Source: an uncultured Aureimonas sp.
Lineage (GTDB): Bacteria > Pseudomonadota > Alphaproteobacteria > Rhizobiales > Rhizobiaceae
DNA: 51,029 nucleotides
NCBI RefSeq assembly: GCF_913775355.1
Contig: NZ_CAJYIU010000052.1
Span: 1-51,029 of the forward strand
Direction: 5' to 3'
Shown: positions 1 through 51,029 of the stretch, piece by piece
How positions within the stretch are numbered: position 1 is the stretch's first letter
Layout of the letters: each line of letters starts with the position of its first letter
Notes under the pieces: model-generated
Told to the model about the DNA's origin: nothing
Seen by the model: the letters and a program-made list of their open reading frames with translations, nothing else
The model's database searches: none
Position numbers and translations under genes: made by a program

Positions 1-706
1 GGCGCACCGCAAGGCCGCGCATCGCGAGTGCGTCCCGGATGCCGGAAAGGCGGGCGCTCGCGCGGTCGTTGTTCTCGGTCGCCTGCGCGATCACGGCGAA
101 GCGGACGTGGCCGAGGTCGGCCAGGTAATCCGTCATCCGTACCAGCGCCTTGTGGTTGTCCGGGCCGACGCAGTGGCCGGGGCGGGCTGGGTCGTAGACG
201 AAGGAACTGATGAAGGGCAGCTTGCGCTGCTCGAGGAAGGGGAGGAGGCCGGGATGGTGGGCAAGGCCGACAAGGATCACTCCGTCGACCCCGCGCTCGG
301 CAAATTTGCGGACCTGCCGGAACTCCTGCTCCGGGTCGTATTCGGAGCAGGCGAGGAGCAGCGTGTAGTCCTGTCCCAGGAGGTGGCGCTGGATGGCGTT
401 GGCGGCACGCGGGAAATCGCCGAGCCCGAGTGTCGGGAACACGGCACCGATCGTCTGAGAGCGGCCGGTGGTCAGCGCCCGGGCCGCGCCGTCCGGGATC
501 CAGCCGAGTTCGGCGATCGCGGCGGCGATGCGCTCGCGCAGTTCCGCGGACACGACCTCGGGCCGGTTGATCGCCCGCGAGACGGTGGCCGTCGAGACGC
601 CGACGGCTTGCGCGACGTCGCGCAAGCCGACGCCCGGAACCGCCATGCCGCTCCGGCCCGCGCCGCGCCGCGCCGCGCCGCTCGCTCTCTCACCCGTGCT
701 ATTCAT
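1..706 (-). CDS. LacI-family transcriptional regulator (partial, runs off the window)
   Basis: The frame is open from an ATG at 706 to the first base, giving about 235 residues without the C-terminus. Residues about 27-47 are a LacI helix-turn-helix (LRDVAQAVGVSTATVSRAI), followed by the usual hinge-like region and the start of the periplasmic-binding-protein-like sugar domain (TIGAVFPTLG, GVDGVILVG). A second ATG at codon 21 (position 646) is closer to the normal start, so the first 20 residues may be untranslated. It sits 41 bp downstream of the 748-1431 gene on the same strand and is probably co-transcribed with it. It is the natural candidate to bind the LacI-type operators at 1566-1579 and 3323-3336 and so to control the rightward catabolic operon. 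The effector is unknown; a C4 acid sugar or its product would fit the context. Confidence 0.9.
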   Translation of the reverse strand, partial: MNSTGERASGAARRGAGRSGMAVPGVGLRDVAQAVGVSTATVSRAINRPEVVSAELRERIAAAIAELGWIPDGAARALTTGRSQTIGAVFPTLGLGDFPRAANAIQRHLLGQDYTLLLACSEYDPEQEFRQVRKFAERGVDGVILVGLAHHPGLLPFLEQRKLPFISSFVYDPARPGHCVGPDNHKALVRMTDYLADLGHVRFAVIAQATENNDRASARLSGIRDALAMRGLAVR

Positions 707-747
707 GTCCACCGTCCTCGAAACGTCCCGTCGGAAAACGTTCGATC

Positions 748-1431
748 CTAGCTTTCCGCACCCAACTGGTCGCGCGCGAGCCCGTACTGGAGGCGGTAGA
801 GCCCGCGCTCGCGCTCGGGACAGGACAGCGCGAGCGCCCGGCAGACTTCCTCCACCCCTTCGTCCAGGAATGATTCAAGCGGCGCCGCCTCGACGCCCTC
901 CACCAGCACGACCCAGGGCGCCGTCCGGTCCGGCGCGTCGCGCAGGGCCTTCTCGGCCGTCGCCTGCCCGCCGGCCGCCGTGTCGCCACGCAGGAGATGA
1001 ACGCCGACAATCCCGTCCCGACGGCAGAGCGACGCAAGCGCCCGCGCCAGCGTCCCGGGGTCGCGGCCCCCACCCTCCATGCGGAGCGTCGCAATAACGG
1101 CCCCGTCGCCGAGTCCCGCGGAGAACGCGACCGCGCACACGGTGCGGGATGTGTCGCGGAAGTGGCGGACGACCCTCTTCGTCCACTCCGACGGACTGTC
1201 CAGCTTTGAGAGATAGGCAGGGGCGGACAGGTCCGCAGGCGATGCCGTTTCGTAGAAGTTGAAGTAGCGCGGCTCGCCGCGCAGGGCGACGTAGCGTCGT
1301 GCCCGAAGAAAGCCCGGAACGGCCACGCGCTCGGGAATGTGCTCGCGCACGTGCCATGCAAGGAAGTCGGCTTCTGCCTCCTCCGCGATGCCATTCCAGA
1401 TCGCCAGCACGCCCCGTCCAGCAAGAGCCAT
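748..1431 (-). CDS. Conserved hypothetical protein, dimeric alpha/beta-barrel type (DUF4286/EthD-like)
   Basis: A 227-residue soluble protein. Its N-terminal half (WNGIAEEAEADFLAWHVREH, then VPGFLRARRYVAL and YFNFYE) resembles the ferredoxin-like dimeric barrels annotated as DUF4286 or EthD-like proteins. These are small-molecule-binding or monooxygenase-like folds with no firmly assigned reaction. The start is supported by an AGGAGA ribosome-binding site about 6 bases upstream. It is divergent from the CoA-transferase and precedes the LacI regulator on the same strand, so it may be an accessory function of the same catabolic regulon. Its exact role is unknown. No signal peptide or membrane segment is visible. 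Confidence 0.7.
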   Translation of the reverse strand: MALAGRGVLAIWNGIAEEAEADFLAWHVREHIPERVAVPGFLRARRYVALRGEPRYFNFYETASPADLSAPAYLSKLDSPSEWTKRVVRHFRDTSRTVCAVAFSAGLGDGAVIATLRMEGGGRDPGTLARALASLCRRDGIVGVHLLRGDTAAGGQATAEKALRDAPDRTAPWVVLVEGVEAAPLESFLDEGVEEVCRALALSCPERERGLYRLQYGLARDQLGAES

Positions 1432-1539
1432 TCGTTTCTCCTATGCAATCGCTAGACATGTTGTATCCAGACATGCCCCCGTCCGATTTCCCGGGGCAAC
1501 GCAGGTCTTCAATCGAGTCGTTTTGCCCAAGGTCGCCGC

Positions 1540-1569
1540 TTGACACACCTAAAGCAACTTCGTTATGCA
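1540..1569 (+). promoter_or_regulatory. Predicted sigma-70 promoter of the CoA-transferase operon
   Basis: A perfect -35 hexamer TTGACA (1540-1545) is followed after 18 bases by TATGCA (1564-1569) as a -10. It lies 60 bp upstream of the CoA-transferase start. The -10 is embedded in a LacI-type operator, which suits repression by occlusion. This is a prediction from sequence only. Confidence 0.5.
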
Positions 1570-1579
1570 ATCGGTTACA
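1566..1579 (+). promoter_or_regulatory. LacI/GalR-family operator
   Basis: The 14-mer TGCAATCGGTTACA matches the LacI/GalR/CcpA-type consensus TGnAAnCGnTTnCA at every defined position, centred on the CG dinucleotide typical of the family. It overlaps the predicted -10 of the rightward operon. The ten bases TATGCAATCG (1564-1573) recur at 1442-1451 next to the ribosome-binding site of the leftward gene, so a second weaker half-site may allow joint control of both divergent units. Confidence 0.65.
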
Positions 1580-1628
1580 AGAAGCACGACGCCGTTGTCA
1601 ACGGCAAGGGCGCGGCGAAGGAGGCGAC

Positions 1629-3257
1629 ATGCGGATCATCACGGCAGCCGAGGCCGCCAGCATCATCCAGCCGGGCGACAGCGTTCTGGTCAGCGGCTCG
1701 GGTGGTGGGCACTGCGTTCCCGAGAAAGTGCTGGAAGCCATCGAGGCGCGGTATCTGGAGGAGGGTGCGCCGCGCGACCTGACGCTGATCCACGCGGTCG
1801 GCATCGGCGACCGTCAGCTCAAGGGCGCCGCGCGCTTCCGCCATCCCGGCATGCTCAAGCGCTCGTTGACGAGCGCTCTGATCGACTCGCCGCCGCTCAT
1901 CCCGATGGCGCTCGACGAGGCTTTCGAGTCCTATACCATCCCCCAAGGGGTGATCTCGCAATTGATCCGAGAGATCGCGGCCGGTCGACCGGGCCTGATC
2001 ACCCGGACGGGCCTCCACACATTCGTCGATCCGCGCCAACTTGGCGGCCGACAGAACGAGGCGGCGCGCGAGGAGATCGTCGAGCTCCTGCGCATCGACG
2101 GCGAGGACTGGCTGCGCTTCAAGCCGTTCCCGCTCGACGTCGTGATCCTGCGCGGCACGACTGCTGACGAGGAGGGCAACGTGTCGATGGAGGAGGAGGC
2201 GATCCCCGGCGAGATGCTGTCCTGCGCCCAGGCCGCCCGTCGGCTCGGCGCGGCCGTCATCGTCCAGGTCAAGCGCGTCGCGCGGCGTGGCACGCTGCCC
2301 CAGCGGTCGGTGCGCATTCCGGGCATCCTCGTCGATTACGTCGTGGTGGACCCCGAGCAACGTCAGACCTACGCCAGCCACTACGAGCCGAGCTACGCGG
2401 GCGAGATGCGGGTGCCCGCCGAAGGCATGCGGCGCCTGCCGTTCACGGAGCGAAAGATCATCGCGCGCCGCGCGGCGATGGAGATCGTCCCGGGAGCAGT
2501 CTGCAACCTCGGCGCCGGCATCTCGACGGGCGTTTCTGCCGTGGCCGCGGAGGAAGGCATTCTCGACGCCATCACGCTGAGCAACGAGCAGGGCTTCATC
2601 GGCGGCGCGCCGCTGACCGGGCCCGACTCCGGCGGTGCCCAGAACTTCGACGCCATGGTCGACCAGCCCTACCAGTTCGACTTCTACGATGGCGGTGGTC
2701 TCGACGTGGCCTTCCTGTCCTTCGCCGAGATCGACGCGGCGGGCAACGTCAACGTCAGCCGCTTCGCCGACACGATCGTCGGCGTCGGCGGCTTCATCAA
2801 CATCAGCCAGAACGCGCGCAAGGTCGTGTTCAGCGGCACGTTCACGGCGGGTGGCCTGAAGGTCGAATGCCCCGACGGCCGCCTCTCGGTCCTCGAAGAG
2901 GGCCGCCATTCCAAGTTCGTCGAGGCGGTCCGCCAGATCTGCTACAACGGCGCCTTCGCACGGGCCGAGGGGCGCGAGGCCCTGTTCGTGACCGAACGCG
3001 CCGTGTTCGAGGTCGGCGCGCAAGGGCTCGAACTGATCGAGATCGCGCCCGGCGTCGACCTGGAGCGGGACGTGCTGTCCCGAATGGCCTTCAGGCCCGC
3101 GGTCTCGGCGAAGCTTCGCCCGATGGATGGGCGCCTTTTCCGGCCGGAGCCCATGGGACTCGTCACCGAGTTCGGGCAGCACGTGCGGTCGGCGCGCTCG
3201 CCGCGGAGGTTGCTGTCGCTGGACGCCCAGCCGACGACACGCCGCGCAGCTGCCTGA
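1629..3257 (+). CDS. Acyl-CoA:acetate/3-ketoacid CoA-transferase (YdiF/propionate CoA-transferase type)
   Basis: A 542-residue family I CoA-transferase with fused alpha and beta halves. It moves CoA from one acyl-CoA to a free acid through a glutamyl-CoA intermediate. The N-terminal half contains the glycine-rich loop VSGSGGGHCVPE and the C-terminal half contains SNEQGFIGG, whose Glu (about residue 320) is the expected catalytic residue. The ATG at 1629 is chosen because AAGGAGG lies 5 bases upstream; an open frame upstream to 1299 has no such support. It is the first gene of a rightward operon under the LacI-type operator. With the MaoC and enoyl-CoA hydratase genes downstream it implies CoA-ester chemistry on the imported compound. 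The substrate cannot be read from sequence. Confidence 0.9.
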   Translation: MRIITAAEAASIIQPGDSVLVSGSGGGHCVPEKVLEAIEARYLEEGAPRDLTLIHAVGIGDRQLKGAARFRHPGMLKRSLTSALIDSPPLIPMALDEAFESYTIPQGVISQLIREIAAGRPGLITRTGLHTFVDPRQLGGRQNEAAREEIVELLRIDGEDWLRFKPFPLDVVILRGTTADEEGNVSMEEEAIPGEMLSCAQAARRLGAAVIVQVKRVARRGTLPQRSVRIPGILVDYVVVDPEQRQTYASHYEPSYAGEMRVPAEGMRRLPFTERKIIARRAAMEIVPGAVCNLGAGISTGVSAVAAEEGILDAITLSNEQGFIGGAPLTGPDSGGAQNFDAMVDQPYQFDFYDGGGLDVAFLSFAEIDAAGNVNVSRFADTIVGVGGFINISQNARKVVFSGTFTAGGLKVECPDGRLSVLEEGRHSKFVEAVRQICYNGAFARAEGREALFVTERAVFEVGAQGLELIEIAPGVDLERDVLSRMAFRPAVSAKLRPMDGRLFRPEPMGLVTEFGQHVRSARSPRRLLSLDAQPTTRRAAA

Positions 3258-3322
3258 CGATCGGTTGGTATCCGGTCCAGGCTATCTCGCAGGAATGTGT
3301 GCCAGCTTAGACCTACCCGTAA

Positions 3323-3336
3323 TGTAAACGGATACA
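3323..3336 (+). promoter_or_regulatory. Second LacI-type operator, upstream of the ABC transporter genes
   Basis: TGTAAACGGATACA differs from the consensus TGnAAnCGnTTnCA at one defined base. It sits in the 193-bp gap between the CoA-transferase and the permease (start 3451), where a secondary promoter would be expected. Its similarity to 1566-1579 suggests the same regulator controls both parts of the cluster. Confidence 0.5.
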
Positions 3337-3450
3337 TTGCTTGATGCGAAAGGTGTCGGGCAAGCAGCGAGCCGGGTGGAGCCGGCTCGCTTCGAGGGAA
3401 GGAGGCAGGGCGGCCGATTCGGCGCCGTGCCGAACTCGGGAGGAAGGTCG

Positions 3451-4308
3451 ATGACCACCAGTAACCTGACCGGCGGAGCCGCGCTTGGCCCGTCCGCGGC
3501 GAAAGCCCAGCCGGCGCCCCACCGAGCGCCCTCGCGCCTGATGCGCCGGGTCCGGCTTATCGCCTGGAACGCACTGCCGCCCCTGACCTTCGTGGCGATC
3601 GTGGCCATCTGGTCGCTGTCGGTGAAGGTGTTCCAGATTCCGGCCTACCTGCTTCCGGCGCCGGGCGCCGTATTCTCGCGCGTCATCTCGGATGCGCCGA
3701 TGCTCTGGTCCAACGCGCTGGTGACGCTGACCGAAATCGTCCTCGGTTTTGCCTTGACCATCGTCACCGCGATCCCGCTCGGACTGATGATCGCCTTGTC
3801 GCCGCTGGCGCGCCAGGTCCTCTACCCGCCGATCATGCTGCTCCAGCTCGTCCCGAAGATCGCAGTAGCCCCGCTGTTCCTGGTCTGGCTCGGCTTCGGC
3901 ATGGAGTCGAAGATCCTCCTCACCGTCCTCATGACGTTCTTCCCGCTCCTGATCGCCAGCATCAGCGGTTTCCAGATCCTGGACCAGCGGCTGCTCTACC
4001 TGACCCGCTCGATGGGCGCGTCGATCTGGCAGACCTTCCGCTACCTGCGCGTGCCGTCTGCACTCCCTGTGATCTTCTCCGGCGTCAAGACGTCGGCGAC
4101 CATCGCAGCAACGGCGGCCATCGTCGCCGAGTTCGTCGGCGCCAACCAGGGGCTGGGCTACGTCCTCCTGCGCGGCACGAGCACGATGGACATCGAGCTG
4201 ACCTTCGCGGTGCTCGTCGTCCTCACCGTCATCGGCATCGTCATCAACTACGTGGTCGAGCTCAGCGAGTGGCTCATGACCCCATGGCAACGGTCCGGCG
4301 CGAACTGA
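3451..4308 (+). CDS. ABC transporter permease (SsuC/TauC type)
   Basis: A 285-residue integral membrane protein of the BPD_transp_1 fold. A hydrophobic N-terminal segment follows a polar leader of about 35 residues. The central part contains the permease coupling region (around MGASIWQTFRYLRVPSALP) that contacts the ATPase. The start at 3451 has GGGAGGAAGG upstream with good spacing; an earlier in-frame codon at 3337 lies beyond that site and is less likely. With the binding protein at 4373 and the ATPase at 5939 it forms a one-permease, one-ATPase importer like SsuABC, TauABC and ThiXYZ. These take up alkanesulfonates, taurine or pyrimidine precursors, but family membership does not fix the substrate. 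Confidence 0.92.
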   Translation: MTTSNLTGGAALGPSAAKAQPAPHRAPSRLMRRVRLIAWNALPPLTFVAIVAIWSLSVKVFQIPAYLLPAPGAVFSRVISDAPMLWSNALVTLTEIVLGFALTIVTAIPLGLMIALSPLARQVLYPPIMLLQLVPKIAVAPLFLVWLGFGMESKILLTVLMTFFPLLIASISGFQILDQRLLYLTRSMGASIWQTFRYLRVPSALPVIFSGVKTSATIAATAAIVAEFVGANQGLGYVLLRGTSTMDIELTFAVLVVLTVIGIVINYVVELSEWLMTPWQRSGAN

Positions 4309-4372
4309 CCTTCCGGCCTGCTCGGGAGGGCGGGCCCCGATCGACCGACATTTTCAAAAGGGAGGAACAAAC

Positions 4373-5371
4373 ATGATGCATGCACTTAAGGCCGCCGCAG
4401 CGGCCGGGCTTTTCGCCGCTATCGGGCTGTCGGGCGCGGCGCAGGCCCAGACGCCGGTGACCTTCCAGCTCAACTGGACCGCGGGCGGCGCGAACGCCGG
4501 CTTCGCCGCAGCGCTCCAGGAGGGCTTTTACAAGGAGGCCGGCCTCGACGTGACGATCGTTCAGGGCAACGGTTCGGGCAACACGGCGCAACTCGTCGCC
4601 AGCGGCCAGGCCCAGCTCGCCTACGCCGACGCGGTGGCCGTCAGCCAGCTCGTCGCAAAGGGCGCGCCGATGCGCGTCGTCTCGACGATCTACCAGTCCA
4701 ACCCGAACGAGCTGATCGCCCTCAAGGCCACCGGCATCAAGTCCTTCGCCGACCTGAAGGGCAAGACGGTGGGCGTGCCGGCCGGCTCCTCGCAGACCAC
4801 CATGCTGCCATTGCTCCTCAAGGCCAACGGCCTGACCGAACAGGATATGCAGCTCGTCAACATGCCGATGCCCTCGATGGTGCCGAGCCTCCTGACGGGA
4901 CAGGTGCAGGCGATCCTCGGTTCGCTCGACTCCTACGCCATCCAGGTTCGTGCGCAGGGCGCCGAGATCGACGAGTTCCCATTCGCCGACTACGGCGTCC
5001 CCACGGTCTCGACCTCGATCTTCGCCGCCAACGACTTTATCGAGAAGAACCCGGAGGTGCTGCGCAACTTCGTAAAGGCGAGCCTGAAGGGCTGGAGCTT
5101 CGCGCTCGACAACCCGGACAAGGCGGTCGCGGACGTCAAGGCGCTGTTCCCGGACGCCAACGCCGATCTCGTCGCCAAGGAACTCGCCGCCATCACGCCG
5201 CTCTTCTGTAGCGCGGAGGCCAAGTTCATCGGCCGCGCCGAACCTGCGCACTGGGTCAACACCCAGAACCTGCTCTCGCAGGTCGGTCTCCTGCCCGAGG
5301 GGCAGGATCCGGCAAGCTACTACACCAACGACTACCTGCCCGCCGAGGGTGAGATGCGCGCCTGCCCCTGA
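4373..5371 (+). CDS. ABC transporter periplasmic substrate-binding protein (SsuA/THI5/NMT1-like)
   Basis: 332 residues with a Sec signal peptide (hydrophobic stretch ending AAQAQ, cleavage near residue 25-26). The mature part begins VTFQLNWTAGGANAGF, the usual start of NMT1/SsuA-like binding proteins (FxLxW...HAGF), and continues with GSGNTAQLVASGQAQLAYAD and the hinge region LKGKTVGVPAGSS. GGGAGGAAC lies upstream of the ATG. It should capture the substrate in the periplasm for the permease at 3451 and the ATPase at 5939. A stable hairpin just downstream (5384-5410) is typical of binding-protein genes that are expressed above their partners. Confidence 0.92.
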   Translation: MMHALKAAAAAGLFAAIGLSGAAQAQTPVTFQLNWTAGGANAGFAAALQEGFYKEAGLDVTIVQGNGSGNTAQLVASGQAQLAYADAVAVSQLVAKGAPMRVVSTIYQSNPNELIALKATGIKSFADLKGKTVGVPAGSSQTTMLPLLLKANGLTEQDMQLVNMPMPSMVPSLLTGQVQAILGSLDSYAIQVRAQGAEIDEFPFADYGVPTVSTSIFAANDFIEKNPEVLRNFVKASLKGWSFALDNPDKAVADVKALFPDANADLVAKELAAITPLFCSAEAKFIGRAEPAHWVNTQNLLSQVGLLPEGQDPASYYTNDYLPAEGEMRACP

Positions 5372-5383
5372 GCGACGCGTGAT

Positions 5384-5410
5384 CTGCGGTCCGGATCGCC
5401 CGGGCCGCAG
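5384..5410 (+). terminator. Stem-loop after the binding-protein gene (attenuating or mRNA-protecting hairpin)
   Basis: An 11-bp stem (CTGCGGTCCGG pairing with CCGGGCCGCAG, one G-U) closes a 5-base loop, 13 bases past the stop codon. There is no T-run after it, so it is more likely an mRNA-stabilising or partially terminating element within the operon than a full terminator. Confidence 0.45.
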
Positions 5411-5443
5411 GCGCAATCCAACCCCGCCATCAGGACCGTATCG

Positions 5444-5920
5444 ATGAGCTACCGTTATGAAGACCTGCATGTCGGCATGCGTTTTCGCAGCCCCGGCCGG
5501 ACAGTGGGCGAGTCCGACGTCATGGCGTTCGCCGGACTGACCGGAGATTTCTCCGAACTCCACACGAGCGACGTCTATGCTGCCAGCAGCCAGTTCGGGC
5601 GACGCGTCGCGCACGGCATGCTCGGCCTTTCCTACGCCCACGGTCTCATGTGGGCCCGGACAGGCGAGCTTCGGGAAACCGCGATCGCCTTCCTGGGGAT
5701 CTCCGACTGGCGCTTCGTCGGGCCAATCTTCCTCGGCGACACGATCTTCGTGAACTACGTGATCGCGGAGATCCGCGATTCCAGGTCCAAGCCGACCCAA
5801 GCGATCGCCACATTCGACGTCGACGTCGTGAACCAGTCGGGCGACGTCCTGCAAAAGGGGCGCAAGTCCCTTCTCCTGTCGAAGACCCCGCTCGCCGCCG
5901 TTGCGGCCTCCGCAGCCTGA
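5444..5920 (+). CDS. MaoC-family (R)-hydratase-like protein
   Basis: 158 residues with a single hot-dog domain. The MaoC hydratase motif is recognisable: ELHTSD followed by QFGRRVAHGMLGLSY. The Asp/His pair normally adds or removes water on an enoyl-CoA or related acyl thioester. It lies between the binding protein and the ATPase of an importer, an unusual place that suggests enzyme and transporter act on the same compound. Only a weak AGGA ribosome-binding site is seen. Actual hydratase activity is inferred. Confidence 0.88.
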   Translation: MSYRYEDLHVGMRFRSPGRTVGESDVMAFAGLTGDFSELHTSDVYAASSQFGRRVAHGMLGLSYAHGLMWARTGELRETAIAFLGISDWRFVGPIFLGDTIFVNYVIAEIRDSRSKPTQAIATFDVDVVNQSGDVLQKGRKSLLLSKTPLAAVAASAA

Positions 5921-5938
5921 ACCGCTCGAGGTTTCACC

Positions 5939-6772
5939 ATGACCATCGATACGCGCCCCGCCGACCGGTCCGGCGTTCCGATCTCCATCCGCAACGTGTC
6001 CAAGGTCTTCGGTGAGGACCTGGAGAAGCCGTTCCGTGCGCTCGCCTCGGTCGACATCGAGATTCCAGCGGGACAGTTCATCTCGATCGTCGGTGCGTCG
6101 GGCTGCGGCAAGAGCACGCTCATGCTCATGGTGGCGGGCCTGCTCAAGCGCTCCTCCGGCGAGATCCTCTGCGATGGGAAGCCCGTCGACCGCCCGATCA
6201 CCAATGTCGGCATCGCCTTCCAGGACCACCTCCTTCTCGACTTCCGCACCGCGTTCGAAAACGTGATGCTGCATGCCGACATCCGCGGGCTCGACCGCCA
6301 AACCATCGCCGACCGGGCGCGCGAGCTGTTCGCGCAACTCCGCCTCGAGCACGCGATGAACAAGTATCCCCGTCAGCTCTCGGGCGGCATGCGCCAGCGT
6401 GTCTCGCTGATCCGTACGCTAGTCCACGACCCCGACGTGATCCTCATGGATGAGCCTTTCGGCGCGCTCGATGCCCTGACGCGGCTCCAGGTGCGCACCG
6501 ATCTCGAGCAGCTCTGGCTCCGCCGGCGCCCGACCGTCGTCTTCATCACCCACAGCGTCGAGGAGGCGGTTGGGCTTTCCGACCGCATCATCGTCATGAG
6601 CGCGAGCCCGGGGGAAGTGGTCGACGACATCACCGTCGACCTGCCGCGCCCGCGCCCCATCGTTCTCGGCGACGCACCGGAATTCGCCGCCTACGTCGAT
6701 CGTATCCACCACCATTTCGAACGCATGGGCGTGCTCCACGGCGTGACGCCGCTGACCAAGATGGCGAGCTGA
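5939..6772 (+). CDS. ABC transporter ATP-binding protein (SsuB/TauB type)
   Basis: 277 residues, a complete nucleotide-binding domain. Walker A is GASGCGKST with Lys58, the signature is LSGGMRQR, Walker B is VILMDEP with Asp171/Glu172, and the switch His is in FITHSVEEA. The best-matching relatives energise SsuABC/TauABC/ThiXYZ-type importers, in line with the neighbouring permease and binding protein. GAGG lies 7 bases before the ATG. It starts 18 bp after the MaoC gene and is followed after 4 bp by the enoyl-CoA hydratase gene, so co-transcription is near certain. Confidence 0.93.
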   Translation: MTIDTRPADRSGVPISIRNVSKVFGEDLEKPFRALASVDIEIPAGQFISIVGASGCGKSTLMLMVAGLLKRSSGEILCDGKPVDRPITNVGIAFQDHLLLDFRTAFENVMLHADIRGLDRQTIADRARELFAQLRLEHAMNKYPRQLSGGMRQRVSLIRTLVHDPDVILMDEPFGALDALTRLQVRTDLEQLWLRRRPTVVFITHSVEEAVGLSDRIIVMSASPGEVVDDITVDLPRPRPIVLGDAPEFAAYVDRIHHHFERMGVLHGVTPLTKMAS

Positions 6773-6776
6773 AGCT

Positions 6777-7589
6777 ATGGGTAGCGAGTGCGAGGCGGAA
6801 GGGGCGATGGTCTCCTTGCGCATCGAAGGGACACTGGCCGAGATAGGCCTCGACGCGGGCCGTCTCAATCTCGTCACCCGCCCATTGCTGCGTGACCTCA
6901 AGAAGACGCTGCGCCGAATCGAGGACGAGCCGGACATTCGCTGTGTCATCCTTCATGGCAATCCCACGGCCTTCTGCGCGGGAAGCGACGTCGGCGAGTT
7001 CGCTTCGCTCGGCGCCGACGCCAGCGAGCGCAAGATCCTGTTCGAAGACCACGTGCTTCGCTGTCTGGCTGCGCTTCCCATTCCAACGATCGCTGCGATC
7101 GATGGCGTGGCTCTCGGCGGCGGCTTCGAGCTGGCGCTTGCCTGTGACATCCGGGTGGCCGGGCAGGGGGCAAGGATTGGCCTGCCCGAGAGCCGGCTCG
7201 GCGGACTGGCGTCGAGCGGTGCCGTGCGGCTCGCCAGGCTGGTCGGTCCGGCCCGGGCCAAGGAGATGCTGTTCACCGGATGCATCGTCGAAGCTCGGTC
7301 GGCGTTCGACTGGGGCCTCGTGAACCGAGTGGGCGACGACGCCCTAGTGGAGGCGCGGCGGCTGGCCGATGAGATCGTGCAGCGCGGCCCTCTGTCGAAC
7401 CGTCTCGCGAAGACCCTGGTGGACGCTGCTCTCGACCAGCCGGTCGATGCGGCTCTCTCGCTCGCCAATACCGCGCAGCAGCGCATCTTCGACGGGCCCG
7501 ACCTACACGAGGGCGCGGACGCCTTCTTCGCCAAGCGAGATCCTGTCTTCGCATCCCGTTCCCCCGATATGGAAGGCCGCCCATCGTGA
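6777..7589 (+). CDS. Enoyl-CoA hydratase/isomerase family protein
   Basis: 270 residues of the crotonase fold. The oxyanion-hole and CoA-binding regions are visible as GNPTAFCAGSDVGEF and IDGVALGGGFELALACDIRV. A later ATG at 6807 has a better ribosome-binding site (GGAAGGGG) and gives a protein starting at MVSLRIEG, so the first 10 residues may not be made. The residues that separate hydratases from isomerases or dehalogenases cannot be judged by eye. Its end overlaps the GTG start of the next gene by 4 bases (GTGA), so translation is coupled. Confidence 0.9.
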   Translation: MGSECEAEGAMVSLRIEGTLAEIGLDAGRLNLVTRPLLRDLKKTLRRIEDEPDIRCVILHGNPTAFCAGSDVGEFASLGADASERKILFEDHVLRCLAALPIPTIAAIDGVALGGGFELALACDIRVAGQGARIGLPESRLGGLASSGAVRLARLVGPARAKEMLFTGCIVEARSAFDWGLVNRVGDDALVEARRLADEIVQRGPLSNRLAKTLVDAALDQPVDAALSLANTAQQRIFDGPDLHEGADAFFAKRDPVFASRSPDMEGRPS

Positions 7590-8575
7590 AGATTCTGATC
7601 CTCGGCGCCGGCGGCATGATCGGCCGCAAGTTGACCGCTGCGCTCCTGCGGAAGGGCGAGCTGACCGGCCGCCCCATCCAGGCGATGACACTTGCCGACG
7701 TCGTGGAGACCGACGTGCCAGCCTCGTCGGTCGCCCTCCGGGCCGTTGCGGCCGACCTGTCCGCTCCCGGCGTCGCCGCGGAGCTGGTCGCCGAGCGCCC
7801 GGATATCGTCTTCCATCTCGCCGCTATCGTCTCGGGCGAGGCAGAGGCCGATTTTGAGAAGGGATACCGCATCAACCTCGACGGCACGCGCGAGCTCTTC
7901 GAAGCCGTGCGCCGGGAACACGCCGCCAGCGGCTATCAGCCGCGGCTCGTCTTCACCTCCTCGGTCGCAGTCTTCGGTCAGCCTCTGCCACCGGTGGTGC
8001 CGGAGACCCAGGTGCTTGCGCCCCTATCGAGCTACGGCACGCAGAAGGCGATCGGCGAACTTCTCCTCGCCGACTACTCGCGCCGGGGCTTCATGGACGG
8101 CATCGGCATCCGCCTGCCGACCATCGTCATCCGGCCGGGCAAGCCGAACAAGGCGGCCTCCGGCTTCTTCTCCGGCATCCTTCGCGAGCCGTTGGCGGGC
8201 CTTCCGGCGACGCTTCCGGTCGGAGACGAGGTGCGCCACTGGTTCGCAAGTCCCCGCCGGGCGGTCGAGTTCGTCCTCAAGGCAGCGGAGGTCGATACGT
8301 CGGGTCTCGGGGTCCGACGCACCCTCGACATGCCGGGACTGTCGGCCACGGTTGGCGAGGCGATCGAGGCACTGCGGCGCGCGGGCGGCGAGGAGGCCGT
8401 GGCGCTCATCCAGCGCGAGCCCGACGATGCGGTGAAGCGGATCATCGAGAGCTGGCCGGAAGCATTCGACCCGCAGCGCGCGCTCGCGCTCGGCTTCGAG
8501 GCCGACGCCTCGTTCGACGAGATTATTCGACGTCATCTTGAGGACGAGGTCGCGGGCAACGGCAAGCGGGCCTGA
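7586..8575 (+). CDS. denD: NAD-dependent epimerase/dehydratase, probable D-erythronate dehydrogenase
   Basis: 329 residues of the extended SDR family. The N-terminal Rossmann motif is GAGGMIGRKL, and the catalytic Tyr/Lys pair is Y150 and K154 in SSYGTQKAIGE. FTSSVAVFG and RLPTIVIRPGKPNKAAS are characteristic of DenD, which oxidises D-erythronate at C2 to 2-oxo-tetronate. The DenD call is strengthened by the DUF1537-type kinase start immediately downstream, since denD and denK/otnK form a known C4 acid-sugar pathway. The start is GTG at 7586, overlapping the upstream stop. With the downstream kinase destroyed by an IS, the pathway as encoded here is incomplete. Confidence 0.85.
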   Translation: MKILILGAGGMIGRKLTAALLRKGELTGRPIQAMTLADVVETDVPASSVALRAVAADLSAPGVAAELVAERPDIVFHLAAIVSGEAEADFEKGYRINLDGTRELFEAVRREHAASGYQPRLVFTSSVAVFGQPLPPVVPETQVLAPLSSYGTQKAIGELLLADYSRRGFMDGIGIRLPTIVIRPGKPNKAASGFFSGILREPLAGLPATLPVGDEVRHWFASPRRAVEFVLKAAEVDTSGLGVRRTLDMPGLSATVGEAIEALRRAGGEEAVALIQREPDDAVKRIIESWPEAFDPQRALALGFEADASFDEIIRRHLEDEVAGNGKRA

Positions 8576-8581
8576 CGAACC

Positions 8582-8812
8582 ATGCTTCTGGGCATCATCG
8601 GGGACAATTTCACCAGATCGTCGGATGCGGCGAACGCGCTGGCCAAGGAAGGCCTGCGGGTCGTGCAGTACTCGGGCGTGCCCCGCGGGCCGGCGGAGGC
8701 GGGCGTAGATGCGGGCGTCGTTGCGCTGAAGTCGCGCACGATCCCTGCCGACGAGGCGGTCCGCCTTTCGCTCCGGGCTCTGTACTGGCTCCTGGACAAG
8801 TGTTTCCGGTGA
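8582..8812 (+). pseudogene. denK: 3-oxo-tetronate kinase (DenK/OtnK, DUF1537), 5' fragment cut by an IS element
   Basis: The first 76 residues begin LLGIIGDNFTRSSDAANALA and contain VVQYSGVP and GVVALKSRTIPADEAV, the conserved start of the DUF1537 four-carbon acid-sugar kinases (about 420 residues when complete). Homology stops at WLLDK. The next bases are the inverted repeat of the IS, and the TGA stop (8810-8812) is the first three bases of the element. The remainder of the gene is not found on the other side of the IS (10125 onward), so the 3' part has been lost and not merely displaced. The fragment is non-functional unless a second kinase exists elsewhere. Confidence 0.85.
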
Positions 8813-8889
8813 CGTGCCTCCTGTAAATCAGACCGTTTTGAGCTGGAATTTTCCACTTATGACCCCGGGAGCGGGACGAGGAGAATTCC

Positions 8890-9150
8890 ATGAAGAAGTC
8901 GAATTTCACGGAGGCGCAGATCGCGTTCGTCCCGACGCAGGCCGACGAGAAGACGGCAGTTGCGGAGGTCTGCCGGAAGGCCGGGATCTCGGAGGCGACG
9001 TTCTACAACTGGCGCAAGCGGTACGTTGGGATGATGCAGTCCGAGGTGAGCAAGCTGCGCCAGATCGAGGAGGAGAATGCCAATCTGAAGCGGCTCGTCT
9101 CGGACCTGTCGTTGGACAAAGCGATGCTGCAGGACGTTCTATCAAATTGA
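8890..9150 (+). CDS. IS3-family transposase OrfA
   Basis: 86 residues. An N-terminal helix-turn-helix (KKSNFTEAQIAF, VAEVCRKAGISEATFYNWRK) is followed by a leucine-zipper-like helix (EVSKLRQIEEENANLKRLV), which in this family mediates multimerisation and DNA binding. It ends LQDVLSN, close to the family's usual length. OrfA alone cannot transpose; the OrfAB transposase needs orfB, which is ruined here. Confidence 0.88.
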   Translation: MKKSNFTEAQIAFVPTQADEKTAVAEVCRKAGISEATFYNWRKRYVGMMQSEVSKLRQIEEENANLKRLVSDLSLDKAMLQDVLSN

Positions 9151-9162
9151 GGCAATGCAGCG

Positions 9163-10069
9163 CCACCGACTCTTGAGCGTTGCCAAAACTTTGAGGCCTA
9201 CTCGCCGACGCCAGTTGGTGGTCGAGGTTCGAGTGTCCTGGATGGCATCGATCAGACGGGCTTGCTCGGCTCTGAAGGTCGTAGGTTCGCTCTACACCTG
9301 CAAGTTCCGGCGCGGCGATCAGGCCGATCTGAAGATCCGGATCCAGCAGACCACGCGGACACGGGTACGATACGGATATCTCTTGGCCGGCAGGCGATTG
9401 CGGGCAATCGCCGAGAGGCGTCGTGTCCACGTGCTCCCACGACCGGGAGGGTGGGCTGTGACCCCGGAGGCGGATCTACCGCTTCTATAAGGAGATGAAG
9501 CTGCAGCTCAGGAACAGCGTGCCGAAGCGCTGCGGGAAGGCCAAGCTGCGGGACGACTGGGTAGTGGCGACCCATGTGAACCAGACATGGGCGACAAGAC
9601 TTCATCCACGACCAACTCGGAACGGGCCGCAAGCCGCGCATCCTCACAATCGTCGACGCGTTCTCGCGCATCTCGCCGGTGTTCGACGCGAGTTTCAGCT
9701 ATCGAGGCGAAGACGTGGTGCGGGCACTGGAGCGCATCTGCGGCGAGGTTGGCGACCCCAAGGCCATCCGGGTCGACTAGGGATCGGAATTTATCTCACG
9801 AGATCACGACCTTTGAGCCTGCCAGAAGGACGTCGTCCTCGACTTCTCGCGGCTTGGCAAGCCGACCGACAATGCCTTCATCGAGTCCTTCAACGGTAAG
9901 TTCACAGCCGAATGCCTGAACACCTACTGGTTCACCAGCCTTGAGGACGCGAAGGCCAGGATGGAGGCTTGGCGTAGAGGTGACAACGAAGTCCGCCGCT
10001 CACAGCTCGATCGGCTACAATACCCCGATCGAGCTGATGAAACGCTCGGAAGGCAGCCCGCCAGCCTGA
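9163..10069 (+). pseudogene. IS3-family transposase OrfB, frameshifted and with an in-frame stop
   Basis: Pieces of an IS3 OrfB integrase domain occur in several frames: IRRACSALKVVGSLYTCKFR, then QLGTGRKPRILTIVDAFSRI, DFSRLGKPTDNAFIESFNGK, and AHSSIGYNTPIELMKRSEG ending at a TGA (10067-10069). A 1-base insertion lies near the expected first catalytic Asp (around 9585-9595). The conserved VDQGSEF motif has become VD-stop-GSEF at 9778-9780, and more shifts follow. The DDE enzyme cannot be made, so this copy is immobile unless helped in trans. Confidence 0.85.
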
Positions 10070-10345
10070 GCAATCACTTCCGGAAATCCTCCAGCCAGGG
10101 CGGTCCAAAGTCGGGCGCACGTCAGTCAGGAAGATGCTGGTCCCCACATAGAAGCCTAGCTGGAACCAAGCCTGCCGAGGCTGCGGCACACTCCTGCGTG
10201 CACGAGGGGCCAACCCGGCCCTGCACGTCCCGCAACGATGATGCCTAAAACTCCAGCGTCGCCTCGACCGATGCCACCATCGCCATGCCCTCCACATCGT
10301 GGCGACGCATCGATCCAGGGCGCAATCCATCATGCAGTTGTAATG

Positions 10346-10636
10346 CTAGAGCACCGTCTTTTCGGACGGCATTCCGTAGACGGACTGACGGTTCAACTCG
10401 GCGACCGGGTCGAAGCGGGTACGGTCCTCGTTCGCCTTGGACAGGAGCGTGATCGAGCTTTGATTGAGGTAGTCGGCGAAGTCTGCTGGCTTGCGATCGT
10501 CGGCCGCGACGTCCTTGGAAGCGTCAGAACGCTGGGCCTGCGTGGCCGCGCTGAGATCCAGCGTGTCGGCGAGGCGCTGCTCGACGCGATTGGAGATGAT
10601 GGGTTGCGCGACGCTGCCCCCGACCGCTCCGGCCAT
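10346..10636 (-). CDS. Hypothetical 96-residue protein, last gene of the leftward T3SS operon
   Basis: It starts MAGAVGGSVAQPIISNRVEQ at 10636 with GAGGAGATCAC as ribosome-binding site. The protein is hydrophilic and probably helical, rich in Ala, Asp and Gln, with no signal peptide or membrane segment. I do not recognise the family. It begins 47 bp after the second ExbD-like gene on the same strand and is likely expressed with the sctV-exbB-exbD block. It could be a cytoplasmic partner or a secreted product of that module; no function is assigned. The 221 bp between it and the IS show no gene. Confidence 0.6.
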   Translation of the reverse strand: MAGAVGGSVAQPIISNRVEQRLADTLDLSAATQAQRSDASKDVAADDRKPADFADYLNQSSITLLSKANEDRTRFDPVAELNRQSVYGMPSEKTVL

Positions 10637-10683
10637 GACGTGATCTCCTCGCTGCACACGGACCTGTTGCCTGCGCCACGAGT

Positions 10684-11424
10684 CTAGGGCGGCCGGCGGG
10701 CGATGCGGGTGACGAACGGCACAGCCCGCCGTCGCCAGCGCCGCTCGGCCAGTGCGATCAGGACGAGGAGCGTCAAGGGCAGGCCGAACCGCAGGGCGGC
10801 AAGCCCCGCGGCCTGGAAGCGGGCAGTAAGCGCGACGGCGTGCGGCTCGCTGACCGCGCCCCCCGCCGCCTTGCCGGCCTTCGCCTCCGCTGCTGCCTCC
10901 AGAAGCCGCGCGAGGTCCCGCGTGAAGTCGGGAAGGGGGCGCGGCGCGGCGTCGAGCGCGAGGAAGCCCTGCGAGAAGCGTAGACGAGGGCTGGCGGGAT
11001 CGCGCAAGGCGTCGGGAACCGACATTTCCTCGACAACCGCGCCGCTTCGCGCCAAGCTCCGCCGCACGTCGGCGTAAAAGGCGGCATCGAGCACGAAGAG
11101 CGCGACGGATCCGCCTCGCGGCGCCAGGTCGGTATCCGGATCGACCGGCCGCATCGCCGCGCCTGGCGCGCGACGCTCCACCCGGTCGGCATAGAGATCG
11201 ATCGTCACGGTTGCTGGAGCCGCCTGGCGCGCGTGAAGAAGGGCGATCATCGCGGGTCCATCCAGCGCCCGGCGTTCGCTCGCCAGAAGCGCCCGGGCAA
11301 GATCGGGGCGCGCGGGTGCCTCCCGCCGTCCGGCCAGCGGAACGAGCGTCAGGAAGACCACGAGGCAGACCGAAAGGAGGTTGGCCGCAAGATCGGCCGC
11401 CACGGCGAACTCGAAGCGGATCAC
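10684..11424 (-). CDS. ExbD/TolR/MotB-like membrane protein 2 of a T3SS-linked proton-channel module
   Basis: 246 residues from a GTG that overlaps the upstream stop by four bases (GTGA). It begins RFEFAVAADLAANLLSVCLV, one transmembrane helix (residues about 8-30) with a single acidic residue, Asp11, at its start. This matches the ExbD/TolR plan in which one Asp in the lone N-terminal helix carries the proton. A periplasmic-type domain of about 180 residues follows. Unusually there is a second membrane helix near the C-terminus (about 210-226) with a strongly basic cytoplasmic tail, a feature normal ExbD or TolR lacks. It is encoded with an ExbB-like partner and another ExbD-like protein. 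Its role in secretion is inferred. Confidence 0.7.
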   Translation of the reverse strand: MIRFEFAVAADLAANLLSVCLVVFLTLVPLAGRREAPARPDLARALLASERRALDGPAMIALLHARQAAPATVTIDLYADRVERRAPGAAMRPVDPDTDLAPRGGSVALFVLDAAFYADVRRSLARSGAVVEEMSVPDALRDPASPRLRFSQGFLALDAAPRPLPDFTRDLARLLEAAAEAKAGKAAGGAVSEPHAVALTARFQAAGLAALRFGLPLTLLVLIALAERRWRRRAVPFVTRIARRPP

Positions 11425-11942
11425 GGCTCCTCGCCGGTCAGGTGCCGCCGGCAGAGCGAGCGAGCCATTTCCAGCCCGGCCTCCGCCAGTGCCGCGCAAG
11501 TCTCGTCCAGACGGACCTGAAGGAGGCGCCGCGCGGGGGCCGCGCGCGCGATCACCGGATCAAGCAGGAACGAAGCCTCTTCGCCTCCCGGCACCACCGC
11601 GACCAAGAGCGGCTCGGCACCCTCGCGGATGCGGTCGGCGAGCCCGACGTCGGTCGCGATGCGGGCGAGCGGCACACCGACCGGCGGAGCACCCGCCAGC
11701 GTTACGCCCTTGGGTCCCGCCAGCAGCACGAGCGCGTCATCGCCCACCAGCCGGGCATGGCCCGCGAGGAGGTCGCCGACCGGGTCGCGCGCGCCGAGCA
11801 CGATGCGAAGCGACGGATCCGCCATGAACAGCGAGAACAGAACGGTCGCGCCGAGCGTCAGGAAGAGATCCGTCAGCGGAATGTCGCGGCCCACGCTCCC
11901 GGCCTCATCGTCGTCGTCGTCGGGCTCGGCCTCAGAGCGCAT
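11421..11942 (-). CDS. ExbD/TolR-like membrane protein 1 of a T3SS-linked proton-channel module
   Basis: 173 residues. A short acidic cytoplasmic N-terminus (five consecutive Asp) leads into one membrane helix, IPLTDLFLTLGATVLFSLFM (about 21-40). It carries Asp25, in the same place as the proton-carrying Asp of ExbD (IPLxD...). The rest is a periplasmic-type domain. I take the ATG at 11942, which overlaps the ExbB-like gene by 11 bases. An upstream reading-frame extension lies inside the ExbB-like gene and is out-of-frame noise. ExbD-type proteins pair with ExbB-type channels to convert proton flow into motion or force. The pairing is seen in gene order; the function in this T3SS is inferred. 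Confidence 0.7.
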   Translation of the reverse strand: MRSEAEPDDDDDEAGSVGRDIPLTDLFLTLGATVLFSLFMADPSLRIVLGARDPVGDLLAGHARLVGDDALVLLAGPKGVTLAGAPPVGVPLARIATDVGLADRIREGAEPLLVAVVPGGEEASFLLDPVIARAAPARRLLQVRLDETCAALAEAGLEMARSLCRRHLTGEEP

Positions 11943-13077
11943 CGGCCGTCCGCAGCGCGACCTCGACCAGGCGGTGACACTGCGCGCGCGTTTCGCCCTC
12001 GCGGCGCTCGATGGCGGCGAGCACCAGGGACGCGACGAGCCCACCGAGAAGCCCCAGAAGCGTCGTCTCGAACTGGATCGACAGACCTGCGAGGCTAGCG
12101 CCGATGTCGGCGACACCCCCCGGCCGCTCGCTCCCACCGTCGCCGCCGAGGCTTCCGATCGCCACGGCCAGCCCGATCACCGTGCCCACGAAGCCGAGCA
12201 GTGGAAGGAACGCGAGAAGCGCGCGCAGGTATCGGCGCGTCGAGGCATGGACCGCGTCCAGCGATCGCCGCGCCGTCTCGGCGCCCGGCAGACCGGCGGC
12301 CTCGCGCATGTCGGCGCCGCTGCGGCTGTCGCCCGGCAGGTCCCGCAGCGCCTCTGCGAAATCCGCCCGGACGACGGGAAGCGACTCCCGCAGCCGCGCG
12401 CGCACGAGCGTCAGCACCGCGCGATCCTCGCATTGCCGAAGAAGGGCGTCGAGGCAGGCCGCGAGCAGTGTCAGAAACAGGATCATGATCGCGACATGGA
12501 CGTAGGTCGCGCCCAGCACCGCGCGCAGCGTGACGCCCAAAGCATCCGGCGCACCGGCCGCCATGACCGGAGCCGCAAGGGTTTCCAGCGCGGCGTAGAG
12601 GAGAAGGGTCCCCGCCAGGCCGAGCGATAGGGCGCCACCGAGCGACTGGGAGCGCATTGGGCCTTCGGCGTTCACGGGATCGATCCAGGCGGATCGTAGA
12701 CGTTCCGTGACGAGGATCGACTGCAGCCGGGCGGCCGGCAGGAGGACCAGAAGCTGCGGCCAGACGGGCGAGGCGGCGACGCGCGTGGGAAGCGTGCCGA
12801 GACCCGTGGTCAGGAGCGGCACGGCGGCCGCATAAAGCGCCGACAGAAGTGCGGCGCAGGCGAGAAGCGCCGGCTGTCCGGCATGGGCTCGCGCCAGGCC
12901 CGCCAGCAGCAGCAGGGCGAGGGCCGCCAGCACGAGGAGCCGCGAGACGCCAAGCCCCCCTTCCGTCATCAGCGCATGGAGCGCGAGCGCGGGAAGCAGC
13001 GCCGCGCCGAGCAGCCGTGCGAAGCGCGAGATGCGCAGCGGCCGACCCGGTGCCGTACCGGCGATGTCGGGTCTCAC
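11932..13077 (-). CDS. MotA/TolQ/ExbB-family proton-channel protein encoded directly after sctV
   Basis: 381 residues from a GTG overlapping the sctV stop by four bases. Several hydrophobic segments fill the N-terminal half (about 20-36, 44-62, 68-90, 148-176, 186-212). The C-terminal part has the family's paired channel helices: LPLLGFVGTVIGLAVAIGSL (about 291-310), then SIQFETTLLGLLGGLVASLV with the conserved Thr-Thr (338-339) that lines the proton path in ExbB, TolQ and MotA. It is longer than ExbB because of extra N-terminal membrane segments, which makes its topology unusual. The two downstream genes encode Asp-bearing single-helix partners. No standard sct component has this fold. Confidence 0.8.
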   Translation of the reverse strand: MRPDIAGTAPGRPLRISRFARLLGAALLPALALHALMTEGGLGVSRLLVLAALALLLLAGLARAHAGQPALLACAALLSALYAAAVPLLTTGLGTLPTRVAASPVWPQLLVLLPAARLQSILVTERLRSAWIDPVNAEGPMRSQSLGGALSLGLAGTLLLYAALETLAAPVMAAGAPDALGVTLRAVLGATYVHVAIMILFLTLLAACLDALLRQCEDRAVLTLVRARLRESLPVVRADFAEALRDLPGDSRSGADMREAAGLPGAETARRSLDAVHASTRRYLRALLAFLPLLGFVGTVIGLAVAIGSLGGDGGSERPGGVADIGASLAGLSIQFETTLLGLLGGLVASLVLAAIERREGETRAQCHRLVEVALRTADAL

Positions 13078-15206
13078 AGGGCGGTCAGTTGCGCGCCCTG
13101 CATCATCTTGATGCGATCGAGCGGCTGGATGTTGGCCGAGGGGCTCAGTTCCTGGTAGCTCAGCACCGCCAGACCGGGAAAGTCGCGCTCCACGATCTTG
13201 CGCATGAAGCGGCGGATATCCATCGGCGCGAGGATCACGGGCGACATGGCCTTGGGCGCGGGCGCGCCGATCACGTGCTTCATGGCCGCGATCATCTCGC
13301 GATGCGTGTCGGGCGCGAGCGCGAGATAGGAGGCGCCGCTGGTCTGGCGCACGGCGCTGCGCACCGCGTCCTCGATCTCCTTGGAGATCAGGAACGCAGG
13401 GATGACGTTCTGCCCGCCCGAGAACTTGTGGGTGATGTAGCGCGACAGCGCTCCGCGCACGTGCTCGGCCAGCACGATCGGGTCCTTCTCGCGCTGGCCC
13501 CATGTGACCAGCGCCTCTAGGATCGTGCGCATGTCGCGGATCGAGATATCCTCCGACACGAGGCGCTGAAGGACGTCGGTGATCGTGGTGATGGGCAGGA
13601 GGCGGGTCGCCTCGCGCACCAGTTCGCCGAAGTTCTTCTGCATCTGGTTCATCAGGAACATGGTTTCCTGAACGCCCACGAACTCCGAGGCGTGCGCCTT
13701 CAGGACATGGGCCAGATGGTAGGTCAGCATGTTGGACAGGGTCATCGTCTGGATGCCCGCCCGCTCCAGGAGGGGCAGGTGCTTCATCTGCACCCACAGG
13801 CTCGGCGTGTGGGGCAGGAAGTCCTCGCCGCGCTCGAAGGGAACGCTGAACATGCGAAGGTTGGTTTCGGTCTCGCGCACGATGAACCAGCCGGGGCGCG
13901 CCGCGCCCGCCGCCACCGGGATCTCGTTGACGAGGATGCGATACTCGCCCTCCGACAGGTTCTCGTTCAGACGCAGGTTGATGCCCGGAAACGGCACGCC
14001 GAGGTCGAAGTAGAGGGCACGGCGCACGCGCGCGACCTCGCGGTCGAGCTTGTCGGGGCGGATCGAGTCGCGCACCGAGGCCGCGATGTCGACGATCAGC
14101 GGCACGGTGAGCGCGAAGTTCACCGCCTCGACGGGCATTCCGTCGTCCTCGTCGCCGCCTGGAAAGCGCGGCGACTTGCCTTGGGGAGCCAGCGCGGCGG
14201 CCAGCGCCGGCATCTCGGCCGAGCGTTTCTCCTGCGCACCCTTGGCGCGGCCGCGCATGGAAAGATAGCCCCCGCCGCCCACGATCAGGGCGAGTGTCAG
14301 GAACACCAGCGGCGGGAAGCCCGGCACCACGGCGAAGATGCACAGGATCGCGGCCGTGATCATCAGGGCCTTGGGTTCGGCGATGAGCTGGGCGGCGATG
14401 TCGGAGCCCAGGTTGTCGTTCTCCTCGGAGGCGACACGCGTCACGATGAAGCCCGCCGTGATTGACACGAAGAGCGCCGGGATCTGCGAGACGAGGCCGT
14501 CGCCGATAGTGAGCAGCGAGTAGAGATGCATGGCGTCGCCCGCCGCCATGCCCTTCTGGAGGACGCCGATGGCGAGGCCGCCGATCATGTTCACGGCGAT
14601 GATGATGAGGCCGGCGATGGCGTCGCCCTTCACGAACTTCATGGCGCCGTCCATGGCGCCGTAGAGCTGGCTCTCCTTCTCCAGTTTGCCGCGACGGCGC
14701 TTGGCCTCGTCCAGCTCGATCTGGCCGGCGCGCATGTCCGAATCGATCGACATCTGCTTGCCTGGCATGGCGTCCAGTGAGAAGCGCGCCGACACTTCGG
14801 CCACGCGCTCCGAGCCCTTGGTGATGACCATGAAGTTCACGATCGTCAGGATCAGGAACACCACGAGGCCGACGATGAGGTTGCCGCCCACCACGAACTT
14901 GCCGAACGTCTCGACGATGTGGCCGGCATCCGCCTGGATCAGGATCAGGCGCGTGGTGGAGATCGCGAGCGCGAGACGGAACAGCGTCGTGATCAGCAGG
15001 ATCGAGGGGAAGGCGGAGAGCTGTGTGACGTCCTTGAGGTAGATCGCGGCCATCAGCAGGATCGCCGACAGGGTGAGGTTGATGGCGATCAGGACGTCGA
15101 TCATGATCACCGGCAGCGGCAGGATCATCATGAACACGATGCAGATCAGCAGGAAGGCCAGGAACAGGTCGTTGCGCCGGGCCAGCGTCTGAAGGAAGCG
15201 AGTCAT
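13074..15206 (-). CDS. sctV: T3SS export-gate protein SctV
   Basis: 710 residues of the FHIPEP family (YscV, InvA, HrcV). The N-terminal about 320 residues hold the hydrophobic segments and the FHIPEP-type region TTLFRLALAISTTRLIL. The charged loop RRGKLEKESQLYGAMDGAMK and the large cytoplasmic domain that forms the nonameric export ring follow. I choose the ATG giving MTRFLQTLARRN at 15206; a longer open frame to 15281 lacks homology. It couples export to the proton-motive force and binds chaperones and gatekeeper. Unlike many clusters it is apart from sctR-S-T-U and is overlapped downstream by the ExbB-like gene. Confidence 0.96.
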   Translation of the reverse strand: MTRFLQTLARRNDLFLAFLLICIVFMMILPLPVIMIDVLIAINLTLSAILLMAAIYLKDVTQLSAFPSILLITTLFRLALAISTTRLILIQADAGHIVETFGKFVVGGNLIVGLVVFLILTIVNFMVITKGSERVAEVSARFSLDAMPGKQMSIDSDMRAGQIELDEAKRRRGKLEKESQLYGAMDGAMKFVKGDAIAGLIIIAVNMIGGLAIGVLQKGMAAGDAMHLYSLLTIGDGLVSQIPALFVSITAGFIVTRVASEENDNLGSDIAAQLIAEPKALMITAAILCIFAVVPGFPPLVFLTLALIVGGGGYLSMRGRAKGAQEKRSAEMPALAAALAPQGKSPRFPGGDEDDGMPVEAVNFALTVPLIVDIAASVRDSIRPDKLDREVARVRRALYFDLGVPFPGINLRLNENLSEGEYRILVNEIPVAAGAARPGWFIVRETETNLRMFSVPFERGEDFLPHTPSLWVQMKHLPLLERAGIQTMTLSNMLTYHLAHVLKAHASEFVGVQETMFLMNQMQKNFGELVREATRLLPITTITDVLQRLVSEDISIRDMRTILEALVTWGQREKDPIVLAEHVRGALSRYITHKFSGGQNVIPAFLISKEIEDAVRSAVRQTSGASYLALAPDTHREMIAAMKHVIGAPAPKAMSPVILAPMDIRRFMRKIVERDFPGLAVLSYQELSPSANIQPLDRIKMMQGAQLTAL

Positions 15207-15327
15207 GGGGCACCTGTTCCCATGCGGAGAGCCGGTCCCCGCGCCGGCCGCGTCGCCGCGAGGGCGCCCGTGCCGATCCATCCATACGATACCGCGATCG
15301 GCCTTGCGAGGGCGTTCGTCACCACGC

Positions 15328-16368
15328 TCATACCTCCAGCCGGAAGCGCTCGCGCCCGGTCTGGTCGGCAGGGTGGGCGAGCGCGAGCGGCTCGACGCGC
15401 TTCAGCTCGCTCAGAAGGTCGGCGAAGGCGATCGAGAGCGCGGCCGCCACCGTCTCCACGCGCGGCGGGGCATCCCGGTCCGGCGTATCTTCGCTCACGG
15501 CGGCGTTCCGGCCAGCCAGAAGCGGGTCGGCCGAACGACCGCGCTCCAGGCCCATCTCGGTCATCGCCTCGAACAGACGCTCCACCAGCGTGTCGGTCTG
15601 GGTGGACAGGGAACGCCTGCTCGTGTCCTCGTTCCGTAACCCCGTAGAGAGAAGCGCCGACACGGATTGGACCAGCGACCCGAAGGCGTCGATCTGGCGG
15701 CCCGTCGCGGCGATCGCGTCGACGAGGCGGGCGAGTTCGCCCTCGAGCGTGGCGAGGGTCTGGTTGGCAGCGGTGAGCGCCGTAGTCTTGAGGCCGAGCT
15801 GGCCCTGGAGGGCCGACAGCTCGCCGGAGAGCGCGTTGACTTGCGCCTGCGCCGCCGCGCGCGCCGTCTCGCCCTCCGCGCTCGCCAGCACGGCCTTCGC
15901 CGCGTTCAACTCATCCTGCTTGGTGCCGATGGCGGCCGTGAGCGTGGCGACCTGGCCTTGCAACTCGTCCCGCTGCGCGACGGCGGCGGTCCGTTGCGTC
16001 TCGGTCCGCGTCCGCGCCGCCGTGTCGGTGGCGAGCTTGGCCGTCAAGGCGTTGTTGTTCAAGCCGAGCAGCGTGGACAGGACCGCGTTGGAGCGGTTGA
16101 GCGCCTCGCGCTTCTCCCCGTCGCCGCGCGCTTCCTCCGTGGCGAGAAGGGTCTGCGCCAGAAGGACGCCGATGTCGCCACGCGCCGCAGGCGCGCGAAG
16201 GCCGAGAAGCCCGAGCTCCGTGACGATGTCGGTCGGTCCGGGCGCGGCGTCGGGGACCGTGACGGTGCCGGTTCGCGCCTCCGGGGTCCGGGTGCGGGCG
16301 ACTTCGGTGCCGGCGGGATCGGAGACGAGCGGCAGCGCGGGGGACGAGATCGGCGAAACGGTGGACAT
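15328..16368 (-). CDS. Coiled-coil protein of unknown function, candidate T3SS substrate
   Basis: 346 residues, soluble, with no signal peptide. The first about 60 residues are Ser/Thr/Pro-rich and look disordered, as in secreted T3SS proteins. About 100-235 is a long Ala/Leu/Gln/Thr-rich coiled coil (RDELQGQVATLTAAIGTKQD and similar heptads), followed by a shorter helical region ending in FRLEV. I recognise no family. It lies between the 393-aa gene and sctV in the leftward operon and has its own 108-bp upstream gap containing the repeated motif at 16418-16430. It could be a secreted coiled-coil translocator, effector or regulator. Confidence 0.65.
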   Translation of the reverse strand: MSTVSPISSPALPLVSDPAGTEVARTRTPEARTGTVTVPDAAPGPTDIVTELGLLGLRAPAARGDIGVLLAQTLLATEEARGDGEKREALNRSNAVLSTLLGLNNNALTAKLATDTAARTRTETQRTAAVAQRDELQGQVATLTAAIGTKQDELNAAKAVLASAEGETARAAAQAQVNALSGELSALQGQLGLKTTALTAANQTLATLEGELARLVDAIAATGRQIDAFGSLVQSVSALLSTGLRNEDTSRRSLSTQTDTLVERLFEAMTEMGLERGRSADPLLAGRNAAVSEDTPDRDAPPRVETVAAALSIAFADLLSELKRVEPLALAHPADQTGRERFRLEV

Positions 16369-16417
16369 GGCGTGGCTCCGGCGAGACGTGTTCCGTCATA
16401 GGTTCGGGACGGACGGT

Positions 16418-16430
16418 CCGCTGTGCCGTA
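16418..16430 (-). promoter_or_regulatory. Repeated intergenic motif TACGGCACAGCGG, copy 1
   Basis: Read leftward, TACGGCACAGCGG lies about 50 bp upstream of the 346-aa gene. An identical 13-mer occurs in the same orientation upstream of the 103-aa gene (25710-25722), and a 12/13 match is upstream of sctW (45278-45290). A promoter or activator site for T3SS units is possible; no function is proven. Confidence 0.35.
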
Positions 16431-16476
16431 CGCGACGTTCGGGCCGCACGAGACGTCGGCGCCACCGCGCGCGGTG

Positions 16477-17658
16477 TCAGCGCAGCATGAGGTGGCGGCG
16501 CCCGCCCGCCGTTTCCGGCTCGGGCGCGGGCAGGGCGTTGGCTGCGCCCGAGGCCAGAAGGTCCGCCAGCGCGCGGCCCTGCGCCGCGAGCAGCGCAAGG
16601 ACCGCAAGGAGGCGCCGCCGCCGTCGCTCCGCGGCCAGCGCCAGGAGAAGCCGCCCCGCCAGCCCGCTGTCGCGGATCGCGTGGAGAAGCAGGAGGCCCG
16701 CCTCCATCTCCTCCTGCTCGAAGTGTGACGCGGGCAGCGCCATGGCGCGCGCGAAGCTCGCGGCTTCGATCGGGCGCGGCGGCGGCCAGCCCGGTATCAT
16801 CGCGGCGTTGAGCACGAAGGACGCGATCACCCCGGCGCGCTCGGCCTGGGCGGACCCGCCCTCCGCCAGAAGGCCGGACGAGGCAACCAGCGTGGCGAGC
16901 GCTTCGGAGCCGCCGGGCGACATCGGGACGCCGAGAACCGAGACGGGGCGGGCGGGCTCCGGTTCGGGCGCGGCCGGGCGCGGTGGGGCGCCGGTTGCCC
17001 CGCGCGCGGACGGTGCCGCGGATCGCTCGGTGTCGGCAGGGCGGACCCCCGACGGCGCCGACATTCGGGCGGCGGTCGAGGTCGGTGTTGCGGCTTCGCC
17101 CTCTGCGGATCTTGCCGAGGCGGCGGGCGACGATGCGTTCGCGGCTATGGGTAGCCCGCTGCCGGTCATGGCGAGCGCGGCGAGACGCGCTGGCGAAAGC
17201 GAGGGTGACGACGGTGCGGCGCCGGGCGCGTCCTCCCCCATCCACCCTGCCGTCCGCGCCGAGCCCTCCAGGCGTGCCGCCGTCTCGCTCCGGTCCGTCC
17301 CACCGACCTCCATCTCGCCCGTCGTCGGCGGAAAATCGGCGGTTCGCGACGTCTCGGCGTGCAGGGCGGTCGGGGAACGCAGGCCGATCAGCGTCCAGAC
17401 CAGCGAGGGCGGGTCCGCCGCCTCGGTCGGCGTGCGCTCGGCCATGTCGAGCGCCTCGGCCGGTGCCCGGTCGGCCGGCGGCGACACGCCCGGTCCGGCG
17501 GGCGCGAGGCCCATCACCGCGGGGCGAACCCGCGCGGCCGGCTGGCCGCCGTCACCCGCCTCGGGCCGCTCGGGCGGAAGCGGATCGCCGGCGATGTTGC
17601 GCCCGATCAGGGCGAAGAGCTGGCGCAGTTCCGTTTGGGCGATCGCGTCGACGCTCAC
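16477..17658 (-). CDS. Ala/Pro-rich protein of unknown function in the T3SS operon
   Basis: 393 residues. The short N-terminus (MSVDAIAQTELRQLFALIG) precedes a long Ala/Pro/Ser/Thr-rich, probably disordered stretch (about 25-255). A helical C-terminal domain follows with SHFEQEEMEAGLLLLHAIRD and an Arg-rich run (AAERRRRRLLAVLALLAAQG). No signal peptide is seen. The layout, disordered N-terminal half plus helical end, resembles secreted or regulatory T3SS proteins, including needle-length-type proteins, but I see no decisive motif. It overlaps the SycD-like gene before it by 4 bases (ATGA), so that chaperone may serve this protein. Confidence 0.6.
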   Translation of the reverse strand: MSVDAIAQTELRQLFALIGRNIAGDPLPPERPEAGDGGQPAARVRPAVMGLAPAGPGVSPPADRAPAEALDMAERTPTEAADPPSLVWTLIGLRSPTALHAETSRTADFPPTTGEMEVGGTDRSETAARLEGSARTAGWMGEDAPGAAPSSPSLSPARLAALAMTGSGLPIAANASSPAASARSAEGEAATPTSTAARMSAPSGVRPADTERSAAPSARGATGAPPRPAAPEPEPARPVSVLGVPMSPGGSEALATLVASSGLLAEGGSAQAERAGVIASFVLNAAMIPGWPPPRPIEAASFARAMALPASHFEQEEMEAGLLLLHAIRDSGLAGRLLLALAAERRRRRLLAVLALLAAQGRALADLLASGAANALPAPEPETAGGRRHLMLR

Positions 17659-18245
17659 GGCGCGGCCTGCCGCTCGCGATGGGTCACCGCGATCGCCAGG
17701 CGCTCGGCCTCGCGGCGCATGGACAGGGGCACGAGCGGATCGGCCTCGGCCTGGACCGCGAACAGCGCGCTGAGGCGGCGCGCCTCCGCGCCGTCGCCGG
17801 TCCGCAGCGCGATGGCCGCCAGATGGAAGCTCGGCACTGCCCAGGTCGGCCGCAACGCGGCGGCGGTCCGGAAGGCGAGTTCGGCGGCCTCGATCCGGTC
17901 AGCGATGTGAAGGCAGACGCCGTGCGCGACCCACATGTCGGCGTCGCCGCCGTCCAAGAGGCAGAGGAGGCGGAATAGCGGCTCGGCGCGCTCCCGTCGG
18001 CCGACCGCGAACCACTGGGTGGCGCGGGCGTAGAGCGCCTCGAGCGCTCCACGCGAGAAGCCGAGCGCCGCAGCCGGCGAGGTGTCCGCGCCGAGCGCCG
18101 CTGCGAGCCGGTGCCCCTGCGGGCCGAAGCCGGCCAGCGCCTCGCCGAGGAGGCGGACGACCGTCGCGCTCTCGCCGGGCTCGAGCTGGAAACGCCGCTC
18201 CAGTGCGCTGGCCTGCGCGGGCGGGGGGCTGGTCGTCGGCGGCAA
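17655..18245 (-). CDS. SycD/LcrH-type TPR chaperone (class II), start uncertain
   Basis: About 196 residues. The core GFSRGALEALYARATQWFAV, EPLFRLLCLLDGGDADMWVA and GVCLHIADRIEAAELAFRTA matches the three tetratricopeptide repeats of SycD/LcrH/SicA chaperones, which protect translocators in the cytoplasm. No ATG or GTG is available before the conserved core. Candidates are TTG at 18245 or CTG at 18269 overlapping the upstream stop; neither has a clear ribosome-binding site, so translational coupling is likely. It overlaps the 393-aa gene downstream. It is one of three SycD-like genes in this operon. Confidence 0.75.
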   Translation of the reverse strand: MPPTTSPPPAQASALERRFQLEPGESATVVRLLGEALAGFGPQGHRLAAALGADTSPAAALGFSRGALEALYARATQWFAVGRRERAEPLFRLLCLLDGGDADMWVAHGVCLHIADRIEAAELAFRTAAALRPTWAVPSFHLAAIALRTGDGAEARRLSALFAVQAEADPLVPLSMRREAERLAIAVTHRERQAAP

Positions 18246-18265
18246 GGGGGCGGCCTGGTCCGCGC

Positions 18266-18778
18266 TCAGCCGGCGAACTGGCCGACGCGCGGCGCCGACT
18301 GCTGGGACGCCTGCCGCAGGCCGGCGAGCAGGTTGCGCGCTTCGGACTCCTCGGCAGCCCGTCCGGCCTCGTTCGCGCGGTCGGCGGCGTTGGAGAGATC
18401 CTCGATCGCCTCGGCCCACTCGCCGGCTCGAAGGCAGGCCCTGCCCGACAGGAGATAGCCGCGCGGGTCGCGCGGGGCCTCGGCGATCATCGCGGCGGCG
18501 GCCTGGATCGCGACGTAGGGCTGGTCGGCCTCCAGCGCGCAGGCCGCGAGCGCGGCCTGGAATTCGAAGCGCCTCGGCTCGCAGAGGACGATCGTTGCGC
18601 ACATGCGCAGAGCCTCGGCATGGGCGCCGCGCCGCCGCAACCCGTCCGCGATCCGCAGGGCCACGTCGAGGTGGGCGGGCGTCAGGCCGAGATCGCGCCC
18701 GAGCGCTCCCGCAGTCACCGCCTCCAGTGCCGCCGTCTCGTCTGCGCTGCGCGCCGGTTCCAGTCCTTGCGTCGTCAT
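18266..18778 (-). CDS. TPR protein, SycD-like T3SS chaperone candidate
   Basis: 170 residues starting MTTQGLEPARSADE at 18778. It has at least three degenerate tetratricopeptide repeats (around HLDVALRIADGLRRRGAHAE, FEFQAALAACALEADQPYVA, YLLSGRACLRAGEWAEAIED) and a polar C-terminal tail. It directly precedes the SycD-like gene at 17655-18245 and follows a class I chaperone gene. A role as chaperone of a secreted protein, or as half of a heterodimeric chaperone, fits; the partner is unknown. Confidence 0.7.
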   Translation of the reverse strand: MTTQGLEPARSADETAALEAVTAGALGRDLGLTPAHLDVALRIADGLRRRGAHAEALRMCATIVLCEPRRFEFQAALAACALEADQPYVAIQAAAAMIAEAPRDPRGYLLSGRACLRAGEWAEAIEDLSNAADRANEAGRAAEESEARNLLAGLRQASQQSAPRVGQFAG

Positions 18779-18842
18779 CGCCTCGTCCCTGAATGCCGGA
18801 AGGCGTCGTGCCGTCCCGGAGGTTTGCGCCGCGCTTCGCGCC

Positions 18843-19316
18843 TCACAGGCGGAAGATAACGGCGTCCTCGATCTCCTCGCGCGCGGCGCGCTGCGCGCGC
18901 GCCGGCGCCCCCGTGTCAGTGAGCGCGTGTGCATGGAATTCCACAAGCGTCAGCACATCCTCGATGCGTCCTATGAGACGCTCGGGCGCATTCTGGGCCA
19001 GGGGATGGCTTGAAAACGCGACCAACGCCTCGCCGCGCGCACCTTCGCTGCGCAGGAACACGCCCGCCTCGTTGGCGAGCAGGAAGCCCGGCGTGGCGCG
19101 CAGGATCGCCCGCACCGCGGCCGCCCGCGCCGGCCCGGCGGCCGGTAGCGTGCCGATGCGCCCTTCGATCCGGCAGGCACCCCGCCCGTCGTCCGACAGG
19201 TTGACGGCCAGGGCGTCGACGCGCAGGCGCACGATGCCGGTCGCGTCGATGCGCGGCATGCCCAGCGAAAGGCGGCGGAAGAGGTCCTCCACCGTCGCGA
19301 GAAAGGACAGGGCCAT
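18843..19316 (-). CDS. Class I T3SS chaperone (CesT/SycE-like)
   Basis: 157 residues, soluble and acidic. It begins MALSFLATVEDLFRRLSLG and has alternating strand regions (ATGIVRLRVDALAVNLSDDG, GACRIEGRIGTLP) then a helical C-terminal part, the usual CesT plan. Such chaperones dimerise and bind an N-terminal segment of their cargo in the cytoplasm. It follows the SctB-like gene by 14 bp, so its cargo is probably in this operon. Identification rests on size, fold pattern and position. Confidence 0.65.
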   Translation of the reverse strand: MALSFLATVEDLFRRLSLGMPRIDATGIVRLRVDALAVNLSDDGRGACRIEGRIGTLPAAGPARAAAVRAILRATPGFLLANEAGVFLRSEGARGEALVAFSSHPLAQNAPERLIGRIEDVLTLVEFHAHALTDTGAPARAQRAAREEIEDAVIFRL

Positions 19317-19330
19317 GGCGCCGCGATCCC

Positions 19331-20314
19331 TCAGCGCGTGACGGCGCGCATCATCTCGACCTCGGAGTCCTGGAGATCCTTGACGAAGTTGATGATCTGC
19401 CGGATCATTTCCTCGGCGGCCTGCTGGACCTCTTTGCCCATGTCGGCCTTCTGCTGCTGAACGGTCGCCTCGGCGGCGAAGCGCGAGCCGTCCGCCTCCA
19501 TGGACTTGGCCTCGGCCTGCATCAGCCCTTCCGAGCCGCTGGCTGAGGCGCGGCCCATGCCGCCGATCTGCTCGCCGATCTGCCCGACCGCGGCGAAGCG
19601 CTGCGTGCTCGCCCCCAGAGCGTCGTTCTCGACTTGGGCGGTCTTCACCTGGCTCTGGTGGAAGTTGAGATCGGTGTCGAAGTTGCGGTTCGATCCGAGG
19701 CCCTTGGCGATCTTGGCCGTGTTGGTCGCGTCATTGAGACCCTGCTGAGCCGTGTCGATGTTCTTGAGCGCGGTGTTGGCCTTCGCGATACCCTTGACCT
19801 GGCCGCCGAGCGACACGCTGCTCGCCACCATCGACACGGCCGCCGTGACCACGCCCACGATCAGTGAGGTGAGGGCGCCGTCCTTCATCTTCTTGGCCGC
19901 ATCCTCCAGCTTTCCGGCTTGGCCGAGCAGCTCGGTCTTGGCCTTCTCGTAACCGAGCGAGCGCTGATTCATGGCCGATTCGCGCTGCTGCTGGGCGAAC
20001 TCGATCAAGAGGCTGCCCAGAAGCCGGCTGATCTCGGAATAATCGTTACCCGAGGCCGCGAGCGCGGCGAAGCTCGTCTCGTTCATGGCCAGAAGCTGGG
20101 CGAGCTGCTCGCCGCTCAGCGCCGTGCCGCCGGCCCCTTGCGCGCCGCCGCTGCCGATATGCGAGAGGTCGCCGCCGCTCGCCGAGTTGCCGGACGCGCC
20201 CGCACCGACCTGCGCGTCGCTCCCGACCTGGCCGGGCGCCCCGGCCCGGCCGGCATCGTCGGCGGTGTAGGTCGTCGTCGTGCGGTAGTTCGAGGAAACG
20301 GTTGTGTCGCCCAT
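19331..20314 (-). CDS. sctB: T3SS translocator SctB (IpaC/SipC/YopD-like)
   Basis: 327 residues starting MGDTTVSSNY at 20314. The first about 65 residues are Ser/Thr/Gly-rich and likely disordered, as in secreted translocators. One hydrophobic segment (about 147-170, SLIVGVVTAAVSMVASSVSL) is preceded by an amphipathic helix and followed by a long helical C-terminus ending DLQDSEVEMMRAVTR. A single membrane segment next to a YopB-like gene is the hallmark of the minor pore-forming translocator. It is secreted and inserts with SctE in the target-cell membrane. The SycD-like protein at 21520-22071 is the likely chaperone. Confidence 0.8.
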   Translation of the reverse strand: MGDTTVSSNYRTTTTYTADDAGRAGAPGQVGSDAQVGAGASGNSASGGDLSHIGSGGAQGAGGTALSGEQLAQLLAMNETSFAALAASGNDYSEISRLLGSLLIEFAQQQRESAMNQRSLGYEKAKTELLGQAGKLEDAAKKMKDGALTSLIVGVVTAAVSMVASSVSLGGQVKGIAKANTALKNIDTAQQGLNDATNTAKIAKGLGSNRNFDTDLNFHQSQVKTAQVENDALGASTQRFAAVGQIGEQIGGMGRASASGSEGLMQAEAKSMEADGSRFAAEATVQQQKADMGKEVQQAAEEMIRQIINFVKDLQDSEVEMMRAVTR

Positions 20315-20349
20315 CGTGACGGTCCTTGAAAGAGGAGGGAGGCGGACGT

Positions 20350-21459
20350 TCAGCGGCCGAACTGGGCGCGGGCCAGGAACTGGGCGCGGTCGTTGCGCGC
20401 TTCCATGACGTTGTCGATGATGTTGTTGAATCGGTCGCTGGCGGCCATGAGGCGCGCCATCGCCTGGTCGATCATGTCGTTGATGACGTTGATGAAGGCC
20501 TCCTCGGTCTTGGAGTCGGCATCGAGCTCCTGGGCCTCCGCGTTGATCTGCGTGGCCTGGTAGCTGTAGGTCGTGGAGCTGACGCTGGCGGCCGTGGTGC
20601 CCATCGTGTTGGCGACCTCGGCGGCGTTGACCGCGCGCGAGGCCCACTTGGCGCTCTCGGTGGCGACCTTGACGCTGGCGCTCGCCGCGGCCCGGCCCGC
20701 CGTGACGATCGAGGCGCCGCCGCCCGCGATGCCCGCCACCGCCCCGATCACCGCGATCGTGATCTTGAACGCGGTGTCGTGCTCCTGCATCTCGTCCTCG
20801 CTGTAGCGCTTCTCGATGCCGAGCGCCGCGTTGGTGTCGTTGAGCGACTTGCAGGCGTGGTAGCCGATGCCGTGGCCCGTCGCCATGGTGACCGTGGAGT
20901 CGGTCGCCGACACGATCGCCGCGATCGAGGCGATCACGAGAAGGGTGGCCACCACCGCCAGCGCGCCGCCGGTCAGCGGGCTGAGGACGAAGGCGACGGC
21001 AGCCGCCGCGATCGCCAGAATTGCGCCGATCCACTCGAAGGCGAGCTTGATCTTGTCGATCAGCGAGGCCGACTCCTGCTTCTCCTTGGCCTCGGCGCGC
21101 TTGCCCTCGATCTCGGTGATCTGCTTGCCCTGTTCGCTCAGCCGCTCGCTGAGCTTGGCCTGATCGGCCTTGATCTTGGAGTTCTGCATCCCCGCCTCGG
21201 TGTCGCGCATCGCCACCGCGACCTCGACCAGCATTACCTCGACCTGGCGCGGCTCCATGCCGAAGCCGAGCGCGGCAAGGCTCGCCATGAGGTCCGAGGA
21301 GGTCAGGGGATCGGACACCGGCACCGGCACGCTGTTGCCAGCGTTGCCGACGCCCCCTCCGACCATCGCTTCTCGCGTGCGCGCCGCCGCCACCGCCGCG
21401 TCGGTGCCGGTCGGGTACTGGACGCTCTGCGTGCCGCCGGTGTTGGAGATGTTGCTCAT
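20350..21459 (-). CDS. sctE: T3SS translocator SctE (YopB/SipB/IpaB-like)
   Basis: 369 residues. An N-terminal secretion region (MSNISNTGGTQS) is followed by a coiled coil (about 90-135, KADQAKLSERLSEQGKQITE). A hydrophobic hairpin comes next (about 143-159 and 163-185, with PLTGG at the turn), a third hydrophobic stretch at about 232-253, then a helical C-terminus. Coiled coil plus membrane hairpin is the YopB/SipB/IpaB layout of the major translocator that opens the host membrane. It is shorter than SipB and close in length to YopB. It is 36 bp upstream of sctB and 61 bp downstream of a SycD-like gene. Confidence 0.85.
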   Translation of the reverse strand: MSNISNTGGTQSVQYPTGTDAAVAAARTREAMVGGGVGNAGNSVPVPVSDPLTSSDLMASLAALGFGMEPRQVEVMLVEVAVAMRDTEAGMQNSKIKADQAKLSERLSEQGKQITEIEGKRAEAKEKQESASLIDKIKLAFEWIGAILAIAAAAVAFVLSPLTGGALAVVATLLVIASIAAIVSATDSTVTMATGHGIGYHACKSLNDTNAALGIEKRYSEDEMQEHDTAFKITIAVIGAVAGIAGGGASIVTAGRAAASASVKVATESAKWASRAVNAAEVANTMGTTAASVSSTTYSYQATQINAEAQELDADSKTEEAFINVINDMIDQAMARLMAASDRFNNIIDNVMEARNDRAQFLARAQFGR

Positions 21460-21519
21460 GGGAAAGGTCCTGATGGACGGGGTGGCGCGAAGGGGAGGAG
21501 GCGAGGTGGCGTTGCGCGG

Positions 21520-22071
21520 TCAGGCGTCGCCGAGCGAGGCCAGGAGCCGCTCGGCCTGGGCGAGCGCGCCAGCGCGGCCCTTGCCGTCCAGCGCGAAGGC
21601 GCGCGCGGCGTTGAGCGCGTCGCGGGCGTTGTCGCGCTCGCCCGCCGCCAGCAGGCACTCGCCCAGGCGCAGGTATCCGTCCGGATTGGTGGCGTCGAGC
21701 GCGATGAACTGCATGTAGAAGTGGGCGGCGCGGGGAAGGTCGCCCTCGAGCTGGTAGGTCATGCCCATGACGAAGCTGGAGCGTGCCTCGAGCGGGCTGA
21801 GCTGCATGGCGCGCAGGAGAAGGTCGCGCGCCGGCGCGAACTGCCCGGCCTGCACGAGATGGACGGCCTGCGTCATCAGCGCCTCGATATGGGCCGGCGT
21901 CAGGTCCAGGAGGTCGGCCAGCGTCAGGCCCTTGCGCAAACCCTCGATCACGGGGGCGAGCCGGTCGTTCTTGGCCATCTCGTCGAAGGCGGCGTCGGTC
22001 ATGTCGCCGGAGATCGCCAGGACGTTTGGCTGCTCGGTCGCGGACGGAAAGAAGCCGTTCAGGAGCGTCAT
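21520..22071 (-). CDS. SycD/LcrH/SicA-type class II chaperone of the translocators
   Basis: 183 residues with three tetratricopeptide repeats in the SycD arrangement: HIEALMTQAVHLVQAGQFAP, ARSSFVMGMTYQLEGDLPRA and PDGYLRLGECLLAAGERDNA. An N-terminal helical region carries LTLADLLDLTPAHIEAL, matching the LcrH dimerisation part. Such proteins hold the hydrophobic translocators soluble before export. It stands directly ahead of sctE and sctB in the operon, the same order as lcrH-yopB-yopD, so the assignment of cargo is good. Confidence 0.88.
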   Translation of the reverse strand: MTLLNGFFPSATEQPNVLAISGDMTDAAFDEMAKNDRLAPVIEGLRKGLTLADLLDLTPAHIEALMTQAVHLVQAGQFAPARDLLLRAMQLSPLEARSSFVMGMTYQLEGDLPRAAHFYMQFIALDATNPDGYLRLGECLLAAGERDNARDALNAARAFALDGKGRAGALAQAERLLASLGDA

Positions 22072-22192
22072 CGGGTGTCTCGCGTCAGGACGGTGGATGG
22101 GACCGATCGATCCCTAGCCCCTGCCGGCCGGCGCGCATGTGTCGTTCACGACAGCGCCCGCGCGATGCCGAAGCCGCACGCACGGGGAGGGA

Positions 22193-22636
22193 TCAGCCTC
22201 CGCCCGCCGCCCCACCGCTTCCCCCGTGCCGGAGGTAGCTTTCCAGCGCGTCGCGGGCTTTCGCGTCCTCGCCCAGTTCGAACAGGGCGCGCGAGCGCAG
22301 GTAGCGGCGCATCCGCTGACGCTCGGTCAGGCGATAGGCGCCGAAGCGCTCGGTCGGAAACAGGCGGTCCAGCTCGTCGAGCTGTTGAAGCGTCTCGCGC
22401 CAGCGTCCGGTCAGGAACTGGATCACGGCGCGCGCGAGCATCACCTCGGACGAGCCGTCGCCGAGCCGTCGCATGGCCTCGGCGAGCGTCAGCGCCCGGT
22501 CGCCGTAGCCGTGGCGAAGCTGGACGTAGATGTTGAGAAGCAGGAAGTCGCGCTGGCGCGCCGACAGGCGCGTGGCGCCGCTGGTCGGCCGCGCGGCCGG
22601 ATCGTCGCTCGTCCGGATCGCCGGATCGTCGCTCAT
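22193..22636 (-). CDS. sctY: SctY, TPR-like chaperone of SctX
   Basis: 147 residues. The segment LSARQRDFLLLNIYVQLRHG closely resembles the start of YscY (TKRQQEFLLLN...) as I recall it, and the remainder is TPR-like (GDRALTLAEAMRRL, RYLRSRALFELGEDAKARDA). YscY binds YscX, and both are needed for export of early substrates and interact with SctV. It lies 14 bp after sctX. The C-terminus is a low-complexity Gly/Ala tail. SctX/SctY occur only in part of the injectisome families, so they help place this system near the Ysc branch. Confidence 0.8.
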   Translation of the reverse strand: MSDDPAIRTSDDPAARPTSGATRLSARQRDFLLLNIYVQLRHGYGDRALTLAEAMRRLGDGSSEVMLARAVIQFLTGRWRETLQQLDELDRLFPTERFGAYRLTERQRMRRYLRSRALFELGEDAKARDALESYLRHGGSGGAAGGG

Positions 22637-22649
22637 TGACGGTCTCGCC

Positions 22650-23030
22650 TCATCCGCGCAGAAGCATGGCGAGCGCCGCGCGCACGTCGCCGTCGCGCTC
22701 CGTATCGTCGCGCATAAGCTTGCCCGCCGCCTCGAACGCGGCCGCGTCCTCGCCGGTTCGCGCCCGCGCCTCGGCCAGAAACAGTGCGGTCAGTTCCTCG
22801 CGCGTTCCCGCGAGTACGGAGGGCTCCAGAAGGTCGGGATCGAGCGAGCCGGGCAGGAGGAGATCGGGCAGGCGCTCGTCCAGGCTCGGCCGGTTCAGGA
22901 TCGTGTCGAGCGCCTGGTACTCGGGCAGGAAGGTCGGGGCGCCGCGCGCCTCGGCGGGAAGGTGAACCTCGTCCTGCTGCTGCCAGAGCGAAACGGACTC
23001 GACGCCGACGTCGAGCGATTTGATGCGCAT
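22650..23030 (-). CDS. sctX: SctX, early T3SS export component
   Basis: 126 residues, near the 122 of YscX. The N-terminus MRIKSLDVGVESVSL resembles the IGIEKLS region of YscX. The end (AAFEAAGKLMRDD, VRAALAMLLRG) resembles the C-terminal segment of YscX (AAALL...DDD...ILNLL). YscX is secreted and acts with YscY at the export gate during assembly of the needle and inner rod. The immediate sctY neighbour supports the call. In many genomes sctX-sctY sit next to sctV; here they are 8 kb from it but in the same leftward operon. Confidence 0.75.
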   Translation of the reverse strand: MRIKSLDVGVESVSLWQQQDEVHLPAEARGAPTFLPEYQALDTILNRPSLDERLPDLLLPGSLDPDLLEPSVLAGTREELTALFLAEARARTGEDAAAFEAAGKLMRDDTERDGDVRAALAMLLRG

Positions 23031-23106
23031 GGAACGGGTCTCCGGGACGTGCGGGACGGGCCGCGCGCCAGCTTAGGCAACCTGGGCGGGAAAGGCGAGC
23101 GGGCGG

Positions 23107-25302
23107 TCAGCCACCGCTGGCGCGCAGGATGCTCTGGAGCGCGTCGTTCATCTTCGACAGGGCGGAGTTCGCGAGGTCGTAGTGCCGGTTGCGCTGCTTG
23201 TCCTTGTTGTTGATGTCGTTCATGCGCTGCTGGCTATCCTGGTTGAGCTGCGTGACCTTGTCGCCGAGACGGGTCGCGTAGGTGTTCCACTCACCCTGCG
23301 TGTGCGTGGTGACGTCGAAGTTGGTGTTCTTCTCGCTGTCGTTGCTGGGCGCATCGTAGCTGATGAAGATGTCGAAGTTGTCCGGGCGCTTGAAGTCCGC
23401 CCCCTTCTCGTCCTCGGCGGGGTGCTGCCAATAGCCGTTCGAGTCCTCGAACATCAGCGCCAGCTTGAACAGCTTGCCGCGCTCGGAGTTCGGATCGGCC
23501 CGGTAGGCTGTCAGCAGCTCGTGGGTCCATCCGTTGAGGCCCTTCTTGTTCCCCTTGTCGATGTCGTCCTTCGAGAAAGCCGTCGAGGTGGTGGAGTTCA
23601 CCTGGTCCTGCCAGAGCGCGTAATCCTTGAGATAGGCGTTCAGCTGCTTGACCGCCTCGGTCTCGATGGTGACCACCGCCTCCAGATCGAGATTGTACTT
23701 GTTCTGGAAGAAGTAGATCAAGGTCGCCGCGTCGAAATTCTTGCCGTTCATCATCGTCACGGTGCCATTGGCCACCGCCTCGCGTTCCTTCATGTTGTCG
23801 GCGATCAGCTTCTCCTGCGCGATCATCGTTCTGTAACCCTGCTTGATCAGGGCGCCCCCATCCATGCTGTTGATCCTGCTCGGGATGCTGACCTCGACAC
23901 CGCCGTCGATCGTGATCTTGCGCGTCGTCTCTCCGCCGTTCCCGTCGCCGTAGTAGTGGTAGTTCTCCGCTCGCTCGTAGCGCTTGGAAATGTCGGAGAT
24001 CTGCGCGCGCAGGCCGGTCACGTCCACGGCACCGCTGGCCGAGACGCGGCTGCGCAGGATCGCGAGCTGGTCGACGAAAACGCCCTCGTCGGCGTCCGGG
24101 AGACCGTTCCTGACCTTCGTGATGAGATCGTCGATCTCCTTGACGATCACCCCCCCACCCGTGGTCGTGTCGATCGCCCGGTCGCTGTCGTAGGCGATCG
24201 CGGCGAGCCCGATCTTGGTGGACAGGTTCGCGAACATGGCCGTGCCCGCCACCAGCTTCTGGTCGGCGCTCGGCAGGAAGCCGAACTCCTCCTTCGAGAG
24301 GTTGGCGAGGTTCAGGAGGCGCGGCGGCGTTTCCGAGGTCTTGAACAGCGAGAGAAGCGGCTTCAAGGCGTCCGAGCCCGACGTGAAGAGCGGCTTCTCC
24401 ATGACCTGCAGGCCGCCCGCGTTGGCGACGAACCACTCCATCTGGTGCGAGGAGTGCCAGTCCTTGAACTTCAGGAGAAAGCTGGCCGTCGCGTTCCTGA
24501 TGGCGGTCCGCTCGGCGTCGGTCGGGGTGCTGTCCTCGTTGAAGGACGAGGCGAGGGTCGTAAAGCCGTCGGGCTTGGGGCCCGCGAGCCGCTTGGCGGC
24601 GCTCGTGCCGTCGAGATCGGGAAACAGCGCGTCGGCGCCCGCCTTCACGATCGCTCCGTCCCCGCCGGACGCCGTGCCGGGCAGATGGTAGTAAGGGATC
24701 TTCTGCTCGCCGCCGGGCGTCCGCGTCTCGCCGAACTCCATGCCCGGCGTCGGCTCCAGGCCCGTGGCCGCGACCGCGACGCTCAGCACGCCCGATCCGC
24801 CGTTGAGCGTGAAGGCAGTCGCGGTCCCGCCCGCACCAGGCAGCGTCAACGTGTCCTGCGCGCCAGCCACGACCGTCAGGTAGGCCGACTGGTGCTGCGC
24901 CGTCCAGGTCCGGAAGGTCTCGGCGGTCAGCGCGGTGCGGTTCGGCATCTTGTCGACCGTGCCCGACGTCACCGACCGCCACGCGTCGTCATACTCGCCG
25001 TCCAAGCGCTCGAGCGATTCGACCCCGTTGCCGGCCGCCCGCACGGCGTAGCGAAAGACGCTGCCCTGCCAGTTCTTCCCGGGCAGGTCGATCATGGGCG
25101 GGGTGCCAGTGCCGTTCGCCAGGATGTAGAGGCGCTGGCTGTCGGGCGTCCAGGTGCCGAACGTCATGAAGTCGAGGCCGCTCTGCACCGGGATGGCGAG
25201 CGCCGCCCCGCTCGCGGTCGCCGTCCCGGCGGGTGGGCGCGACGCGTAGGTCTGGCTGAAGAAGGAGCTCCAGCCCTGGGAGGGTGTCGGGGCGATGGCC
25301 AT
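23107..25302 (-). CDS. Large T3SS-operon protein, candidate needle-tip/hydrophilic translocator or effector
   Basis: 731 residues, hydrophilic, with no signal peptide or membrane helix. The N-terminal half is rich in Gly, Thr, Asp and Ala and looks globular (PVQSGLDFMTFGTWTPDSQR, LPGKNWQGSVFRYAVRAAGN). About 430-540 is mixed. The end is a long polar helix (DKVTQLNQDSQQRMNDINNK, then RHYDLANSALSKMNDALQSI) like the C-terminal needle-contacting helix of IpaD/SipD/LcrV-type tip proteins. It lies with sctX-sctY, a SycD-like chaperone and sctE-sctB, where lcrV sits in Ysc loci, and no other tip protein is present in the window. Known tip proteins are 280-350 residues, so this would be an extreme variant. 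An effector is the alternative. Confidence 0.6.
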   Translation of the reverse strand: MAIAPTPSQGWSSFFSQTYASRPPAGTATASGAALAIPVQSGLDFMTFGTWTPDSQRLYILANGTGTPPMIDLPGKNWQGSVFRYAVRAAGNGVESLERLDGEYDDAWRSVTSGTVDKMPNRTALTAETFRTWTAQHQSAYLTVVAGAQDTLTLPGAGGTATAFTLNGGSGVLSVAVAATGLEPTPGMEFGETRTPGGEQKIPYYHLPGTASGGDGAIVKAGADALFPDLDGTSAAKRLAGPKPDGFTTLASSFNEDSTPTDAERTAIRNATASFLLKFKDWHSSHQMEWFVANAGGLQVMEKPLFTSGSDALKPLLSLFKTSETPPRLLNLANLSKEEFGFLPSADQKLVAGTAMFANLSTKIGLAAIAYDSDRAIDTTTGGGVIVKEIDDLITKVRNGLPDADEGVFVDQLAILRSRVSASGAVDVTGLRAQISDISKRYERAENYHYYGDGNGGETTRKITIDGGVEVSIPSRINSMDGGALIKQGYRTMIAQEKLIADNMKEREAVANGTVTMMNGKNFDAATLIYFFQNKYNLDLEAVVTIETEAVKQLNAYLKDYALWQDQVNSTTSTAFSKDDIDKGNKKGLNGWTHELLTAYRADPNSERGKLFKLALMFEDSNGYWQHPAEDEKGADFKRPDNFDIFISYDAPSNDSEKNTNFDVTTHTQGEWNTYATRLGDKVTQLNQDSQQRMNDINNKDKQRNRHYDLANSALSKMNDALQSILRASGG

Positions 25303-25319
25303 CGGTTCAGCCTCCTTCG

Positions 25320-25631
25320 CTAGAGTTTCAGCAGACGGCGAACGGGGCGCGGCCTGTCGTGCGCGGGTGTGGTGCCCTCGTGCAGCGCGGTGATGCGGCG
25401 GGCGAGCGCGTCGGCGAGCGGCTCGAACCGCTCCATGTCCGGGGCCTGTGTCATGCGGCGCAGAAGGAGCCGGGCCTCGTCGTCGCCGCGCACAGCGTCC
25501 AGCCGCTCGATCCGCGCCACCACCTGCGAGATCGCGCGCAGTACCGGCTCCATGTCGGGCACGGGCCGGCGCTCGGTCTCGGCGAGCGCGCCGGCCGCCG
25601 GCGTCCCTGATCGGATGTCGGGCTCGTCCAT
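25320..25631 (-). CDS. Small helical protein, first gene of the leftward T3SS operon
   Basis: 103 residues from an ATG with GGGAGAAC just upstream. It is charged, Arg/Glu/Ala-rich and almost certainly alpha-helical (MEPVLRAISQVVARIERLDA, ALARRITALHEG). Size and position before the candidate tip protein recall LcrG/PcrG-type chaperones of LcrV, but no sequence motif proves it. It ends 17 bp before the 731-aa gene. It is divergent from the rightward T3SS operon, whose first gene starts 150 bp away. Confidence 0.6.
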   Translation of the reverse strand: MDEPDIRSGTPAAGALAETERRPVPDMEPVLRAISQVVARIERLDAVRGDDEARLLLRRMTQAPDMERFEPLADALARRITALHEGTTPAHDRPRPVRRLLKL

Positions 25632-25709
25632 TGTTCTCCCGCGTCGCGCGGGCGCCCGCCCTGCGCGGGGCCTTGCGCGTGTCATCCTCTAGCGGGCTGA
25701 CGCGCGGCC

Positions 25710-25722
25710 CCGCTGTGCCGTA
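25710..25722 (-). promoter_or_regulatory. Repeated intergenic motif TACGGCACAGCGG, copy 2
   Basis: Identical to 16418-16430 and in the same leftward orientation. It lies 78 bp upstream of the first gene of the leftward T3SS operon, inside the 150-bp divergent promoter region between the two main operons. It is a candidate shared control element. Confidence 0.35.
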
Positions 25723-25781
25723 TGATACAGTGCGCCGCGCTTGGACGAGGCGTTCGCCCGCGCAGGCGATTTAGATGGGTT

Positions 25782-26354
25782 ATGCGGATCGCAGCCCACG
25801 GCGTTCTGGAGGATCCGGATCTGAGCCCTTTTCGAGAGCCCTTCCTGCGTTTGCCCGCGCTTGGCATGGGCGAGCCGCTGGCCGCCGCGAGCCCCGCTTC
25901 GCGCGCGGCGCTGCTTTCGCTGCGCGAGGCGGTGCTGGAGCCCGCGGCCCGCGCCGCGCGGAGCCTCGTCCCCCCTGTGGCGGACCGGTCCTACGAGACG
26001 GCGCGAGGCCTGCAGGCGGCCGGGCGCCTCGCCGACGCGGGCGCGCTCCTCGGCGACCTCCTGGACGATCCCGCGCAGGAGGAGGCCGCCTGCCTCGGCC
26101 TCGCGGTGCTGGCGCTGGAGCGTCCGACCCTGGACGAGGCGGGCGGGCTCGCGCGCCACTGCCTCGATCGGGGCAGCCGCGTGCCGCGCGCCTGTGCGAT
26201 CGCGGGGCTCGAGGCCTTCGAGACCGGTGATGAGACCGGCGCCCAGCGCCTCCTGTCGGCCGCCGCGCGTCTGGCGCGAGGGCGCGCCGAGTGGGCCGAC
26301 GACCTGCGCGGCGCCCAGCGCGTCCTTCTCCTCATGCAGATGCGTGCGGCATGA
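25782..26354 (+). CDS. TPR-like protein, first gene of the rightward T3SS operon
   Basis: 190 residues, Ala/Leu/Arg-rich and helical, with tetratricopeptide-like repeats (YETARGLQAAGRLADAGALL, EEAACLGLAVLALERPTLDE, RACAIAGLEAFETGDETGAQ). The start is not well supported: GATGGG lies near the ATG at 25782, and an in-frame ATG at 25866 is possible. It overlaps the next gene by ATGA. Position upstream of sctI recalls chaperone-like genes such as yscG or hrpB1 there; its exact role is unknown. Confidence 0.65.
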   Translation: MRIAAHGVLEDPDLSPFREPFLRLPALGMGEPLAAASPASRAALLSLREAVLEPAARAARSLVPPVADRSYETARGLQAAGRLADAGALLGDLLDDPAQEEAACLGLAVLALERPTLDEAGGLARHCLDRGSRVPRACAIAGLEAFETGDETGAQRLLSAAARLARGRAEWADDLRGAQRVLLLMQMRAA

Positions 26355-26743
26355 CAGCGAACGGGCATCCATCCATGCAGCCGGCCGCCCCGGACCTTCT
26401 CGACGTCGACGACACACGCCTTCTGGTGGAACTCGGCTTCACCGCGCTGACCGGTGGCGACACGGCGCTGGCCACCACCCTCTTCGAGGGCGCGCGCGCC
26501 GCCCGCCCGCGCGAGGAGGCCGGCGCCCTCGGCCTCGCCATGGTGGCGCTCGCCGAGGCGCGCGTCGGCGAAGCCGAGGCTATCCTGCGCGCCCTGCCGC
26601 CCTCGGACGCCGCCTCACTCTACCTCGGCCTCGCGCTGATGCAGGGCTCGGACCGCGAGGGCGGCGAGCTGCTCCTGCGCGACGTCGCCGCGTTCGCGTC
26701 CGACCCGGCGTTTCGCGCGATGGCCGCCGCGAGCTTCCCGTAA
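26351..26743 (+). CDS. TPR protein in the HrpB1/SctG position upstream of sctI
   Basis: 130 residues with TPR-like helices: DTRLLVELGFTALTGGDTAL, AGALGLAMVALAEARVGEAE and SLYLGLALMQGSDREGGELL. It resembles the HrpB1/HrpK family, small TPR proteins encoded just before the inner-rod gene in Hrp2 clusters, and also fits SctG (the needle co-chaperone in the Ysc order G-H-I). The order TPR-sctI-sctJ-sctK-sctL-sctN matches hrpB1-hrpB2-hrcJ-hrpB4-hrpB5-hrcN. Translation is coupled to the upstream gene by ATGA. Confidence 0.65.
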   Translation: MTANGHPSMQPAAPDLLDVDDTRLLVELGFTALTGGDTALATTLFEGARAARPREEAGALGLAMVALAEARVGEAEAILRALPPSDAASLYLGLALMQGSDREGGELLLRDVAAFASDPAFRAMAAASFP

Positions 26744-26763
26744 AGCGGGCATCTGGCGCCCCG

Positions 26764-26790
26764 ATCCACCCGTGCGACGCAAGGGTGGAT
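26764..26790. promoter_or_regulatory. Perfect inverted repeat ATCCACCC-N11-GGGTGGAT upstream of sctI
   Basis: Arms at 26764-26771 and 26783-26790 are perfectly complementary and separated by 11 bases, just after the TPR gene (stop 26743) and 126 bp before sctI. It may be an operator for a dimeric regulator or a hairpin modulating read-through into the sctI-sctU genes. No T-run follows. Confidence 0.4.
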
Positions 26791-26916
26791 TTCGGGACGC
26801 TGCGCCCTAACAGGGGAACGGGCGTGAATAGGCACATCCCCTTGCCGAACCTATAGTCCGCGCCAATGCGGCCTGACCGACCAGGGACGGGACGCTTGAA
26901 ACGGGGGGTTCTCGTC

Positions 26917-27381
26917 ATGGTCTTGCCGGTCGTCTCGTCGGTGGCGGTTCCCGTTCCCCAGGTCGCAACTCCCGCGATCCAAGCCATGCCCGACCGCGTC
27001 GCGGCCTTTGACGCCGCCCTGGTGCGCGGCGACGCCGGCCTCGTGCCCGCCACCCCCGCGCCGCCCGTCGCCCCTGCGGCGCAGACGGACGAGGCGGGTG
27101 CCCTCGACCGCGCGCGCGCGGGCTTCGGCCTCGAGCCGGCCTCGGCCGTGGGCGCCCCCGCCGAGGGCGACATGATCCTTCAGGGCATGCAGAAGCTGCG
27201 CGGCATCTTCGACGGCGGCCAGGAACGCATCGGCGCCATCATGGACAAGTCGGGCACCGACGCCTCCAGCCTGATCCAGATGCAGCTCGAGCTGACCAAC
27301 TTCACGCTCATGGTCGACATGTCGTCCAAGCTCACGGGCAAGACCACGCAGGTCTTCGACACGCTGATGAAGGGCCAGTGA
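26917..27381 (+). CDS. sctI: T3SS inner-rod protein SctI
   Basis: 154 residues. An Ala/Pro/Val-rich, disordered N-terminus is followed by a helical C-terminal domain (LIQMQLELTNFTLMVDMSSK, LTGKTTQVFDTLMKGQ), the conserved end of YscI/HrpB2/PrgJ proteins. Secreted early, SctI forms the rod linking the export apparatus to the needle. I take the ATG at 26917 with GGGGGG upstream; an in-frame ATG at 26866 is possible. It overlaps sctJ by GTGA. At 154 residues it is longer than YscI (115) because of the N-terminal part. Confidence 0.88.
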   Translation: MVLPVVSSVAVPVPQVATPAIQAMPDRVAAFDAALVRGDAGLVPATPAPPVAPAAQTDEAGALDRARAGFGLEPASAVGAPAEGDMILQGMQKLRGIFDGGQERIGAIMDKSGTDASSLIQMQLELTNFTLMVDMSSKLTGKTTQVFDTLMKGQ

Positions 27382-28214
27382 GGGTGAAGGGCCGCAGCGG
27401 CGCGGTGCGCCGTTCCCTTCGCGCCGGGGCGGCTCTCGGTCTCGCCCTCCTTCTGTCCGGCTGCAAGACCGACCTCTACACCAACCTCACCGAGTACGAG
27501 GCCAACCAGATGCTCGCCGTGATGATGGCGAACGGCATTCCGGCCGACAAGGCGGCCCTCGGCGAGGCCTTCACGGTGCGGGTCGAGAAGGATGACATGC
27601 TGCGCGCCATCGCGCTGCTCAACGACAAGGGCTACCCGCGCAACACGCGCGAGTCGATCGGCAAGATCTTCGAGAAGTCGGGCATCATCTCCTCGCCCTT
27701 CGAGGAGCGCGTCCGCTACATCTACGCGCTCGGCGAGGAGGTCGCGCAGACCCTGTCCCAGATCGACGGCGTCGTGTCGGCGCGCGTCCACATCGTCCTG
27801 CCCGAGGAGCCCCAGCTCGGCCAGCCGGTGCGCCCGAGTTCGGCCGCTGTGTTCATCAAGCACGAGCCCAACGTCGACCTCGACTTTTTCGTGCCCCAGA
27901 TCCGCCGGCTCGTGTCGAGCGCCATCCAGGGCCTCGACTACGCCGCCGTCGCGGTGGTGCTGACCGAGGCTGCGCCTACCGAGGTCGCCCCGCTCCAGAC
28001 GGAAACGCGCATGGTGTCGGTCCTCCCCGGACTGAGCGTGCCCGAGGCCGACGCGGGGGGCGTGCGCATGATGGTCTATGCCTTGGCCGGCACGCTGCTC
28101 CTGCTCCTGACAGGCTCGGTGGCGGGGCTCGTCTATTTCCTGCGTGGTCGCCGACGGACCGTCCGCGCGGCGCCCGCGGTCGACCCCGGCAACGCCCTGA
28201 TGGAGCCCTCGTGA
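27378..28214 (+). CDS. sctJ: T3SS inner-membrane ring lipoprotein SctJ
   Basis: 278 residues. A lipoprotein signal ends in LLLSGC, giving a lipidated Cys29. The first ring-building motif (DLYTNLTEYEANQMLAVMMA) and the second (PFEERVRYIYALGEEVAQTL, SARVHIVLPEEP) are typical of YscJ/PrgK. A transmembrane helix near the C-terminus (about 236-258, TLLLLLTGSVAGLVYFLRGR) is followed by a basic tail. SctJ forms the inner ring with SctD around the export apparatus. The start is a GTG overlapping the sctI stop. Confidence 0.96.
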   Translation: MRVKGRSGAVRRSLRAGAALGLALLLSGCKTDLYTNLTEYEANQMLAVMMANGIPADKAALGEAFTVRVEKDDMLRAIALLNDKGYPRNTRESIGKIFEKSGIISSPFEERVRYIYALGEEVAQTLSQIDGVVSARVHIVLPEEPQLGQPVRPSSAAVFIKHEPNVDLDFFVPQIRRLVSSAIQGLDYAAVAVVLTEAAPTEVAPLQTETRMVSVLPGLSVPEADAGGVRMMVYALAGTLLLLLTGSVAGLVYFLRGRRRTVRAAPAVDPGNALMEPS

Positions 28215-28230
28215 GCGCGGGGCGTGCGTC

Positions 28231-28944
28231 ATGACCGGCTTTGCGGCGGATGCGGGCCTCGATCTGCGCGCCTTTCCGTTCGCCTGCATGTTGGCCGAGG
28301 CGGTTCTTGGCGAAACGGAGGCGGTCGTGCCGCTGAAGCGGGCCGGGGTAATCACCCTGCCGGATCTGCGCGCGCTCGCCCGGGTGGCGACCTTTCGCGG
28401 GCCGCTTCGCCGCGGCCTGTCGGCGGGATGCGAACGGTCCGACCTGTCGGCCGTCGTCATGGGCGAGCTCGTCGCGCGGGCGAGCGGGCGCATGGCGGTC
28501 CTGGTGGCGACGCGGCCGCACGTCGAGACCGATGCCGTGGCATTGCTCGTGGCGGGCGCGGTCTGGCACCGTCGTCTTCTGCGCCTGGCTCTGCGCGCCG
28601 AGCGCGCCCATGCGCGCAGCGCTCTGGGCGCCGAGACGACCCGCATCGCCACGCAGGAGGTGCCGACCCTCCACCCCTCGCTGGCCTTTCTCGATGCCGG
28701 CGACGAGGCGTGGGCGACGATGATGCAGGCCGACGAGGCGGACGGGCGCCGGGCCGCCACGGGTTACGGCTACGACGTACTCCTGTCGTGCCTCGACGCC
28801 GCCTCGCCGCCCTTGGGCGACTTCGCGCGCAGGCGGCTTGGGCTCGACAGCCACGGAGTGCCCCCGATCGCCCCAGCGCTGGAAGCGCATCTCGTGAAGT
28901 TCGTGTCCCGAAGGGTGCCCGCGTGGTCGGCTATTATCGGTTGA
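28231..28944 (+). CDS. sctK: T3SS accessory sorting-platform protein SctK
   Basis: 237 residues, soluble, Ala/Arg/Leu-rich. Overall similarity is low, as usual for YscK/HrpB4 proteins, but the fixed position between sctJ and sctL, the length, and a region with [15 protein letters not shown] and a C-terminal helical part ending near [11 protein letters not shown] support SctK. In known systems SctK links SctD to the SctQ-SctL-SctN cytoplasmic complex. Its last 22 bases overlap sctL in another frame. Confidence 0.72.
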
Positions 28945-29600
28945 AGGAGTTCGGCTTCGCCTTGGCGGGCGGCGCCCACGTTCTCAAGCGCGCCGAGCTG
29001 GAGCCGGTGGCGGCCGCCACCGCGCTCGTGGCCGAGGCCGAGCGGCGCGCCGTCGAGATCCTGGCCGGTGCCGAGGCCGCCTTCGAGGCCGAGCGCGAGC
29101 GCGGATACCGGGATGGCCTGGCCGCCGCACAGATCGAAGCCGCCGAGCGCCTGCTGCGCGAGAACGTAGTCTTGGACGCGCGTCTGGACCGGATCGAGGA
29201 CGATCTCGCCGCGCTGGTGGTGGCTGCGGTGCGCCGCATCTTCGACGACTTCGACGACAACGAAACGGCGTTGCGTCTCGTGCGCGCCGCGCTTGGACAG
29301 ATGCGGCGCGAGCACCGGGCCGAGTTGCGCGTGGCGCGCTCTCAGTTCGCCGAACTGCGCGGCGAGGTCGATCGCATCCGTGCCGACTTTCCCGAGCTCC
29401 AGCTTCTCGACATCGTGGCCGACGACACGCTCGTGGCGCCCTCCGTCGTGGTGGAAACGGCGATCGGCCGGGTCGAGGCGGATCTGGCGCGCGGCCTTGG
29501 CGATCTGGAGGCGCTGCTGCGCGGCATCGGGGCCGGCGAACTCGTCGCGCGATCGGGATCGGGAGCCGAGGCGCCTCCCGAAACGGAGCGCGCCGCGTGA
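28923..29600 (+). CDS. sctL: T3SS stator protein SctL
   Basis: 225 residues of the YscL/FliH family. The N-terminal part carries the short start [20 protein letters not shown] seen in YscL. A long Ala/Glu/Arg helix follows (about 35-120, [20 protein letters not shown]), then a globular C-terminal domain with [18 protein letters not shown]. SctL dimers hold the ATPase SctN and join it to SctQ. The start is GTG at 28923 inside the end of sctK; the open frame further upstream is a shadow of sctK. It overlaps sctN by GTGA. Confidence 0.9.
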
Positions 29601-30991
29601 CGCGCCCCTCCTCACCGGACGTCGCGTCCGGCGCGGCGGAGCTGCGGGCCGAACGTGCCCTTCGCCTCGCGCACCGTCTCGACGGCACGCCGGTTCGGCT
29701 GCGCGCCGGGATCGACCGCTTCTCCCCCTTCGGCGTCACGGGTCGCGTGCGTAAGGTGGTGGGCACCATCATCCATGCCGCCGTGAGCGAGATCCAGGTC
29801 GGCGAGATCGTGGAGTTGGTGACGCGTGGAACCGGTACGCGGCTGCTTGCCGAATGCGTCGGTTTCCTCGACGAGGAAGCGCTGCTTTCGCCGATCGGGG
29901 AGACGCAAGGGGTCAGCCCGCGCACCGAGGTGCGCCGGACGGGCCGCGTCCAGTCGGTGGCCGTCGGCCCCGGCCTCAAGGGCCGTGTCCTGGACGGTCT
30001 CGGAAACTTCGTGGATGGGCTGGAGCGGCCCTTCGCGCCCGCCGCCTGGTATCCGGTCTACCAGGACCCGCCCGACCCGATGAAGCGGCGCGTGATCGAC
30101 AAGCCCCTGCCGCTCGGCGTGCGTGCGCTGGATGCCATTTTGACCTGCGGCGAGGGGCAGCGCATGGGCATCTTCGCGGCCGCCGGCGGCGGCAAGTCCA
30201 CGCTTCTGTCCATGCTGGTCAAGGGTGCCGACGTCGACGTCACGGTGCTGGCCCTGATCGGCGAGCGCGGACGCGAGGTGCGCGAGTTCATCGAGCACGA
30301 TCTCGGCCCCGAGGGCATGGCGAAGTCGGTGATCGTCGTGGCGACCTCCGACAAGAGCTCCATGGAGCGCGCCAAGGCCGCCTTCACCGCGACCGCAATC
30401 GCCGAATATTTCCGCGACCAGGGGCAGCGTGTCCTGTTCCTGATGGATTCGGTCACGCGCTTCGCCAGGGCCCAGCGCGAGATCGGCCTGGCCGCCGGCG
30501 AGCCGCCGACGCGTCGCGGTTTCCCCCCGTCCGTCTTCGCCAACCTGCCCAAACTCATGGAGCGGGTTGGCATGAACGACAAGGGCTCGATCACCGCGCT
30601 CTACACCGTGCTCGTCGAGGGCGACGACATGAACGAGCCGGTGGCCGACGAGACGCGCTCGATCCTCGACGGGCACATTATCCTGTCGCGCCGGCTCGCC
30701 TCGGCCAACCACTATCCCGCGATCGACGTTCTTGCCTCCAAGAGTCGCGTCATGGGCGCGGTCACGACGCGCGAGCACCGGCAGATGGCGAGCCGCATCA
30801 ACCAGTGGCTCGCCGCCTATGCCGATGTGGAACTCCTGGTGAAGGTCGGCGAGTACAAGCCCGGCTCGGACGCCGAGGCCGATCTCGCGATCGCCAAGCA
30901 CAAGCCGATCAACAGCTTTCTCCAGCAGGCCACCGACGAGTTCGACAGCTATCAGACCGTGCTCGACAAGCTGGCTCTGGTGACGCGGTAA
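29597..30991 (+). CDS. sctN: T3SS ATPase SctN
   Basis: 464 residues, homologous to F1-beta/FliI. The P-loop is [10 protein letters not shown] (Lys200), Walker B is [20 protein letters not shown], and the arginine-finger region and C-terminal [18 protein letters not shown] are present. It unfolds substrates and releases chaperones at the cytoplasmic face of the machine. The P-loop GGGK differs from the GVGK common in T3SS ATPases, but Lys and Ser/Thr are kept, so activity is expected. GTG start overlapping sctL. Confidence 0.97.
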
Positions 30992-31007
30992 GGGGAGGGC
31001 AGAGATC

Positions 31008-31502
31008 ATGATCGGCCAGATGAGGACGCTTCTGAAGGTCAAGGATCTGAAGCAGGAACAGGCGTTGCGCGAACTGCAGCGCAGGCGCTCCGCCCTGGCC
31101 GAGGCCGAGGCGCGCCGCACGCTCGCCCAAGAGGAGGAGGCCGAGAGCCGCCGCACGCTCGACGCGCGCGAGGACGCGATCTATGCCGGCATCATCGGCC
31201 GGGTCGTGAACCTCGACGTCATCGACGACACCAAGGGCAGCGCCGAAAAGCTGCGGCGCGGGCATGGCATCCTGCAGGACGTGTGCGAGCGCGCCGTCCA
31301 CGTCGAAGTTCGAATGAGAGACGAGACCGAGCGCCAGGGCGAGATCTACCGCGCCGCCCTGCGGGTCCGCGACAAGTATACGATCCTGACGGAGCGTATG
31401 ACGGCCGAGCAGGAGGCCGAACGTGCTTATGCCGAGGAAAGCGAAATCGAGGAACTCTTCGCGCGGGCGCGTCCGGGGCCGGGATCGCGAGGTCGCCCGT
31501 GA
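31008..31502 (+). CDS. sctO: T3SS central-stalk protein SctO
   Basis: 164 residues, almost wholly coiled coil (LKQEQALRELQRRRSALAEA, RMTAEQEAERAYAEESEIEE), the YscO/FliJ pattern. It sits right after sctN as in most clusters. SctO acts as a rotor-like stalk between the ATPase hexamer and SctV. GGGGAGGG lies upstream of the ATG. Confidence 0.88.
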   Translation: MIGQMRTLLKVKDLKQEQALRELQRRRSALAEAEARRTLAQEEEAESRRTLDAREDAIYAGIIGRVVNLDVIDDTKGSAEKLRRGHGILQDVCERAVHVEVRMRDETERQGEIYRAALRVRDKYTILTERMTAEQEAERAYAEESEIEELFARARPGPGSRGRP

Positions 31503-31536
31503 GCCCGGCCGCCGCCGTCTCGCGAAGGGTGTCGTG

Positions 31537-32262
31537 ATGCGCGTCGTGCAGACCGGTTCCGAAGCGCCCGCCAGCGTCGCGCAGCCCGCCGACGCGCATC
31601 GTCGGCGTCACGAGGAGCCCGGCGGCGATCTCGCGCGGCGCGATGCCCGCTCGGACGCCGGCCACAAGGATCGGGCCGGGCACGGGCTGGACCTTGCGCA
31701 GGGTCGCGCGGAGGACGGGCGCGAGCAGCGCTTCCGCGAGAGCCTGAAGCGCCACGCGTCGGGGGCTGCGCGCGCGGCGACGGCGGGCCGGACGGAGGAT
31801 GACGACGATCCCGGTCGCCGGCTCCTGGCCGAGCGTCCGCCGCTTCCGCCCTTCCCCCTCGCCGCCACGGCCGTCGCCCTCGCTCCAGCGACCCTTCCCA
31901 CGCAGCGTGCCGAGCGGATCTGCGACCTCGTGGAGGCTGCGCTGCGCCGCAGCGGGGCGCCGACGCCCGGCACCCCGGTCGTGATAGCGCTTGATGCGCC
32001 GCTTCTCATCGGCAGCGGTCTTGCGGGCATCCTCATCACAATGGGCGCGGACGCGCTCGACGTCGTTCTGTCGCCCGAGCCCGGCGCCGACGTCGCGCGT
32101 CTCATGGACACAGCGCAGACGTTGGCCGACCGGTTGCAGCAGCGCTTCGGCCGCCGTGTGATCCGTATCCACGAGGGACCGCGCGGTGCGGCCGAGCCGG
32201 ATGCCACTTCGGCTTCGGGGTCCACCGCGCCCGTCGCCGGGCCGACGGGGTGGCGCCCGTGA
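31537..32262 (+). CDS. sctP: T3SS needle-length regulator SctP (short form)
   Basis: 241 residues. The first half is polar and disordered, rich in Arg, Asp, Ala and His. The C-terminal about 100 residues form the folded substrate-specificity domain (RICDLVEAALRRSG, LDVVLSPEPGADVARLMDTA, LQQRFGRRVIRIHEG), as in HrpP/YscP/FliK. I use the ATG at 31537 with AAGGGTG upstream; the frame is open further upstream inside sctO without meaning. It measures needle length and switches SctU specificity. It overlaps sctQ by GTGA. Confidence 0.8.
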   Translation: MRVVQTGSEAPASVAQPADAHRRRHEEPGGDLARRDARSDAGHKDRAGHGLDLAQGRAEDGREQRFRESLKRHASGAARAATAGRTEDDDDPGRRLLAERPPLPPFPLAATAVALAPATLPTQRAERICDLVEAALRRSGAPTPGTPVVIALDAPLLIGSGLAGILITMGADALDVVLSPEPGADVARLMDTAQTLADRLQQRFGRRVIRIHEGPRGAAEPDATSASGSTAPVAGPTGWRP

Positions 32263-33338
32263 GGGCGTTCCAACCTGCCACGGAGATGTTCGCCGGCGGC
32301 GCCGACGCCGCAGCGGGCCTTGCGATGTGGAACGCGTTCGTGGCTGGCGCAGGGACGCCGCGCGAGGTGGGCCGCTGCAACCTGACTTACGAGCTGGCCG
32401 ACCCGCCGGTAGCGAGCGCGGGCGTCGTCGCTCTTGCCGCGCCCGGCTGGGCCACCCCCGTCCTGGTGGAGCCTCTCGACTTTCCCTTTCGCGAACTGGC
32501 CGGTGCGGACATCGAGGTCGCGGATCTCCCGGCGTTGCCGGCCGAATTACGCCGGGCGGTGTGTTCGGGCATGCTTGCGCAGGTCCGCCGGATGCTGGGG
32601 CCTCTCGAGGCGCTGCCCGGCGCCCTTACCCTGGCCGAGGAGGGGGCGCCCACCGGCGTCGACGCGACGGGGCGGGAATGGCTGCGGCTGTGTCTCACGG
32701 GCGCCGACGGCACGATCGAGGCGCTTGCGGGTGTACCGCGAGCGCTCCTCCTGCGAACGTTGGCGGACGGGGTGGCCGCCGCGCCGGCCGGCCCGCTCGC
32801 CGCCGCCGTGCAGATGGACGTCGACCTGTCGCTTGGCTCGATCCGTCTCACCAGCCGCGAACTCGTGGCCCTCGCGCCAGGCGACGTCGTCGTGCTGGCC
32901 GACGACCCCGCCCGCCACTACACGCTGCGCGCGGGAACCGTCGCCTTTCGCCTCACCCAAACCCAGGACGGCTGGATCTCGGCGGGCGCCCAAGCTCCCG
33001 AGCGGCCGAAGCCGACCCCGTCGGCGGCCTTCGCGAGGAGCATCATGACCACCGAGAACGAGGACGGACCGCTGCACGAGGCCGAGGGGGGCGACCCGCT
33101 CGACCTTTCGGAGTTGCCGCTGGCGGTGGACTTCGATCTCGCCCGCGTCCAGCTTCCCTATGCCAGCGTCGCCACGTGGCGGGCCGGCTCGCTGATCGAG
33201 TTGACCCCCCCTGCCTCCGACAATGGCGTCCCCGTGACGATCCGCGTCAACGGCGCGATGGTGGGGACGGGCGATATCGTGCGCATCGACGAGCGGATCG
33301 GCGTGCGCATCACACGCCTCGTCGCTCCCGGCCGCTGA
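32259..33338 (+). CDS. sctQ: T3SS sorting-platform (C-ring-like) protein SctQ
   Basis: 359 residues from the GTG that overlaps the sctP stop; an in-frame GTG at 32250 is also possible. The N-terminal domain is variable. SPOA1 lies near 185-245 (MDVDLSLGSIRLTSRELVAL, GDVVVLADDP) and SPOA2 near 288-357 (LPLAVDFDLARVQLPYASVA, TIRVNGAMVGTGDIVRIDER). SctQ forms the cytoplasmic pods that recruit chaperone-cargo complexes. An internal start at 33045 should yield the SPOA2 part separately. Confidence 0.93.
   Translation: MRAFQPATEMFAGGADAAAGLAMWNAFVAGAGTPREVGRCNLTYELADPPVASAGVVALAAPGWATPVLVEPLDFPFRELAGADIEVADLPALPAELRRAVCSGMLAQVRRMLGPLEALPGALTLAEEGAPTGVDATGREWLRLCLTGADGTIEALAGVPRALLLRTLADGVAAAPAGPLAAAVQMDVDLSLGSIRLTSRELVALAPGDVVVLADDPARHYTLRAGTVAFRLTQTQDGWISAGAQAPERPKPTPSAAFARSIMTTENEDGPLHEAEGGDPLDLSELPLAVDFDLARVQLPYASVATWRAGSLIELTPPASDNGVPVTIRVNGAMVGTGDIVRIDERIGVRITRLVAPGR
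33045..33338 (+). CDS. Internal translation product SctQ-C
   Basis: An ATG in the sctQ frame (codon 263) is preceded by GAGGAG with 5-base spacing, a better ribosome-binding site than that of full-length sctQ. It would give a 97-residue protein starting MTTENEDGPLHEAEGG and containing SPOA2. Short SctQ-C products from internal starts are established for Yersinia YscQ, Salmonella SsaQ and Shigella Spa33. Inferred here from sequence. Confidence 0.65.
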   Translation: MTTENEDGPLHEAEGGDPLDLSELPLAVDFDLARVQLPYASVATWRAGSLIELTPPASDNGVPVTIRVNGAMVGTGDIVRIDERIGVRITRLVAPGR

Positions 33339-33360
33339 CTTCTCTGTTTCGGGCCGACCG

Positions 33361-34005
33361 GTGATTGATCCCCTCAACCTCATCTTCATCGTCGCGATCG
33401 CGGCGCTGTTTCCGTTTCTGGCGGTTGTGGCGACCAGCTTCATCAAGCTGTCGGTCGTGTTCCTGCTCGTGCGTAACGCCATCGGCGTGCAGAACATCCC
33501 GCCCAACATGGCGCTGAACGCGCTGGCCATCATCCTGTCGGGCTACATCATGGCGCCCGTCGCGGTGGAGACGTTCAACATCATGGCCGCGCAGCCGAGC
33601 GTCGACATGGGTTCGGCCGAAGGCATCCGCGCCGCCTACGACGCCGGAAAGGGACCGCTCCTCGAGTTCTTGAACCGCCACGCGGCGATGCGCGAGAAAA
33701 TGTTCTTCCTGGAGGCGGCGCGCTCACTGTGGCCGCCCGACCTCGCGGCCCAGCTCACCGAAACGAGCCTCGCCGTTGTCCTGCCTTCGTTCACGGTGAC
33801 CCAGCTGCGCGAGGCTTTCGAGATCGGTTTCCTTCTTTATCTGCCCTTCATCGCGATCGACCTCGTCGTATCCAACATCCTGCTCGCGATGGGCATGATG
33901 ATGGTGAGCCCGCTGACCATCTCCTTGCCCTTCAAGCTCTTCCTGTTCGTGATGATCGACGGCTGGTCGCGCCTGATCCTCGGGCTTGTGAAGAGCTACG
34001 TATGA
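33361..34005 (+). CDS. sctR: T3SS export-apparatus membrane protein SctR
   Basis: 214 residues of the FliP/SctR family. Hydrophobic helices flank the signature regions VVATSFIKLSVVFLLVRNAI, GVQNIPPNMALNALAIILSG and LVVSNILLAMGMMMVSP. Five SctR copies form the core of the export gate with SctS and SctT. The start is a GTG at 33361, 22 bp after sctQ. The order sctR-S-T-U is the universal one. Confidence 0.97.
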   Translation: MIDPLNLIFIVAIAALFPFLAVVATSFIKLSVVFLLVRNAIGVQNIPPNMALNALAIILSGYIMAPVAVETFNIMAAQPSVDMGSAEGIRAAYDAGKGPLLEFLNRHAAMREKMFFLEAARSLWPPDLAAQLTETSLAVVLPSFTVTQLREAFEIGFLLYLPFIAIDLVVSNILLAMGMMMVSPLTISLPFKLFLFVMIDGWSRLILGLVKSYV

Positions 34006-34018
34006 GGAGGGAGCATCC

Positions 34019-34285
34019 ATGAGCCCCGACGTCGCGCTCCAGCAGATCCAGGAGGCCATGCTCCTCACCATGGTCTTGTCCCTGCCGCCTATCATCGTGG
34101 CGTCCGTGGTGGGCATCCTCGTCAGCCTCCTCCAGGCGCTGACCCAGATCCAGGAGCAGACCGTCTCCTTCGCCATCAAGCTGATCGCGGTCGCGTTCAC
34201 CATCGCGGCAATGGCGGGGCTGCTCGGCTCGGAGATGGTGAACTTCTCGATCAAGCTCTTCGACGGCTTCCCGAGCATGACATGA
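34019..34285 (+). CDS. sctS: T3SS export-apparatus membrane protein SctS
   Basis: 88 residues with two transmembrane helices (about 17-40 and 50-75) joined by the conserved polar loop SLLQALTQIQEQTVSFAIKL, the FliQ/SctS signature. SctS packs around the SctR-SctT core of the export gate. GAGGAGGG lies just upstream of the ATG. Confidence 0.97.
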   Translation: MSPDVALQQIQEAMLLTMVLSLPPIIVASVVGILVSLLQALTQIQEQTVSFAIKLIAVAFTIAAMAGLLGSEMVNFSIKLFDGFPSMT

Positions 34286-34295
34286 GGGACGCGTC

Positions 34296-35228
34296 ATGAG
34301 GGAGATCGCCGATCTCGCGCGCCTCTACGGCACGATCTTCGACCGCGAGATCATCGCGCTGATCCTGACGCTGCCGCGCATCTACGCCTTCATGTCGGTG
34401 TCCCAGCTCCTCGCCGACACGGCCGTGCCACGCCTGCCGAAGGTCGCCGCGATCCTGTCGCTCTCCGTGATCGCCGTTCCGATCAACTACGCGTATGTCG
34501 ACGCCTTCGACCGCACGGTTCCGTCGTTTGCCCTCTACCTTCTCAAGGAGTACGCGATCGGCTTCGTACTCGGCTACATCGTGGGCTGGATCTTCTGGGC
34601 CGTGCAGTCGGCCGGCGCCTTCATCGACAACCAGCGGGGCGCGGCGATCGCGGCCTCTATCGATCCGCTCCAGGGCCACGAGACCTCGCCGCTCGGCATC
34701 CTCTTCAGTCAGGCGTTCCTGACCTACGTCTACACGGTCGGCGCGATGCTGCCGATCCTCGGGCTCCTCTACCAGAGCTACGAAATCTGGCCGGCGACGC
34801 GCGGCGTTCCGGTGCTCTCGCCCGAGTTTCCCGAACTCGCGCTCGCCGTTGCCGACAACGCGCTGCGCGTCATGGTGGTGATCGCGGGGCCCGTGGTCGC
34901 GATCATGTTCCTGGCCGAGTTCGCGCTCGCCATGGTGAGCCGCTTCGCGCCCCAGGTGCAGGTCTTCATCCTCGCCATGCCGATCAAGAGCGGCCTCGCG
35001 ATCCTGATCCTGATCTTCTACTTCTCGCGCCTGCTCCCCTACGGCACGGAGCAGCTCGGCACCTTCCCCGCCTTCATCGACCGCTTCTACGCCGTGATGC
35101 GCTTCTCCGGCACGGCGCCGGTGCCCGCCGCCGGCCCCGCCGGTCAGGCGGTCGAGCCGCGCGCCGAGCCGCTCGTGATCAGGCCGCCCGCCGCTCCCCC
35201 GCCTTCGAACCGGGGTGCGCAGCCATGA
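34296..35228 (+). CDS. sctT: T3SS export-apparatus membrane protein SctT
   Basis: 310 residues of the FliR/SctT family with several transmembrane helices. Characteristic segments are AVQSAGAFIDNQRGAAIAAS and FLAEFALAMVSRFAPQVQVF. The C-terminal 45 residues are a Pro/Ala-rich tail absent from many homologues. The gene ends in an ATGA overlap with sctU. Confidence 0.96.
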   Translation: MREIADLARLYGTIFDREIIALILTLPRIYAFMSVSQLLADTAVPRLPKVAAILSLSVIAVPINYAYVDAFDRTVPSFALYLLKEYAIGFVLGYIVGWIFWAVQSAGAFIDNQRGAAIAASIDPLQGHETSPLGILFSQAFLTYVYTVGAMLPILGLLYQSYEIWPATRGVPVLSPEFPELALAVADNALRVMVVIAGPVVAIMFLAEFALAMVSRFAPQVQVFILAMPIKSGLAILILIFYFSRLLPYGTEQLGTFPAFIDRFYAVMRFSGTAPVPAAGPAGQAVEPRAEPLVIRPPAAPPPSNRGAQP

Positions 35229-36343
35229 GCGAGGGCGGCGAGAAGACCGAGCTCCCGACACCTAAGAAGGAACGCGATGCGCGAGAGAAGGGTCAGGTCG
35301 CCCGATCCCAGGAGGTTGTCACAACGGTCTCGCTCTTGGCCGTGATCGCCTATGTCTGGATCATGTGGGGCACGGTGAACGACACGTTCGTCGGCATGTT
35401 CGACCAGATGGCGGTCCTGGCGGCCGGCGACTTCCGCACCAACGCCATGACCGGCGTCCTCTATGCCTTCCGCGAGAGTGCGCTCCTGCTCGCGCCCGTG
35501 CTGGGCGTCGTGATCCTTGCGGGAATTGCGGCCAACTACGCCCAGTTCGGCTCGCTCTTCTCGTTCGAAAGCATTGCGCCAAAGCTCGAGAAGATCAGTC
35601 CGGCGGCCGGCTTCAAGCGCATCTTCTCGATGAAGCAGGTCGTCGACCTCCTGAAGTCGGTGCTCAAGATCGCCTTCCTGTCGGTGCTGCTCTACCACGT
35701 TCTGTCGGGCGCGATCGGCCCCTTCATGAACGCGCTGGACTGCGGCCTCGTCTGCATCGGCGACGTGACGATCTCGATCCTGTTCCAGACCCTTGCCTAT
35801 TCGGCCGCCGCCTTCATCGTCGTCGCGGTCGCCGACTTCGCCTACCAGAAGCATTCCCACACCAAGAGCCTCATGATGTCCAAGGACGAGGTGAAGCGGG
35901 AATACAAGGAGAGCGAAGGCGATCCGCACATCAAGGGCAAGCGCAAGCAGCTCGCTCACGAGCTGGCCATGAGCGACGGCGGGGCGGCCGCGCGCAAAGG
36001 CACCGCACTCGTGGTGAACCCGACCCATTTCGCGGTGGTGATTGACTACCGTCCGGGCGAGACGCCGCTGCCCATGGTCACGGCCAAGGGGCAGAACGCC
36101 ATCGCCGCCTATCTTCGGCGCGAAGCCGAGGAAGCGGGCGTTCCCGTGTTCCGCAACCAGGTCTTGGCCCGCGCGCTCTTCGCCGAAGCCGATCTCTACG
36201 CGCCGGTACCCGACGACCTCTTCGATGCCGTGGCCGAGGTGCTGGCTTGGGTCAATCGGAACCGGGACCGTCTTTACGGGGGACGCCTCGACCACGGGGT
36301 CATCGACATGGAACGCGCCGAGCACCGCTCCGGCAGCGCCTGA
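35225..36343 (+). CDS. sctU: T3SS switch protein SctU (autocleaving)
   Basis: 372 residues of the FlhB/SctU family. It starts with the charged leader EKTELPTPKKERDAREKGQV; four hydrophobic helices and a cytoplasmic domain follow. The autocleavage motif NPTH is intact (Asn265-His268 in ALVVNPTHFAVVI). Cleavage between N and P sets the export switch from needle to translocators with SctP. The C-terminal end is somewhat longer than the minimal form. Confidence 0.97.
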   Translation: MSEGGEKTELPTPKKERDAREKGQVARSQEVVTTVSLLAVIAYVWIMWGTVNDTFVGMFDQMAVLAAGDFRTNAMTGVLYAFRESALLLAPVLGVVILAGIAANYAQFGSLFSFESIAPKLEKISPAAGFKRIFSMKQVVDLLKSVLKIAFLSVLLYHVLSGAIGPFMNALDCGLVCIGDVTISILFQTLAYSAAAFIVVAVADFAYQKHSHTKSLMMSKDEVKREYKESEGDPHIKGKRKQLAHELAMSDGGAAARKGTALVVNPTHFAVVIDYRPGETPLPMVTAKGQNAIAAYLRREAEEAGVPVFRNQVLARALFAEADLYAPVPDDLFDAVAEVLAWVNRNRDRLYGGRLDHGVIDMERAEHRSGSA

Positions 36344-36546
36344 AGGCCGCCGCGGCGACGCCCGGATTGTGCACAGGCTGGACGCAGCTGCCTGTACTGG
36401 GACGCAGACGTAAAACCAGCCACAACGCTTCTGGTTTAATAAGATTCCCGGCTGCTAGGAATTCTGCGGCGGTCGTAGGGAGCTGCCGGGTGAGCGGGAC
36501 GTCTGGCCTCCGGGCAGGCGGGCGTGAGGCGGGGACCGGGACGAGC

Positions 36547-38916
36547 ATGGACCGAGGCATATCGAAGGCGCGTTCGCCGTCTCGGCATCGACCAGGTGCG
36601 CGCGACCGTCGGCGAACGCTTCTTGTCTCGTCGGCATTGGCCGGTGCCCTGGCGCTGTCGGCCTGCGTCTCCTCGCTCGACGACATGGTCGGGCCCACTG
36701 GACAACCGCGTCTTGAGAACGGCGAGGCGGAGCGCTCCGGGCCCGTCGTGGACGTGCGCCGCATCAATGCCGCGAGCGTGGCGCGCGGAGCCGAGCCCTT
36801 CACCGGCTTCGTCGGCAGCCAAAGCGTCGAATACGCGCCCAATACGGTCCAGCTGACGCAGGATCTCAACGAGCTGCGCACCAGCAACACGACCGGCTTC
36901 GATCCGAACGAACGCATCTCTCTGGACTTTCAGAACGCGAGCGTGAATTTCGTTCTCCAGCAGCTGCTCGGTGGCGCGCTCGGCCTGAACTACGTCGCGC
37001 CCGACAACCTGCCCGGTCGCATCACCTTCCGCACCGAGACGCCGATCCCCAAGAGCCGCGTGCTCGACGTCGTGCGCGACCTCCTTGCGCGAAACGACCT
37101 CGTGATCCGCGCGATCAACGGCGTCTATCATGTGGGATCGGCCGCCGTGATCCAGGGGCTGACCGCCAACGCGGCCGCGGGCTCGGCGGGCGAGGAGATC
37201 ACACGCATCGTCAAGCTCGGCCGGGGCAACGCCGCGCAGGTCGTCCAGCTCGGAAACGCGCTGGTGCCGGGCGGCGTGCAGCTGCAGGCTTCCTCATCGC
37301 CCAATACAGTGGTGCTGCGCGCCAGCCCCGACGAAGCGGATGGGGTCGAGCGCCTGCTGCGAACCATCTCGCAGTCGGCGGTGAGCCAGGGGTCGGTGGC
37401 CATCGTGCCGCTCGGCCAGAGCGAGCCGTCCGCGATCGCCGAGCGCGTCAGCGCTTTCTACGCCTCCACCATCCGCGGCGACGAGCCGTCGATCACGGTG
37501 CTGCCACTGGAAGCCCAGCGCGCCCTCTTGATCGGCACGCCCGACGCCCAGCAGATGAATTCCGTACGCCTCCTCGTTCAGCAGCTCGACCGCTCCACGA
37601 CCGACGTGTCCTCGCTGCGCGTGATTCCGCTGACGCATCTGCGCGCCGAGGAGATCGCGCCTCAGGTCAGCAGCGTCTTCGGTTCCGGTGCCGGAACGGC
37701 GCGCGGCGGCGGGGCGCGCGCGGCGCGTCGCGACGTCCTCACCGATCCCAAGCGCACCGCGCCCAGGAGCCGTCTGTTTCCACGCGCGCGCCTGCCGGGG
37801 GCGGGCGAGGGGCCCCTGTCGGACTCGGAAGCCGATACGGGCTCGGGCACCACCCTGTCGCCGCCGCCGGCGATCGACCTACCCGCCGACGGCGCCGAAG
37901 CGGGACCGCGCAGGCGCGCGGCCGCGTCGGGCGAAACCAGCGCCGAGGGGGATGCCGCTGTCGTCGGCGAAGGTCAGGGCGGGTCGTCGGTCCAGATCGC
38001 GCCGCCAGCCGCCGACGAAATCCGCATTGTTCCCGACACGCGTACCAACACGCTGCTCGTCTACTCCAGCTATCGCATCTTCAACCAGATCCGCGAGACC
38101 GTGGCGGCGCTGGACGTGCCCGAAGCCCAAGTTGTCATCGAGGCCACCGTGATCGAGGTCACGCTGAATGACCAGCTCGAGCGGGGTGTCCAGTTTTTCT
38201 TGGAGTCCAACGGCATCGGGGCAGGATCGGGCATTCCCTCCGCTGTCTCACCAACCACGGGCGGTATCGTCGGCTTCTCGGGGACGCTCGGCAACATCTC
38301 CGTCAACGCGGTGCTGACCGCGCTGCGCGACGTGACCAACGTCAAGGTCGTGTCCTCGCCCTATCTGACGGTGCTCAACAACCGCACCGCCCGGCTCGTG
38401 ATCGGTGACCAGATCCCCTTCGCCACCGCGACCCAGGCCTCGAGCAATCTCGGCAACGTCACCGTTACGCGGGAGATTCAGGTCGTGGACACCGGCGTCG
38501 TGATGGAGATCACGCCGCAGATCCATGCCAACAACTCGGTGAACCTCGCGATCAGCCAGTCAGTCTCGACGCCGAAGCCAGGTTCGGCCTCGGAGGAACT
38601 GACGCCGACGATCGCCACGCGCGATCTCCAGAGCCAGGTGCTCGTCCAGTCGGGCCGCACGATCCTACTCGGCGGCCTGATCCAGGACCGGGTCGAGAAC
38701 GGGCGCTCCGAGGTGCCGGGCGCGGGCGACATTCCGGTGCTCGGCAATCTCTTCCGTCAGCGCACCCAGGTCGCCGCGCGCAACGAACTCCTCGTTCTGA
38801 TCACGCCGCGCGTGACGCGCACCTCCAGCGAGATCGAGAACATCACGCGTCTCCTGCGCTCCTCGCTGGTGGACGGGGGCGGCGTGGCGCCGCAGAGCGT
38901 GGTCGAGAAACCCTGA
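36547..38916 (+). CDS. sctC: T3SS outer-membrane secretin SctC (lipidated, GspD-like)
   Basis: 789 residues. The N-terminus has a lipoprotein signal ending ALALSAC with Cys40, preceded by an Arg-rich leader. An N0-like domain (about 127-200, NASVNFVLQQLLGGALGLNY, GRITFRTETPIPKSRVLDVV) and ring-building domains follow. A Gly/Ala/Arg/Pro-rich linker (about 384-480) interrupts the last of them. The secretin core (about 595-765) contains VVSSPYLTVLNNRTARLVIG, TIATRDLQSQVLVQSGRTIL and IPVLGNLFRQRTQVA. These core motifs are closer to the T2SS secretin GspD than to classic YscC. A 203-bp gap precedes it, so it may have its own promoter. Own lipidation could replace a pilotin. Confidence 0.93.
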   Translation: MDRGISKARSPSRHRPGARDRRRTLLVSSALAGALALSACVSSLDDMVGPTGQPRLENGEAERSGPVVDVRRINAASVARGAEPFTGFVGSQSVEYAPNTVQLTQDLNELRTSNTTGFDPNERISLDFQNASVNFVLQQLLGGALGLNYVAPDNLPGRITFRTETPIPKSRVLDVVRDLLARNDLVIRAINGVYHVGSAAVIQGLTANAAAGSAGEEITRIVKLGRGNAAQVVQLGNALVPGGVQLQASSSPNTVVLRASPDEADGVERLLRTISQSAVSQGSVAIVPLGQSEPSAIAERVSAFYASTIRGDEPSITVLPLEAQRALLIGTPDAQQMNSVRLLVQQLDRSTTDVSSLRVIPLTHLRAEEIAPQVSSVFGSGAGTARGGGARAARRDVLTDPKRTAPRSRLFPRARLPGAGEGPLSDSEADTGSGTTLSPPPAIDLPADGAEAGPRRRAAASGETSAEGDAAVVGEGQGGSSVQIAPPAADEIRIVPDTRTNTLLVYSSYRIFNQIRETVAALDVPEAQVVIEATVIEVTLNDQLERGVQFFLESNGIGAGSGIPSAVSPTTGGIVGFSGTLGNISVNAVLTALRDVTNVKVVSSPYLTVLNNRTARLVIGDQIPFATATQASSNLGNVTVTREIQVVDTGVVMEITPQIHANNSVNLAISQSVSTPKPGSASEELTPTIATRDLQSQVLVQSGRTILLGGLIQDRVENGRSEVPGAGDIPVLGNLFRQRTQVAARNELLVLITPRVTRTSSEIENITRLLRSSLVDGGGVAPQSVVEKP

Positions 38917-38960
38917 GGCGGCGAGGTCGCGTGCGGCCGGCGTTCCGCCCGGGACGGTTT

Positions 38961-39003
38961 CCAACGAGAAAGGGTGGCCCGCGGGGCCGCCCTTTCTTGT
39001 TGG
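38961..39003. terminator. Bidirectional rho-independent terminator between sctC and the kinase gene
   Basis: A near-perfect 20-bp stem: CCAACGAGAAAGGGTGGCCC (38961-38980) pairs with GGGCCGCCCTTTCTTGTTGG (to 39003), with a 3-base loop. The A-rich and T-rich parts of the arms allow function in both directions. It ends both the rightward T3SS operon and the leftward sctD-side transcript. Confidence 0.75.
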
Positions 39004-39016
39004 ATCGCCACGTTCC

Positions 39017-40927
39017 TCAGGCCGCGAGGCCGGCGATCCTCGTTCGCGCCGCGGTCTCGTTGGCGGGCGACAGACCCCGAATGGCCGGGTGATCCAGCAC
39101 CGCATCCATCGACAGGCGCTGGTGCGGATCGGGATGGAGGAGGCCGTTCAGGAGGGCGTCCACCTGCGGATCGCCGCTGGTTCCCGCCAGGAACGGGGTA
39201 ACTAGGTCGATTCGGTTGCCGATATCGGCGACCGTCGAATCCACGGCGCGCTGCGAAAGGTCGAGGCCGAAGTCCCGGAACTTGTGCGCCGTGTTCGCCG
39301 ACTGGCCCGGCGAGCGGTCGTAGATCAGCGAGAACACGGTGGCGCCCAACGCCCAGACGTCGCCGGTCTTGCCATGGCGCGTGCTGTCGACCCCGCTTTC
39401 CTGCGAGGCCATGGCCACGTTCCGGCGCACGGCCTCCTGCAGGACGCGCCGCTGCTCGCCGTTCAACCCCTTGCCGCGGAACCGCTCGTCCACCTGGTTC
39501 GCCAGATTGTCGATCTTGTTCTGGTCGATCAGAAGATTGTTGCTGGTCTCGTCCGCCCGCTTGAAGCGCGACGCCGCCCGGTAGGCCGCGTCGCCGTCGC
39601 GGTCGTACTCGGGGGCGGTGTAGTTCGATCCCCCGTTCTTGATCGCAGCGTTGCCGTAGGAGTAGTCGCCCGTCTTGGTGGCGGTTCCGAAGTCGGCGAT
39701 CTTGGTGACCGCTCCGGTGCCGATGAAGCAGTTGGTCGGCTTGAAGTCGGCATGGACCAGGTCCGAGGTCTCGTGCATGTGCTTCATGCCGGTGGCGAGG
39801 TCCTTCAGCACCGTGAGGGCGATGTTGCGCCGCTCGACCGTGGTGAGGGTTGCATCCTCCTTCATGTCCCGGATAAGCCCGCCGACGTCGCCCATCGGCG
39901 CGTATTCCATGGCGATCAGAAGCGAGCCGTCCTCGCCCAAGACCGTTCCCTTCAGGCCCACGACGTTGGGAGAGCCGCTGACGGCGCGATGGGCTGCCAC
40001 CTCGTCGCGGATCTCCTTACGCGCCTCCGGCGAGGTGGCTTGGATGGCGGACTTCACCGCGATCCGCTCCGTGCCGCCCTTCTCCTTGTAGAGATCGACG
40101 CTGCCGAAGCCGCCCTGGCCGAGATGTCGGTCCAGCTCATAGGTCTTGCCGCCGATCGTGATGTCGCCGGCGGCGTCCTTGCGGCCGTCCGCGAGCGCGG
40201 CCGCCGCGCTTCGGACCGCCGTCTCAGCCGCGGCCTTCACGCCCTGCAGCGTTTCGGCGTCGGGCTTGCCGGGAAGCGCGGCGACCATCAGCTGTTCCAG
40301 CGCCTCGCGCATGGCCGGGGCGCCGGTGAGCACGAAGCTGTCCTTATCCGCCTGCGAGGCGGTCCTGGCGAAGTCGAGCGCGAGATGCCGGCCGACCTGC
40401 GCCGGATCGCCGCCGACGAGCGGCTCCTTCGCGAAGCGGGGCGCCGTGTCGCCGACCGGCGCGCGCAGCGACTCCAGCTCTCCCAGCATCAGGCCGGCGG
40501 CCTGGCCGAGCGCGCCCGGGGTCAGCTTATCGGGCGAGGGGCCGCGCATGCCGTCGTCGGCTCGCACCGCGGCGGCCATCATCTTCAGGGACGCGCCCTT
40601 CAGCTCGCCCTTGAGGCCCGACTGGAGAGCCGTCCTTACGCTGGAGAATACGGCGGGGTCCGCGCGCGGGCCGGCGCGGTTGACGACGCCCGCGATCGCA
40701 TCGCGCGTTTCCCGGTTCCGGTTCGGGCTGGTGAACTTGGCGAAGAAGTTACCGATGTCCTCCTTGGCCTTGGCGAGGCCCGTGGGCTTGGGGCTGGCGT
40801 AGAGCACGACGCCGCCGGCCGTGCGCTCGGTCCTCACGCGGTCCTTGTCGTGAAGGTTCAGCGCGAAGTTCTGGAGCTCGTCGAGGCGGGTGTTCGTGTT
40901 GAGCTGCAGGCGGGAGATGTTGGACAT
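39017..40927 (-). CDS. Candidate T3SS effector: Ser/Thr protein kinase (YpkA/YopO-like)
   Basis: 636 residues. An N-terminal region of about 260 residues (starting MSNISRLQLNTNTRLDELQN, as expected for secretion and chaperone binding) is followed by a eukaryotic-type kinase domain. The glycine loop is LGQGGFGSV (about 269-277) and the ATP-binding Lys is Lys292 in RIAVKSA. The catalytic loop is VHADFKPTN with Asp394, and the metal-binding motif is ADFG with Asp412. TAPEYDRD and GDVWALGATVFSL follow. The catalytic HxD lacks the Arg of RD kinases, as in Yersinia YpkA (HND). The gene follows a CesT-like chaperone gene by 13 bp, the usual effector-chaperone pairing. The host target is unknown. Confidence 0.85.
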   Translation of the reverse strand: MSNISRLQLNTNTRLDELQNFALNLHDKDRVRTERTAGGVVLYASPKPTGLAKAKEDIGNFFAKFTSPNRNRETRDAIAGVVNRAGPRADPAVFSSVRTALQSGLKGELKGASLKMMAAAVRADDGMRGPSPDKLTPGALGQAAGLMLGELESLRAPVGDTAPRFAKEPLVGGDPAQVGRHLALDFARTASQADKDSFVLTGAPAMREALEQLMVAALPGKPDAETLQGVKAAAETAVRSAAAALADGRKDAAGDITIGGKTYELDRHLGQGGFGSVDLYKEKGGTERIAVKSAIQATSPEARKEIRDEVAAHRAVSGSPNVVGLKGTVLGEDGSLLIAMEYAPMGDVGGLIRDMKEDATLTTVERRNIALTVLKDLATGMKHMHETSDLVHADFKPTNCFIGTGAVTKIADFGTATKTGDYSYGNAAIKNGGSNYTAPEYDRDGDAAYRAASRFKRADETSNNLLIDQNKIDNLANQVDERFRGKGLNGEQRRVLQEAVRRNVAMASQESGVDSTRHGKTGDVWALGATVFSLIYDRSPGQSANTAHKFRDFGLDLSQRAVDSTVADIGNRIDLVTPFLAGTSGDPQVDALLNGLLHPDPHQRLSMDAVLDHPAIRGLSPANETAARTRIAGLAA

Positions 40928-40940
40928 GACGGCGCCCTCC

Positions 40941-41387
40941 TCAGATCCGGATCGCGATCATGCCGAGGTCGAGATCGCCCGCCTGCGCCGGGGCGGGCGC
41001 CTGCGCGACGAGCGGGGCGAAGGCGCGCGCCTTGGCCGCGATGTTCTGGAGGACGTCCAGAAGGAGAGGCACGTTCATGCCTTCGCTCGGCACCTCCGCC
41101 AGAAGGACGACCTCGCCGTCCGGACCGAGAGCTGAGCACATCCCGGTCTCGCGCCGCAGGAGGTTGTATTGGAGGAGCGTCTCGTAGACCTCCAGCCGAC
41201 CCGCCGAGGGCGGGCCCGCGACGACCGCGGTGAGGAGGTGGCGCTGCGCCGCGCGATCCTCCTCGACCTGGATGTCGAGGTCCTCGAGTCGCACCACCCA
41301 GGTCTCGCCTATGGCGGTCACGGCCAGGATGTCGTCGTCGAGAGGCCCGATCGCCTCCATGAGGGGCGAGATGTCGACATGCGCCAT
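40941..41387 (-). CDS. Class I T3SS chaperone (CesT-like), probably of the kinase effector
   Basis: 148 residues, acidic, soluble. The CesT pattern is visible: an N-terminal helix (VDISPLMEAIGPLD), a strand region (TWVVRLEDLDIQVEEDR), then LEVYETLLQYNLLRRETGMC and VVLLAEVPSEGMN, typical of this family. It lies immediately upstream of the kinase effector in the same unit, so that protein is the likely cargo. A Pro/Ala-rich linker precedes the C-terminal end. Confidence 0.82.
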   Translation of the reverse strand: MAHVDISPLMEAIGPLDDDILAVTAIGETWVVRLEDLDIQVEEDRAAQRHLLTAVVAGPPSAGRLEVYETLLQYNLLRRETGMCSALGPDGEVVLLAEVPSEGMNVPLLLDVLQNIAAKARAFAPLVAQAPAPAQAGDLDLGMIAIRI

Positions 41388-41420
41388 GGAGGTCGTCCTT
41401 CTAGCTGGAACGAAATCCTT

Positions 41421-43580
41421 CTAGCGGACGATCCAGTTGACGCTTGTGCCGAAGATAACAGCGGAAAAGCCGTCACCGCCCCGATCTACGGCCACGCCGA
41501 GCTCGCCGACGCTGGCGATGCGGCTGTTGCGATCGGGCGCGGCGCCCTCGCGCAGCTTCTCGCCGCCCCGCAGCTGCACGAAGCGGTCCTGTCCGACGTT
41601 GGCGCCCGCGATGTCGAGCGGGTAGTCCGACAGGTCGCGCGTGATGAAGTTCACGAAGCCCGGATTGCGCGCCACCTCGTCGAGATAGACCGACTGGATC
41701 GACAGGCCGGCGCGCCGCGCGCAGCTGTCGAGCCGGCGCGGGTTGAGGGCCGCCTCCAGGACGAGCGGCCGGGTCGCCGCCTCGATGCTGCCGAGCGACA
41801 GGTCCTCGCTGACGGACAGGAGGTCGAGCCAGAACAGCGTGCCCGCCACGTTCGCCTCGGTCAGCTTGGCCGTCGGCCAGCAGGCGAGATCGGCGTCCGA
41901 CAGGGGGCCGGGCCGGCGAATCGGCGCGTAGCGCTGGCTGAGGGCCGCCGGGGAGTCGGTGCCGGGCGCGGCGCGTGCGAGCGCCTCCAAGGCAGCGCCG
42001 AGGCGCCGCCCCTCCGGGTCGCGGGGAAGATGGCCGGAACCCCAGGTGCGCAGGAGCCGGCGCACGGTGTCGTCGTCCGCGTACAGGCCGGCCGAGCCAG
42101 CGCCAGCCGCCGTGGCGAGGGGATCTTGCGCGTCTCCGGTGCGACGTCCGGGCTCGGCGGTCAGCGGGGTCTCCACCCCGACGACGCGCGGCGCCGCCAC
42201 GATGCCGCCTGTTGTCACCGGACCCGGCTGTGCTCCGCCGAGGACCCGGCTCACGTTGACCGCCGCCTCCGCGGGCGAAGCGGTCTCGGTGACGAGCGCC
42301 GGCGGGGAGGCGGGCTGACCTGCGAAGACGTCCGCCAGATCATAGGTGCCCGATACGAGCCGGTCCGTATCGAGCCGCACGTCCCCTTGCGCCAGCGCGG
42401 CAGAGCCGATCACCAGGGCGGACCCGGCGGTGGGGGCCGGCTGCATCGTGCCGTCCGGATTCTGCAGGCGTACCAGCGACCGCAGGGCGATCTGCGGCGC
42501 GTATTGCGCCGTATAAGCCTGCAGAAACCCCACCCAGGCGTCGACCTTTTCGGTCGGCACGACGCCGCTCATCTCGATCAGGGAGCCGTCGAGGCGCAGG
42601 ATCGTGAGCGGCGCGATCTGCGAGCGCTCGGCAAGGCGCCGAACGGCGGCCAGGAGCGTGTCGCGGGTCTCGATCTCGGACGTCAGGGAGGCGACGCCGA
42701 TCACGTTGTCGGCGACGAGCGCGGCGACGCGACCGGCCTCGGCCGGATCGAGGATCGTCCCGCGCAGCGTCACCTCGCCCCGGTCCGAAAGCGTGAAGTC
42801 AATCCCGGGCGCCTCGACCGACAGGAGCTGGGCGATCTCGCCCTTCATGGAGTCCAGGACGCCGACGCGCAGCCTGACAGCCGGGTCGGCCGCGCGCGTA
42901 TCGGCGAGGACGGCGCGCCGCTCGGCCGGCGTCGCCACGAAGCCGGTGACGAACACCTCCCCGTCGACCTCCGCGCGCGCCTCGACGTTGCGCGCGAAGG
43001 GCAACGCGGCGATCGCCTCGCGCACGGCCTCGATGCTGCCGCGTCCCTTGCTCCCGCCCGCACCACCGACAGATCCTCCGACCGGAAGCGTGGCAGCGGC
43101 TGCGCCGAGCGCGGCCAGCACCACGGCGAGCGGCACCGCCCAGCGCAGGCGGCCCGCATTGGATTCGACGACGCCGCTCACGGCATGGCGCTTCCGCAGT
43201 CCGCTTCGGCGCAGCTTCACGGGAACCGGAGGCGGCTCCTGGGAGAGCGAGGACCAGTTGGCGCTTGGCAGGCCCGTGGTGAAGCGCGTCGTGCCGGCCC
43301 ACACCACATCGAGCGGCTCGAGATCGGCGAACTCGCCGTTCGGCAGGATCCGGGTGCCTAGTGTCGTGCTGGCCGGCCCGGCGCCCCCCGCGAGCGCCAC
43401 ACGTCCCTCGCGAACGCGCAGCCGTACGTGGCCCGGCAGAAGCGAGACATCCAGAACCTGGATGTCGTCCTCCTCGCCAGAGCCGAGGCTGTAGGTCCCG
43501 TCGGTCAGAAACACGTCGACGCCGGACTGTACGCCCGTCAGGATCTTCAGGATGATCGGTTCGGCGGCAGTGTCGGACAT
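41421..43580 (-). CDS. sctD: T3SS inner-membrane ring protein SctD, extended
   Basis: 719 residues. The N-terminal cytoplasmic part is an FHA-like domain (about 1-110, with GTYSLGSGEEDDIQVLDVSL). A transmembrane helix lies near 145-166. Periplasmic ring-building (BON-like) repeats follow (about 185-380, VRLRVGVLDSMKGEIAQLLS, GEVTLRGTILDPAEAGRVAA, VSGVVPTEKVDAWVGF near the end). Known SctD proteins are about 360-430 residues. Here a further about 300 residues follow, first a Pro/Ala-rich linker and then a probably folded domain ending SVNWIVR. That C-terminal part has no counterpart I recognise and would lie in the periplasm. It is divergent from the crp-sctF unit and precedes the chaperone-kinase pair. 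Confidence 0.88.
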   Translation of the reverse strand: MSDTAAEPIILKILTGVQSGVDVFLTDGTYSLGSGEEDDIQVLDVSLLPGHVRLRVREGRVALAGGAGPASTTLGTRILPNGEFADLEPLDVVWAGTTRFTTGLPSANWSSLSQEPPPVPVKLRRSGLRKRHAVSGVVESNAGRLRWAVPLAVVLAALGAAAATLPVGGSVGGAGGSKGRGSIEAVREAIAALPFARNVEARAEVDGEVFVTGFVATPAERRAVLADTRAADPAVRLRVGVLDSMKGEIAQLLSVEAPGIDFTLSDRGEVTLRGTILDPAEAGRVAALVADNVIGVASLTSEIETRDTLLAAVRRLAERSQIAPLTILRLDGSLIEMSGVVPTEKVDAWVGFLQAYTAQYAPQIALRSLVRLQNPDGTMQPAPTAGSALVIGSAALAQGDVRLDTDRLVSGTYDLADVFAGQPASPPALVTETASPAEAAVNVSRVLGGAQPGPVTTGGIVAAPRVVGVETPLTAEPGRRTGDAQDPLATAAGAGSAGLYADDDTVRRLLRTWGSGHLPRDPEGRRLGAALEALARAAPGTDSPAALSQRYAPIRRPGPLSDADLACWPTAKLTEANVAGTLFWLDLLSVSEDLSLGSIEAATRPLVLEAALNPRRLDSCARRAGLSIQSVYLDEVARNPGFVNFITRDLSDYPLDIAGANVGQDRFVQLRGGEKLREGAAPDRNSRIASVGELGVAVDRGGDGFSAVIFGTSVNWIVR

Positions 43581-43868
43581 GGCGGTCGTTCCGGGAAGGG
43601 CACCTCGGCATCATGCCGGGCGGGCACCGCGGCCGCCGCGCTCCACAGGGAGAACGCGTCGTCCGGCGCCGAGCGTCGTCGCTCCTTCCTGTACCGCTTC
43701 CTCGTCCGGGGCGTGTAGGCCGCCGGCTCCTTTTCCAAGTGCGCGTGTGTCGATTTGGGATTGCGCGGAACGTTTTGAGACGCTGCGCAGTGGTACGCGG
43801 GATGGTCGCTGACGCATGGTCGCCATGTCGGACCGCCGTCCTAGCGGCGCGTCGTGGGAGGGCAGGGC

Positions 43869-44651
43869 ATGGGCACGATGGGACGCTTCGCGGCGGATCG
43901 CAGCGTGGGGGGTGGCTTGGCGCCCTCACCCTTGCGCGCGACCTCGTCCGCGGTCGAGCGGATCCCGTTTCGCGCCGGTTCGGAGTTCCGCTCCCTGTCA
44001 CCCGCCGCCAGTCAGGCGCTGTCGGCGGCGGCCGGCGTCAAGCTCTACGGGCCCAACGAGTTCATCTATCTTCAGGACGATCCGGCCGCTCACCTCTACT
44101 TCGTCCGGTCCGGCCATGTGCGCCTGTCCTATCTTCTGGAGGACGGAACGGCGGTCCTGTTCGCGATCTTGCCGCCCGGCGAGAGCTTCGGCGAGCTCGG
44201 CGTCTTCTCGGCCAGCACCCATCATGACATGGCGACCACAGTCGGCAACGCCTCGGTGTTCCGCGTTTCGGCGGGCGACGTGAAGGCGCAGGAGGCGCGG
44301 GGCGAACTGCCGCTCGCCCTCGGTCGCACGGTCGCCCGACGCTACCGCGCCTATATCGCGCTCACGCGATCGCTCGGCCTCAAGACGCTGAACGGACGCC
44401 TGTCGCAGGCCCTGCTGCGCGTCGCCGACGACCTCGGCTCGACGGCGACGCACCTGGGTCGAGACGTTCAGAGCGTCGGCGCCTTCGTCACCCAGAGTGA
44501 TCTCGGCCTGATGGCGCGCGGGGCGCGCTCCAACGTCAATCGCGCGCTCAAGGCGTGGGAAAAGGCCGGTTGGATCGCCATGTCCGACCGCTCCATCCTG
44601 ATCCTGAACCGGCGGCGGCTCGAGTCGCTCTGGCTGGAGGAGGGACTGTGA
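43869..44651 (+). CDS. Crp/Fnr-family transcriptional regulator
   Basis: 260 residues. A cyclic-nucleotide-binding-like beta barrel (about 55-140, FIYLQDDPAAHLYFVRSGHV, PPGESFGELGVFS) is followed by a dimerisation helix and a winged helix (TQSDLGLMARGARSNVNRAL) as recognition part. No Fnr-type cysteine cluster is seen. The ATG at 43869 is preceded by GGGAGGGC. The stop overlaps the next gene (GTGA), so it is translated together with the needle genes and is the best local candidate for a T3SS regulator. The 288-bp gap to sctD holds no other gene. Confidence 0.9.
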   Translation: MGTMGRFAADRSVGGGLAPSPLRATSSAVERIPFRAGSEFRSLSPAASQALSAAAGVKLYGPNEFIYLQDDPAAHLYFVRSGHVRLSYLLEDGTAVLFAILPPGESFGELGVFSASTHHDMATTVGNASVFRVSAGDVKAQEARGELPLALGRTVARRYRAYIALTRSLGLKTLNGRLSQALLRVADDLGSTATHLGRDVQSVGAFVTQSDLGLMARGARSNVNRALKAWEKAGWIAMSDRSILILNRRRLESLWLEEGL

Positions 44652-44899
44652 GCGAAACCGAGCGCGTGGCCATGACCGATCTCGCCGAGCGCCTGCTCGG
44701 GCCCGGCGGCGCGGGCGAGGCCAAGCGGCTCAGCGCGCGCCTCGACGCGCTCGCCGACGACAACCGGCGCCGCCTCGACGCGGGCGAGATCCCGGCCGTC
44801 TTCGAGCGTCGCCAGACGCTTGCCCGCGCGCTGGAAGCTGCGCGCGACCTCATGCGGGGGATCTGCCGTTGGGCTCCCCCCGGTTCCCCCAACACCTGA
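44648..44899 (+). CDS. Small helical protein, candidate SctF needle co-chaperone (YscE-like)
   Basis: 83 residues from a GTG overlapping the Crp stop. Two predicted helices (MTDLAERLLGPGGAGEAKRL, ERRQTLARALEAARDLMRGI) joined by a short turn recall YscE/PscE/EscE, about 70-residue co-chaperones that keep the needle subunit monomeric. It stands 20 bp before sctF, the expected place. The match is by structure and position only. Confidence 0.6.
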   Translation: MSETERVAMTDLAERLLGPGGAGEAKRLSARLDALADDNRRRLDAGEIPAVFERRQTLARALEAARDLMRGICRWAPPGSPNT

Positions 44900-44919
44900 A
44901 CCCTCAACCGGAAGGAAGC

Positions 44920-45249
44920 ATGACCATGGCCGCAAGCACGTTCACCGGCGTCGGCACCTCGACCCTCTATCAGCAGCCCACTAGCGGCACCAAGCTCGCC
45001 GGCACCGAGACGTTCGATAACCGCGACGGTTTCGACCTGATCTGGCGGCAGAAGCGCCTGGGCGACCAGATGGAGGCGATCGAGGAGGACATCCGCGAGA
45101 TCGAGAAGAACGCCAACCTGTCGGACACCGAGAAGATGTTCGCCATGCAGATGGCGATGAACACCTGGTCGGCGGTCTCGAACCTTCGCACCAACATGCT
45201 CAAGACGGTCGCCGACACGTTGAAGTCGATCGCGCGCAACGTCGCCTGA
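44920..45249 (+). CDS. sctF: T3SS needle subunit SctF
   Basis: 109 residues with GGAAGGAAG before the ATG. The C-terminal 80 residues are a helical hairpin ending MAMNTWSAVSNLRTNMLKTV and TLKSIARNVA, which has the needle-protein pattern seen in YscF, PrgI and SsaG. The first about 25 residues (Thr/Ser/Gly-rich) extend beyond the usual length of about 80. It is the only needle-like protein in the window and sits between its putative co-chaperone and the gatekeeper. Confidence 0.85.
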   Translation: MTMAASTFTGVGTSTLYQQPTSGTKLAGTETFDNRDGFDLIWRQKRLGDQMEAIEEDIREIEKNANLSDTEKMFAMQMAMNTWSAVSNLRTNMLKTVADTLKSIARNVA

Positions 45250-45264
45250 CAGGGTCTGATCGGT

Positions 45265-45295
45265 GCCGGCCGTGCCGTTCGGCACAGCGGCCGGC
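45265..45295 (+). terminator. Strong hairpin after sctF
   Basis: Left arm GCCGGCCGTGCCG pairs with a right arm CGGCACAGCGGCCGGC around a 2-base apex, with a small bulge. No T-run follows, so it probably stabilises sctF mRNA or attenuates read-through into sctW, which suits a highly expressed needle gene. Confidence 0.5.
45278..45290 (+). promoter_or_regulatory. Repeated intergenic motif, copy 3 (12 of 13 bases)
   Basis: TTCGGCACAGCGG on the plus strand, 122 bp before sctW and in the same relative orientation as the copies at 16418 and 25710. It is part of the right arm of the hairpin at 45265-45295, so base-pairing constraints could also explain it. Confidence 0.25.
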
Positions 45296-45412
45296 CGATA
45301 ATCACCCGCCGTCTGCCGGATGGACTAGAACGGCCGATGCCCCGCAAGGGCCAGCGGCCGTTGCCCGTTTCGGGGCGCGGTCCCTCGTTCCATCGTTTTG
45401 TCGGAGTGGCCC

Positions 45413-46636
45413 ATGGCCGGAGCGATCGAAACCACCCGTCAGAACCTCGCCGCGCTTGCGGTCACCTCGCCCGTCGGCGCCGAGGTCACTCGCGCGGCTC
45501 AGGGAGACTATCGGGGGCAGACGGTCGAGACCTCCTCCGAAACCTCCAAGCTGGAGGATGCGAAGGAGGAGATCGGCATGGCGGTCGCCCATCGTTCCGA
45601 CAAGCGCACGCTCGGCCAGCGCCAGGTGCGACAGGGTCAGGGCGCCCATCTCGAGGCCATTGCCCGCATCGCCGACTATTACGACAAGCTGCCCGACATG
45701 CCTCGCGAGAGCGAGTTGCAGGGCCTTGTCGAGGACCTGACACGCATGCAGGACCTCCTGTCGGGCGGCGGGCAGGGAGGCGGGCCCACCAAGGACGACG
45801 TCCTGGCGCTGCTCGGCCGCTTCGACTCCGATCCCACGCACCAGTTCGCGGGCCTCGAGATCGCGCGCGAGTTCTTCGCAGCCAGCGGGGCAACAGTGGA
45901 GTTCCAAGCGCTTTTGGAGGGCGTCCGCGCCGAATACGAGCGAGGCGATCTCGGTCGCGAGGTGCGGGCGGGCTTCGCGGTGGCCGAACTGGCGGCGCGC
46001 GAGGCCGCGACGCTTGAGACCGATCCGGCCGCTGTGCGGGAGACCTACCGCCAGCTCCTGCGCGAGACGCCGGACATGAACCGCGTCTTCGACGCGTTCC
46101 GCTGCTTCGATCCCCTGAAGCGTCTCGACGAGGTGGTCGATCTGTTCCTGATGGCGGCCGGCCGCGACATGGCCGCCACCGGTCCCTCCAGCGACCCGGC
46201 CTTTCTCCACGCGCTGATCACGGAGATGTCGAAGCTCAAGACGCTCGGCACAGTGATGGAACTCCTGAACAACCTGTGCCGCACGACCGACCGCCTCCTG
46301 AAGCCGGGCGAACGGCCGCAGGGTAGCGCGACCGACGCCACCGGCCTGCTTCTCGCCTTCAGCACGCGCGCGACCAGCGGCCTGGCGGACGCTCGCGCGC
46401 TCCTCGCACGCTACGGGACCTGTTCGGCCGAAACGCAGCTCGTCTACGCCAACGGGTTGCGCCTTGCCCACGCGGAATTGCCGGACGACGTCATGCCCTC
46501 GCTTCAGTCCCGGCTCCAACAGGTCGCCGCTCTCATGATGCTCCAGGACCGAGCCGTGGCGGAAGAGGAGTTGGAGTACGAGGGCCGGGGGAGCCCGGGC
46601 GAGCCGGTGGGGCAGCGCGCGGGGGCGAGCCGATGA
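45413..46636 (+). CDS. sctW: T3SS gatekeeper SctW (YopN/InvE/MxiC-like)
   Basis: 407 residues. After a polar secreted-type N-terminus, helical repeats typical of the YopN-TyeA/InvE group follow (LEDAKEEIGMAVAHRSDKRT, ELQGLVEDLTRMQDLLSGGG, EFFAASGATVEFQALLEGVR, PDMNRVFDAFRCFDPLKRLD). SctW blocks early export of effectors and orders translocators first, acting at SctV. The ATG at 45413 has GGAG at good spacing. Length fits a fused YopN-TyeA form like InvE or MxiC. It overlaps its chaperone gene by ATGA. Confidence 0.88.
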   Translation: MAGAIETTRQNLAALAVTSPVGAEVTRAAQGDYRGQTVETSSETSKLEDAKEEIGMAVAHRSDKRTLGQRQVRQGQGAHLEAIARIADYYDKLPDMPRESELQGLVEDLTRMQDLLSGGGQGGGPTKDDVLALLGRFDSDPTHQFAGLEIAREFFAASGATVEFQALLEGVRAEYERGDLGREVRAGFAVAELAAREAATLETDPAAVRETYRQLLRETPDMNRVFDAFRCFDPLKRLDEVVDLFLMAAGRDMAATGPSSDPAFLHALITEMSKLKTLGTVMELLNNLCRTTDRLLKPGERPQGSATDATGLLLAFSTRATSGLADARALLARYGTCSAETQLVYANGLRLAHAELPDDVMPSLQSRLQQVAALMMLQDRAVAEEELEYEGRGSPGEPVGQRAGASR

Positions 46637-47010
46637 CCTTCTCTCCGGCCGTCGAGACAACCATGGTTGCCTTCGCCGCGCAGATCGGCCTCGCGGCGCG
46701 GCCGACCGCCGATGGACGCTACGTCTTCGCCTTCTCGCGCTCCGGGCTCCTGGGCTTCGAGAGCGGGGACGGGGGTGGCCGTGTGGTGATAAGCTTGACC
46801 CGGCCGCTGCCCCGACCGGGCGACGACATGGACGCGCGTGTTCTGGCCCTTGCGGGACCCGACCTTGCCGAGGAAACCTTTCTTCATGCCGGCTTGACAG
46901 CGCGAGACGAGGCGCTCTTCGCCCTGTCGATCCCGGAAAGCGAGTTCGGGCTGCCGGCCATCGAGCGATCGCTGGGGCGCCTGATCGCGGCGCAGGATGC
47001 CCTTGGCTGA
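46633..47010 (+). CDS. Class I T3SS chaperone, probably of SctW
   Basis: 125 residues. The CesT/SycN/YscB type is suggested by the alternating pattern MVAFAAQIGLAARPTADGRY, VVISLTRPLPRPGDDMDARV and the closing helix GLPAIERSLGRLIAAQDALG. Its start overlaps the sctW stop by ATGA, which implies stoichiometric synthesis with SctW. The about 200 bp after it, up to the AraC gene, show no further gene. Confidence 0.75.
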   Translation: MTFSPAVETTMVAFAAQIGLAARPTADGRYVFAFSRSGLLGFESGDGGGRVVISLTRPLPRPGDDMDARVLALAGPDLAEETFLHAGLTARDEALFALSIPESEFGLPAIERSLGRLIAAQDALG

Positions 47011-47208
47011 TGCACTCGGCGACCCGGCCGGGATGGGGGCGGACGCAGCGTCGGCCATGTCCACCTTCCGCTAAGGAACAAACCCACAGGTTGAAATGTT
47101 CGGACAGCATTATGCCTCTGCCATGCCGCGTGGTGCTCGTCCGGTGGTGACCTATTGCGGAACGCTGTGTCGTGGTCGCTCCTTCCACGCATCTGGGACT
47201 GCTGATCG

Positions 47209-48249
47209 GTGACCGTCGAATCTCCCTTGCCGAAGCTGACCCTGCGTAGTGCAGACATGACGCCACAGAAGGCACTGGCGATCTGGCAGGCCACGTTGCC
47301 GCAATACGATATCGGTCTGGCGCAGACGCCGATCGAGGAGTTCTGGATCGATACATCGGCCTGGCTGATGGAGCCGATCCTGTTCACGGCGGGGCGTACC
47401 GCCGCTGCCAGTTTTGTCCGGCCTGCCGGAAAGATCGGCGACGGCTACAACAACATCATCTTCATGCTGTTTCAGCGGGGCCGCTACGCCGGTGATGCCG
47501 ACGGGCGGCCGTATGATTTCGGCGAGGGCGAGGTCTGCGTCATGGATGCCGCGCGGCCCTTCGGTGGACGCTGCACGGAGTGCCAGTACGTTCTCGTCAA
47601 CGTGTCGCGCGATGTCATACGCCGTCTCCTGCCCCACCTTCCCGATTTCCACGGCCGGGTCCTGAACCGGGCGGGCGGGCGCATCCTGGCCGAGCATTTC
47701 AGCGCCTTGGCCCGTTACCTGCCGCAGATGAACCGTGAGGAGGCGCTTCGCATCACGCAGGCGACCCTGACGCTCATGGCGGCGAGCCTTGGCGAGCTCT
47801 ACGAAGGCCCGGCCAATGTCGAGCAGACGACGGCCTCGGCGATACGGCGTCGGGTGGAGCGCTACATCGACCGTAACCTCGCCTCTCCGACCCTGCTGCC
47901 GGAGACGATCTCCCAGGATCTGGAGATCTCGCGCTCCACCCTCTACCGGGCCTTCTCGGTGCTGGGCGGCGTTTCCAACTATGTCCAGACGCGCCGTCTC
48001 GATGCGGCGCGCGCGCTGCTGTTCCATCCCGAGGAGCATCGCTCGATCGGCCAGATCGCCGACGCGCTCGGTTTCGAAAACCAGGCCTCCTTCTCGAAGG
48101 CTTTCCGCCGCCGGTTCGGTTGCTCGCCCCGCGAGGCGCGGTTGCGCGGCTCGACGCGCATCACCTCCAGTCAAGCCCTGTTCGAGTCTTGGAGCCACGT
48201 CCTCGCCGACGCCGATCCGAAGTCGGCTCGCGCGACCTTCGGTTCCTGA
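47209..48249 (+). CDS. AraC-family transcriptional regulator
   Basis: 346 residues from a GTG; an in-frame ATG at 47257 is an alternative. The N-terminal ligand-binding-like domain carries DGYNNIIFMLFQRGRYAGDA and DFGEGEVCVMDAARPFGG (AraC_binding_2 type). The C-terminal domain (about 220-320) has both helix-turn-helix units, ISQDLEISRSTLYRAFSVLG and IADALGFENQASFSKAFRRR. It lies downstream of the T3SS genes but as a separate unit, and its layout is not that of ExsA/MxiE. T3SS control is possible but not indicated by sequence. The IS3 remnant begins directly after its stop. Confidence 0.9.
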   Translation: MTVESPLPKLTLRSADMTPQKALAIWQATLPQYDIGLAQTPIEEFWIDTSAWLMEPILFTAGRTAAASFVRPAGKIGDGYNNIIFMLFQRGRYAGDADGRPYDFGEGEVCVMDAARPFGGRCTECQYVLVNVSRDVIRRLLPHLPDFHGRVLNRAGGRILAEHFSALARYLPQMNREEALRITQATLTLMAASLGELYEGPANVEQTTASAIRRRVERYIDRNLASPTLLPETISQDLEISRSTLYRAFSVLGGVSNYVQTRRLDAARALLFHPEEHRSIGQIADALGFENQASFSKAFRRRFGCSPREARLRGSTRITSSQALFESWSHVLADADPKSARATFGS

Positions 48250-48901
48250 CGCACAGTCCTTGCCGAATGCTGTGCCGCCGCAGTTCCGCTTGGTACCCGG
48301 TCGAGCAGAATTGGCTGTCTCGATCCGCGTGGTGAACGAGCCCGGCGGTGGGACATCGGACAGCGACAGCACGACGCAGGGCCGACAGGGCCAGTTCCTT
48401 GTGTAGGGGGTCACTGGTGGCCCAGCCGCCGACGCGTCGGGCGAAGAGGTTGATCACGACGGCCAGATAGAGCCACCCTCCCGCGTTCAGACGTAGGAGA
48501 TGTGTGCACCCCGTTTCCGGTTCGGACCGCTTGTCGCGCAGTCCTGATCCAGGGGATTCGGCGCGATCGGAAAGGCATGTAGGCTGTCTGTGGTGCGCTT
48601 GAAACGCGACTTCTGCCGGGCCTTCATATCGTTATGGCGCATCAGGCGGGCAACGCGCCGACGCCCGATCGGCAAGCCGACGTTGCGGAGCTCTTGCACC
48701 ATGCGGGGGGCTGCCATAGGTCCCGGTCGAGACTGCAAAGGCCGCGCGAACATGGGCGAGCCGCATCAAGTCGGTGTGTTGGCGGTGACGAGCCGGGCGC
48801 GCTTCCCAAGCGAAGTAGCCGCTCGGAATGACGCCGAGGACCTGACGCAGGTGGTGGACGGGGAATTCCTTCGTCGCCGCATCCATGAAGCGGAACCTCA
48901 T
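48250..48901 (-). pseudogene. IS3 OrfB, frameshifted and truncated
   Basis: OrfB pieces in three frames: HHLRQVLGVIPSGYFAWEAR, then VQELRNVGLPIGRRRVARLM, then WLYLAVVINLFARRVGGWAT and VHHADRDSQFCSTGYQAELR. A stop interrupts the SYVWT-type region near 48485, and the C-terminus including the last catalytic Glu region is missing after about 48258. Confidence 0.78.
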
Positions 48902-49200
48902 CGACTTCCCTCTTTGGCGAGAAAAGTCGCGGCTCCCTTCAAGATCTCGCGTTCCTGGCGCAGGATCTCATTCTCGCGCCGAAGCCGCTTCAACCCGGCT
49001 GCCATATCCTCCTGGCGCTCAGGAGACGGCGCCTCCAGAGCGCGCTCCCGACGCTTGTCGAGCCAGCGGCGCAACGCCGAAAGCCCGATGCCGAGATCCT
49101 CGGCGATCTCGCGCTGCGTGCGGCCGCTCGTCTCCACCAGACGAACGGCCTCCGCCTCAAACTCTTGCCCGAACCGGCGCTGCGCCTTGCCCAGGAAATG
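48898..49200 (-). pseudogene. IS3 OrfA, 5'-truncated
   Basis: The helix-turn-helix (GRTQREIAEDLGIGLSALRR) and the leucine-zipper-like end (LKRLRRENEILRQEREILK) are intact and reach a stop near 48898. The frame begins before a clear start (AQRRFGQEFEAEAVRLV), so the N-terminal few codons have been lost or altered at the junction near 49200. Confidence 0.7.
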
Positions 49201-49224
49201 CTCCTCATTCCGTCACAAGAGATC

Positions 49225-50012
49225 TCCACTGTCCCGGGGCAAGTCCAGATCCTGCCGACGGGGCTGGCGGTATGTGCCTCCTGCGAAGGCTGCCTGACGC
49301 TTCGCACCGGCACCTTGGGCAGAGCGCCAAGGTTCATCGTTGCGACACCCGCTCAGCGTGCGCGCGCTCGGGCAAAATCGTCTGCAAGGGCCGATCGATC
49401 CGCATAGACACACTCGACGATCTCGTGGTCGAGCACCTTTCCGAACGTCTCTTCACGACCGAGCGGCTGACCGAGCTTCTCACTTCCATCACTGGAGACC
49501 GCGCCGAGAAGGTGGCTGAGGTCGATGGGCGAATCATCGCCCTCCAACGCGAGGCGACGGATGCCGAGGAGAAGCTGAAGCGGCTCTACCGCATGGTCGA
49601 GGACGGCATCACCGAGATGGACGACATCCTGCGAGAGCGAGTGGGCAGTCTTCGGCTCGACCGCGAGCGTGCGCAAGCGGCACTCGACCGCGTGCGTGCT
49701 CAGATGGTGCCGAGCCAGGTGATCCCGTCCAAGATCGTCGAGCAGTTCGGTCAGGCGATGCGCGAGAACATCCGCTCGGGCGACGTGCCGTTCCGCAAGG
49801 CGTATCTGCGCTCCGTCATCGACCGCGTTGAAGTCGATGACGCGACCGTCCGCATCGTCGGCGACACCGCCACGCTCGAACAGGCGATTGCCGGACATGC
49901 GGGCGTCATGGCAAATGTATCCGCCAGCAAGTTCGGTGTTCGCAGATCTGTACGGAAATGGCGCGCCCGACAGGATGAAAGTGGGCACTGGCAGATCGAG
50001 GTGGCGCTGTGA
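49225..50012 (+). pseudogene. Large serine recombinase, C-terminal fragment with frameshifts
   Basis: The remnant holds the recombinase zinc ribbon (CASCEGCLTLRTGT, then after a frame change CDTRSACARSGKIVCKGRSI) and the long coiled-coil end (DGRIIALQREATDAEEKLKR, ITEMDDILRERVGSLRLDRE). The N-terminal resolvase domain with the catalytic Ser is absent. At least two shifts lie between 49290 and 49380. Only the last about 220 codons to 50012 are uninterrupted. Such enzymes integrate phages or conjugative elements. Confidence 0.8.
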
Positions 50013-51029
50013 CGAGGAACAGGCGCACCGATCCTTTCACGGCGGCTTCGTCGGCGTCTGAACCAACCCGAAGCGCGTCAACGGAGGCAAGCTATCGGAA
50101 ATGCTTCGATCGTTTGTGGGCGCAGTTTGGTGCCCAAAACCCACCCTATCATCGCTTGGACGTTACAACCTACGCTCACTGGCTCATCGGGCGTCGGCAT
50201 GACTTGGATGCCGCGACGTTTCGCCAATATCGCAGCGCCTCTACCTTCATGATTGGCGAGCGGCTCCGGGATGAAGCGTTCGCTTATGGAGAACGAGAGG
50301 ACAGTCTGTACGCCCTTAGTCTGTTGTTGGCTTCACGGTCTCCATTTTCGACGGGTTCGACGGGAGAGCGAGCTTCCTTCAAGACTCTGCCGAGGCGGAC
50401 CTCTGCCAAGAAGGCGAAGACCGTCGCTCCTGCCGATTGGGATCGGCTCATGGCAACTCTAGCCTTGAGCCGAAGCCGGCATGTTCGGTCGATCGGCCTT
50501 CTTCTTGCAGCGGGTTTGTGCACCGGGCTTCGCCCGTCCGAATGGAGAGACGCGCACCTGACGATTGACCCTGTTTCGGGAGAACGTCATCTGACAGTCG
50601 TCAATGGAAAAAAATAGCAACGGCCGTGCGCATGGACCAACCCGAACCTTGATTTGGCGGCAGGCTTGTCCCGAGGTGGACGTCATCGCCGCATGGATGA
50701 CGCATCTCGATCAGCTTTTGCCCCGCGATCGGGACGAGCGAGCGCGCAAGTGGGAGGTGCTCTACAAATCGTGGCGGGGCGGATTATGTAAAATCACATC
50801 AAAACTATGGCCGCGTCGGAAGCAGCGCCCATGTTTTACACGACTAGGCATATGTTTGCAGCGGCGGCAAAGGACGCTTGCCTCAGCGGCGTTTGCTCGC
50901 GTGAGGAGCTCGCTGCCTTGCTTGGGCATGCGACGGACGCGACAGCTTCCACGCATTACGCGCGGCCTTCGAAAAACGGCAAAGCCAAAAGGCCCCTTAC
51001 GCTACCAATAGCGGATCCGTCCGAGATAG
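50009..51029 (+). pseudogene. Tyrosine recombinase/phage integrase, frameshifted (may continue beyond the window)
   Basis: The first 202 codons give an N-terminal SAM-like domain and the first catalytic box (GLCTGLRPSEW, Arg175), ending at TAG 50615-50617 just after a run of seven A. In another frame the protein continues as NSNGRAHGPTRTLIWRQACP, and after a second shift near 50825 as FYTTRHMFAAAAKD and ELAALLGHATDATASTHYAR. These hold the second Arg, the GH box and the Tyr nucleophile. The frame is still open at the window end. Two shifts are needed to restore the protein, so it is probably inactive, unless the A7 run is a slippage site or a sequencing error. Confidence 0.75.

Follow-up and report, generated by a model that had tools for sequence, protein, structure and literature searches.

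Flagella, outer-membrane import, gliding and type I secretion all draw their power from motor units of the MotA/ExbB family, and type IX secretion from a similar unit. SiiA and SiiB are possible regulators of type I secretion, the timing of which they may set via the proton-motive force. A 5:2 stoichiometry is reported for ExbBD, TolQR and MotAB (PMC12215075), SiiAB serves type I secretion (PMC12204202), and GldLM, which powers type IX secretion (PMC8986121), has been called non-homologous (PMC9254593). In the gliding motor of Myxococcus, AglRQS, a single MotA-like protein is combined with two that are MotB-like (PMC9120999). Additionally, in the PVC group a tolQ-like gene and two unlike tolR-like genes lie beside another proposed force transducer (PMC12204202), and Xanthomonas has one exbB with two or more exbD genes, exbD2 being unneeded for iron uptake (PMC3551730). 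For type III export, the conversion of the proton-motive force is described as unsolved in a preprint of June 2026, which lists a proton path in FlhA and proposes rotary gating of the FlhA ring (PMC13308203). No link between such a motor unit and an injectisome was found in the open-licence papers searched.

The window analysed here (the whole stretch of 51,029 nucleotides) forms a single contig in the 4.2 Mb genome of an uncultured Aureimonas sp., whose closest SctV relatives are alphaproteobacterial in a quick SctV tree. It carries an injectisome cluster in which sctV is followed by genes for an ExbB-like channel protein and two ExbD-like partners, together called the trio below. When gene pattern alone is compared, the trio resembles AglR-AglQ-AglS, each unit of which is encoded by a MotA-like gene and a pair of MotB-like genes, although that system drives gliding. 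SiiA-SiiB and GldL-GldM are motor units tied to secretion, but they belong to other secretion systems and are functional precedents only. The likeness to flagellar MotA-MotB is that of a stator-type channel working beside a type III export gate.

Gene order and composition of the cluster

The cluster is a Ysc-group injectisome that, among the components scanned, has the core Sct set, including SctX and SctY. Within it, SctV, SctX, SctJ, SctL and SctN scored above their NCBIfam cut-offs, and YscO, YscX, HrpJ (SctW), a CesT chaperone and the secretin scored above their Pfam cut-offs; SctY, SctI, SctQ, SctD, SctW, SctF and SycN are best NCBIfam matches, each below its own cut-off. The order on the minus strand is sctV, ExbB-like gene, ExbD1-like gene and ExbD2-like gene, with a further small gene behind them:

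13074-15206, minus strand: sctV, export-gate protein of 710 aa, first gene of the unit (NCBIfam TIGR01399 SctV, 916.7 bits, cut-off 692.25)
11932-13077, minus strand: ExbB/TolQ-like channel protein of 381 aa (Pfam MotA_ExbB)
11421-11942, minus strand: ExbD1-like protein of 173 aa, with a single membrane helix at the N terminus plus a periplasmic domain
10684-11424, minus strand: ExbD2-like protein of 246 aa, with an N-terminal Asp helix, a possibly TolR/ExbD-like periplasmic domain and an extra C-terminal membrane helix
10346-10636, minus strand: small protein of 96 aa behind ExbD2 (profile search)

The product of sctV also matched Pfam FHIPEP at 758.1 bits, for which a longer frame was used. 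From sctV through the ExbD2-like gene, the intergenic gaps are -4, -11 and -4 nt. A GTGA overlap, read directly from the sequence, joins the stop codon of sctV to the GTG start of the ExbB-like gene, and another is found at the start of the ExbD2-like gene. The placement of the trio directly after sctV and its coupling by GTGA, as given in the preliminary description, are thus borne out in coordinates and overlaps, and the four-gene order recurs in 15 distinct genomes, which is more than coincidence.

The 96-aa protein is possibly part of the trio unit. When the SctV loci were searched at E <= 0.1 with a profile made from nine such sequences, relatives were found in nine other trio genomes and in none of the searched loci that lack the trio. 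The protein had no Pfam match when a slightly longer frame was scanned, and its relative in one locus (L025) lies on the opposite strand.

The ExbB-like protein has a TolQ/ExbB-type core

Channel helices of the ExbB/TolQ/MotA type had been recognised by eye, and the family model agrees: the ExbB-like protein of the window matched Pfam MotA_ExbB (PF01618) at 25.3 bits, above the curated cut-off of 22.9. The same model was found in 9/9 aligned ExbB-like sequences, the window's included, at E <= 0.1; the curated cut-off was compared for the window's sequence only, and the other sequences were judged by E-value. An AlphaFold2 model of the window protein (pLDDT 82.6) has eight long helices, in keeping with the extra N-terminal helices proposed earlier. 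The last three of the eight predicted membrane helices form the TolQ-like core, and five precede it. Fold comparison placed the protein closer to TolQ/ExbB than to MotA, and the N-terminal helix block returned only generic helical bundles. In three loci, the best NCBIfam equivalog scores of the ExbB-like protein were 13.8-21.4 bits, against cut-offs of at least 135 for exbB, tolQ and MotA.

Two threonines of this core align with channel threonines of TolQ, and each ExbD-like protein has one Asp in its N-terminal helix:

12181-12183, minus strand: ExbB-like Thr299, aligned with the Thr of the TolQ GTV motif (invariant in 12/12 loci)
12061-12063, minus strand: ExbB-like Thr339 in the FETT motif, aligned with the second TolQ channel Thr (alignment)
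11868-11870, minus strand: ExbD1 Asp25, candidate proton-carrying residue (invariant in 12/12 loci)
11392-11394, minus strand: ExbD2 Asp11, candidate proton-carrying residue (invariant in 12/12 loci)

The 12-locus counts here and below leave out L025 (partial SctV), duplicates, G770 and G934. The Thr339 position is occupied by Ser in L019 and L024 and otherwise by Thr. The two Asp codons confirm the positions at which Asp25 and Asp11 had first been reported.

The same genome has three further MotA_ExbB genes, one of which adjoins an ordinary ExbD-family gene; only one ExbD-family gene was seen in the genome, on another contig. Because of these genes elsewhere, the trio is not the housekeeping Tol/Ton set of its genome, and this candidate was rejected.

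Two ExbD-like partners with an invariant membrane Asp

Each of the two ExbD-like proteins has an N-terminal membrane helix with a conserved Asp in all 12 loci. In ExbD1, Asp25 is one of three invariant residues besides Met1, and hydropathy gives a single hydrophobic segment in 12/12 loci. ExbD2 has a second, C-terminal membrane helix, as first described, which is predicted in the AlphaFold2 model of the window protein and by hydropathy in 9/12 loci including the window; of the remaining three loci, one is clipped by a contig end and two fall under the hydropathy threshold.

The view of these proteins as ExbD-like partners stands as far as the invariant membrane Asp of each is concerned, but not at the level of the family model. 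Whereas the channel helices matched MotA_ExbB significantly, none of nine ExbD1 and none of eight ExbD2 sequences matched Pfam ExbD (PF02472) at E <= 1, so the HMM check was positive for one protein of the trio and negative for the two that bear the Asp. Therefore, what speaks for an ExbD likeness is the invariant Asp helix, together with the gene order and a modest fold match. The two window proteins had no Pfam match whatsoever, and thus no OmpA-like peptidoglycan-binding domain of the MotB type was detected in them. A profile alignment of ExbD1 with ExbD/TolR was colinear and scored 25.2 (E 0.0034 for the pair, with a low hhalign probability of 9.6%), compared to 17.0 for the reversed profile and 15.0 for the best of 20 shuffles, and the ExbD2 profile aligned with ExbD/TolR no better than shuffles. 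For the periplasmic domain of ExbD2, TolR/ExbD was the best, though weak, fold match, and plain Foldseek ranked unrelated folds first for this protein. Sequence-profile searches of the PDB with ExbD1 and ExbD2 gave chance rows only, and a PHROGs search with ExbD2 gave one weak match, to a family of no known role.

In comparison to TolQ-TolR and ExbB-ExbD, the trio shares the three-helix core, the two channel threonines and the Asp on an N-terminal helix; the ExbD2 periplasmic domain matches TolR/ExbD weakly. It differs in its extra N-terminal channel helices, its two unlike ExbD partners and the second anchor of ExbD2. Similarly, its place in an injectisome operon, the lack of a TonB or TolA match above cut-off among the 28 window proteins scanned, and scores below all NCBIfam equivalog cut-offs (three loci) set it apart from those systems.

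The trio is found beside sctV in related injectisome loci

After duplicates were removed, 15 distinct genomes had the trio directly behind sctV: Aureimonas sp. AU4, Aquibium sp. ELW1220, Rhizobium alvei, Celeribacter naphthalenivorans, four MAGs (L017, L019, L024 and L025) and seven more, the window's included. L018, L023 and L025 have sequences equal to those of G235, G163 and G781 and were counted as the same genomes. The ExbD1-like and ExbD2-like genes co-occur in all 15 genomes; ExbD1 of L015 was absent from the gene calls and was located by separate inspection. All 15 trio loci found adjoin sctV, and conservation beside sctV in related type III loci, on which the first description had been made to depend, was thus observed.

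Strong ExbB-like matches in the genomes searched were found only beside sctV. Among genomes of the same family, 6/247 had an ExbB-like match, all beside sctV with the order sctV, exbB, exbD1, exbD2, and in the family of Celeribacter 2/295 had one at E <= 1e-20, both behind sctV. Among genomes of the class, 64/385 matched at E <= 1e-8, and the only strong match was the window's own (447 bits; the next was 54). Searches with SctV matched 14/394 genomes of the family (weak SctV matches in G664, G063 and G678 left out of the survey), of which nine belong to the SctV clade of the window and all nine carry the trio; two further SctV-matching genomes were examined and lack it. In the class, 9/385 genomes matched SctV, and within the stretches compared only the window's has the trio.

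In named genomes, the trio was present in 8 of the best 80 of 522 SctV relatives. All eight are among the ten loci of that set with SctV at 68-88% identity, and the trio was found in 0/70 loci of the set with SctV at 56% or less, 58 of which hold at least 3 kb behind sctV. A control profile made from five non-trio ExbB/TolQ-like sequences (the five of 21 candidates that passed a motif filter) matched the same 8 of these best 80 loci and no other, and is not fully independent because three of its five sequences were first found via the trio profile. When the ExbB-like protein was the sole query, a search of genome contigs found no relative, and the plasmids searched had no ExbB-like match. Given its anatomy and this distribution, it is very likely that the trio is a channel with two Asp-bearing partners dedicated to the injectisome.

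SctV phylogeny and the SctV proton path

In a quick SctV tree of 95 rows, from which the near-duplicates L018, L023, L170 and L171 and also G934 were left out, the rows with the trio are confined to a single clade (16 rows, support 100), of which 14 carry it. The trio label needs two changes on this tree, of which the starred branches force only one, and 0/500 shuffles were as low. The two members without the trio are the Stappiaceae genomes Roseibium aggregatum and Pseudovibrio hongkongensis. Type III systems of Pseudovibrio and Labrenzia aggregata have been described as an independent Ysc-group branch (PMC4811931); this system is of the same SctV clade as the window, but the trio is absent from the two Stappiaceae genomes examined. 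Both are drawn within the clade next to a trio row, with support of 85 and 93 at the forks that hold them, and therefore loss of the trio is likely in these two genomes, with original absence as the alternative. Their ExbB-like matches are ordinary (40-45 bits, versus 258-331 bits in three trio genomes). Transposase and integrase-core genes are present behind sctV where the trio is absent (13587-14063 and 16377-16823 in L021; 12335-13106 in L022), and are a possible trace of trio loss.

Distances between SctV proteins correlate with those of each trio protein (r 0.87-0.92, p 0.0002, 12 loci), because the cluster has a shared ancestry. This joint divergence argues against the trio as an independent passenger. 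The trio genes are under purifying selection, with dN/dS of 0.15-0.53 in five pairs, dS being near or above 1 in the wider pairs.

If the SctV of this clade had lost its own proton path, the trio could have replaced it. FlhA residue numbers (PMC13308203) were placed by counting along chain 36hw_A2 in the alignment, and the residue types agree. In the SctV of the trio clade, each of the ten FlhA path positions is conserved (13/13 or 14/14 rows with a letter), which rules out replacement of a lost path; therefore, the trio would add to the path of SctV and not replace it. One path position distinguishes the clade:

14835-14837, minus strand: SctV Asn124, at the position of FlhA Asn137 in the proton path (alignment)

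Four SctV sites are diagnostic of the clade at the thresholds of the analysis, and Asn124 is the sole one in the membrane part, with Asn in 15/15 clade rows with a letter and Gln in 76/79 other SctV sampled. FlhA N137 is absolutely essential according to PMC13308203. Since both Stappiaceae without the trio share the Asn, it marks the clade and not the trio.

Possible roles of the trio in export

The trio is best read, though only tentatively, as the injectisome's own proton-motive-force unit of the ExbB-ExbD/TolQ-TolR kind, energising or gating export at the base. Of the interpretation first advanced, a stator-type channel with two Asp-bearing partners and extra helices, dedicated to the injectisome, is upheld by the family match, the invariant Asp residues and the 15 genomes, and the rest is a proposal. 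Because ExbBD, TolQR and MotAB are 5:2 assemblies, a unit of that type would be expected here, and because both ExbD-like genes are together in all 15 genomes, the pair may be mixed. The channel wall would then probably consist of five ExbB-like subunits that enclose a single helix each of ExbD1 and ExbD2, and protons would presumably pass via D25, D11 and the channel threonines.

A channel holding two Asp helices has no room for the tail helix of ExbD2, which must therefore lie outside it and could provide the anchorage for which MotB relies on peptidoglycan. For this reason, the tail helix, together with the N-terminal helices of the ExbB-like protein, probably acts as a membrane docking part, by which the unit would be held at the export gate or the inner ring in place of MotB's peptidoglycan anchor. 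The coupling to sctV points to one of these two structures as the place of action, and makes SctV the first docking candidate. Either the periplasmic domains of ExbD1 and ExbD2 would move, or the ExbB ring would move round an anchored ExbD pair, and this motion, in addition to the proton path that SctV itself has, would energise or gate export. The cytoplasmic loop of the ExbB-like protein ranges from 38 to 109 residues between landmarks across loci (12-locus comparison), and this variability favours an output in the periplasm or within the membrane. Because of the variable loop and the fold nearer to TolQ/ExbB, MotA-like torque on a cytoplasmic ring was dropped as the leading idea.

A bolder form of the proposal is a built-in rotary stator, in which units of five ExbB-like proteins with ExbD1 and ExbD2 would surround the SctV ring, with the ExbD2 tail holding them there, and would turn or kick the gate, so that two proton pathways drive export. 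The motor genes are translationally coupled to SctV, the counterpart of the FlhA ring, and SctV of the clade has the flagellar-type Asn; nevertheless, this arrangement is considered unlikely.

The trio could alternatively be an envelope motor at the assembly site that works on peptidoglycan or the outer membrane in the manner of TolQ-TolR and aids insertion of the base and secretin, with no direct part in export. This is somewhat unlikely, since the trio is coupled to sctV and not to sctC or sctD, and since among the 28 window proteins scanned with Pfam none passed a TonB, TolA or peptidoglycan-binding cut-off. The search for a TonB/TolA-like partner among these proteins, which are part of the window's ORFs, thus ended without a candidate; a sub-threshold TolA_bind_tri match in a 346-aa coiled-coil protein (E 0.13) was taken as chance.

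It is quite unlikely that the trio is a regulatory channel that senses or sets the local proton-motive force and times or holds secretion without mechanical work. SiiAB, a stator-type unit within type I secretion, provides a precedent (PMC12204202), and members of the clade without the trio exist, but a simple channel would hardly require a second anchor helix and a pair of ExbD-like partners that have periplasmic domains. A scaffold for the export gate that has lost proton conduction is very unlikely: the divergent sequences, the big added membrane parts and the two clade members without the trio would be consistent with it, whereas the membrane Asp and channel Thr, needless for a mere scaffold, are kept invariant. 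That an unrelated Ton/Tol-type energiser sits in the operon by chance is highly improbable, for although operons of one exbB and two exbD exist, for instance in Xanthomonas (PMC3551730), 15/15 trio loci found adjoin sctV, the window proteins scanned had no TonB or receptor match, and the trio and SctV diverge together.

If the trio is indeed a unit that energises or gates export, an injectisome with its own motor would be a new place for the motor family. Overall, the observations in this group of environmental alphaproteobacteria suggest that an injection machine can in some cases possess a motor dedicated to it. Because the SctV clade has members that carry the trio and members that do not, it is a natural experiment, and the two Asp residues offer clean single-codon tests in environmental hosts.

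Other features of the cluster

Several neighbouring genes are of separate interest. The secretin (36685-38916) scored 352.0 bits against type II GspD (cut-off 351.35) and 103.5 bits against SctC (cut-off 238.45); as the GspD score is far higher, the outer-membrane ring may have its own origin. A 636-aa protein (39017-40927) has a eukaryote-like protein kinase domain (Pkinase, 118.5 bits) and is adjoined by a CesT-family chaperone (40941-41387), and from the sequence the two look like an exported effector with its chaperone. The long SctD (719 aa, 41421-43580) has a BON domain that passes the Pfam cut-off, and its Yop-YscD cytoplasmic domain falls slightly short of the cut-off for that family. 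A transposase gene (HTH_Tnp_1, 8890-9150) lies at the cluster edge, followed by short frames to about 9919. Regulators of the Crp type and AraC type are encoded within the cluster at 43869-44651 and 47257-48249, and the Crp-type regulator recurs in other trio loci.
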